The position numbers were made by a program, and so were the translations under genes. Source: Ignavibacteria bacterium (GTDB lineage: Bacteria > Bacteroidota > Ignavibacteria > Tepidaquicellales > Tepidaquicellaceae). From it: a stretch of DNA of 39,823 nt. Positions 1 to 39,823 of this stretch are shown in pieces. Below the pieces are notes generated by a model. That model was given only the letters and a program-made list of their open reading frames with translations. It was not told the DNA's origin and did no database searches. Each line of letters starts with the position of its first letter. Within the stretch, counting starts at the first letter, position 1. The stretch covers positions 1 through 39,823 of the forward strand of contig JAFGII010000111.1 in assembly GCA_016929695.1 (NCBI GenBank), written 5' to 3'.

Positions 1-147
1 TAATTATTACAGATTTTTAACTTTATTATTACCATACTTTTTACTTCTGAAAATTTATCTTTATATAATGCTATTCCTCCGAAAGACTCTACTGATTAAA
101 ATTTTACTTTTAATTTTATTAGAAAACCGCAACAGATTTTTTCGAAA

Positions 148-693
148 CTACGGAAGAAATACCGCCGCTGCAAGTACCGTTGTCCATAGCCCTGTTTTAT
201 CGCCTTCTGCAGATTGTGTATAATGGAAAGTCTTAAAGATTTTTCCGCTTTGTTTGTAAAGATTTTCCCTTTCATTCCAGGCGGTTTCAGGGTCAAATTC
301 AACACCAAGAGTAGTTGCAAGCATCGTTGCAGCGAGGTCTTCCGCATACTCACCCGTAACTTTTTCTGTCTGTCCGAAAGGATGATGTTCGGATATATAT
401 CCGTAATGGCTTTCATCCGAGGGCAATGCAACTCCTATAGAACTTGAAATTAATCTGTTTGGTTCATTTGTAAAGTTTCTTGCCATCACGGCAAACGTAA
501 TCTGTCCAGGCTGAAGCATAGAAATACCCTGTTCTTTGGGAATTTTCTTGCATCCGGGAGGATATATACTTGAAACCATTACAAGGTTACACTTTTCGAT
601 TCCGGCATGCCTTAATGCAAGTTCGAATGACTGCAAATAGTCTTTATGCCGCCCAACTCCTTTTGTGAAAAATATTTTTGACGGTGTAAACAT
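148..693 (-). CDS. pdaD: Pyruvoyl-dependent arginine decarboxylase
   Basis: Predicted to decarboxylate arginine to agmatine, the first step of the agmatine route to polyamines, in the cytoplasm. The 181-residue length fits this family, whose proenzymes self-cleave at a Ser-Ser pair to form a pyruvoyl cofactor. The pair is visible as VSSIYPPG, with cleavage expected between S41 and S42. The N-terminal [11 protein letters not shown] and the later GYISEHH stretch also fit. The ATG at 691-693 has a strong Shine-Dalgarno (AGGAG, complement of 700-704), which fixes the start. It lies 68 bases after tyrS on the same strand and may be co-transcribed with it. Nothing is seen in bases 1-147 downstream. 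Confidence 0.92.
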
Positions 694-761
694 TTTGATC
701 TCCTTCCATTCAATTCAATTATTTAACACAGCAAATTAAAATATTTATATTTAAATAAAAA

Positions 762-1973
762 TTAACTAATTTTAACCTTAATAAATTTTTTCTTCCCTAC
801 TTTAAGAACAAAATCCTTTTTTTGGTTAATTACATAATTTATGTCTGATATTTTCTCGTTGTTAATACTTACTCCTCCCTGCTCGATTAATCTGCGTGCA
901 TTTCCTTTTGAATCCGAGAGTTTTGATTGAAAAATCAAATCAATTAATTTGATTTCTTTGTGCGGAAGCAAATATTCAGGCATTTCGTCGGGAATTTCTT
1001 TTTTCACGAATATGGTGTCAAATTCATCGCGTGCTTTATCAGCCGTTTCGGAGTCATAATATAATTTGACAAGTTCGTGTGCAAGCCGGTGCTTTATGTC
1101 CCGTGGGTTAACACTTTCATCTTCAAGCAATGACTTTATTTCCTGCAATTCAGGTGATTTAAGGCGGGTACCGAGAAGAAAATATTTATAAATCAAAACA
1201 TCTGGGATACTCATAGTTTTTCCGAATATGTCTTTTGGAGTTTCAGCAATTCCTATTGAATTGCCTAGTGTTTTAGCCATCTTTTCGCTTCCATCGATTC
1301 CTTCAAGGAGCGGCATAAGTAATACAACCTGAGGTTCTTTATTGAATCTTCTTTGCATATCTCTGCCGACTAAATTGTTAAATTTCTGGTCCGTTCCTCC
1401 AAGTTCCACGTCCGAATTAATAAATACAGAATCATATCCCTGCATTATCGGATATAATATTTCGTGCAGTGATATTTCGGTTTGCTCTTTTAACCTGTTA
1501 GTAAAATCATCTCTTTCCAGAATTCTTTGGACGGTAAATTTATTCATAATATTTATTAAATCTTCAATAGTTAATTTACTTAACCATTCTGAATTATACC
1601 TTATTATTGTTTTACCTTTATTAAGAATTTTAGACGCCTGTTCAAAATATGTTTTTCCGTGTTTTCTTGTTTGCTCGAATGTAAGTGGCGGTCTCGTTTT
1701 TTTCTTTCCGGACGGGTCTCCTATCATCGCAGTATAGTCACCTATAATTAATATAGCAGTATGTCCGAAATCCTGAAATTCCCTTAATTTATTTAAAACA
1801 ACCGCATGCCCTATATGCAAATCTGGTTTAGACGGGTCGCAGCCGAGTTTGATTTTAAGAGGTTTTTTCTCTTTAATTGATTTTGCAATTTTCTGCTCCA
1901 GTTCATATTCCGGAATTATTTCAACTGTTCCTTTTTTCAGAACGTCCATTTGTTCTTTTACTGTACCTAACAT
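762..1973 (-). CDS. tyrS: Tyrosine--tRNA ligase
   Basis: Charges tRNA-Tyr with tyrosine. The 403-residue protein has the class I motifs: HIGH at residues 53-56 in a GCDPSKPDLHIGH context, the tyrosine-site GGTDQ at 192-196, and a KMSKS-type loop read as KMAKT at 231-235. The C-terminal ~65 residues look like an S4 RNA-binding domain (ARRLIEQGGVSIN). The GCDPSKPDLHIGH form is that of the TyrZ-like subgroup rather than E. coli TyrS. The ATG at 1971-1973 starts one base after the smpB stop codon, so the two genes are probably translationally coupled. A later Met (residue 9) is a possible alternative start. Confidence 0.96.
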   Translation of the reverse strand: MLGTVKEQMDVLKKGTVEIIPEYELEQKIAKSIKEKKPLKIKLGCDPSKPDLHIGHAVVLNKLREFQDFGHTAILIIGDYTAMIGDPSGKKKTRPPLTFEQTRKHGKTYFEQASKILNKGKTIIRYNSEWLSKLTIEDLINIMNKFTVQRILERDDFTNRLKEQTEISLHEILYPIMQGYDSVFINSDVELGGTDQKFNNLVGRDMQRRFNKEPQVVLLMPLLEGIDGSEKMAKTLGNSIGIAETPKDIFGKTMSIPDVLIYKYFLLGTRLKSPELQEIKSLLEDESVNPRDIKHRLAHELVKLYYDSETADKARDEFDTIFVKKEIPDEMPEYLLPHKEIKLIDLIFQSKLSDSKGNARRLIEQGGVSINNEKISDINYVINQKKDFVLKVGKKKFIKVKIS

Positions 1974-1974
1974 T

Positions 1975-2424
1975 TTATATTCTTTTTAATTTTCTTTCTG
2001 TTTCCCGTTTTTTTATTGTTTCTCTTTTGTCAAAAAGTTTTTTTCCTTTTGCGATACCGAGTTCCACTTTCACTTTCGCTCCTCTAAAATACATTTGCAA
2101 AGGTATCATTGTCAAACCTTTTTCCTGTAATTGTGTTTTTATTTTTCTCAGTTCATTTTTATTCAGCAGTAATTTTCTGTTACGTACCGGTTCATGATTA
2201 TTAATATTTCCAAATTTATATTCACTGATGTGACAGTTAAGTAACCACAACTCGTCTTTTATAAATGCCGCATATGCTTCCTGCATATTAACTTTTGCTT
2301 CACGCAAAGATTTTACTTCAGTCCCCATTAATACAATTCCGGCTTCATATTTCTTCAATACAATATATTGATAGTATGCTTTTCTGTTAGTACCGATTAT
2401 TTTAATTTTTTCTGAATTTTCCAA
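1975..2424 (-). CDS. smpB: SsrA-binding protein SmpB
   Basis: Partner of tmRNA in trans-translation, the rescue of ribosomes stalled on broken messages. At 149 residues it has normal length. The family core is visible: NRKAYYQY near the N-terminus, GTEVKSLREAKVNMQEAYA, and the basic tail KKLFDKRETIKKRE. No ATG is available before the conserved core, so the start is taken as the TTG at 2422-2424, giving M(E)NSEKIKIIGTNRK. It is the first gene of a smpB-tyrS pair and is divergent from the metallo-hydrolase at 2479, with only 54 bases between them for both promoters. No tmRNA gene is visible in this window. Confidence 0.95.
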   Translation of the reverse strand: MENSEKIKIIGTNRKAYYQYIVLKKYEAGIVLMGTEVKSLREAKVNMQEAYAAFIKDELWLLNCHISEYKFGNINNHEPVRNRKLLLNKNELRKIKTQLQEKGLTMIPLQMYFRGAKVKVELGIAKGKKLFDKRETIKKRETERKLKRI

Positions 2425-2478
2425 TGCTTAAATTTGTAAAATTATTTATTCTGCCAAGCAAAATCAATTTATATATTA

Positions 2479-3123
2479 ATGAAAATCAAGGTTTTTACTG
2501 TTAATCCCTACCGGGTAAATTCCTACCTTTATTACGACGAAATAAATTTAAAAGGATTCATCATTGACCCGGGATATTCTTCCGATGAAGAAAAATCTGA
2601 GATATTCAATTTTATTATTTCAAACAATATTTCAGTAAAATATATCATTAATACACACGGTCATATAGACCATATAGCAGGAGTAAACATTACCAGAAAA
2701 TATTTTAATGTTAAATCTTATATGCACAAAGACGATTTTTTTTTAATAGAAACAATTTTAGAATATTCCGAGATTTTCGGCTTTGATATATCTGAAAAAC
2801 CAATAATAGATGATTTCATCACAGAAGACCTTGAACTTTCCGAAGGTGATTTAAAACTCAGTTTTATTCACACTCCCGGTCATTCACCCGGCGGAATTTG
2901 TGCAATAGACCATATTAATAAAATAGTCTTCTGTGGAGATTTGATTTTCCGTAATTCAGTTGGCAGAACCGATTTACCCGGCGGTAATACTAAAATGCTG
3001 TATAATTCTATAAGAAATAAATTATTTAGGGAATGCTCTGATGAATATATTCTTTGTCCGGGACATATGGAAACTTCGACAATATATGAAGAAAAAAATT
3101 TTAATCAGTTCCTTGTTCAATAA
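2479..3123 (+). CDS. MBL-fold metallo-hydrolase (glyoxalase II-like)
   Basis: A 214-residue protein of the metallo-beta-lactamase fold. The metal-binding motif THGHIDH gives H60, H62, D64 and H65; HTPGHSPGG supplies the next histidine, FCGDLIF the bridging aspartate, and LCPGHMETS the last histidine. Length and motif spacing match the small hydroxyacylglutathione-hydrolase-like group common across bacteria. The true substrate cannot be told from sequence: thioester hydrolysis is the usual guess, and no persulfide-dioxygenase-specific feature is evident. It is a single plus-strand gene between minus-strand genes, with its stop a few bases from the convergent gene ending at 3130. Confidence 0.9.
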   Translation: MKIKVFTVNPYRVNSYLYYDEINLKGFIIDPGYSSDEEKSEIFNFIISNNISVKYIINTHGHIDHIAGVNITRKYFNVKSYMHKDDFFLIETILEYSEIFGFDISEKPIIDDFITEDLELSEGDLKLSFIHTPGHSPGGICAIDHINKIVFCGDLIFRNSVGRTDLPGGNTKMLYNSIRNKLFRECSDEYILCPGHMETSTIYEEKNFNQFLVQ

Positions 3124-3129
3124 TAAAAA

Positions 3130-3657
3130 CTACTTTTCGGGTCTGAATTTACTCGTGATTTGGTAAATAATATCTTTTATTCTTTCAGTATAACTTTCAG
3201 TATGAACTTTAAATTTCAGCATGTAAGTATAGTTGAAATCCTGCGTTTCATCTTTAGTCCTATAGAAAAATGCAAAATGATGCAATTTATTATTTTTATA
3301 TTCACCTATTTTATAATCGTAATACACTGAATCACAATATATATATTCATCGATACGTTCCGGAAAATTAAATGAGACTTCCTTTTCCATTAAATAAATG
3401 AAATCTGATAAACTTTTAATATCCTTCCATTTAAATGCCACTAGCAATACTCCTATCGTATCATAATCCAGAAATTTTTCAAAAGTATAAGATGTTGACA
3501 TCTTGCCGGATGTCTCAACTATTTTTGGTGTCGAAATATTTGCAGGAAATTCAAATGAAAATTTAAAATAGATGTTTTTCAGCCAATTCTCATCATTTTG
3601 AGCATAAATGCTTATTGAGATAAAAGATAATAATATAATTATTCCAGTAACTCTCAT
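3130..3657 (-). CDS. Exported protein of unknown function
   Basis: A 175-residue protein that I do not recognise. Residues 1-19 form a signal peptide (hydrophobic stretch, then IYAQ, a typical signal peptidase I site). The mature part is rich in aromatic and charged residues, with no motif I can name and no further membrane segment, so it is probably periplasmic or loosely surface-associated. The ATG at 3655-3657 lies five bases after the stop of the M48 protease gene, so the two are almost certainly one transcript. A role connected with that protease is inference from position only. Confidence 0.7.
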   Translation of the reverse strand: MRVTGIIILLSFISISIYAQNDENWLKNIYFKFSFEFPANISTPKIVETSGKMSTSYTFEKFLDYDTIGVLLVAFKWKDIKSLSDFIYLMEKEVSFNFPERIDEYIYCDSVYYDYKIGEYKNNKLHHFAFFYRTKDETQDFNYTYMLKFKVHTESYTERIKDIIYQITSKFRPEK

Positions 3658-3662
3658 GGGTT

Positions 3663-4505
3663 CTATTTTTTTGGAATTAAAGTTTTAAACTGCTGATACT
3701 CCTGAGTAAACAGACCTTTAGTAGTATCAGCACTAATTTTTAAACTTTTGAAAATTGCTGATACATTATTTACTCTGTCCTGAGTCAATGGGTGCGTTGA
3801 AAATAATCTGTCAAGTGCTCCAGGTGTATAACCGCTTGCTTTTTGTTCAGCCAATGCTTTTTTAAAGAAATATGTAATTGCGCCGGGATAATATTTGGTT
3901 GTCATAAGATAACGGACCGAATTTTCATCTGCTTCATACTCATCTGCACGACTATTAGCAAGAAACCCAAGTCCGACGAATAAATTTGCCGCAATTTCTG
4001 TTATGGCACTCGGATTGTTTCCCAGAACCAGACTTAAAAGCATACTAACGCCGTAATAAGAAGTTAATCTTTGTGTCATATGACGGCATTCTGCATGTGC
4101 AATTTCATGAGCAATTACTCCAGCCAAAGTCGCTTCGTTATCTACATAATCCATCAGTCCTGTGTAAACATAAATGAAACCGCCCGGTGTGCAAAATGCA
4201 TTAACGATAGTGTCATTTATTACCTGAAATTTATAGGGGAAAACATTTTTATATTGTATTCTCGGGGAATTATTCACGATATATTTTCCCATATTACTGA
4301 CATAATTAGTAACTTGAGGATTGTCTTTGAGCAGAGGGTAATCTCTCTGATTTGCCTGAATTTCCTTGTCAAGATCTTCTCCCAACTGAACATCTTCTGC
4401 TACGGAAAACAGATTTGCTCCACAACTGTAAATTAATGCAGATGAAACAAATAGTAATAATATAATTAATAAATAAATATTTGATTTGAAGTAATACTTA
4501 TACAT
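3663..4505 (-). CDS. M48-family zinc metalloprotease, probable lipoprotein
   Basis: A 280-residue protease of the M48 (BepA/LoiP/Oma1-like) family. The zinc motif HEIAH is at residues 133-137, and the third ligand glutamate lies in SRADEYEAD. The N-terminus is a hydrophobic signal ending in LIYSC, with Cys28 a likely lipidation site, so it is probably anchored in the envelope facing the periplasm. Family members act in outer-membrane protein quality control. The HPLTQDRV stretch near the C-terminus is also typical of the family. It is followed at five bases by a small exported protein on the same strand. No TPR domain is seen, unlike E. coli BepA. Confidence 0.9.
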   Translation of the reverse strand: MYKYYFKSNIYLLIILLLFVSSALIYSCGANLFSVAEDVQLGEDLDKEIQANQRDYPLLKDNPQVTNYVSNMGKYIVNNSPRIQYKNVFPYKFQVINDTIVNAFCTPGGFIYVYTGLMDYVDNEATLAGVIAHEIAHAECRHMTQRLTSYYGVSMLLSLVLGNNPSAITEIAANLFVGLGFLANSRADEYEADENSVRYLMTTKYYPGAITYFFKKALAEQKASGYTPGALDRLFSTHPLTQDRVNNVSAIFKSLKISADTTKGLFTQEYQQFKTLIPKK

Positions 4506-4587
4506 AATTGTTTTTTTTATTTAATATAATATAGAAATTATAATTTTTTTTAACAATATAATTTAACATTTAAACTATTCAGAAAAA

Positions 4588-5289
4588 TTAATGTTCCTTT
4601 TTAAGATATTTTAAAGGCAAAAATAATATCATCGCTTCAGTAATTAATATATTAGTAACAAGAAAAAACAGAATTTCTTCAAGCGGAATATTGAAAATTC
4701 TTACCCCTATCGTCTGCATAGGGTCAAAATCCCAAATTCCATACCCTATAGATATTGAATCGGCAATGGAAAAATATAAAGTCATAATAAAACTCGGGAG
4801 AACTATCTTGGAAATATTATTTAGTATCTTCTTTCTTCCGGCAATAATTTGAATTAATATGAAGATACCTCCCCAGGAAAACAGGTGAAATAAATAGTTA
4901 TATTTATCGAAAGGTAATTTCATAATTTCATTTGTCTGAAAAATCAGTACGGGAGTTATAAGAAAAGATAAATTTTTCAAATTTAATTTCAGATTTTTCT
5001 TTATAAAAATAAACTGTACCAGTCCGGTGGTATATGTTTGCAAAAAGAAAAATATATACTCTTCAACCGGAACATAGAATAATTTTATACCAAGTGTCTT
5101 GTCTTCAGGGAAATGCCATATTCCGCTGTAAACTGCATAATTATCCCATCCCGCAGTTGCTACGAAAGCAATAACAGAAACAACAAAAAGCCATTTGATA
5201 TAAGTGGTATCAAGATATTTTCTAAGCAAAAATAATAAAATAAAAATAGGAATTACCGTGAAAATTAAAAGAAATTCTATATAGGTCAT
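4588..5289 (-). CDS. Lycopene cyclase, fused CrtYc-CrtYd type
   Basis: Integral membrane protein related to the heterodimeric lycopene cyclases of actinobacteria and the cyclase half of fungal CarRA, which make the beta or epsilon rings of carotenoids. Two homologous halves are visible: WDNYAVYSGIWHF followed by VPVEEYIFF, and ADSISIGYGIWDF followed by IPLEEILFF. Both halves on one chain means the fused form. About seven hydrophobic segments are present. I chose the ATG at 5287-5289 (MTYIEF) over the upstream in-frame TTG at 5323-5325, because family members start at this point. No other carotenoid gene is in the window, so carotenoid synthesis rests on this gene alone. Confidence 0.87.
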   Translation of the reverse strand: MTYIEFLLIFTVIPIFILLFLLRKYLDTTYIKWLFVVSVIAFVATAGWDNYAVYSGIWHFPEDKTLGIKLFYVPVEEYIFFFLQTYTTGLVQFIFIKKNLKLNLKNLSFLITPVLIFQTNEIMKLPFDKYNYLFHLFSWGGIFILIQIIAGRKKILNNISKIVLPSFIMTLYFSIADSISIGYGIWDFDPMQTIGVRIFNIPLEEILFFLVTNILITEAMILFLPLKYLKKEH

Positions 5290-5483
5290 AATATTAAAAA
5301 TGTTTAAATTTTCAAGAAACTGCAATTCATAAAAATACTAAACGTATTTATAACATATTCTCGCCGGGTTAATCAGACAGGCAAATGATAGATATTCAAT
5401 TTTTACAATTTATAGCACCATATTAACATATTGAAGATTCGCTTAAATTTGAATAAATTGTTATTTTTATAACGAATAATAAT

Positions 5484-6443
5484 ATGCAGGATAAAAAGGA
5501 ATTAATAGTTTTGGCTTTAGGCGGCAATGCTCTAATTGATTCGAAGTCTAAAGGCACAATTGAAGAGCGTGAGGCAGCAGCAGATAAAACTGCAAAACAG
5601 TTGCTTAATATTCTAAAAAGTGAATATGATGTAGTCTTAACACACGGAAACGGTCCGCAAGTCGGAAATATTCTTATTCAGAATGAAGAAGCAGCGTCAA
5701 AAGTACCTCCTATGCCTCTGGATGTTTGTGTTGCAAAGACTCAGGGTGAAATAGGTTATATTTTACAGAAAGCGATCAAAAATGAATTCGACAGGAATAA
5801 TATTTCCAGAAGCATATTAACTATTTTAACCGAAGTGATGGTTGATGAGAATGATAATGCATTCAAAGTGTATTCAAAACCTGTAGGACCATACTATTCG
5901 GAATTTCAGAAAAACGAAATTTTGAAAACAAAATTATTCTGGCGCTTTGCAAAAGACCCTGCCGGGAAAGGTTTCCGAAGAGTCGTTCCTTCTCCAAAGC
6001 CTTTGAAATTATTGCAGACCAACAGCATTATTGATTTAATTAAATCCGGATACCTCGTAATATCAGTAGGGGGAGGAGGAATACCGGTATATTTCTGTCA
6101 TAATGAAAATAAAATAAAGGGTGTAGAAGCAGTCATAGACAAAGACCTTGCATCCGCAAGACTTGCAATAGACATAAAAGCGGATAAACTTATAATACTA
6201 ACAAATGTTGACGCTTGTTATATAAACTTCAAACAGGAGAACCAGATAGAACTCCGTGAAATGAATCTCGATGAAGCAAATACTTATAATGATCAGGGAC
6301 ACTTTTCCGCGGGAAGTATGGGTCCGAAAATTCAGGCTGCAATTGATTTTGTTACTGCAACTGGTAAAAATGCAATTATCTCGAGCATTGAGAAACTTGA
6401 AGACTCACTGCAGAATAAATCAGGGACACTGATTCACCCGTAA
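5484..6443 (+). CDS. arcC: Carbamate kinase
   Basis: Interconverts ATP plus carbamate and ADP plus carbamoyl phosphate. The 319-residue length is typical. The amino-acid-kinase fold is shown by LALGGNAL at the N-terminus, THGNGPQVG, VSVGGGGIPV-type glycine loop, DKDLASARLA and FSAGSMGPK near the C-terminus. It heads a plus-strand gene cluster and lies 27 bases before an aspartate carbamoyltransferase. There are no arginine deiminase or ornithine carbamoyltransferase genes nearby, so the usual arginine-fermentation role is not supported by context. Supply of carbamoyl phosphate to the next gene's enzyme is a reasonable inference. Confidence 0.93.
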   Translation: MQDKKELIVLALGGNALIDSKSKGTIEEREAAADKTAKQLLNILKSEYDVVLTHGNGPQVGNILIQNEEAASKVPPMPLDVCVAKTQGEIGYILQKAIKNEFDRNNISRSILTILTEVMVDENDNAFKVYSKPVGPYYSEFQKNEILKTKLFWRFAKDPAGKGFRRVVPSPKPLKLLQTNSIIDLIKSGYLVISVGGGGIPVYFCHNENKIKGVEAVIDKDLASARLAIDIKADKLIILTNVDACYINFKQENQIELREMNLDEANTYNDQGHFSAGSMGPKIQAAIDFVTATGKNAIISSIEKLEDSLQNKSGTLIHP

Positions 6444-6470
6444 AAATTTAAAAACTTATATAAATATTAT

Positions 6471-7544
6471 ATGGCAAAAAATAAAATAGATTTAGCAACT
6501 TTAAACTGGGAAGAATTTTATAAATCTCCGCTTGAACAAAGAATAAAATTTTTCTCGAAAGAAGGTAGATTATTCGACTGCTTATTTTCACAGCAATTTC
6601 CGCGGAAATTAATGGAAAAGCTTTTTGAAATTGCCACCAGAATAAGAGGAATCGCAAAATCAAAAGAAGGTCTTGACTGGCTGCAGACATTATTATCTCA
6701 CAAGAGATCGATGCTTTATTTTGTCCAGCCTTCAACCAGAACATTTGTGTCATTTCAGAGTGCCTGTCATATACTCGGAATGAAGGTCAGTGAAATCAGG
6801 TCAACTTCAACATCATCAGAATTAAAAGGTGAATCAGCAGAAGATACCATAAGGACATTCAGTTCTTATGCAGATTTAATCATTATGCGACATTTTCAGG
6901 AAGGTATGGTTGAAAAATCCGCATGGCTTTTAAATTCAACTCCGAGACCCGTAAGGGTAATTAACGGCGGTTCCGGAAAAGACCAGCATCCGACTCAGGC
7001 ATTACTCGATATGTACACACTCCATTTTTCATTTTCAAAATTCGGAGGAATTGATAACAAAACAATAATGATGGTAGGTGATTTAAAACGCGGAAGAACT
7101 GTCAGATCATTATCCTATCTCCTGAAGAATTATAAAGGAGTAAAGATTATATATGTTTCACCTGAGTATCTCAGAATCGAAGATGATATTAAAAAGTTTT
7201 TAAAGAAATACAGGATTTCTTTCGTTGAATCCGATGACCTTGTAGGTAACCTGAAAGCAGCAGATGCGGTTTATATGACACGAATTCAAGATGAACATGA
7301 CATTAACAACGAAACAAAAGATATGGATTTCTCGAATTTTCATCTGAGGAAAGAACATCTAAGATTGATGAAGAAAAATTCCATTATTATGCATCCGTTA
7401 CCAAGAAGACTTGAGATAGATGTAGAAATTGATAAGGACCCGAGAGCTATGTACTGGAGAGAAGAAAGAAATGGTATGTGGATTAGAACCGCATTGATTG
7501 CATATATGTTTGGAATGGAAGATACAATATTTAACTTTAACTAA
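6471..7544 (+). CDS. pyrB: Aspartate carbamoyltransferase catalytic subunit-like
   Basis: Predicted to join carbamoyl phosphate and aspartate, the first committed pyrimidine step. Family motifs and E. coli equivalents are visible: STRTF at residues 88-92 (Ser52-Arg56 region), SELKGES (Lys84 loop), MRHFQEG (Arg105), DQHPTQ (His134), GDLKRGRTV (Arg167), YMTRIQDE (Arg229) and HPLPR near the C-terminus. HPLPR rather than HCLP argues against ornithine carbamoyltransferase. The N-terminus is about 36 residues longer than E. coli PyrB, giving 357 residues in all, and the usual fifth residue of STRTR is Phe. It sits between carbamate kinase and fabD, with no regulatory subunit (pyrI) in the window. 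Confidence 0.85.
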   Translation: MAKNKIDLATLNWEEFYKSPLEQRIKFFSKEGRLFDCLFSQQFPRKLMEKLFEIATRIRGIAKSKEGLDWLQTLLSHKRSMLYFVQPSTRTFVSFQSACHILGMKVSEIRSTSTSSELKGESAEDTIRTFSSYADLIIMRHFQEGMVEKSAWLLNSTPRPVRVINGGSGKDQHPTQALLDMYTLHFSFSKFGGIDNKTIMMVGDLKRGRTVRSLSYLLKNYKGVKIIYVSPEYLRIEDDIKKFLKKYRISFVESDDLVGNLKAADAVYMTRIQDEHDINNETKDMDFSNFHLRKEHLRLMKKNSIIMHPLPRRLEIDVEIDKDPRAMYWREERNGMWIRTALIAYMFGMEDTIFNFN

Positions 7545-7550
7545 AATTAT

Positions 7551-8471
7551 ATGTCAAAAATAGCATTTGTATTTCCCGGTCAGGGTTCCCAGTCTGTAGG
7601 TATGGGAAAAGATTTATATGAATATTCCGATATTGCAAAAGAATACCTGCGAAAAGCAAATGACATTATGGAATTCGATATATCAAAAATAATGTTTGAA
7701 GGTCCCCCGGACGATTTAAAGCAGACCAATATTACTCAACCTTCACTGTTTATACATTCTATGATTTTGATAAAATTAATCGGTGATAAAATCAAATCAA
7801 ACTGCACTGCCGGTCACTCGCTTGGAGAATATACCGCTAATGCATACGCAGGTACCTTTGATTTTGAAAACGGACTGAAACTTGTAAAGACAAGAGGAAT
7901 CCTGATGAAAAATTCCGGCACGATAGCACCCGGGACTATGGCTGCTCTGATAGGTATGTCAGAAAAGCAGGTCATCGAAATCTGCAGAAAAGCAAGTTCA
8001 AAGGGTATAATTCAGCCTGCAAATTTTAATTGCCCAGGGCAGATTGTCATATCCGGTAGTGATGAAGCAATTGATGAAGCAATATTGATTGCCAAAGATG
8101 AACCATATAAATGCAGGATTGCAAAAAAACTTGAAGTAAGTGCTGCTTTTCACTCAGAACTTATGAAAACCTCGGACAATGAATTAAGAGTTGCAATTGA
8201 TAACACTAAATTTTTCAATCCCTCTATACCGATTTACTCGAATACAAATGCCCTACCGCTTACCGAACCTGAAGAAATAAGAAACGCTTTGAAAGAGCAG
8301 TTGACTTCACCGGTTCTCTGGGATAAATTAATCAGGAATATGATTAGTAACGGAGTTTCAAAATTTTTTGAAATCGGTTCCGGAAAAGTTCTTTCGGGAT
8401 TAATCAAAAAGATTAATCCCGACGTGAATGTTTTAAATATTTCAAGTGTTGAAGATTTAAATAGCATATAA
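7551..8471 (+). CDS. fabD: Malonyl-CoA:ACP transacylase
   Basis: Transfers malonyl from CoA to acyl carrier protein for fatty-acid elongation. The 306-residue protein has the oxyanion-hole GQGSQ at 10-14, the nucleophile Ser90 in GHSLGE, and the catalytic histidine His201 in AAFHSELM. The conserved QPANFNCPGQIVISG and C-terminal EIGSGKVL stretches are also present. It begins six bases after pyrB and ends five bases before the DUF3109 gene, so it sits within one transcript. fabG follows one gene later; fabH, fabF and acpP, often neighbours, are absent from the window. Confidence 0.95.
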   Translation: MSKIAFVFPGQGSQSVGMGKDLYEYSDIAKEYLRKANDIMEFDISKIMFEGPPDDLKQTNITQPSLFIHSMILIKLIGDKIKSNCTAGHSLGEYTANAYAGTFDFENGLKLVKTRGILMKNSGTIAPGTMAALIGMSEKQVIEICRKASSKGIIQPANFNCPGQIVISGSDEAIDEAILIAKDEPYKCRIAKKLEVSAAFHSELMKTSDNELRVAIDNTKFFNPSIPIYSNTNALPLTEPEEIRNALKEQLTSPVLWDKLIRNMISNGVSKFFEIGSGKVLSGLIKKINPDVNVLNISSVEDLNSI

Positions 8472-8476
8472 CCTGT

Positions 8477-9076
8477 ATGACTGAAGAATATCTTTTATTG
8501 AACGGTTTAAAAATTGACCCTGTAATATTCACTCAGGGATTCGTTCCGGGATGTGACGTGAATATTTGTACCGGTGAATGCTGCGACTGGGGTGTTTATG
8601 TGGACTTAAATTTCAGGAATATTATAATGCATCACTCGGATGAGATAACTAATGTTATGGATGATGGACAGATAAAAGAGCCTGATAAATGGTTTGAAAA
8701 AGAGATTAATAAAGATTCCGACTTTCCTGCCGGTTATTCCGTCAGTACCAGTATTTATATCACTTCCGGCGGGAAAGAACAATGCGTATTCAAAGATAAA
8801 AATAATTTTTGTTCGATACAAAATGCTGCTACAAAAGCAGGAATGCATAAATGGGAAATTAAACCAAAATATTGTATCTTGTACCCTTTAACAATTGAAA
8901 AGGAAATTCTGACATATGACAAAATTCATTCCAGAAGATTGAATTACTGTGGTGTTCATAAAAAAGAAAATTTTACGCAGTCGGTTTTTGAAGCAATGCA
9001 GGAGGAACTTATTTTTGTTCTTGGAAAGGACGGATATGATTTTCTGAAAGACCATTATGAAAAAAAATATAAATAA
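8477..9076 (+). CDS. DUF3109-family cysteine-rich protein
   Basis: A 199-residue protein of unknown function with eight cysteines: C26, C31, C35, C36, C103, C112, C133 and C158. The N-terminal CxxxxCxxxCC cluster and the later spaced cysteines match the DUF3109/YkgJ-like group, thought to bind zinc or an iron-sulfur cluster; that metal assignment is inferred. No signal peptide or membrane segment is seen, so it is probably cytoplasmic. It is inserted between fabD and fabG with a gap of five bases before it and 50 after, but a link to fatty-acid synthesis is only positional. Confidence 0.75.
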   Translation: MTEEYLLLNGLKIDPVIFTQGFVPGCDVNICTGECCDWGVYVDLNFRNIIMHHSDEITNVMDDGQIKEPDKWFEKEINKDSDFPAGYSVSTSIYITSGGKEQCVFKDKNNFCSIQNAATKAGMHKWEIKPKYCILYPLTIEKEILTYDKIHSRRLNYCGVHKKENFTQSVFEAMQEELIFVLGKDGYDFLKDHYEKKYK

Positions 9077-9126
9077 ATAAATAGTATTTTATAAAATAAA
9101 AAATTATTTTTTAGCAAAAAAAGAAA

Positions 9127-9876
9127 ATGTCAAATTTACTGGAGAATAAAGTTGCCGTGATAACAGGCGGCGGGAGAGGGATAGGAAAAGCTATTGCCGT
9201 TGTTTTTTTAAATTACGGTGCCAGAGTTGTAATTGTTGACAAGGTTTTTCCCGATGATTTTAAACAATTTACAGATGAATACTGCTCAAAAGGAATGACA
9301 TTAATATCAAAAGTTCTTGATATAACCAACTTTGAGAATACTTCAAAAATTTTCGAAGAAATCGCAAAAGAACAGGGACGAATTGATATTTTAATCAATA
9401 ATGCAGGAATTACACGGGACAAATTATTATTAAGGATGAGTGAAGAAGACTGGGATTTGGTTATAAATGTAAATCTCAAAGGTGCCTTTAATGCTACAAA
9501 AGCAGTTATAAGAATCATGGCAGGACAAAAATACGGTAAAATTGTTAACATAAGTTCGGTTATCGGATTAATTGGAAATTTCGGACAGGCGAATTATTCG
9601 GCATCAAAAGCCGGTATGCTCGGTTTAACTAAATCAACCGCAAAAGAATTTGCTTCAAGAAACATTAATGTAAATGCAGTTGCACCAGGATTTGTCGAAA
9701 CTGAAATGACAGAGACTTTAACAGAAGAGCAGAAAAAGTCATACATTGAAGTAATTCCAATGAAAAGAGGATGCAAACCTGAAGAAGTTGCAGAACTTGT
9801 TGCGTTCCTTTCCTCCGATAAAGCAAGTTATATTACCGGACAGGTAATAGCTGTTGACGGTGGTATGGTAATGTAA
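9127..9876 (+). CDS. fabG: 3-oxoacyl-ACP reductase
   Basis: NADPH-dependent reduction of 3-oxoacyl-ACP in fatty-acid synthesis. This is a classical short-chain dehydrogenase of 249 residues: cofactor motif TGGGRGIG at 13-20, NNAG at 91-94, catalytic Ser144, Tyr157 and Lys161 (YSASK), and the C-terminal SYITGQVIAVDGGM typical of FabG. Position two genes after fabD supports the fatty-acid role over other SDR functions. The 50-base gap upstream is A/T-rich and could hold a weak secondary promoter. Confidence 0.92.
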   Translation: MSNLLENKVAVITGGGRGIGKAIAVVFLNYGARVVIVDKVFPDDFKQFTDEYCSKGMTLISKVLDITNFENTSKIFEEIAKEQGRIDILINNAGITRDKLLLRMSEEDWDLVINVNLKGAFNATKAVIRIMAGQKYGKIVNISSVIGLIGNFGQANYSASKAGMLGLTKSTAKEFASRNINVNAVAPGFVETEMTETLTEEQKKSYIEVIPMKRGCKPEEVAELVAFLSSDKASYITGQVIAVDGGMVM

Positions 9877-9889
9877 TTTATTATATTTT

Positions 9890-10600
9890 ATGAAGAAAAA
9901 AATTTTATGGGTTACAGGTGCTTCAACCGGAATCGGAAGAGAGATAGCAAAACTATTTTCCAAGAATGATTTCATCGTTGTTGCAACAGCAAGAAGGAAA
10001 TCAAGACTTGTATCTCTTGTTCAGGAAATTAAATTCGCCGGTAATGAAGCTTCCGCATTCGTCTGCGATGTATCATCCGAAAGAAGCGTATTCAATACAT
10101 TCAAGAGAATCAAGGAAAGATACGGGCAAATTGATGTGCTCGTGAATAATGCTGGAGTGACATCATTTAAGTCTTTTGCAGATTCGAAAATATATGATTT
10201 TGATTATATGATGGATATAAATTTGAGAGGCAGTTTTCTCTGTATAAAATCTGTATTACCGCAGATGCTGAAAAAAAGAAAAGGACATATTATTAATATT
10301 TTATCTGTTGCCGTTCATTCTAAACTTGAAAACAGTTCACTGTATGCAGCTTCCAAAGCCGGTCTTCTTGCTATGTCAGATGGTCTGAGATTGGAAGTAA
10401 GAGGTTATAATATCAAAGTAACAAATATTATGCCGGGCGCAGTTGATACTCCAATGTGGGACTCCAGAACACGCCAGAAGAAAAGAAACAGAATGATGAC
10501 TCCTGAAGATATTGCTTCAGTAGTTTTTGACGTTGTCAACAAACCAAATAAACTGCAAATAGAAGAAGTTGTCCTGAGACCGCAAAAAGGAGATCTGTAA
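9890..10600 (+). CDS. Short-chain dehydrogenase/reductase
   Basis: A 236-residue classical SDR: cofactor motif TGASTGIG at 9-16, NNAG at 87-90, Ser139, Tyr152 and Lys156 (YAASK). It lacks the C-terminal FabG signature, and the VTNIMPGAVDTPMW stretch is seen in SDRs acting on varied alcohols or ketones. The substrate cannot be assigned. It starts 14 bases after fabG, probably in the same transcript. It could be a diverged duplicate of its neighbour, but the two are alike only in the usual SDR core. Confidence 0.85.
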   Translation: MKKKILWVTGASTGIGREIAKLFSKNDFIVVATARRKSRLVSLVQEIKFAGNEASAFVCDVSSERSVFNTFKRIKERYGQIDVLVNNAGVTSFKSFADSKIYDFDYMMDINLRGSFLCIKSVLPQMLKKRKGHIINILSVAVHSKLENSSLYAASKAGLLAMSDGLRLEVRGYNIKVTNIMPGAVDTPMWDSRTRQKKRNRMMTPEDIASVVFDVVNKPNKLQIEEVVLRPQKGDL

Positions 10601-10606
10601 ACAGAA

Positions 10607-11530
10607 TTGGAATTTACTATTTATCACTGGATTGGTTTTATTGTATTTCTTTTACTGATGCTTCTGATAGATCTAGGTATCTTCAACAGAAAATCTCATA
10701 TTATTTCGACGAAGGAAGCATTAATCTGGACAGGAGTATGGATAATAATGTCTCTAATTTTCAATGTGGTTATTTATTTTACCGGGGGAAAGCAGATAGC
10801 CCTCGAATTTCTAACAGGATATATTCTTGAGAAATCTCTTAGTGTTGACAATATTTTCGTTTTCATACTCCTCTTCTCATATTTTAAAGTTAATAAAAAG
10901 TATCAGCATAAAATTTTGTTCTGGGGAATAATAGGAGCAATAATACTGCGAGGAATATTAATTATTCTGGGTGCCGCACTCATAGTGAAATTCCACTGGA
11001 TAATATATATCTTCGGTGCCTTCCTTGTATTTACTGGAATTAAAATGGCGTTCCCCAAAAATGAGGACATTGACCCGGGAAAAAATCCTTTCGTAAAATT
11101 AATCGGAAAGATATTCCCTATGACACCCCGTTATGTAAAGGGTGCTTTCTTTATCAGGTCAAGGCATAAATTATATGCAACTCCATTAATTGTTGTTTTA
11201 ACTGTTATCGAGACAACAGATCTTGTTTTTGCTTTTGATTCTATTCCCGCAATACTTGCTATTACACATGACCCTTTTATAGTTTTTACTTCGAATGCCT
11301 TTGCGATACTGGGACTCAGGGCGTTATACTTTGCTTTGGCAAATTTTATGGATAAGTTCAGATTCCTCAAATTCGGACTTTCATTTATACTCGTCTTCAT
11401 AGGAATAAAAATGCTGATGACAGATATATATCACATACCGATTTTAATTTCACTAAGTGTCATAATTATTGTTCTTGGTGTTTCTGTGCTTGCATCGGTT
11501 TACATTAAACCTGCTGTCAGAAAAATCTAA
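10607..11530 (+). CDS. TerC-family integral membrane protein
   Basis: A 307-residue polytopic protein of the TerC (Alx/YjbE-related) family, associated with manganese or other metal ion export and tellurium resistance. About eight hydrophobic segments are visible, with family landmarks LIDLGIFNRK, EKSLSVDNIFVF, ETTDLVFAFDSIPA and FAILGLRALYF; their acidic residues within membrane segments suit metal transport. The likely start is the TTG at 10607-10609, with AAGGAG about 13 bases before it and the previous stop six bases before. It ends the plus-strand run that begins with carbamate kinase. Tellurite resistance in particular is not implied. Confidence 0.9.
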   Translation: MEFTIYHWIGFIVFLLLMLLIDLGIFNRKSHIISTKEALIWTGVWIIMSLIFNVVIYFTGGKQIALEFLTGYILEKSLSVDNIFVFILLFSYFKVNKKYQHKILFWGIIGAIILRGILIILGAALIVKFHWIIYIFGAFLVFTGIKMAFPKNEDIDPGKNPFVKLIGKIFPMTPRYVKGAFFIRSRHKLYATPLIVVLTVIETTDLVFAFDSIPAILAITHDPFIVFTSNAFAILGLRALYFALANFMDKFRFLKFGLSFILVFIGIKMLMTDIYHIPILISLSVIIIVLGVSVLASVYIKPAVRKI

Positions 11531-11779
11531 TTTTTTATTAACCCTAACACACATATAACAGGAAGATACCGTTACAGCCATAAAAAGAAACTAAATAAAT
11601 ATTCAATAACGTGAAATACCAAGATAAAATTACTTTAAAAAATTTCAGAAGTCACCTTTGATGAATAAAATTACGCCCCTTTCCTTATACAGTTATTACT
11701 ATCCGGGAAACTAAATATCAACTCTTACTTCAGAATTTTCCGATTTATGACTTAGAATTTAGTATTAAAATTTAATTTA

Positions 11780-12292
11780 TCATTTTCTTGAAGGCATATA
11801 TCCTCTGTAAGCATTGGCAGACTGGACTGATATAAAAGCACCGGGATCTATCTCATTGATTATATCCATTACTTCTTTTTCACGTTTCCTTGAAATCAAG
11901 ACAATAAGAATAGCTACTCCTCCCCTACCCCCCTCACCTGGAAGAATTGTCACGCCGATTTTATTTATACGAAGTGTATCAGCTATTTTATCCGCGAACT
12001 GCATTGATATTATATGAAACTGAAGATAACCCGAGCCGATTTTCTGTTCAAGAGTAATTCCAAGCATTGTTCCCAATGCGAAACCGGTTGAATAACCAAA
12101 TACACTGTAAATATTATCCAGGTTCCTGAAAACAGTACTGATTGCAAATACCCAAATCGTAACTTCGATGAATCCCATTAAACCTGCAATATACTTTTTA
12201 TGCTGGACTGTCATTAATGTTCTGAATGTCCCCATCGAGACATCAATTATTCTTAAAACCATTATTTGAAGTGCACTGAATATGTATTCCAT
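11780..12292 (-). CDS. DUF5698/DUF2179 membrane protein (UPF0316 type)
   Basis: A 170-residue protein. The N-terminal ~100 residues carry three hydrophobic helices with the pattern RIIDVSMGTFRT and GFIEVTIWV typical of DUF5698; the C-terminal ~70 residues are a soluble DUF2179-like domain (GVTILPGEGGRGG, then EIDPGAFISV). These proteins are widespread and of unknown function, with the C-terminal fold recalling small ligand-sensing domains. I use the ATG at 12290-12292 rather than the in-frame TTG six bases earlier. It is a lone minus-strand gene between two plus-strand runs. The 249 bases between it and terC hold nothing I recognise. Confidence 0.82.
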   Translation of the reverse strand: MEYIFSALQIMVLRIIDVSMGTFRTLMTVQHKKYIAGLMGFIEVTIWVFAISTVFRNLDNIYSVFGYSTGFALGTMLGITLEQKIGSGYLQFHIISMQFADKIADTLRINKIGVTILPGEGGRGGVAILIVLISRKREKEVMDIINEIDPGAFISVQSANAYRGYMPSRK

Positions 12293-12428
12293 TAGCAAAA
12301 TTACAAATAATTATAAATATTATAAATTCATAAGTTAAATCAGGTTAAAAAAAATATTGAATTATATTATTGTTTCTGTTAAATTATTTATATAATTTTT
12401 ACAATTAATATAAAATAAAAAATATTCT

Positions 12429-12827
12429 ATGTCCTCAAAAATAAAGACTTACAATCAGAAGGATTGGATAAAAGAGAATTTATCTTACAGAAAGGATTCA
12501 GGAAGCTGGGCATGGATATTGCACAGAATAAGCGGTATTGCATTAATAGCTTATGTTTATATGCATATCTGGTCTTTGAGTCCTTTAGTACAGGGGGAAA
12601 AAGCATTTGAAGATAAAATGGCTTTGTATTCATCTACATTATTTTATATTTTTGAATGGCTTTTATTCGCTTTTGTATTATTCCATTCGCTGAACGGAAT
12701 AAGAATTGTTTTAGTTGACTGGGCGGACGGAGCGAGATATCATAAACAATTGTATCTTTACACCTGGATTATCGGAATTATAATGTTTCTGGCTATGGGA
12801 GTAATAATGTTTTCCCATATTCTATAA
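12429..12827 (+). CDS. sdhC: Succinate dehydrogenase cytochrome b subunit
   Basis: Membrane anchor and haem-binding subunit of succinate:quinone oxidoreductase. This 132-residue protein has three hydrophobic helices and the family motifs SWAWILHRISG and FHSLNGIRIVLVDW, whose histidines are expected to contact haem and the quinone site. It lies 19 bases before the second anchor subunit. The flavoprotein (sdhA) and iron-sulfur (sdhB) genes do not follow, so they must be elsewhere. The start ATG at 12429 has no obvious Shine-Dalgarno but a very A-rich leader. Confidence 0.85.
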   Translation: MSSKIKTYNQKDWIKENLSYRKDSGSWAWILHRISGIALIAYVYMHIWSLSPLVQGEKAFEDKMALYSSTLFYIFEWLLFAFVLFHSLNGIRIVLVDWADGARYHKQLYLYTWIIGIIMFLAMGVIMFSHIL

Positions 12828-12846
12828 AAACTATAAATGAAAGATT

Positions 12847-13209
12847 ATGTTTAAATATAAATCATCAAAAGAATCGGGAGGAAAAAGCTGGGTTTTTCAG
12901 CGTATAACAGGAATTATTTTAGTAGTCTTTGCAATAGGACACTACATTCTGATGCACTTTCATCCTGATAATGGTAAAACTTACGAAGCAGTCCTCGCAA
13001 GAATGCAATATCCATGGTATAGACTGATTGATATCGTTTTTGTTACTTTTGCCTTATACCATGGATTAAACGGAATTTGGGGTATAATTCGTGATTATAA
13101 ACTTCAACAATGGAGTAAAATAACTGTTTTAACCCTATTAATTACTTCCGGATTAGCTTTTCTTTTCTGGGCATATTCCATCATATTGTCTATTCCGTAT
13201 GTTAATTAA
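12847..13209 (+). CDS. sdhD: Succinate dehydrogenase membrane anchor subunit
   Basis: Second anchor subunit, 120 residues, three hydrophobic helices. KSWVFQRITG resembles the SxxxxRxxG entry of the family, and the helix with HYILMHFHP and later YHGLNGIWGIIRDY supplies histidines for haem ligation. It pairs with the gene 19 bases upstream. SdhC and SdhD families are related, so the two names could be exchanged; the two-gene anchor arrangement is the secure part. Confidence 0.8.
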   Translation: MFKYKSSKESGGKSWVFQRITGIILVVFAIGHYILMHFHPDNGKTYEAVLARMQYPWYRLIDIVFVTFALYHGLNGIWGIIRDYKLQQWSKITVLTLLITSGLAFLFWAYSIILSIPYVN

Positions 13210-13279
13210 TTAAAGTTTACATTTACATTGTCAAAATATATTAAAAATACTATTTTTAATAAAAAAGAAAGGATATAAA

Positions 13280-13492
13280 ATGCAAAAATTTGAAACTTTA
13301 CAGCAGTTGCTCGATGGAATGAAACCAGATATAGAGAAATTCTATTCTAAAGGTGTTAATTCGGCAGGCGGCAGATTAAGAAAAGAACTCAATAATATGA
13401 GGAAACTTGCGGCGGAAATCAGGAAAGACATACAAACCATCAGAAACGAAAGAAAACCAAAAAAATCTGATTCACCCGAAAACCCCGCATAA
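13280..13492 (+). CDS. Histone H1-like DNA-binding protein
   Basis: A 70-residue basic protein, resembling the small histone H1-like proteins of Bacteroidota and Chlorobi (related to chlamydial Hc1). Residues 1-60 form a helical, coiled-coil-like block with FYSKGVNSAGGRLRKELNNM, close to the family consensus, and the C-terminus is Lys/Pro-rich. It probably binds and compacts DNA. The ATG has GAAAGGA upstream at a good distance. It has its own terminator at 13515-13555 and is likely transcribed separately from sdhCD, 70 bases upstream. Confidence 0.8.
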   Translation: MQKFETLQQLLDGMKPDIEKFYSKGVNSAGGRLRKELNNMRKLAAEIRKDIQTIRNERKPKKSDSPENPA

Positions 13493-13514
13493 TTATTTTT
13501 AATTTTTATAATTG

Positions 13515-13555
13515 AAAGTGGAATCTAATAATTTTTTTGGATACCACTTTTTTTA
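13515..13555 (+). terminator. Rho-independent terminator after the histone H1-like gene
   Basis: AAAGTGG (13515-13521) pairs with CCACTTT (13544-13550), extended by ATC/GAT across a single A-A mismatch, and is followed by a run of T. It lies 22 bases after the stop codon, in the right direction for the histone H1-like gene. Confidence 0.75.
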
Positions 13556-13584
13556 TATATTATCGGAATAAGAAAGATTAAACC

Positions 13585-15378
13585 TTGTCAAAATACAGAA
13601 ATTTTTGTATAATCGCACATATTGACCACGGAAAGTCAACTCTGGCTGACCGGCTTCTCGAGCATACGGGAACGGTCAACAGCAGGAATATGATGAAGCA
13701 GGTTCTTGATAATATGGAACTTGAACAGGAACGGGGTATAACAATCAAACTTCATGCAATTCAGATGAAGTATGAAGCAAAAGACGGTAATGAATACATA
13801 TTGAATTTGATTGATACACCCGGTCACGTTGATTTTTCATATGAGGTCTCCAGGTCACTTGCCGCCTGTGAAGGTGCTATTTTAGTAGTTGATGCAACTC
13901 AGGGAGTTGAAGCTCAAACAATAAGTAATTTGTACCTTGCTATTGACCAAGGACTTGAAATTATTCCCGTAGTTAATAAAATAGATTTGCAAAGCGCAAT
14001 GATTGACGAGGTAAAAGACCAGATTATCGAACTTATAGGCGGAAAAAGGGAAGACATAATATCTGCCAGCGCAAAAAGCGATATAGGTACAGAAGAAATA
14101 CTTGAAGCGATTGTAAATAAAATCCCACCTGCCAAAATTGCTGAAGACAAGCCCCTCAGGGCATTAATATTTGATTCCGTTTTTGACATATACAGAGGAG
14201 TAGTCGTTTATCTGAGAGTTTTCGAAGGTACTTTAAAAGAAGGGGATAAAATAGTATTCTATTTTAACGGAAAAGAATTTGAAGCAGAAGAAACCGGAAT
14301 TTTAAAAATGGAAAGATTAAGGACAAAAGAACTCGCATCAGGCAATGTCGGATATTTAATTGCCAATATTAAAGATGTTAACGATTCAAAAGTCGGCGAC
14401 ACAATATTTCACAAATCACAGCCTATTGAACATCCCCTCCCAGGATATAAAGAAGTAAAACCAATGGTATTCAGCGGAATATATCCTACACAAAGCAACG
14501 AATTTGAACTTTTAAGAGATTCGTTATCAAAATTAAAACTTAATGATGCTTCCCTCACATATGTACCTGAAACTTCAGTTGCACTGGGATTTGGTTTCAG
14601 ATGCGGATTTCTCGGATTGCTACATCTTGAGATAATTCAGGAAAGACTGGAGCGCGAATACGGAATGACAATAATTACGACCGTACCTAATGCTGAATAC
14701 AAAGTATATAAAACAAATCAGGAAGTTGTTCTGGTTGATAATCCGACAGATATGCCTGAACCTGTTGAAATTGATTATATAGAAGAGCCCTATATTTCAG
14801 CACATATAATAACACCATCTGAATACATCGGGAATATAATGAAACTTGCATCAGACAGGAGAGGGGTTTATAAAACAACAAATTACATAGATTCCAAGAG
14901 GGTTGATTTGCACATTGAATTTCCGCTTGCAGAAATAATATTTGACTTTTACGATAAACTGAAATCAACATCGCGAGGGTATGCTTCATTTGATTATCAT
15001 TTTATTGAATACAGAAAATCGGACCTTGTTAAACTTGATATATTGTTAAACGGAGAATCTGTCGATGCATTCTCTGCTATACTGCACAGGGATAATGCAT
15101 TTTCCTGGGGAAAGAAATTATGTGAAAAATTGCGTAAATTAATACCGAGGCAGATGTTTGAAGTTGCTATTCAGGCTGCCATAGGAAGCAAAGTAATAGC
15201 AAGAGAGACGATAAGTCCATTAAGAAAAAATGTAATTGCAAAATGCTATGGCGGTGATATATCGAGGAAAAGAAAACTTCTCGAGAAACAAAAAGAGGGA
15301 AAAAAACGTATGAAACAAGTAGGTTCAGTAGAAATTCCGCAGGAAGCATTTTTAGCGGCATTAACAATCGAAAGATAA
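13585..15378 (+). CDS. lepA: Translation elongation factor 4 (LepA)
   Basis: Ribosome-associated GTPase related to EF-G. This 597-residue protein has normal length. GTP-binding motifs are AHIDHGKST at 11-19, DTPGHVDF, and NKIDL; the C-terminal EF-4-specific domain includes [21 protein letters not shown]-like sequence, diagnostic for LepA over EF-G. The start is the TTG at 13585-13587 ([15 protein letters not shown]). It is followed 14 bases later by lepB, the lepA-lepB order known from many bacteria. Confidence 0.97.
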
Positions 15379-15392
15379 ATTAAAAGGAGAAA

Positions 15393-16289
15393 ATGGCAAA
15401 AGAAAAGAAAAGAAAAGAAAAATCAAAAATTAAGAAATCAAAATCCAAAGAATTATTTGATGCTTTTTTATATGCTGCGGTAGCGGCATTTTTAATTAAA
15501 GTATTCTTATTTGAAGCGTACAGAATCCCTACAGGTTCGATGGAAGAAACACTCAAGGTGGGTGATTTTTTACTTGTTACAAAATTTACATACGGAGCGA
15601 CTACTCCAAGAAATATTCCTTTTACGGATATAAGACTGCCATACATAAAATTACCCGGATTTAAAGATCCTAAACCGGGTGATGTTATTGTATTTGATTT
15701 TCCGGGCGAAAGAGACGAAAAACAATCGAAGGAAGTTCTGAATTATATTAAAAGATGTATAGGCGTTCCGGGAGATACAATACACATAGTTGACAGAGTA
15801 ATATATAATAACGGGAAAGTATTCCAGAATGCACCCGATGTAAAATTTGCTTCTCTACAACCTCTTGGTATGAAGAATACAAGGATATTCCCGAAAAATT
15901 CCGGTTATAACGAGGATAATTACGGACCAATACGTGTTCCAAAAGAGGGTGATATAATAAAAATTGATACATCCAATTTTGAATCGTGGAAAATGTTTGT
16001 AATAAGAGAAGGCTCCGCAATAGAAATGAGAGGTGACAAAAAAGTATACGTTGACGGACAGGAGTTGATAAACGGCGATTATAAAGTAAAACGCGATTAT
16101 CTATTCATGATGGGCGATAACAGGAATAATTCACTCGACAGCAGATACTGGGGATTTATGCCGATGGAAAATGTTGTAGGTGAAGCATTAATGATATACT
16201 GGTCCTGGGACGCTAATATTTCCTTCGCAGACTTTTTTAACCTGCTCGGCTCAATAAGATGGGAAAGATTAGGCAAAATTGTGCGTTAA
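15393..16289 (+). CDS. lepB: Signal peptidase I
   Basis: Membrane serine protease that removes signal peptides from exported proteins. The 298-residue protein has a Lys-rich cytoplasmic start, one membrane segment (about residues 21-40), the nucleophile Ser49 in RIPTGSMEETL, the general-base Lys120 in YIKRCIGVPGD, and the C-terminal box MGDNRNNSLDSRYWG. The ATG at 15393 has an excellent AAGGAG site. It follows lepA by 14 bases and ends at a strong terminator. It would serve the many secreted and outer-membrane proteins encoded further along. Confidence 0.96.
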   Translation: MAKEKKRKEKSKIKKSKSKELFDAFLYAAVAAFLIKVFLFEAYRIPTGSMEETLKVGDFLLVTKFTYGATTPRNIPFTDIRLPYIKLPGFKDPKPGDVIVFDFPGERDEKQSKEVLNYIKRCIGVPGDTIHIVDRVIYNNGKVFQNAPDVKFASLQPLGMKNTRIFPKNSGYNEDNYGPIRVPKEGDIIKIDTSNFESWKMFVIREGSAIEMRGDKKVYVDGQELINGDYKVKRDYLFMMGDNRNNSLDSRYWGFMPMENVVGEALMIYWSWDANISFADFFNLLGSIRWERLGKIVR

Positions 16290-16316
16290 TTCTATTGAGA
16301 AATAATCAGAATATTA

Positions 16317-16357
16317 AAAGAGGGATTATAATCAAGCGATAATCCCTCTTTCTTTTT
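16317..16357 (+). terminator. Rho-independent terminator after lepB
   Basis: A perfect 13-bp stem, AAAGAGGGATTAT (16317-16329) with its complement at 16339-16351, has a nine-base loop and is followed by CTTTTTG. It lies 28 bases after the lepB stop and can also act on the convergent tRNA transcript, because the stem starts in A residues that read as U on the other strand. Confidence 0.85.
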
Positions 16358-16358
16358 G

Positions 16359-16431
16359 AGCTAGCGAGGGGATTTGAACCCCTGACCTGCTAATTACGAA
16401 TCAGCTGCTCTACCAACTGAGCTACGCTAGC
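16359..16431 (-). tRNA. tRNA-Thr (anticodon CGT)
   Basis: Reading the minus strand, a 73-base tRNA folds completely: acceptor GCTAGCG/CGCTAGC, D arm GCTC/GAGC, anticodon stem GCTGA/TTAGC around loop TTCGTAA (anticodon CGT, reading ACG threonine codons), variable loop AGGTC, T arm AGGGG/CCCCT with loop TTCAAAT, and discriminator T. The CCA end is not encoded. It is convergent with lepB across the shared terminator. Its upstream side is only five bases from the inverted repeat of the four-helix-bundle element, so its promoter must lie inside that element or further up in the ahcY transcript. Confidence 0.95.
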
Positions 16432-16435
16432 AATT

Positions 16436-16463
16436 CAATTAAGAATTAAAAATTAAGAATTAA
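16436..16463. repeat. Left 28-bp terminal inverted repeat
   Basis: Exact reverse complement of 16958-16985, built from two copies of CAATTAAGAATTAAA-like sequence. It lies between the tRNA and the stop of the four-helix-bundle gene. Confidence 0.85.
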
Positions 16464-16540
16464 TAATATTGAAAAAATATTTATAATTACATATTTAAAA
16501 GAACTTTTTTCAGTATGTAGTTAGTTCTAAAATAATATTT

Positions 16541-16897
16541 TCAAGAACGAGCTTTAGAAGTAATAATTATACTGCTTAATATCTTAGATATTTCTTCACA
16601 ATCATCATATATAGACTTAAACAACTTGTTATCAAGATAATTACATTCTTTCAATAATTTTAACCAAAATTTAGTCTCTCTTGTTTCTTTATATGCAATT
16701 GATAAGATACTAATGAAATCTTTCCTTGTTCTGCCGCCGATTGCCTCTTCAATATTTGCACCTACCGATGTTCCGCTTCTTAACACTTGTTTTGAAAGAA
16801 CAAATTCTTTCTTTTTCTCATTTAAATATTTGTATAAATTAACTATCCTCACAGCAAATTTAAAACTCTTCTCAACGATAACATTAGAATCCTTCAA
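16541..16897 (-). CDS. Four-helix-bundle protein (23S rRNA intervening-sequence / S23 type)
   Basis: A 119-residue all-helical protein of the family first found inside 23S rRNA intervening sequences and also related to Avd proteins of diversity-generating retroelements. The signature LRSGTSVGANIEEA is at about residues 40-53, followed by KDFISILSIAYKETRETKFWL. Molecular function is unknown; basic surface and relatives suggest nucleic-acid binding. No ATG fits: the likely start is TTG at 16895-16897 (MKDSNVIVEKSF), with an in-frame stop within the repeat upstream. An ATA eight bases into the open stretch, where related genes may have ATG, hints at start-codon decay. It is not inside an rRNA here but within an inverted-repeat element. 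Confidence 0.85.
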   Translation of the reverse strand: MKDSNVIVEKSFKFAVRIVNLYKYLNEKKKEFVLSKQVLRSGTSVGANIEEAIGGRTRKDFISILSIAYKETRETKFWLKLLKECNYLDNKLFKSIYDDCEEISKILSSIIITSKARS

Positions 16898-16910
16898 TAG
16901 TCTTACTATA

Positions 16911-16985
16911 ATTTTTAATTCTTAATTTATAGTTTATTCTTAATTCTTAATTTATTCTTAATTCTTAATTTTTAATTCTTAATTG
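16911..16985. repeat. Right terminal inverted repeat with extra AT-rich units
   Basis: The outer 28 bases (16958-16985) are the exact complement of 16436-16463. The rest is at least five further copies of a TTAATTC/TTCTTAA unit with small spacers. The array begins next to the start of the four-helix-bundle gene and so forms its leader. Confidence 0.85.
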
Positions 16986-16986
16986 A

Positions 16987-18252
16987 TTACGTTCCTTCCG
17001 AAAAATCGTTGATATATCTTTCCTGTTCTTTCGTAAGTTTATCTATGTTTAAGCCCATTGTTCTGAGTTTCAGTCCTGCAATTTCCTGGTCCATTTTTTC
17101 CGGAAGTACATACACATCAACGGGTAATTTATTTCCGGATTTATGAGATTCAACAAGTTTCAACTGTGCATTAAACTGATTTGAGAAGCTCATATCCATT
17201 ACTTCCGAAGGATGTCCTTCTGCAGCAGATAGATTGACAAGTCTTCCTTTTGCAAGCAAGAATATTTTCCTGCCGTTTTTTAATGTATATTCTTCGTTAT
17301 TTTTTCTTAATTCTCTTTTTCTTTTCTTAATTGCTTCCAAGTCTTTAATGTTTATCTCGCAGTCATAATGACCGGTATTACAAACGATTGCACCGTCTTT
17401 CATGAATTTGAAATGCCTGCCGACGATTACATCCTTTACTCCGGTTGCAGTAACAAATATATCACCGACTTTTGCCGCATCATCCATCTTCATTACTCTA
17501 TGTCCTTCAAGTGTTGCTTCTAATGCTGCAGTGGGTTTTACCTCAGTAATAATCGTATTTGCACCAAGACCTTTAGCTCTGCTTGCAACACCTTTTCCGC
17601 AATGACCGTAACCTGCTACCACAAAATTCTTTCCTGCAATTAATACTGATGTTGCTCTTAATATGCCGTCTATAGTTGATTGTCCTGTTCCATAGACATT
17701 ATCGAAATCCCATTTTGTTATTGAATCATTAACCGCATAAACAGGATATTTCAATGCACCCTGCTCCGCCATCTTACGCAATCTGTGAACTCCGGTTGTC
17801 GTTTCTTCGGTTCCCCCAATCATAGTCGGGATTAAATTTTTATATCTGTTGTGAACAGTAAATATTAAATCAGCACCGTCGTCAAGAGTTAACTGAGGTT
17901 TGAAATCCAGTGTTCTTTCTATGCACCAGTAGAATTCTTTTGTATTCATTCCGTGCCATGCGTAAATCGAAACACCTTCTTTTGCAAGTGCCGCAGCAAC
18001 GTCATCCTGTGTCGATAAAGGATTGCATCCGCTCCAGCTGACCTGTGCACCGGCGTCCACAAATGTTCTCACCAATACGGCGGTTTCCTTGGTAACATGC
18101 AAACATCCTGCTATCCTGTATCCTTTAAAAGGTTTGGTCTTTTTAAATTTTTCCCTGAGTGCGGCTAAAACAGGCATCCTTGATTCAGCCCAGTCAATTC
18201 TTCTTTTTCCCTGCTCTGCTAATTTTAAATCTTTAACTTTATATTTTGGCAT
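16987..18252 (-). CDS. ahcY: Adenosylhomocysteinase
   Basis: Hydrolyses S-adenosylhomocysteine to adenosine and homocysteine, clearing the product of methyl transfer. The protein is 421 residues from the ATG at 18250-18252 (MPKYKVKD); an in-frame TTG six bases earlier is less likely. The NAD-binding loop is GYGHCGKGVASRAKGLG; GCNPLSTQDDVAAAL, the catalytic-site SITKWDFDN and the C-terminal SAAEGHPSEVMDMSF stretch are all present. The short form, without the ~40-residue insertion of many bacterial enzymes, resembles archaeal and Thermotoga homologues. The stop codon lies one base from the outer edge of the inverted-repeat element. Confidence 0.96.
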   Translation of the reverse strand: MPKYKVKDLKLAEQGKRRIDWAESRMPVLAALREKFKKTKPFKGYRIAGCLHVTKETAVLVRTFVDAGAQVSWSGCNPLSTQDDVAAALAKEGVSIYAWHGMNTKEFYWCIERTLDFKPQLTLDDGADLIFTVHNRYKNLIPTMIGGTEETTTGVHRLRKMAEQGALKYPVYAVNDSITKWDFDNVYGTGQSTIDGILRATSVLIAGKNFVVAGYGHCGKGVASRAKGLGANTIITEVKPTAALEATLEGHRVMKMDDAAKVGDIFVTATGVKDVIVGRHFKFMKDGAIVCNTGHYDCEINIKDLEAIKKRKRELRKNNEEYTLKNGRKIFLLAKGRLVNLSAAEGHPSEVMDMSFSNQFNAQLKLVESHKSGNKLPVDVYVLPEKMDQEIAGLKLRTMGLNIDKLTKEQERYINDFSEGT

Positions 18253-18321
18253 ATACAATTTTAATTATTAAAAAATTCTTTTAATTTAATCATTTCACTT
18301 TTCTTTCTAAAGTCGAAAATA

Positions 18322-20124
18322 TTACTTTTTTTCTAATTTTATTCCGAGTTCTTTTAATTGTTTTTCTTCTACAATGTCCGGAGAATCATCCATAAGGGAT
18401 GATGCACTTACAGTCTTCGGAAAAGCAATAACTTCCCTTATTGATTTAACTCCGCATAATACAGCAACAATTCTGTCAAATCCGAAAGCAACTCCCCCGT
18501 GCGGAGGAGCACCGTATTTGAATGCATTAAGAAGAAATCCGAATTTACTCTTTGCTTCTTCATCTGTCAGTCCTATGATTTTAAATACTTTATTCTGTAT
18601 TTCGGGAATATGTATTCTAATGCTGCCGCTTCCGATTTCATTTCCGTTTAATACAAGGTCGTAACATATTGCTCTGATGCTTTCTATTTCATTCCTGTTA
18701 CTACTGTCAAGATATTTTAGATGCTCGTTTCTTGGAATAGTAAATACGTGATGTTCTCCTTCAAATCCGCCGGTTTCCTCATTGTATTTAAACAAAGGAA
18801 AATCCGTAATCCAAAGGAATTCATATCTGCTTTCATTTATTAAATTGAAATCTGCAGCAATTTTATTTCTCAAATTCCCAAGTGCGGTCTGAACTTTCAT
18901 ATATTCCCCCGATAAAATAAATATTGTATCGCCTTCTTCAGCATTAAATTCACCAAGCAATTCCGTTATATTTTCCTGACTCAAATATTTTGCTATGGGA
19001 GAAGAAACTTCACCATTGACACCAATTTTCATGTATCCAATTCCGCCAAATCCGAGTTGTTTAACATATTCTGTCAGATTATCAGTAATTTTTCTTGTAA
19101 TCTCAATTTTTTTATTTTTATTGTCAATAATTCTGTCGAGTTTTATCGCTGCGATTATACCGTTTTTTTTAACTGCATCCTGAAATACTTTAAATTCACT
19201 ATCCTTTACGATTTCCGTAATAAGGTGAATTTCGGAAATCTTCTCAATTCTTAAATCAGGTTTATCAGTTCCGTAAAGTAATATCGCATCATCATAAGTA
19301 AGTTTTCTGAAGGGAGTTATAATATCAATATTTTTAATTTCTTTCCAGATTCTTTTGAAAAGTCCTTCAGATATATCGAATACATCATCCTGCTTTATGA
19401 AACTCATCTCAACATCAATCTGGGTGAATTCGGGCTGTCTGTCTGCTCTTAAATCTTCATCACGGAAACATTTACATATTTGAACATACCTGTCGAGCCC
19501 CGCAATCATAAGTATTTGTTTATATGTCTGGGGAGACTGAGGTAATGCATAAAATTTTCCTTTATGAATTCTTGAAGGAACAAGAAAATCCCTTGCACCT
19601 TCGGGAGTTGATTTCATCAGAACAGGAGTTTCTACTTCTACAAATTCTAAATCTTTGAAATAGTTGTGAACAATGTGATATACTTCATTCCGCAGAATAA
19701 TATTTTTGAGCATAGTTTTTCTGCGAAGATCCATATATCTGTACTGAAGTCTTAGTTCCTCAGAAGCTTTGACTTCTTCTTCAATGTTAAACGGCGGGAC
19801 ATCAGACTTATTGAGTATTTCGAGTTTGTCAACATCAATTTCTATTTCACCGGTTGGAATATTCATATTTTTGCTTTCTCTTTCGATAACTGTACCGGAT
19901 GCAGAAATAACATATTCATTTCCCAAAGTCATTGCAGTTTCATATATTGATTTATTTTCGGGATTGATTTTCAACTGTGTTAATCCATACCTGTCTCTCA
20001 AATCTATAAATAAAAGTCCTCCGAGATCTCTGATTTTTGTTACCCATCCGTTCAGAGTTATATATTCCCCTTTTCCGGTGATGTTCAGTTCACCGCACGT
20101 TTTCGTTCTCTTTGTAAAATTCAT
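18322..20124 (-). CDS. aspS: Aspartate--tRNA ligase
   Basis: Class II synthetase that charges tRNA-Asp. This 600-residue bacterial-type enzyme has an N-terminal OB-fold anticodon domain (NGWVTKIRDLGGLLFIDLRD), motif 2 (CFRDEDLRADRQPEFTQID), a central insertion (GAD) domain of about 110 residues, and motif 3 (GGVAFGFDR) near the C-terminus. The ATG at 20122-20124 follows the Hpt gene stop by ten bases, so the two may share a transcript. Whether it is discriminating, or also charges tRNA-Asn, cannot be told here. Confidence 0.96.
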   Translation of the reverse strand: MNFTKRTKTCGELNITGKGEYITLNGWVTKIRDLGGLLFIDLRDRYGLTQLKINPENKSIYETAMTLGNEYVISASGTVIERESKNMNIPTGEIEIDVDKLEILNKSDVPPFNIEEEVKASEELRLQYRYMDLRRKTMLKNIILRNEVYHIVHNYFKDLEFVEVETPVLMKSTPEGARDFLVPSRIHKGKFYALPQSPQTYKQILMIAGLDRYVQICKCFRDEDLRADRQPEFTQIDVEMSFIKQDDVFDISEGLFKRIWKEIKNIDIITPFRKLTYDDAILLYGTDKPDLRIEKISEIHLITEIVKDSEFKVFQDAVKKNGIIAAIKLDRIIDNKNKKIEITRKITDNLTEYVKQLGFGGIGYMKIGVNGEVSSPIAKYLSQENITELLGEFNAEEGDTIFILSGEYMKVQTALGNLRNKIAADFNLINESRYEFLWITDFPLFKYNEETGGFEGEHHVFTIPRNEHLKYLDSSNRNEIESIRAICYDLVLNGNEIGSGSIRIHIPEIQNKVFKIIGLTDEEAKSKFGFLLNAFKYGAPPHGGVAFGFDRIVAVLCGVKSIREVIAFPKTVSASSLMDDSPDIVEEKQLKELGIKLEKK

Positions 20125-20134
20125 TGGATATAAA

Positions 20135-20503
20135 TTATGAAATCAGATTTTCTAATTCTTTTTTAGTTAATTTGTAACATTCGTTTAAAGCATTATATAA
20201 ATCCTGAAGATTTGAATCATCTGTTTTTTTTGATAGTTCTTCAATACGTGAGGATAATGCCGATACTTCGACGGCACCGATATTCGCACTGGCACCCTTC
20301 AGTGTATGTGATGATATTTTCAAATCATCAAAGTTCTTTTTATTTATCTGTGATTCCATTTGTGTCAGCAATTTATCCGCTTCACATATATAAAGTTTCA
20401 TTATTTCATTCAGAAACAATTTACCATCAACTGAACCCAGTTCTTTTAGACTCTTGATTGTTTCCCTGTTCAATAATTTGTTTCTGTTGTATGATATGTT
20501 CAC
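20135..20503 (-). CDS. Hpt-domain phosphotransfer protein
   Basis: A 122-residue stand-alone histidine phosphotransfer protein. The acceptor His66 lies in SSHTLKGASANIGA, the Hpt consensus, on a helical bundle that spans most of the chain. Such proteins shuttle phosphate between hybrid kinases and response regulators. The start is the GTG at 20501-20503 with GGGAG at a good distance upstream. It is 50 bases after the sigma-54 response regulator, the obvious candidate partner, and ten bases before aspS. No histidine kinase is in the window. Confidence 0.87.
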   Translation of the reverse strand: MNISYNRNKLLNRETIKSLKELGSVDGKLFLNEIMKLYICEADKLLTQMESQINKKNFDDLKISSHTLKGASANIGAVEVSALSSRIEELSKKTDDSNLQDLYNALNECYKLTKKELENLIS

Positions 20504-20553
20504 TTATTATCTTCTCCCAATAAATTTATAGTTTTTTAGTTCTATGATTATAT

Positions 20554-21942
20554 TCAATTTTCAGGATTTTTATATTTTTGCGGGTTAATGCCGAGTTTAC
20601 TTATTTTTTGTCTCAGACTTACGGGATGAAAATTAATTGCTTTTGCAACAGCAGAAACATTTCCTTTATGAATTTTCAATTGTTTTTCAAGAAAATCGAT
20701 TTCAAATTTATGAAATACAAGTTCCTTCATTGTTTTGTAATCATTTAAATCGGTATTGGATTTACCCGAAACTGTTAAAACTGTAGGTGGTAGTAAATCA
20801 ATAGTGATTATATTCGAATCGGCAAGAACAGTAACTCTTTCTGCAATGTTTTTCAATTCTCTTATATTTCCGGGCCAGTCATAGGAATTCAATAATCTAT
20901 ATACTTCTTCATCTACACCTGATATTTGTTTTCTGTGTTGTGCGGATAATTCCTTAATAAATTTGTCAAAATAAAATTTTATATCTTCCTTTCTCTCTTT
21001 TAAAGAAGGCAAATGAAATTCAAAGACGTTAAGGCGGTAATACAAGTCTTCTCTGAATTTACCTTCAGCAATTGCCTGCTTTAAATCTTTATTTGTTGCA
21101 GTAATAATTCTGACGTCTGTTGATAATATACGTGTGTCCCCTACCCTCGAAAATTCTTTTTCCTGAATAACTCTCAGTAACTTGACCTGAAGCATGGTAT
21201 CCAAGTCACCTATTTCATCAAGAAAAATTGTTCCGTTATTGGCTATTTCAAAATAACCCTTGTGGTCTTTGATTGCTCCCGTAAATGAACCTTTTATGTG
21301 TCCGAAGAGTTCTGATTCCAGTAATAAAGCCGGTATTGCCGCACAATTCAATATTACAAATTGCCTGTCTTTTCTCTGACTGTTGTTGAATATAAATTTA
21401 GCAAGAACCTCTTTACCTGTCCCGTTGTCCCCTGTTATTAGTATGGATGAATCAGTAGCAGCAACTTTCTTTGCTTCATTCACTATTGATTGCACTTCGG
21501 GATTTATTGTTTCGTATTTGTCTTCTTTCTTTTCGGATAATTTTAATTTTTGTTTTAGCAGTATGTTCTCGTTCATTATTGAAATACGTTCCAGACCTCT
21601 TTTGATTGACAGCAGAAGTTCGTCTTTATTCAGTGGTTTAGCGAGATAGTCATAGGCGCCTTTTCTCATAGCATCTACTACTGATTTAATTGATGCAAAA
21701 GCAGTTATAAGTATTACAATACTATCGGCTTCTATTTTCAGAATTTCCTCTGTTAATTCAATGCCGTTCATATCAGGCATATTAAAATCAGTTATGACGA
21801 TATCATATTTGAAATGCCTGACCCTGTCCAATGCACTTTTTGCATCAAAAACTGCTGTTACAGTGTGACCTGCCTCTTCAATATATTTTTTCAATACAGC
21901 GATAGAGGCTACATCGTCATCTACTAATAAAATGTTAGCCAT
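20554..21942 (-). CDS. Sigma-54-dependent response regulator (NtrC family)
   Basis: Activates sigma-54 promoters after phosphorylation. The 462 residues divide into a receiver domain (residues 1-120, acceptor Asp52 in VITDFNMPD), an AAA+ domain (Walker A GDNGTGKE 171-178, Walker B IFLDEI 239-244) and a C-terminal Fis-type helix-turn-helix (GNVSAVAKAINFHPVSL). The sigma-54 contact loop, normally GAFTGA, reads GSFTGA at 218-223; serine at this place occurs in active members. The next gene down is an Hpt protein, suggesting a phosphorelay. The kinase and target promoters are not identifiable here. Confidence 0.94.
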   Translation of the reverse strand: MANILLVDDDVASIAVLKKYIEEAGHTVTAVFDAKSALDRVRHFKYDIVITDFNMPDMNGIELTEEILKIEADSIVILITAFASIKSVVDAMRKGAYDYLAKPLNKDELLLSIKRGLERISIMNENILLKQKLKLSEKKEDKYETINPEVQSIVNEAKKVAATDSSILITGDNGTGKEVLAKFIFNNSQRKDRQFVILNCAAIPALLLESELFGHIKGSFTGAIKDHKGYFEIANNGTIFLDEIGDLDTMLQVKLLRVIQEKEFSRVGDTRILSTDVRIITATNKDLKQAIAEGKFREDLYYRLNVFEFHLPSLKERKEDIKFYFDKFIKELSAQHRKQISGVDEEVYRLLNSYDWPGNIRELKNIAERVTVLADSNIITIDLLPPTVLTVSGKSNTDLNDYKTMKELVFHKFEIDFLEKQLKIHKGNVSAVAKAINFHPVSLRQKISKLGINPQKYKNPEN

Positions 21943-22146
21943 ATTCTAATTTCTCAAATATATTGCATTTTTGACAATATAAAAATATAAGAATTTATAC
22001 TTTGTTTAAAATTTTTGTATAAAAAATAGTTTCCTAACTTCTATATAGTCATCAGACTTATTTCATCTAAAAATATTAGTATGATAACTTCAATAGTATT
22101 TTATTTTATACTTCTATATATTAGGCAGTTTCTTGACTATATATAA

Positions 22147-22187
22147 AAAAAATCGCCTCACATTTATTTTTAGGTGAGTCGATTTTA
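22147..22187 (-). terminator. Rho-independent terminator of the six-gene envelope operon
   Basis: On the minus strand AAAATCG-A-CTCAC pairs with GTGAG-G-CGATTTT, with one mismatch, around an AT-rich loop, and is followed by a run of eight T. It lies about 20 bases after the stop of the phospholipase-D gene. Confidence 0.85.
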
Positions 22188-22208
22188 ACTTTTCAGTTTA
22201 CCTCGTTC

Positions 22209-24542
22209 TTATTTAAGCAGAATCATTTTTTTAACCTTTTGAAAATTACCTGATGTCATCTTATAGTAATAGATTCCACTTGAAAGATTTTCCGCACTGA
22301 AATTAACAGCGTATTTTCCCGGCATCAGGAATTGATTTACAATTCTTTTCACTTCTCTTCCGAGTCCATCGTAAATAACGAGTGTTACATTTTCGGATAC
22401 AGGAATATCAAATTCAATTTTTGTTACAGTATTGAAAGGATTCGGATAATTCTGTTCAAGCATATATCCGGAGGGAATTTCATTAGCGATGTTTTCTATA
22501 CCTACGGAACCACCAGCATCGGTAATTCTTTTAGCAAATTCCTGAAAATATAAATTTGCTATCAATGAATCATAAATAAATATTATTCCTTCGTCATTAC
22601 CTAAAGTTGCGGAATTCGTATAGTTATAAGAACCTGTCGCTACAACCGGATTACTGGAAGGCATTTCGGGGTCAATGGTCATATATTTGTGATGTAATAA
22701 TCCCGTAAAACTTTCAAGATAAACTCTTGCGGGAGGATTCCAGGGATATGTTCCTCCTATACCTTTCATTTCTTTATATAAATTTTCATTACTATTCTGT
22801 GAATCGAAAACACCTCTGACCATTACGTTAGGAGGATTATACTTTGTTTTCATTCTGTTTGCTATATTGAACCGAGTGAATATAAGTATACAAAAGTTTA
22901 TGGATTTATGTGTTTCATTTAGAATGAGATTTTCAAGTTTTGTGGAAATATCTTCCGAAGGAGCAAAATAGATTTCAAATTTTTTACCGCCGACATAAGT
23001 AATATGGGGGGTATTATCGGATTTTGAGGTTCCGAATTTAGCGAGAGAGGGATTGTTGTAATCGCTGTGAGAGCCCCACATTTCTTCAAATTCGCGAGTG
23101 AAAATTTTGCATAATGATTCATCCTGTATGAAGAGTACGTTTTGAGCATCGGTGTAGAACTGCTGATTTGTAATGTTAGCGGAGCCTGTCCAGAGCCAAT
23201 CGTCGCTATAGGAGGATGTGTCGCGGGAGTCGAAGATGATGAATTTGTTATGCATTATGTAAGTGCCAAGTGGCCTCATTTGTACCCTGATTCCGGCGTT
23301 AATGAGGTCCTGCATAAGTGTCTGAATATTGCCGTCTCTATGGTCATATACGATACGTATTTTGACACCTCTGGAAAAAGCATTGATTAATTTGTCTCTC
23401 AGAATAGTGATATCATTAAAGGAATAGATAGCTATATCTATGGAGTACTGAGCGGAGTCAATTCTCTGCATAAGGCGTGTTTTGAGGTCAATATTGCCCT
23501 GTGCAACATTACCGGGAAAAGCAACCGAAGAATCCACGGAAAGGTTGAAATATATATCAATTTTGCCGGTTGAGGAGGAATGCGAGAGGGTTGTGAAGAA
23601 CTTCGGTGAATAGACACTTGTTCCATTTGCGTTAGTCGAGGAAATCATTGCCTGATAGATTCTACCGGGTACAAGATTGGACAAATCAACACTGTGGTTC
23701 GTGACCTGAGCGGGATTATAGACGGAATCGGTATAAATTTCAGGCTGATAGAGCGAATCCGAAATAAAATATTTTACTTTAGTGTCACCCGGGCTTAATG
23801 TAGTCCAGGATAAAGTAACGCTTGTCTGCTGAATATTTGATTCCAGGGGAACAGAGTTAATTGAAGGACCTGATGTTATAATATCGGAAGTTGACCTTGG
23901 CATATACTGATAACCTGTGCTATAGGGGGGAGAAGTTACATACTGGCTACCTATTCCAATAATATCGCAGGGACCCGAAGGAATCAAAGTACCGACAAGA
24001 TTCGTCGTATTACTGATTCTCAATGCATTATTGTATGTACCTGTTGCATCAGAAATAGTATAATTAGTATTTCCTGCAAAATTTCCCGAAGCAGCGAAAG
24101 TTACTCCGTTAACTCTCAACAGTCTGCTTTCGTATTCTTCCATTCCATTCCAGGTTTGATTAACGAACTGCTGGAGTGTAATGACAATCGGATTAACGGT
24201 CTTTCCCGAGCCCACGACAGTAAAATTGGAAACCGGCTGCAATTCCGACAGACCCTGATAATGAATAAGAGTACCGGTAACAATAACGCTATCTCCGAGA
24301 CTTACACCTGAAGTAAACGGGGAATCATAAATACACATCCCTGCGGTATTATCCTGAATAAAGGACTGAACAGTACCGAATTTTGCCGTTACAATACCTG
24401 TTATAGTAACGCTCTGGTTCAGCATCAACGGAACTCCGTTTGCATCATTAATTCTTATAGAGGCAATGGGCGAAACCTGAGAAAAAGAGGCACTGCCGAT
24501 AAATAACAGAGCACAAAATATTAAAATAAAATACTTTTTCAT
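22209..24542 (-). CDS. T9SS-exported phospholipase-D-like protein
   Basis: A 777-residue secreted protein. In order: signal peptide (1-21, ending SFSQ), an OB-fold-like domain (about 25-225, with ITGIVTAKFGTVQSFIQD, as seen with secreted nucleases), a fibronectin III-like domain (about 227-320), and a phospholipase-D domain with two HKD motifs: HNKFIIFD 431-438 with GSANIT 453-458, and HHKYMTID 617-624 with GSYNYT 637-642. The C-terminus is a T9SS type A sorting domain from YPNPFN (699-704) to the final KKMILLK. Both active-site halves are intact, so hydrolysis of phosphodiesters (lipid or nucleic acid) is likely; substrate unknown. It is the last gene of the operon, nine bases after its neighbour. 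Confidence 0.9.
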   Translation of the reverse strand: MKKYFILIFCALLFIGSASFSQVSPIASIRINDANGVPLMLNQSVTITGIVTAKFGTVQSFIQDNTAGMCIYDSPFTSGVSLGDSVIVTGTLIHYQGLSELQPVSNFTVVGSGKTVNPIVITLQQFVNQTWNGMEEYESRLLRVNGVTFAASGNFAGNTNYTISDATGTYNNALRISNTTNLVGTLIPSGPCDIIGIGSQYVTSPPYSTGYQYMPRSTSDIITSGPSINSVPLESNIQQTSVTLSWTTLSPGDTKVKYFISDSLYQPEIYTDSVYNPAQVTNHSVDLSNLVPGRIYQAMISSTNANGTSVYSPKFFTTLSHSSSTGKIDIYFNLSVDSSVAFPGNVAQGNIDLKTRLMQRIDSAQYSIDIAIYSFNDITILRDKLINAFSRGVKIRIVYDHRDGNIQTLMQDLINAGIRVQMRPLGTYIMHNKFIIFDSRDTSSYSDDWLWTGSANITNQQFYTDAQNVLFIQDESLCKIFTREFEEMWGSHSDYNNPSLAKFGTSKSDNTPHITYVGGKKFEIYFAPSEDISTKLENLILNETHKSINFCILIFTRFNIANRMKTKYNPPNVMVRGVFDSQNSNENLYKEMKGIGGTYPWNPPARVYLESFTGLLHHKYMTIDPEMPSSNPVVATGSYNYTNSATLGNDEGIIFIYDSLIANLYFQEFAKRITDAGGSVGIENIANEIPSGYMLEQNYPNPFNTVTKIEFDIPVSENVTLVIYDGLGREVKRIVNQFLMPGKYAVNFSAENLSSGIYYYKMTSGNFQKVKKMILLK

Positions 24543-24551
24543 TATGTTTAA

Positions 24552-26345
24552 TTAATTATTAAATAATCTATTCTGATATGTTATACGGAAAGTATTTAAA
24601 ACAACTCCGTTAGGTTCTTCCTGAACCTTTCTGTTATATTCCTTAATAACAGTTTCTTTATCTTCTCTCAAGCCTTTCTCAATGATATCCTTACGGTAAG
24701 CGGTAGTATATTGATTAAAATATTTATATTCATATTTATCAATCAGATCCTGAAATTTAGGAATATTCTTCACCCAGAGGAACGATTTATCGTCCCAGAA
24801 AATAAGTTTCCAGTTAGGGCTTGTACAGAAATAGGAAATAATAGTAGTATTCATTTCCTCCGGACCCCTAACCAAATCGGGGGCAAGATAAATTGCATAA
24901 TCAATCCCGAAATCTTCGAGATTTTTCTCAAAACCGGGATATTTCTTCAAAATATCTGAATATTTTAAAAATAAAGAGTCATTGAGATTTCTACTGTCAA
25001 TAAAATTCTTTTTTCCGGGGAAAGACCACACAAAATAGCCTCCTGTACCAAAATGGTTATAAATCCTGTTTCCTATATCGGGAATATTATTTTGTTTCAT
25101 AAAATCGAACATCTGGACGGGAATAAAATCCGAATTAATTCCAAAACCCGTAATTCTATAATATCTTAAAGTTTCGAGATATAAAGTATTGGATTTCATA
25201 GGAAATATCAAATAAACGAAGAACAGTGCCAAAATTATTTTCAGATATGGTGTATTGAATATTGCTTCCCTAAATTTTTTAGAGAAAATATTAGAGAGCC
25301 AGTAATACTGTGAAACGACAACGAAAACGAACAAGACAATAATATAATCAACAGTAAATCTAATAGCCCTGACCGAATACACAGCAAATCCCGCATACAA
25401 AAGGAAGGGAAAAAAATCTTTCTTTTTCAGTGCATAATAAAGTGTAAAAATGCCACCAAAAAGGAAAAGCCAGTACAGCATAACGACCATACCCGTCCTG
25501 TAATTTTTATCAAAAGGAGACCGCCATTCATTAACAGTTTCGAGCAGTTTCATTTTAGTATGGCTATAGGCATATATATAAGTCTCATATCCATTCGGAT
25601 TAATCAGCATTATCAGGAAGCAGGCAACAATAATCAGAAACAGCCGAACGAGTTCAGGTTTAGTAAGCGGGCGGATATCCTTCGGTTTATTAATCTTTTG
25701 ATAATAAGACATAAGAACTTCGGAGACAAAATAAATAACGAGTAGAAACATACCCGCAATAATACCCATATGCATATTACTCCAGAACAATACAATAATC
25801 GGCAGTAAAAACAATTTCTTATAATGTTCACGGTCGAAATACCTGTATTCCGTAATAATAAGAATAAAGAAAGCGAAGAAAAGATATGACATCAGGTGAG
25901 GTCGCGGTGTAAGTCTGTCAATAATTGCGAATGCAAAAATAAAAAGATAAATAAAAATAAATGTATAATTAACTTTAAATCTTCTCATTATATATATGAA
26001 AATACCGAAGACAGCAAAAAGCAGAACTGACCGCAGAATTGACAGACCGGTATAACCCGAGAAACTATAGACAAGATAAGTAAGCACATCCCATCCCCAC
26101 TCGAAAGGCATCCACGCATCATTTTCAGACATATAACCAAATATATCCACAGAAGGCACGTGCAGAGTTTCGACTACATATTTACCTGTCGCCAGATGCC
26201 AGAATACATCATCATCACCCGTAATTTTAAAAGTGGTAAAGAACATCAGGAAAACTGCGAAAGTAATAAAAAGAAGATAATTATAATTATTATTTTCAGT
26301 ATAATATGTAATATTTTTTAATTTTTTCTTAACTTGTTTTGCCAT
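24552..26345 (-). CDS. Polytopic membrane protein, GT-C glycosyltransferase-like
   Basis: A 597-residue protein with roughly 11-13 membrane helices over residues 20-400 and a soluble C-terminal part of about 180 residues. The first periplasmic loop, GDDDVFWHLATGKYV followed by a W-rich EWGWD segment, recalls the acidic loop of GT-C type lipid-linked sugar transferases, but I cannot place it in a named family. The C-terminal part has NRIYNHFGTGGYFVWSFPG. It lies six bases after the NHL lipoprotein gene and nine before the phospholipase gene. Sugar transfer to an exported partner is a guess from fold resemblance only. Confidence 0.65.
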   Translation of the reverse strand: MAKQVKKKLKNITYYTENNNYNYLLFITFAVFLMFFTTFKITGDDDVFWHLATGKYVVETLHVPSVDIFGYMSENDAWMPFEWGWDVLTYLVYSFSGYTGLSILRSVLLFAVFGIFIYIMRRFKVNYTFIFIYLFIFAFAIIDRLTPRPHLMSYLFFAFFILIITEYRYFDREHYKKLFLLPIIVLFWSNMHMGIIAGMFLLVIYFVSEVLMSYYQKINKPKDIRPLTKPELVRLFLIIVACFLIMLINPNGYETYIYAYSHTKMKLLETVNEWRSPFDKNYRTGMVVMLYWLFLFGGIFTLYYALKKKDFFPFLLYAGFAVYSVRAIRFTVDYIIVLFVFVVVSQYYWLSNIFSKKFREAIFNTPYLKIILALFFVYLIFPMKSNTLYLETLRYYRITGFGINSDFIPVQMFDFMKQNNIPDIGNRIYNHFGTGGYFVWSFPGKKNFIDSRNLNDSLFLKYSDILKKYPGFEKNLEDFGIDYAIYLAPDLVRGPEEMNTTIISYFCTSPNWKLIFWDDKSFLWVKNIPKFQDLIDKYEYKYFNQYTTAYRKDIIEKGLREDKETVIKEYNRKVQEEPNGVVLNTFRITYQNRLFNN

Positions 26346-26351
26346 AATTTA

Positions 26352-27452
26352 TTAATTTATATCAGTTGACAGTTTAAAACGGATAATGCGGTTATTACCT
26401 GTATCAGCAATATACAGGACTTTATCGAAGAATGCGACACCCATAGGTCGGTTAAATTTATTTTCACCTGCTCCATTACCGCCGAAAGAGCCCGGCAGAA
26501 GTTTACCCGAGCCCGAATATTTATAAACAGAGTCATAGGCAGCATCAATAACATAAAGATTCATATACTGATCCATAGCAACAGAGGCAGGACCTCCGAA
26601 CTGTTTTTTAATAAGGTCAGAGTTACCTTCCGGCAGGAATTTGGGTTCATAAGCCCCGTCAATGGGTTCATATTCAAACCAAAGGACTTTAAACCCGAAA
26701 TCATTAGTATTTCTTGTTAAAATAAAATCCGTCTGACTATTTCTCTGAACAAGGACAGATGATGTTTTTTCGAGAGAATACACTCCATTTCCCGTAGTCT
26801 GAAAACCCGTATAAGTTGTAACATTTTGCACAGATTCATTACATCTGACTTTCAGCAGGGCATTATCAGGGTCAATACCGGAATTATTCGGACCTGTTCT
26901 TGTAAGAATAAACGAATTATCCGGAAAAGTGCAGATACCGGTAAATTTTCTTTTAGAACTCGACAGAACGGTACCTTCGAGGCTTGACAGCAGTCTGATT
27001 TTCCTTGCATTAGAAATAATTCCGCCGCCCTCAACGAGTTTAAGTCTGTAAACTACACTGACCGTATCAAACTGACTTACTGCGGAATCACATATTACCA
27101 GCAAGTCGAAATTATTATCCTGCGTAATTTTTTTAGGGAAGTTCACATTAATACCGGACATATCAATAGAGCCGATTTCTGAACCACCCAAATCCATCTG
27201 GACGACTCTATTATTTCTTGTATCCGCTACATAAATAAGCGGTTCTTTACCGACGAAAATATCTTCCGGAGCATTGAACTGAGTCCAGACGGGATATTGC
27301 TGGACATAAGTTGTATCGCTGACCGTAATATTTCCCGTATTAGTAATCGGGAATTGTGCGAGGTCGAGTTTAGGTTCACAGCCATAGTAAACCAGTAAAG
27401 CAAAAAAGCCGGAAATCAGGAATAGCGGCAAATATTTATATACTTTTTTCAT
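26352..27452 (-). CDS. NHL-repeat lipoprotein
   Basis: A 366-residue protein with an N-terminal signal ending in VYYGC; Cys25 is the likely lipidated residue. The mature part carries NHL-type beta-propeller repeats, clearest at the start (IYVADTRNNRVVQMDLGG), middle (NLYVIDAAYDSVYKY) and end (LYIADTGNNRIIRFKL). These propellers usually bind proteins or carbohydrates at the cell surface. It starts one base after the stop of the PorV/PorQ-type gene, so the pair is tightly coupled. Confidence 0.85.
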   Translation of the reverse strand: MKKVYKYLPLFLISGFFALLVYYGCEPKLDLAQFPITNTGNITVSDTTYVQQYPVWTQFNAPEDIFVGKEPLIYVADTRNNRVVQMDLGGSEIGSIDMSGINVNFPKKITQDNNFDLLVICDSAVSQFDTVSVVYRLKLVEGGGIISNARKIRLLSSLEGTVLSSSKRKFTGICTFPDNSFILTRTGPNNSGIDPDNALLKVRCNESVQNVTTYTGFQTTGNGVYSLEKTSSVLVQRNSQTDFILTRNTNDFGFKVLWFEYEPIDGAYEPKFLPEGNSDLIKKQFGGPASVAMDQYMNLYVIDAAYDSVYKYSGSGKLLPGSFGGNGAGENKFNRPMGVAFFDKVLYIADTGNNRIIRFKLSTDIN

Positions 27453-27453
27453 A

Positions 27454-28443
27454 TTAATGCGGTAATAAAATATTTAAAGATATTCTATGAGCAATACCGA
27501 GTTGTCTATAATTAGAGACAGCATAATCAAGATTAATTTTAGCAAACGAAATCGGCACTTTCAGACCTGCGCCAGCCGAAAAATTTTCAGCGTCAACATT
27601 AAATTTATAACCGGCACGCAGGAAAAGCATTTCTTTAAATGAATATTCAGCACCGAGTGAAAAATGCTCGGCATTATCATTCGGACTATTTAACTGAATA
27701 GCGGTCGTGAGTCTGTTAGTAGCCGTAAGAATCGGTTCCATAGCGAATCCAATTTTAAACAGAGTAGGCGGCGGGAATTTCTGAAAATTATCGGCAGTAC
27801 GACCTCCGATTAAATCAACACTACCTGTAGGCGACACCTGAGCGCCGAAATTTGAAATAACGACAGCAAAGCGTGTAGTGCCGAGACCTGTACGGTAAAA
27901 CGTACCCAAATCTCCGACAACGGTTCTCATTTTCAATTCTCCAAGCGTCTCCTCGACATATTTAACCGTAGCACCGAAAGAGAACTGTTCCGTTAACTGT
28001 CTTGCATAGGAAAGACCGATAGCAATATCCGAATATCTGAAATAGGCACCCGTACCGAAAGGCTGAAGTTCTGTAGTAACTTTCATATCTTCGGTGGTCA
28101 GAGCGGTAACGCTAACACCGAGAGCATTATTTCCTCCAAAGTGATAGACACCGCCGATAAATTCAAGGTGTGTATCAATAAACCACTCTGTATGGGACAT
28201 AGTAAGTCCATTCTCTTTAAAGGCGACGAGACCAGCCGGATTCCAGAACAGAGACGAGATATCATCCGAAACTGCTACAAAAGTTTCAGCCATACCTGCA
28301 GAGCGTGCTCCGTGCCCTATTTTCAGAAACTGCAGAGAAGACGTACCTGTTTTCTGTCCGCCGAGGTTAGGAATTAACTGAGCAAAAGAGATACTGACAC
28401 TCACAAACAGAATAAAAACCAGTATTTTAAAAAAATTTTTCAT
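27454..28443 (-). CDS. PorV/PorQ-family outer membrane protein
   Basis: A 329-residue outer-membrane beta-barrel with a signal peptide (1-21). The family start is clear: TSSLQFLKIGHGARSAGMAETFVAV, then SSLFWNPAGL, and a C-terminal run of amphipathic strands. PorV is the T9SS protein that carries cargo from the translocon to the attachment complex; PorQ and many uncharacterised paralogues share the fold. Placement with a TonB receptor and a T9SS cargo suggests a paralogue serving this operon, not the housekeeping PorV, but that is inference. It begins 17 bases after the receptor gene. Confidence 0.87.
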   Translation of the reverse strand: MKNFFKILVFILFVSVSISFAQLIPNLGGQKTGTSSLQFLKIGHGARSAGMAETFVAVSDDISSLFWNPAGLVAFKENGLTMSHTEWFIDTHLEFIGGVYHFGGNNALGVSVTALTTEDMKVTTELQPFGTGAYFRYSDIAIGLSYARQLTEQFSFGATVKYVEETLGELKMRTVVGDLGTFYRTGLGTTRFAVVISNFGAQVSPTGSVDLIGGRTADNFQKFPPPTLFKIGFAMEPILTATNRLTTAIQLNSPNDNAEHFSLGAEYSFKEMLFLRAGYKFNVDAENFSAGAGLKVPISFAKINLDYAVSNYRQLGIAHRISLNILLPH

Positions 28444-28460
28444 TATAAAAAAATAAACTT

Positions 28461-31301
28461 TTACAATTTAAGAGAAATACCGAACAAAATTTGTCTTGGA
28501 GCGAGATAACGTGCGGGATTATACGGAAACGGGTCGAGCGGTGATTGTAAATCCGGATACAGGGGGTCATTCCAGTAATTCGGAGTCGGGTCGCCTGTTT
28601 CATACGCTCTACCCGTTACGGGATTGATAATCGTCGAATTCTGATTATTGAACAAATTTTTTACAGAAAGCGACAAAATACAATCCATCGTAAATATTTC
28701 AATATATTTGTCTAATATAAGGTCAACATAGAACCAGTTATCACCGATTTTTCCATAAATATTATCATAATCTGGAGTATATTCAGGTCTTCCATTTTCA
28801 AGAGTTCCAGTCAGTATTTGCTCAGTATATCTTCTTCCTGACTGAAAGAATATTCTTGCCTTAAGATTAATGTCATCGAGAATATTTTTAGCAAAACCGA
28901 ACAATCCTTTTCCTTTTTCAAGTCTGAAGAACAGATTTGAACTGAACTGAAGCGGTCTATCCCAACCGAGGAAAGTTTCCGAGACAGTTTCCTGTGCACC
29001 CCTTGTAACGATAAGAAAACCCTGGTCGGAAGTCGAACTTTTTCCTGTTGCGACAGAATAAGTAAAATTAAACCTGCCGCTGAACCATTTCCCGATTCTT
29101 TTCTTATATTCAACTTCGACACCGCGTGAACGTGCATAATCGAGGTTAAAATAACTAATAAAATTCTTTCCTATATATCTTCCACTATTAATTACAATAC
29201 TCCGCGTTGAAACATAATCATATATATTTTTATAATATGCCGTAATAGTCAGAACGTCATCATTAGTAAATTGATTTCTGATTCCGAGTTCATAAGATAC
29301 AGTAGTTTCGGGATTAAGAGCGGGATTACCGAATTTCTGGAAAGTTGACTGTGCAGTCTGGGGATTAAGTTTAGCATAAATAAACTGAGGTTTCGGGCGT
29401 TTTGAAAAATGTCCGTACGAGAAAAACAAAGTCTGGTTATCTGTTATCGGATGAGAGATACCCAGTCTTGGTGAAATTCTTCCTTTCCATCTTCTTCCGA
29501 ATAAATCGTAAGTTTCATCAAAGTATTTCTGTCTGATTTCATCCGGAATTGTGACAACTTCGGGATTTTTCACTGCATCATCAACGAATTTACCCGGGAA
29601 CCAGTAATCGAATCTAAGACCATAATTCAAAATCATTCCCATAAACTGAAGTGAATGCTGGGCATAGAGACCTCCGAAAGCGGGATAAACTTTATAGACA
29701 TCATTATTCAGACCCATAGGTTTAATCCACGGCTGATAGATATCAATTAACTGCATTTCCTGAAAACTTGCTTCAAAACCTGCCTTAAATTTGCTTTTCG
29801 GAGTAAAATTATTAACAAAATCGGTTTTTACTGAATATTCTTCAACGTGATGGTCATGCCAGGTAAAGGGATTCCCGATATCATAGAATCCGTTACCCGG
29901 AATAATACCTGTTGTGAGTGAATCTATATAATAATATTTAAAAGGCGGTTTAATTAAATCCAGCGGTTCTGAATATTCGTTCCAGTTTTTACCGTTTGCA
30001 TCAACTCTCAAATTTGTAAAAAATCTATTAAGTTTAACCTCATAATAGGAACTTGCACTCAAAGTATGCGTCCAGGTAAGCGTATTGACATCAGATTTAG
30101 ATGTATAAACATTAGCATTATCAAGAATTTCCTGAAAATAAAACTGATAACCCGGTGACGGTTCGACATATTCAAGATTAGTCTGCAGTGAAGTAGAATT
30201 CTGATTAATAGAAATGGACTGGGAATATGTATAAGACAATTTCATTTGCGGAGTAAATTTCCAAGTAAGTTTTCCCAGCCAATACCAGTTATTATCCTGT
30301 CTCGGAGTAAACCTTGTTCCTCCGAAAGTTGAAGAATATAGTCTGGTTGCTTTACGTCCAGTTCTATTGGCATAAAATCCATCTGAAATCCCCATAAAGA
30401 AATTACCGAAGAAAGTAACTTCTCCGAGCGGTTTAATTTTCAGTAAATCAAAAACATATTTAGACACGGGGTCAGGACCGCCAAAATTGAACTCAACGAT
30501 ATCAGTATTAAAACTTGAACCGATATTTTTATTAAGACCGATATTATCTCTAAGGAAGGACAGATAGAAATTGTACTGACTGTATTTCCCTTCTTTAGTT
30601 CTGGCGCTGATAACACCGCTTGTAGCCTGTCCGAATTCGGCATTATAACCGCCTGTAATAACTTCAACTTCTTCGAGAGAGTTAGCGGAGACCTGCAGAC
30701 CGAAACCTGTACCAGAAAGGGGGTCCTGGACGGAAACCCCGTCGAGCAGGTAAGAATTCTCGTAACTTCGACCGCCGCGGATAAAAATTTCATTATCACT
30801 CTGAACAATTCCCGCCTGTTGTGTAACGATATCTTTAATATCTTTAACATTTGTTTTCTGGATATCATCGCTTGTAATAGTATGTTTACTCGAAGTCTGT
30901 TCGATATCGAGCAGCGGTTTTTCACCTATAACGACAATTTCCTGTTCTACCGTATAAGAAGTCTCGACAAGCAGAATATCAAGTTCTCTCTGCTGACCTT
31001 CCAGCACTTTTATATTAGTATATTCAACAGTTCTGTAACCGATAGCATTAATCTGGATTGTATAAATACCAGCATTAACTCCTTCTATTTTATAAAAACC
31101 ATCAGGTTCCGATATTGCACCGAGGTAAGAGCCTTTGATTTTTATACTGACCCCTTCAAGCGGCAAATCGAGCGAATCGGTAACAGTTCCAAATATCATA
31201 CCTGTGCTTGTCTGAGCAGAGATAAAACAGGGAAACAGAAAAGCTGCCCCGACTGTCAGAACAGAAAGAAAAAACATTAATTGTGAATAACTACTTCTCA
31301 T
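28461..31301 (-). CDS. TonB-dependent receptor with carboxypeptidase-like N-domain
   Basis: A 946-residue outer-membrane receptor. Order: signal peptide (1-29), carboxypeptidase-regulatory-like beta-sandwich (about 33-115, GTVTDSLDLPLEGVSIKI), plug domain (about 120-235, with IFIRGGRSYENSYLLDGVSV), and a long barrel to the C-terminus (ILFGISLKL). This is the SusC-like/CarboxypepD_reg layout common in the Bacteroidota and Ignavibacteria, but no SusD partner follows. The ligand is unknown. It lies ten bases after the first operon gene and is followed by the PorV/PorQ-type barrel. Confidence 0.92.
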   Translation of the reverse strand: MRSSYSQLMFFLSVLTVGAAFLFPCFISAQTSTGMIFGTVTDSLDLPLEGVSIKIKGSYLGAISEPDGFYKIEGVNAGIYTIQINAIGYRTVEYTNIKVLEGQQRELDILLVETSYTVEQEIVVIGEKPLLDIEQTSSKHTITSDDIQKTNVKDIKDIVTQQAGIVQSDNEIFIRGGRSYENSYLLDGVSVQDPLSGTGFGLQVSANSLEEVEVITGGYNAEFGQATSGVISARTKEGKYSQYNFYLSFLRDNIGLNKNIGSSFNTDIVEFNFGGPDPVSKYVFDLLKIKPLGEVTFFGNFFMGISDGFYANRTGRKATRLYSSTFGGTRFTPRQDNNWYWLGKLTWKFTPQMKLSYTYSQSISINQNSTSLQTNLEYVEPSPGYQFYFQEILDNANVYTSKSDVNTLTWTHTLSASSYYEVKLNRFFTNLRVDANGKNWNEYSEPLDLIKPPFKYYYIDSLTTGIIPGNGFYDIGNPFTWHDHHVEEYSVKTDFVNNFTPKSKFKAGFEASFQEMQLIDIYQPWIKPMGLNNDVYKVYPAFGGLYAQHSLQFMGMILNYGLRFDYWFPGKFVDDAVKNPEVVTIPDEIRQKYFDETYDLFGRRWKGRISPRLGISHPITDNQTLFFSYGHFSKRPKPQFIYAKLNPQTAQSTFQKFGNPALNPETTVSYELGIRNQFTNDDVLTITAYYKNIYDYVSTRSIVINSGRYIGKNFISYFNLDYARSRGVEVEYKKRIGKWFSGRFNFTYSVATGKSSTSDQGFLIVTRGAQETVSETFLGWDRPLQFSSNLFFRLEKGKGLFGFAKNILDDINLKARIFFQSGRRYTEQILTGTLENGRPEYTPDYDNIYGKIGDNWFYVDLILDKYIEIFTMDCILSLSVKNLFNNQNSTIINPVTGRAYETGDPTPNYWNDPLYPDLQSPLDPFPYNPARYLAPRQILFGISLKL

Positions 31302-31311
31302 AATATTCCAA

Positions 31312-32817
31312 TCAAGACGGCAGCAAGCCGAATTCTTTGAAGAGTTTATTTAAAAATAATTTAGAATTTTCCTGATTTCCGTCAAGGAAATATATTGGCA
31401 TAACCAAAAGCATTAATTTCGGATTATTTTCAGCATCTTTAATAGCGATAAAAGAATCCTCGAGACAGTAAGGTCTGTTCGGATTATATAATAATTTATA
31501 GACAAGTTTAGCGGTTGACCTGTAATAGAGGCTACGTGTAACGGCGATAAACTGACTGACATACAAATCAGGATAGCCGTTAACAACGGAGACCAGAGTA
31601 TCGCCCGGGAAATTAAACTGTATATAGCAGGTAGATTTAATACTATCAACCGGAGCGAAATTAAAAAGCGAGCCCTGCCCCTGAAAATTATCGGGGATAC
31701 CCGAAGACCAGAACACTTTTCCGCCGGAAGCAAGATAAAAAGGGAGCGAATTCTGGGCAAGTGCGAAATTCGGGTCATTGGAAATAACCTGCCCGCCTCT
31801 GTTACCGCTCCATATAACGACATTAAACAGTTTCATCGTTTCTATAAACATAGGATTAACAATTTTCGGAATAAGTGAGCCGTTATTAGATTTAATATCG
31901 AGAGTGCTATACAGGATAGTATCGAGTGCAGATGAGAAATAAGCATTTGCAGCCGACACATCAACAGAAGGCATATCTTTAATAATCAGAACTCTTCCGA
32001 CTGCTTCTCTGACAAAAAACATTTTTGAAGTATCTCTCGGCATTCTCACAACAGGGCTGACAGCACCAGCAATATCAACTGCTTTCATATATAAGCAGTA
32101 GTTTCCCGAGACAAGGCCGCTGTCTTTAGTAAGAGTCATCAAGTTAATATTACCGGGGACAGTTCTGAAATTATCAGTATCGTTAATAGACCAGAGATAA
32201 TTTTTAATAGTAAAATCTCCATCAGGATCAGTACCGGTCCATTTCAAGGTAGCCACAGGAAAAATCGTATCAGGCAAATCCGTATTAGCATCGAAGAGCA
32301 TAACAGGGGGGGAGTTAATCACGGGATAGAGATTCGTAGCGGGCGTCGGGTCAACAAGACCTTTATCATCAACAGAAGCGACCCAGATTCTGAATGCACT
32401 ATCCTGACCTGAAATAGTAAACACGAAAGTACTGTCATATTTAGTAGTGAATCCCCAGTTAACCGAATCGAAAGAAATATTGAATCCGACAATGAATCCG
32501 TTCGGAGCATCGCCCCACCAGGAAATTTTTTTAACAGTAGCACCCGGTGCAACCGTATCTCCCGGCAAAGAAAACACCGAGAGATAAGTTTCAGGGAAGT
32601 CGGGAGGAACAAGTTCCGACAGAGGGTCACTACAGGAGAAGAATCCGAGGAAAATCAAAATGATTATAAGAATCAGCAGGAATCCGGCAAGGAGAGAACC
32701 AGTTCGATTCTTCTCTTTTCGGACAGGGGTTTCATCACGGCGATAAGGTCTTTCATACCTGTCCATTTCCGCATAGCGTGATTTTGAATAACGATACCTT
32801 GACTGTCTATCTTTCAT
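31312..32817 (-). CDS. Membrane-anchored exported protein with Arg/Tyr-rich N-terminus
   Basis: A 501-residue protein I cannot assign to a family. Residues 1-39 are very basic and Tyr/Arg-rich, followed by a hydrophobic segment (41-60) that ends FFSC, so Cys62 may be lipidated or the segment may be an uncleaved anchor. The rest has two fibronectin III-like stretches (about 75-170 and 175-270) and a C-terminal domain beginning VGRVLIIKDMP (about 275) with a Rossmann-like appearance. It heads the six-gene operon, with a strong AAAGGAG site (complement of 32823-32829) before the ATG at 32815-32817. The ~40-residue basic tail before the signal is unusual. Confidence 0.75.
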   Translation of the reverse strand: MKDRQSRYRYSKSRYAEMDRYERPYRRDETPVRKEKNRTGSLLAGFLLILIIILIFLGFFSCSDPLSELVPPDFPETYLSVFSLPGDTVAPGATVKKISWWGDAPNGFIVGFNISFDSVNWGFTTKYDSTFVFTISGQDSAFRIWVASVDDKGLVDPTPATNLYPVINSPPVMLFDANTDLPDTIFPVATLKWTGTDPDGDFTIKNYLWSINDTDNFRTVPGNINLMTLTKDSGLVSGNYCLYMKAVDIAGAVSPVVRMPRDTSKMFFVREAVGRVLIIKDMPSVDVSAANAYFSSALDTILYSTLDIKSNNGSLIPKIVNPMFIETMKLFNVVIWSGNRGGQVISNDPNFALAQNSLPFYLASGGKVFWSSGIPDNFQGQGSLFNFAPVDSIKSTCYIQFNFPGDTLVSVVNGYPDLYVSQFIAVTRSLYYRSTAKLVYKLLYNPNRPYCLEDSFIAIKDAENNPKLMLLVMPIYFLDGNQENSKLFLNKLFKEFGLLPS

Positions 32818-32822
32818 CGGTT

Positions 32823-32829
32823 CTCCTTT
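32823..32829 (-). promoter_or_regulatory. Strong ribosome binding site at the head of the envelope operon
   Basis: AAAGGAG on the minus strand lies five bases before the ATG at 32815-32817. Most genes in the window lack so clear a site, and it fixes the start of an otherwise odd N-terminus. Confidence 0.8.
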
Positions 32830-32975
32830 CGAAGAATATATGACGCTGTTGTCTTATAATTAATCCTGCGGTGTGAAACAGAATCCCGTCCCTACAAGCA
32901 GGGATATGAAGACTTGTGAGCGAATGACAAGCAAGTAACAATTTCGAAATATTAATTCTCATTATACAATGAATT

Positions 32976-35246
32976 TTATTTCATTAATACCATTTTTCTG
33001 ACTTCAGAGAAACTACTACCATCCATTCCGACAGCATTCATTCTATAGAAATAGATTCCGCTTGATAAATCCGAGCCGTCGAAATCGAAGATATATTCAC
33101 CGCCGTTGAGAGACTGATTAACGAGCACTCTTACTTCCCTTCCGAGGATATCATATACTTTCAGAGTTATGAAAGCGGTTTTTGGAACGGCAAAATTAAT
33201 TTTTGTAACAGGGTTAAACGGATTCGGATAATTTTGTGACAGGGTGTATGAATTAACGACCGAGTTAATATTTTTAATACCGATTGGCGTCACTGCACCA
33301 AAATCCGCATTAACTCTCGGGAGCATTTTATAACTTCCATACGAATAATAAAGAATACCCTGCAGATAAGATATAATATCATTTTTAGTCAGCAGAGTTT
33401 TTCCGATTGTATCACCGTCCCAGTTATTCGTAAACGTATGATTGCCGTCCTGAAGTTCGATTCTTGCCGGAACATATGAATTATCATAGACAAGGATTTC
33501 TCCGTAATTTCTTCTGAACGTTGTATCCGGCAACGGTTCATTAGTTGTACAAAGCAGACCGAGACCGGCATTAATACAGTTTATAGTGACGGGGGTATCG
33601 AATCTGACGAAAACACTTTCCCACTTTTCAATAGTAGAATCGCCGTTCTGCTTTGCGTTAGCAAGAACAGAAGTTGACAGTATCTGGGGAGCGGGCAGCG
33701 GATTACCACCTGATAAAACCTGAACGTCGCTCAATACAGAAACATTAATTCTTGTAACATAATATTCCTCTTCAACAAGTCCGCGGACTCTGACTTTCTG
33801 ACCTCTTGCAAGGTGACCTGTAGCTCCTGAAATCCATATACCGCTGTTAGGACCGGTTCCATTCTGAATATACACTTTCGGGGGTGAAGTCTGAGTACCT
33901 CCCGGGCTAACATAGTTAAAGTTACCGTAATCATTCGTATCGGCTGTAACGATACCCTCAATACCTCTAACGAAGGCGCCTTCAAATCCCGAGTATCCGC
34001 CGTTATTCGGACAAAACTGAACTTCCTGAACTGATAAAGAATCGCTTGCTTTGACAACATAAAAGAGTTTAGATTTTAAAGTATCAGCAGGAAGTAATTT
34101 GGATAAACCTGCAGTATTGGTTGCTTTAATAAAATATTCAACGATAGTATTCAATCCATAGGGCGGAATTTTTGTTGAATAGATATTTCCTGCAGTATTT
34201 ATGAAATTTTTCGAACTGAAAGCACCGTTATTAATTCTCCAGAACAAACTAACATTAGTGAGAGGAGTAACACTTGTAACAGTAACATTAACAGTTACAC
34301 TGTCAGACGGAGTAGGCACGCCGGGCTGTTTTGAAGGGTTAGAGAGAACGGGTGCAGACTGACCGATGCTGATATCGTTGGGATAAAGAGGAACCAAAAC
34401 ATATGGTAAAGTTGGCCACAAGACTCCTTCATTATTAGCATTTATAATGACACCTCTGATATAATTGAGTTGTGTCCCGGGAGTCGGGACAGACCAGTTC
34501 CATAATTTATACAGAGTATCCGACGAAGGACTCGGGAAAGTTGAATAGAAATTAGAAAAATCTCTTATATAGATTTTATTACCGAGCGAGTCAACGATAC
34601 TGAAGGGCTGCCTGTTAGCAAGTCCTGTTGAAGTTTCAACATTTCTGAATTCCACATACATACCTTCATATTTTTCGCCTTCGACATAATTAATTATACC
34701 GCCGTTGGGATAATCGCCTGTAACAAACTCAGATACTTTCACGAGTTTCGGAGCAGGTCTTGAGCCTCCCAGTGATAAAATTGAAATCGGTGCGGTAGTA
34801 TCTAAATCAATTTGTGTCAACCATCCTGAAGTTCCTATCGGATCCGGGCCAAAATATTCCTGAACCTTACCTCTGATTTTAATAACATTACCCGTATCAA
34901 CATTCTGGATATAAGTATTGGTATATCTTGTTGCCTGCCTGACTACGATACCGCCCCATAGCGCATTACCCGTATCCTGAAGATAACAAGTCCAGCTATT
35001 AGTACCTCTGAGTAAACTTTTAATACCCCAGGGAGTATTAACCTGCGGCGGTGCTACAACTCTGCCTGTAATTTCGACAGTATCGCCGAGTAAATCGGAT
35101 TTATCTTTTCCGAGTGCGAGGGAATCGGCATTTTTAAATTGAATTTCCATAATAGTACGCGGATTCCAGGAAAGGATTTCCATTGTCATTGCGTAGGCAA
35201 TGAATCCGACGATTATAAGCAGCGGAATTAGTTTTAATTTTTTCAT
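32976..35246 (-). CDS. T9SS-exported protein with OB-fold-like domains
   Basis: A 756-residue secreted protein of unknown activity. It has an N-terminal signal (1-22), an OB-fold-like region (about 45-150, EITGRVVAPPQVNTP), a segment with IYIRDFSN (about 225-290), an Ig-like domain (about 300-400, VTSVTPLTNVSLFWRIN), a second OB-like region (about 405-520, GIEGIVTADTND) and a typical T9SS type A sorting domain from NYPNPFNP to the final VRKMVLMK. The OB-like domains resemble those of the phospholipase-D protein in the operon downstream. No catalytic motif is seen, so binding or structural roles are likely. A 158-base gap separates it from the operon. Confidence 0.82.
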   Translation of the reverse strand: MKKLKLIPLLIIVGFIAYAMTMEILSWNPRTIMEIQFKNADSLALGKDKSDLLGDTVEITGRVVAPPQVNTPWGIKSLLRGTNSWTCYLQDTGNALWGGIVVRQATRYTNTYIQNVDTGNVIKIRGKVQEYFGPDPIGTSGWLTQIDLDTTAPISILSLGGSRPAPKLVKVSEFVTGDYPNGGIINYVEGEKYEGMYVEFRNVETSTGLANRQPFSIVDSLGNKIYIRDFSNFYSTFPSPSSDTLYKLWNWSVPTPGTQLNYIRGVIINANNEGVLWPTLPYVLVPLYPNDISIGQSAPVLSNPSKQPGVPTPSDSVTVNVTVTSVTPLTNVSLFWRINNGAFSSKNFINTAGNIYSTKIPPYGLNTIVEYFIKATNTAGLSKLLPADTLKSKLFYVVKASDSLSVQEVQFCPNNGGYSGFEGAFVRGIEGIVTADTNDYGNFNYVSPGGTQTSPPKVYIQNGTGPNSGIWISGATGHLARGQKVRVRGLVEEEYYVTRINVSVLSDVQVLSGGNPLPAPQILSTSVLANAKQNGDSTIEKWESVFVRFDTPVTINCINAGLGLLCTTNEPLPDTTFRRNYGEILVYDNSYVPARIELQDGNHTFTNNWDGDTIGKTLLTKNDIISYLQGILYYSYGSYKMLPRVNADFGAVTPIGIKNINSVVNSYTLSQNYPNPFNPVTKINFAVPKTAFITLKVYDILGREVRVLVNQSLNGGEYIFDFDGSDLSSGIYFYRMNAVGMDGSSFSEVRKMVLMK

Positions 35247-35324
35247 ATTTATGTTTTTTTTTATATTTAAAAAATTTTATCAGCAGATTATATTGATTTT
35301 TTTTTCACTCATCCGATAATTTTT

Positions 35325-35530
35325 TTCCATCCAATGAACGAGTTCACGGGATGAGGAACACATCCGGTTTTTTCCTTATTCTTTTTTTCCTCATCCGATG
35401 AACGAGTTCATGGGATGAGGAACACATCCGGTTTTTTCCTTATTCTTTTTTTCCTCATCCGATGAATTCCGATTCAGTTTGTTCATACGGGATTTTCGAC
35501 AAGTTCATGGGATTAGGTACCGTGATGAGG
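35325..35530. repeat. 64-bp-period palindromic tandem repeat
   Basis: Units begin at 35325, 35389 and 35453; the first two are nearly identical over 64 bases and the third breaks off after about 15. Each full unit starts with a 32-base palindrome (35325-35356 and 35389-35420) in which CCTCATCC and ATGAAC pair with GTTCAT and GGATGAGG around a GA loop. A degenerate right half recurs at 35498-35530. It fills most of the gap between two T9SS cargo genes. It has two to three contiguous units with no spacers, so it is not a CRISPR array. Confidence 0.85.
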
Positions 35531-35545
35531 ATATTTTTCAAAGAA

Positions 35546-37621
35546 CTATTTAACTATTAAAAACTTTCCTTTTTTAATTTCGTTTGTATTCAAATCTTTT
35601 ACGGTAAAGAAATAGAGACCGGTAGCGATTGCCTGGTCATGCCGTGAAATCAAATCCCAGGCGTGTTCGCCGCCCGAGAATTTCTGCGAGCCGTCTCCGA
35701 AGGTTCTGAACCATTCTATATCAGTTCCCGTATATGTGGCTGCATCGTGCGTGAATCTGTCAACCAAATCTCCCGCGAGAGTCCATATCGAAATTTCACA
35801 TTTTGACGGAAGATTATAGAAATATATTTTCCTTAGAACTTCGCTTCGCGTTCCGGTACCATCCCAGTAGGCACTTCCGTAATACGGATTCGGATAAACT
35901 CCGACTTCCGCGCTGCTGTTATCCTGAGCGGGAGTACCTACAATCAGTCTCTTAGCATTTGCAAGCATACTACTTTCGAGTGCGTCGAGATTTTGAGCGG
36001 CATCACCCTTATCATAGGCAGTGACCGTATAAACATACTGAAATCCGTTTAACTGACCGGGGAATTCAAATTTATAATAATAAACATTTGTATCACCGAG
36101 GAAAGTAACAGGATTCTGCATCTTGATAAAACCGAATCCGGTATTATTGCTGTAATTATTATAGGCGCTGTCGAAGTCCGCAATCAGTTTCAATTCATCA
36201 ACAAGATTCTGATTCAGTTGAATATCCCTTCCCGGTAGTGTTCTGTAAATTTTATAACCCTCAAAATCTTTATTCCCCGAAATCGGGTCAACTGATTTTT
36301 CGGCATTATTTGTCCAGTAGAGAATAACCTTTCTATTATCAATTTCCGGACGGACAAACGGGATATCCGGCGGCGAAGGCAGTTTATAACCGTTATCATA
36401 AGCTCTCTGCGCCCAAGCCGCATTTGAGAATAAAATTTTCTTTTGTTCTTCAGTATCGAGGCTTGCAGGGTCTGTTCCGTATTTCTTACCGCACACCACT
36501 GCGAATACCACATTCAGCGTATCTACCGAATACCTTAAAGTAAAGGAAGTTCCGTCGTTTTTCTTAACGGGACCGTAGGAAATAAGAGTAGTTCTGTTGC
36601 CCGGATTTTTCCTTAGATAATTAAGTCTTGCCGTATCAATTCTTGTAGGTGGATTTGTGGTAAGATAACCTTTAAGTTTCGAATACTTCGCTTCATCCGT
36701 CAGCGGTGAAAAATAAAACGGGTCGGTAGTATTTTTAAACTGCCATATAGTATAATAGGATTTAATAATGGAATCCGCGGGTGCTTTAGGAGAAACACCG
36801 AGCAACTTCACGCCGGCATAACTGTCAGTAAATCCTATATCACCGCTATGGTCATAAGTATATTCGAGCCGCAGAGAATCAACATATCCGTTGGCTCCTT
36901 TCGAGAAGAAAGAGGTACCGACATTACAGCCGGGAGTTATATTAATATTTCTTACAACGCAGTCTTTCCACAGACCGACGTAGATGCTGTCTATATCAGA
37001 AGTATTTCCGCCGTATCCGATATTGACAAACTTATAATTCAGAATAACAAAAAAGTTAGCAAAGTTTAAATCATAAGTATAGGTTTCCAGCAGGACTTTA
37101 ATACCGAGCGGAGTATGATTCTGAACACCAGCAGTAACCGTATCGAAAAATTCGCACACAAAATCCTGATGAGAAATTGCGTCAGGTCTGTAATTCGGTG
37201 AAGTCTGTAGCGAAGAGCGTTCGAGAATACCCGCACCCGGACCGTTATAAAATTCAAATCCTTCCTGCTTAAGTGCATTCGAAACGTCAATAGCGCCTGT
37301 AGTAACGCTTGTAATACCGTTTTTAATTCCGCCGAACCAAACACCGCCGAGCCATAAATGTTCAATACCCGAATTTTTAGGATACTGGCAGGAGGGCTGC
37401 GTTCCGCAATAACCCTTACCGATAGTACCGTAATTTGTAACAGTCATTGCTATATTTCCGGCAGTAGTATATTTATTATTCACATCGTCGAAGAATCTTG
37501 CAGGCAGAAAATATTCATAGGAAGCGAAACTGTTAGGTGCAATAACGTTTACTTTAGGGTAAGATAAAAGAGCGGAAGACATACAAAATAAAACCAAAAG
37601 AAGGGGTACGACTTTTTTCAA
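35546..37621 (-). CDS. T9SS-exported protein of unknown function
   Basis: A 691-residue secreted protein. It has a signal peptide (1-21), a large N-terminal domain rich in Asn, Gly and aromatic residues (about 25-390), a fibronectin III-like domain (about 415-535, beginning PPDIPFVRPEIDNRKVILYW, with GYKIYRT), and a C-terminal sorting-like domain starting VYPNPYYG and ending KKGKFLIVK. The C-terminal block is a variant of the usual type A domain, longer and with a VDRFTHDA insertion. Related proteins are common in Ignavibacteria, with no known activity. The start is TTG at 37619-37621 (MKKVVPLLL). Confidence 0.8.
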   Translation of the reverse strand: MKKVVPLLLVLFCMSSALLSYPKVNVIAPNSFASYEYFLPARFFDDVNNKYTTAGNIAMTVTNYGTIGKGYCGTQPSCQYPKNSGIEHLWLGGVWFGGIKNGITSVTTGAIDVSNALKQEGFEFYNGPGAGILERSSLQTSPNYRPDAISHQDFVCEFFDTVTAGVQNHTPLGIKVLLETYTYDLNFANFFVILNYKFVNIGYGGNTSDIDSIYVGLWKDCVVRNINITPGCNVGTSFFSKGANGYVDSLRLEYTYDHSGDIGFTDSYAGVKLLGVSPKAPADSIIKSYYTIWQFKNTTDPFYFSPLTDEAKYSKLKGYLTTNPPTRIDTARLNYLRKNPGNRTTLISYGPVKKNDGTSFTLRYSVDTLNVVFAVVCGKKYGTDPASLDTEEQKKILFSNAAWAQRAYDNGYKLPSPPDIPFVRPEIDNRKVILYWTNNAEKSVDPISGNKDFEGYKIYRTLPGRDIQLNQNLVDELKLIADFDSAYNNYSNNTGFGFIKMQNPVTFLGDTNVYYYKFEFPGQLNGFQYVYTVTAYDKGDAAQNLDALESSMLANAKRLIVGTPAQDNSSAEVGVYPNPYYGSAYWDGTGTRSEVLRKIYFYNLPSKCEISIWTLAGDLVDRFTHDAATYTGTDIEWFRTFGDGSQKFSGGEHAWDLISRHDQAIATGLYFFTVKDLNTNEIKKGKFLIVK

Positions 37622-37770
37622 TTTACAAATTTTTAATTATACGAAGTAAGATAATAATCAGAAAGCACAAATTAAATACAGATTTAAACTAACATATTAT
37701 TGCGATATTTTTGCATTTTAGAAAGGACAGATATCAGCGGATGTGTGCAGAATAATAACGTTTCGGGAAA

Positions 37771-37847
37771 ACAGATTACACGGAATAAACAAAGATTAAC
37801 GCGGAATAATTTTACCACTGAGACCACGAGGTACACTAAGAATAATT
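37771..37847. repeat. Dispersed-repeat-like stretch
   Basis: Two near copies of an 18-base phrase, CAGATTACACGGAATAA and AAGATTAACGCGGAATAA, are followed by ACCACTGAGACCACGAGG. The wording closely recalls intergenic repeats of the type CACAGATTAACGCGGAT...ACCACAGAGACCACGGAGG seen in many environmental genomes. That family link is from memory and the copy is degenerate. Confidence 0.45.
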
Positions 37848-37891
37848 ATTTAAAATTTTATATTTAATCCCAAAATCTTCATAATTTTAAT

Positions 37892-38025
37892 ATTTTTTTC
37901 TACAGAGATGTCACCCCGATTGGGTTTTATTAGATACTATTATTTTTTGCAAGAATGTTACCCTAATGTTTTTTGTTACTATTTTTTCTACAAATATGTC
38001 ACCCCGATAGGGTTTTATTTAATAC
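37892..38025. repeat. Three tandem copies of a ~44-bp repeat
   Basis: Copies at 37892-37937, 37938-37980 (degenerate) and 37981-38025. The core ATGTCACCCCGATWGGGT is near-palindromic (ACCC...GGGT), preceded by TTTTTTCTACA and followed by TTTATT. The two outer copies differ at only a handful of positions. Confidence 0.8.
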
Positions 38026-38065
38026 CTTTTTTGAATTTTAATAATGCTGTACATTGCAAATAAAA

Positions 38066-38542
38066 ATGAAAAAGTCCGGGTTAATTTTTCTGGTTTTAGT
38101 TTTTGCAGTGAATGCTTCTCCGCAGTCGGGTATGCCCGAGGCACGGAATGTTTTCTATCTTAGTTTCGGATTTGTTCCGTTCGGACCTGTGTCCGTCGGA
38201 GTGAATTATGAAAGGATGGTTTCTCCGAATGCGAGTATTAAGGTAGGTGTCAATTACTCATATTTATTTGCGCCGAATCCGGATTTCCCTGCTGACGCTT
38301 ATATCAGCGTTCCCGTAATGGTAAATTATCTTACTTCAAACAATAATAAATTTGAAATTGGTCTCGGAGGCGGTCCGATTTTCAGAGTATCGGAAGGTAA
38401 AAACAATATGTTTCCGCTTCAGCCCGCTTTCGGTATTGCGTACCGGTATCAGTTGACCGGTAAAAGTATGGTTTATAAAATGGGTATCGAAATGCCCGCC
38501 GCCCCCGCATTTAATCTTTACGGCATTGGTTATCATTTTTAG
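38066..38542 (+). CDS. Small outer-membrane beta-barrel-like protein
   Basis: A 158-residue protein from the ATG at 38066-38068 (MKKSGLIFLVLVFAV); the TTG 12 bases earlier would only lengthen the n-region. Signal peptide 1-20, then alternating hydrophobic strands (FYLSFGFVPFGPVSVGVNYERM, GVNYSYLFAP, FEIGLGGGPIFRVS) ending in aromatic-rich YGIGYHF. This suits an eight-strand barrel of the outer-membrane protein beta-barrel type. Function unknown. Its stop codon overlaps that of the convergent gene on the other strand. Confidence 0.72.
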   Translation: MKKSGLIFLVLVFAVNASPQSGMPEARNVFYLSFGFVPFGPVSVGVNYERMVSPNASIKVGVNYSYLFAPNPDFPADAYISVPVMVNYLTSNNNKFEIGLGGGPIFRVSEGKNNMFPLQPAFGIAYRYQLTGKSMVYKMGIEMPAAPAFNLYGIGYHF

Positions 38543-38961
38543 ATTATTTGTTTAAGGTTGATAGTAATGCCTCCTGCAATTATTAAAAGTGCTCCGAGTA
38601 ATAGATATTTTCCTCCCGTTTTCCATGCATTTAACTGCATTTGAAAATTTTCTTTCTTCGCTGTTGATTTAATTTCTTTAGGAGTTTCTTTTGTGCGGAT
38701 TTTCGAAGTATTTGTTATAAGTTTTTCATTACCCATTGTGCTGAATGAGTCTTTTACAAATCTGTATCCGCCGTAAACGAAAATTATCGTGCCGGTTAAT
38801 ATTACCGGTATTCCGATTATATTATGCATGAATTCATCTTTACTGCCTTCGTTCCATAAAGGCAGGAGCGTCTCGGAGACTACAGAATATAATATTCCCC
38901 CGAGGAATAATATTCCAAGTGTCCACAATATGTAATATCCCGCATTTTTTGATTTTGTCAT
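38539..38961 (-). CDS. Small membrane protein of unknown function
   Basis: A 140-residue protein with three hydrophobic segments: near residues 9-28, 46-65 and 115-135. A Lys/Thr-rich loop of about 45 residues lies between the second and third. I recognise no family. ATG at 38959-38961. The stop codon (TTA on plus at 38539-38541) overlaps the TAG of the convergent barrel gene at 38540-38542, so the two genes share bases at their ends. Confidence 0.65.
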   Translation of the reverse strand: MTKSKNAGYYILWTLGILFLGGILYSVVSETLLPLWNEGSKDEFMHNIIGIPVILTGTIIFVYGGYRFVKDSFSTMGNEKLITNTSKIRTKETPKEIKSTAKKENFQMQLNAWKTGGKYLLLGALLIIAGGITINLKQII

Positions 38962-39142
38962 AGGGTTATATTTAATATATATTCTTTGTCATCAAAATTC
39001 TCAACTTCCAAAAAGGGAAAAAAATTCCGGCGAGAAAATATTTATTAGACAGTGTGAGAGATTATATATTCTTCAAGTATAGAATTTTATTTAAAAAACT
39101 AAATGCATGAAATTTTTCACAAAAATCATTAAAGTATACTTT

Positions 39143-39346
39143 TTATTTAAGAAGTATAAATTTTTTTGTTTGCGAAAAATCATCTGTTTTTAGTTGGTAA
39201 AAATAGATGCCGCTCGACAGGTCATTTGCATCGAAGCGGACTTCATACGTCCCCGGCTCCAACCTCTGATTCACAAGCGTTGCCACCTCCCTTCCGGTTA
39301 AATCAAATACTTTTAAATTTACAAATCTTGAATCTTTAATCCGAAA
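39143..39346 (-). pseudogene. C-terminal remnant of a T9SS cargo gene
   Basis: About 66 codons on the minus strand, closing with a stop at 39143-39145, encode a T9SS type A sorting-domain end: VNLKVFDLTGREVATLVN, LEPGTYEVRFDAN, LSSGIYFYQLK and KKFILLK. The frame runs back to RIKDSRF and then meets TGA at 39347-39349, and no start exists. The break coincides with the edge of the IS-like sequence next to it. Most likely this is the 3' end of a cargo gene cut by insertion of the element; the rest should lie beyond the window's right edge, if it survives. Confidence 0.85.
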
Positions 39347-39747
39347 TCACTACTGTCCAGTTGTTAGTTGAATAAAAACAGTTGTTTATTTGGGGTATCG
39401 ATGTCGTTTTGATCTTCTGATTCTGTAAGCAATTGATATAACAAGTCTTTACTAAAAAGTTGAACACTTAAAATTTGTAAAATTTTGTAAGGGTTTTCCG
39501 TAAGTTTATATCTTTTAATGATGTTTAAAATTAAGACATATGTTGTGATTACAATCCATATTTGTGTTTTTACTGCATTCTCTGTTGTCCCATAAAATGC
39601 TTTTATTCTCAAATGTTGTTTTATCCATTTGAAAAATAATTCTATTTTCCAACGTTCTTTATATAACGCGGCAACAATCATCGGGGAAAGAGTAAAATTA
39701 TTTGTTATGTAAGTAATATACTCGTTTTTTTCTTTATTATATAAAGT
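39341..39747 (-). mobile_element. Partial IS4-family insertion sequence
   Basis: The left end is placed at about 39341, where the sorting-domain frame breaks and CCGAAATCACTACTGTCC begins, a likely terminal inverted repeat. The right end is missing: transposase similarity stops near 39747, and unrelated sequence leading to a plus-strand gene follows. The other inverted repeat is not in the window. Confidence 0.65.
39364..39747 (-). pseudogene. IS4-family transposase, C-terminal fragment
   Basis: The frame from the stop at 39364-39366 is open to a TAG at 39748-39750, about 127 codons. It has the IS4 YREK signature exactly, Y-x2-R-x3-E-x6-K in YKERWKIELFFKWIK, whose glutamate is the last catalytic acid of the DDE triad. 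KQHLRIKAFYGTTENAVKTQIW follows, as in transposases with an N-terminal DUF4372 domain. Full-length relatives are roughly 350-400 residues, so the N-terminal two thirds and both catalytic aspartates are missing. The in-frame Met at 39681 is internal, not a true start. Confidence 0.85.
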
Positions 39748-39802
39748 CTAAAATATAACAATACAATATTAAATTTATTTTTATTATCTTTGCTTAAATT
39801 AG

Positions 39803-39823
39803 AAAGGAGCAAAGATGAAAAAA
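39803..39823 (+). CDS. Start of a plus-strand gene cut by the window edge
   Basis: ATG AAA AAA at 39815-39823 is preceded by AAAGGAG (39803-39809) at the ideal five-base distance, and further up by TATCTTTG (39785-39792), which fits the TAnnTTTG promoter element of Bacteroidota. Only three codons are visible, so nothing can be said about the product. The Lys start fits a signal peptide or a small basic protein. It begins about 65 bases from the broken edge of the transposase fragment. The gene proper begins at 39815; 39803-39814 is its ribosome binding site. Confidence 0.6.

What the first reader, a model, noticed from the sequence alone, without database searches (positions are those of the whole stretch)
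16436..16985. Four-helix-bundle gene packaged between perfect 28-bp inverted repeats, with no transposase
The two ends are exact reverse complements over 28 bases and enclose one small S23/Avd-like gene. The element fills the whole gap between ahcY and a tRNA, two and five bases from their ends. Known S23-type proteins sit in 23S rRNA intervening sequences; this one does not. The gene and repeat symmetry suggest a minimal element moved in trans, or one using an RNA route.
Basis: partly seen in the sequence, partly recalled or inferred. Interest (0 to 1): 0.72.

Follow-up and report, generated by a model that had tools for sequence, protein, structure and literature searches.

The report
S23 genes packaged in inverted heptamer arrays
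A small gene of unknown function that is common in bacteria turns out to sit, almost wherever it is found, between two mirror-image runs of seven-letter repeats whose sequence changes from site to site, which points to an overlooked class of minimal genetic elements living between the genes of operons.

Summary
A 118-aa S23/IVP (PF05635) gene lies between perfect 28-bp inverted repeats that fill the ahcY–tRNA-Thr gap.

In 171 S23-family loci, mostly Bacteroidota but also other phyla, 60% have strongly inverted flanks, against 1.7% of 1,004 control ORFs; direct repeats are not enriched. Arms are mostly 7-mer arrays (some 8 or 9) whose sequence differs by locus but matches, inverted, within each. 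87% lie in sense between two co-directional genes. None is in 23S rRNA.

At this junction, relatives carry the orthologous gene with different heptamers, again inverted; others have it empty (9 nt in one). Arms change in concert, while the protein is under strong purifying selection. Closely related proteins sit at different operon junctions, so the unit appears to relocate, rarely.

There is no transposase; most S23-rich genomes checked, this one included, had no detectable reverse transcriptase, and arm mismatches show no G·U excess, so an RNA route is not supported.

Best reading: a minimal, operon-dwelling S23 element resembling a free-standing rRNA intervening sequence. How the arms arise and what the protein does is unproven.

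The parts
16432..16986 (-). whole element, filling the gap between tRNA-Thr and ahcY, in sense with both
   Evidence: empty junctions in relatives
16541..16897 (-). S23/IVP four-helix-bundle gene, 118 aa, TTG start
   Evidence: PF05635 106 bits (cut-off 33.8), TIGR02436 115 bits (cut-off 24); predicted fold pLDDT 94.7, closest 2RLD, 2GSC, then Avd 4DWL
16953..16986 (-). arm upstream of the gene (outer part): tandem AATTAAG/AATTAAA heptamers, read on the - strand
16908..16952 (-). inner continuation of the upstream arm, imperfect heptamer units
   Evidence: direct repeat families D1-D3
16435..16468 (-). arm downstream of the gene: inverted copy of the same heptamers (CTTAATT on the - strand)
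   Evidence: forms the 29-bp panhandle stem in the predicted RNA fold
16358..16431 (-). tRNA-Thr (CGT), downstream neighbour
16987..18258 (-). ahcY (adenosylhomocysteinase), upstream neighbour
   Evidence: ORF; same gene precedes the same tRNA in relatives

Best explanation
The element is one member of a very large, apparently undescribed class of minimal genetic elements: one S23/IVP four-helix-bundle gene between two inverted arrays of short tandem repeats (mostly 7-mers). They sit in sense in the narrow junctions between genes of operons and are presumably transcribed with the operon. SHOWN by sequence: the architecture and its generality; locus-specific arms that change together; sense co-orientation; empty sites; purifying selection on the protein; closely related proteins at different junctions. 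INFERRED: the unit relocates rarely, as gene plus arms, at the DNA level; the S23 protein (a pentameric ring in solved relatives) recognises the arms by repeat spacing and hairpin form rather than by a fixed sequence; slippage plus copying of one arm from the other rewrites both arms together and leaves solo arrays; insertion is tolerated because it falls between stop and start codons. 23S rRNA intervening sequences would be the cases that landed in rRNA.
For: Inverted flanks in 102/171 S23 genes vs 17/1004 control ORFs, direct repeats not enriched. Period 7 or 14 in 110/185 upstream and 102/185 downstream arms vs 9/363 control windows, arms of one element agree in period. 144/165 in sense with both neighbours vs 60% of controls. 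Arms match their own partner better than the partner in an orthologue, 19.5 vs 15.0 vs random 11.0, 38 of 54. Full and empty ahcY-tRNA junctions and metH2-metF junctions. Proteins 83-91% identical at different junctions; in the L135/L145 pair nucleotide similarity begins at the start codon. Purifying selection. More solo arrays in S23-rich than S23-poor genomes. Found in other phyla and on cyanobacterial plasmids.
Against: No recent copies: paralogues within three copy-rich genomes are at most 59% identical and one lineage has a single close copy per genome, so movement may be transfer plus loss rather than transposition. No target duplication seen. Strong purifying selection and long residence at one junction also fit a host gene. 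No evidence that the protein touches the arms. About 40% of loci fall below the cut-off, many with visible but degenerate arms. Solo-array counts are small.
Confidence: 0.5

Rival explanations
1. An mRNA intervening sequence: the arms pair in the operon transcript, RNase III cuts the stem and releases the S23 segment, as in 23S rRNA intervening sequences; selection on the RNA stem keeps the arms complementary.
For: Same gene family and same layout as the Coxiella rRNA IVS, whose ends form a 28-bp stem (PMC4990558). The window RNA folds into a 29-bp panhandle, z -3.26, none of 100 shuffles as stable. Elements sit in sense within operons.
Against: Arm mismatches are not biased to G-U (252 vs 315 A-C type; 36 vs 62), as expected if RNA pairing were selected. 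The arms are tandem 7-mer arrays with changing sequence, which a stem does not need.
Confidence: 0.28
2. An ordinary host gene of unknown function with its own regulatory arrays: the protein binds the arrays in DNA or RNA to control itself or the neighbouring genes; it does not move.
For: Strong purifying selection; orthologues kept at the ahcY-tRNA junction across genera; solo arrays near start codons, read as translational signals by MacGregor 2015 (PMC4679880).
Against: Very patchy presence, empty junctions, many pseudogenes and partial copies, unrelated junctions, related proteins at different places, insertion exactly between stop and start codons.
Confidence: 0.14
3. A retroelement moved by a reverse transcriptase in trans (the S23 protein acting like Avd).
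For: Fold shared with Avd and with the DGR ribonucleoprotein subunit.
Against: No RVT_1 match in this genome or in 6 of 10 other S23-rich genomes; no template or variable repeat near the gene; no G-U signal.
Confidence: 0.05
4. Chance: an ordinary gene in simple AT-rich, repeat-rich intergenic sequence.
For: The arms are low-complexity tandem repeats, and the same heptamer occurs elsewhere in the genome.
Against: Shuffles never exceed 14 exact bases; other ORFs in the same stretches lack the pattern and only the inverted relation is enriched; it also holds at GC-rich loci.
Confidence: 0.02

Closest known systems
23S rRNA intervening sequences (IVS) with an S23/IVP ORF (e.g. Coxiella, PMC4990558)
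   Same: S23-family gene between complementary ends within a transcribed locus; similar size; no transposase
   Different: Not in rRNA (0 of 185 loci); ends are short-period tandem arrays of locus-specific sequence; in protein operons or next to tRNA
Intergenic heptamer repeats: TAACTGA repeats (MacGregor 2015, PMC4679880) and cyanobacterial short tandem repeats
   Same: Tandem 7-mers in junctions, often just before start codons; L107 uses TAACTGA itself
   Different: Described as direct repeats without a linked gene; here arrays come in inverted pairs around an S23 gene
REP sequences with RAYT (TnpA-REP) genes
   Same: A gene flanked by inverted repeats, plus solo repeats elsewhere in the genome; RAYT genes scored high in the same screen
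   Different: No HUH transposase; arm sequence differs at every locus; ends are tandem arrays, not palindromes
Avd of diversity-generating retroelements
   Same: Same fold: TM about 0.78 to 4DWL and 0.77 to 8UB7
   Different: No reverse transcriptase, template repeat or variable repeat; no RVT_1 in the genome
IS elements and MITEs
   Same: Inverted ends, relocation between sites, gene-less remnants
   Different: No transposase, no fixed end sequence, no target duplication seen, no multiplication within a genome

Membership tests
PF05635 / TIGR02436 (S23/IVP four-helix-bundle protein) | Profile score above the curated cut-off | tested here: met
PF05635 / TIGR02436 (S23/IVP four-helix-bundle protein) | Four-helix-bundle fold of the family | tested here: met
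   (2RLD TM 0.88, 2GSC TM 0.83)
PF05635 / TIGR02436 (S23/IVP four-helix-bundle protein) | Homopentameric ring | not testable with these tools
   Reported for the Xanthomonas homologue (PMC4990558); not modelled here
23S rRNA intervening sequence | Located within a 23S rRNA gene | tested here: not met
23S rRNA intervening sequence | Complementary ends enclosing an S23 ORF | tested here: met
23S rRNA intervening sequence | Excised from the transcript by RNase III | not testable with these tools
   needs RNA data
Diversity-generating retroelement (Avd) | Reverse transcriptase with template and variable repeats | tested here: not met
   no RVT_1 match in the genome
REP/RAYT system | HUH (Y1) transposase gene | tested here: not met
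   the only gene in the element is PF05635
REP/RAYT system | Inverted repeats at the gene and dispersed solo copies | tested here: met
IS element / MITE | End sequence shared by copies | tested here: not met
   arms differ at every locus
IS element / MITE | Target-site duplication | tested here: inconclusive
   none evident at full vs empty junctions; relatives too divergent for base-exact ends
Intergenic heptamer repeats (TAACTGA / STRR type) | Tandem 7-mers in intergenic positions, often beside start codons | tested here: met
   TAACTGA itself in L107

The most novel reading that the evidence does not exclude
A bacteria-wide class of one-gene elements whose ends are defined by architecture (inverted short-period arrays with a polar AG...CT register) and not by sequence, rewritten in concert and read by the S23 ring; it would be the common source of rRNA intervening sequences and of the heptamer repeats between genes in many bacteria.
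Probability: 0.4. Interest if true: 0.9.

Novelty: new variant of a known kind. Interest (0 to 1): 0.78.

Why it matters
S23/IVP genes are in most genomes of this phylum (218 of 296 sampled; up to 19 matches in one genome) and are named after rRNA, yet none of the 185 loci examined is in rRNA. If they are elements with array ends, the family name misleads, and two open questions (where rRNA intervening sequences come from, what makes intergenic heptamer repeats) become one testable question. Apparent associations of this family with neighbouring systems, such as cas6-S23-cas4, may be junction hitch-hiking. Ends that are fixed in form but not in sequence would be unusual for mobile DNA.

Tried and rejected
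RNA-stem selection: no excess of G-U over A-C mismatches in the arms. Reverse transcriptase in trans: no match in 7 of 11 S23-rich genomes. Recent transposition within a genome: no paralogues above 59% identity in three copy-rich genomes; one lineage has a single close copy per genome. Insertion into a pre-existing direct array: direct repeats not enriched. Location in 23S rRNA: none. Rfam: only the tRNA above its gathering score. A fixed core motif: AG is enriched and polar, but choosing the phase by AG alone gives much of that signal. Gene-less inverted arm pairs in this genome: few, so not a common MITE-like form here. Literature: no held paper was found that joins S23 genes outside rRNA with inverted repeats or heptamers.

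Full report
OBSERVATION. The 118-aa gene at 16541-16897(-) scores far above the cut-offs of PF05635 and TIGR02436. Its flanks contain 28 bases in perfect inverted repeat (34 nt at 97%), five bases from tRNA-Thr(CGT) and two from the ahcY ORF. Shuffled flanks reach at most 14. The arms are tandem heptamers: (AATTAAG)n on one side and the inverted copy on the other. The predicted structure is a confident four-helix bundle (pLDDT 94.7), closest to 2RLD and 2GSC of the S23 family, then to Avd.

THE SAME GENOME GIVES THE CLUE. The genome has four S23 genes. Each lies between inverted heptamer arrays, and each uses another heptamer: AATTAAG; GAATTTT...AAAATTC; GTGATTA...TAATCAC; GTCAGGA...TCCTGAC.

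GENERALITY. Loci were collected from relatives, the phylum, named genomes of many phyla, three copy-rich genomes, non-Bacteroidota genomes (about half of its 30 loci repeat loci already held) and cyanobacterial plasmids. With 150-nt flanks, 102 of 171 S23 genes have an inverted local score of at least 28, against 17 of 1,004 other ORFs from the same stretches (Fisher 2.5e-81); direct repeats are not enriched. The screen also works blind: among 1,013 unselected ORFs 24 reach the cut-off, and seven of these are S23 genes; others look like IS transposases and two RAYT genes, which are expected to have inverted ends (named from their sequence, not by a profile search). Of 14 new non-Bacteroidota loci 11 reach the cut-off, including GC-rich ones. 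Cyanobacterial plasmid loci show it with units such as AGGGTGT, ACAGGTG and AGTAGGG.

ANATOMY. Upstream arms have period 7 (or 14) in 110 of 185 loci and downstream arms in 102 of 185, against 9 of 363 control windows; some use 8 or 9, and the two arms of an element agree in period. Arms are polar: phased AG in the upstream arm, hence CT in the downstream arm. Median array length is about five units per arm; whether this relates to the pentameric ring reported for an S23 protein (PMC4990558) is speculation. In 144 of 165 loci both neighbours point the same way as the S23 gene (control 60%), with median gaps of 58 nt before and 46 nt after it. No locus has 23S rRNA motifs within 3 kb.

THIS JUNCTION IN RELATIVES. 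The orthologous S23 gene follows ahcY, before a tRNA gene with the same opening sequence (tRNA-Thr where ARAGORN was run), in genomes G010, G033, G015, G018 and G003 (a pseudogene in G011), with other heptamers, inverted in each. The junction is empty in G007 (9 nt), G009 (50 nt), G012 and G014, and lacks the gene in the same-genus genomes G001 and G002. So the element is old here, repeatedly lost or gained, and its arms have been replaced on both sides together. Over 13 junctions with orthologous elements the arms match their own partner better (19.5) than the partner in an orthologue (15.0; random 11.0), in 38 of 54 cases. The protein meanwhile is under strong purifying selection.

MOVEMENT. 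In the metH-metF operon of different Bacteroidota, related S23 genes sit between metH1 and metH2 or between metH2 and metF. Where the latter is empty, in L091 and L103, stop and start codons touch or lie two bases apart; in Pedobacter and Mucilaginibacter the first site is an uninterrupted metH linker. In Flavobacterium-like genomes proteins 83-91% identical sit at different junctions around fad genes. For the relocated pair L135/L145 the main nucleotide similarity begins at the S23 start codon, and one genome has arms without the gene at a site that is full in another. Close copies do not multiply within a genome. Relocation is therefore inferred, rare and not proliferative; transfer plus loss could give the same picture.

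MECHANISM. There is no transposase in the element. Seven of eleven S23-rich genomes have no RVT_1 match. Mismatches between arms are not biased to G-U, so complementarity looks like the result of DNA-level copying rather than of RNA selection, although the window RNA does fold into a long panhandle (z -3.26). I therefore favour a DNA-level minimal element whose arms are read by form and spacing, with the RNA intervening-sequence model as main rival. What the protein does with the arms is not shown.

SOLO ARRAYS. This genome has 17 seven-mer, 11 eight-mer and 4 nine-mer arrays in 397 kb (those at S23 loci in the sampled stretches included), against 0, 1 and 2 in 400 kb of a same-genus genome with a single weak S23 hit. 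Ten S23-rich genomes give 7 intergenic 7-mer arrays per 400 kb, ten S23-poor ones 1. Counts are small. The arrays are of the same kind as the TAACTGA repeats of MacGregor 2015 (PMC4679880), who suggested that a repeat-binding protein might itself be the mobile element; L107 carries TAACTGA in its arm.

LIMITS. Loci are best-scoring family members, mostly Bacteroidota, and related by descent, so the P-value overstates independence; ORFs were called mechanically; the cut-off misses degenerate arms; no experiment or strain-level data were available; the literature held is open-access only.

Noticed in passing
L342 (Anabaena sp. 90 plasmid) and L346 (Pseudanabaena galeata plasmid): An S23 gene with heptamer arrays sits between cas6 and cas4 of CRISPR operons (annotated type I-D in L342). 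Apparent CRISPR links of this family may be junction hitch-hiking.
   Followed up: partly
L145, junction before the fadB-like gene (about 2300-2453): Both arms are present without the S23 gene at a junction that holds the gene in L169; the S23 gene of this genome sits elsewhere, a possible gene-less derivative.
   Followed up: partly
L340 and L341 (Calothrix brevissima NIES-22 plasmids 1 and 2): The same integrase-S23-containing segment with identical arms (AGGGTGT) is on two plasmids of one strain.
   Followed up: no
L102:8588-9143 and L109:8208-8754: RAYT-like (REP-associated transposase) genes with inverted flanking repeats; they surfaced as high-scoring controls.
   Followed up: no
L247:1-302, L240:7938-8045, L246:15483-15585 (own genome): Long octamer (GATTGGAT type) and nonamer arrays without an S23 gene; several contigs of this assembly begin in AATTAAG arrays (C23, C48, C4, C15), so assembly breaks there.
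   Followed up: partly
window 16317-16351: Perfect 13-bp hairpin with a T run, terminator-like, between the lepB-like ORF and the tRNA.
   Followed up: no
metH loci L091-L113: In several Flavobacteriaceae the arms encode the end of the first metH ORF and the start of the second, so the element coincides with a split of metH that is fused in Pedobacter and Mucilaginibacter.
   Followed up: partly
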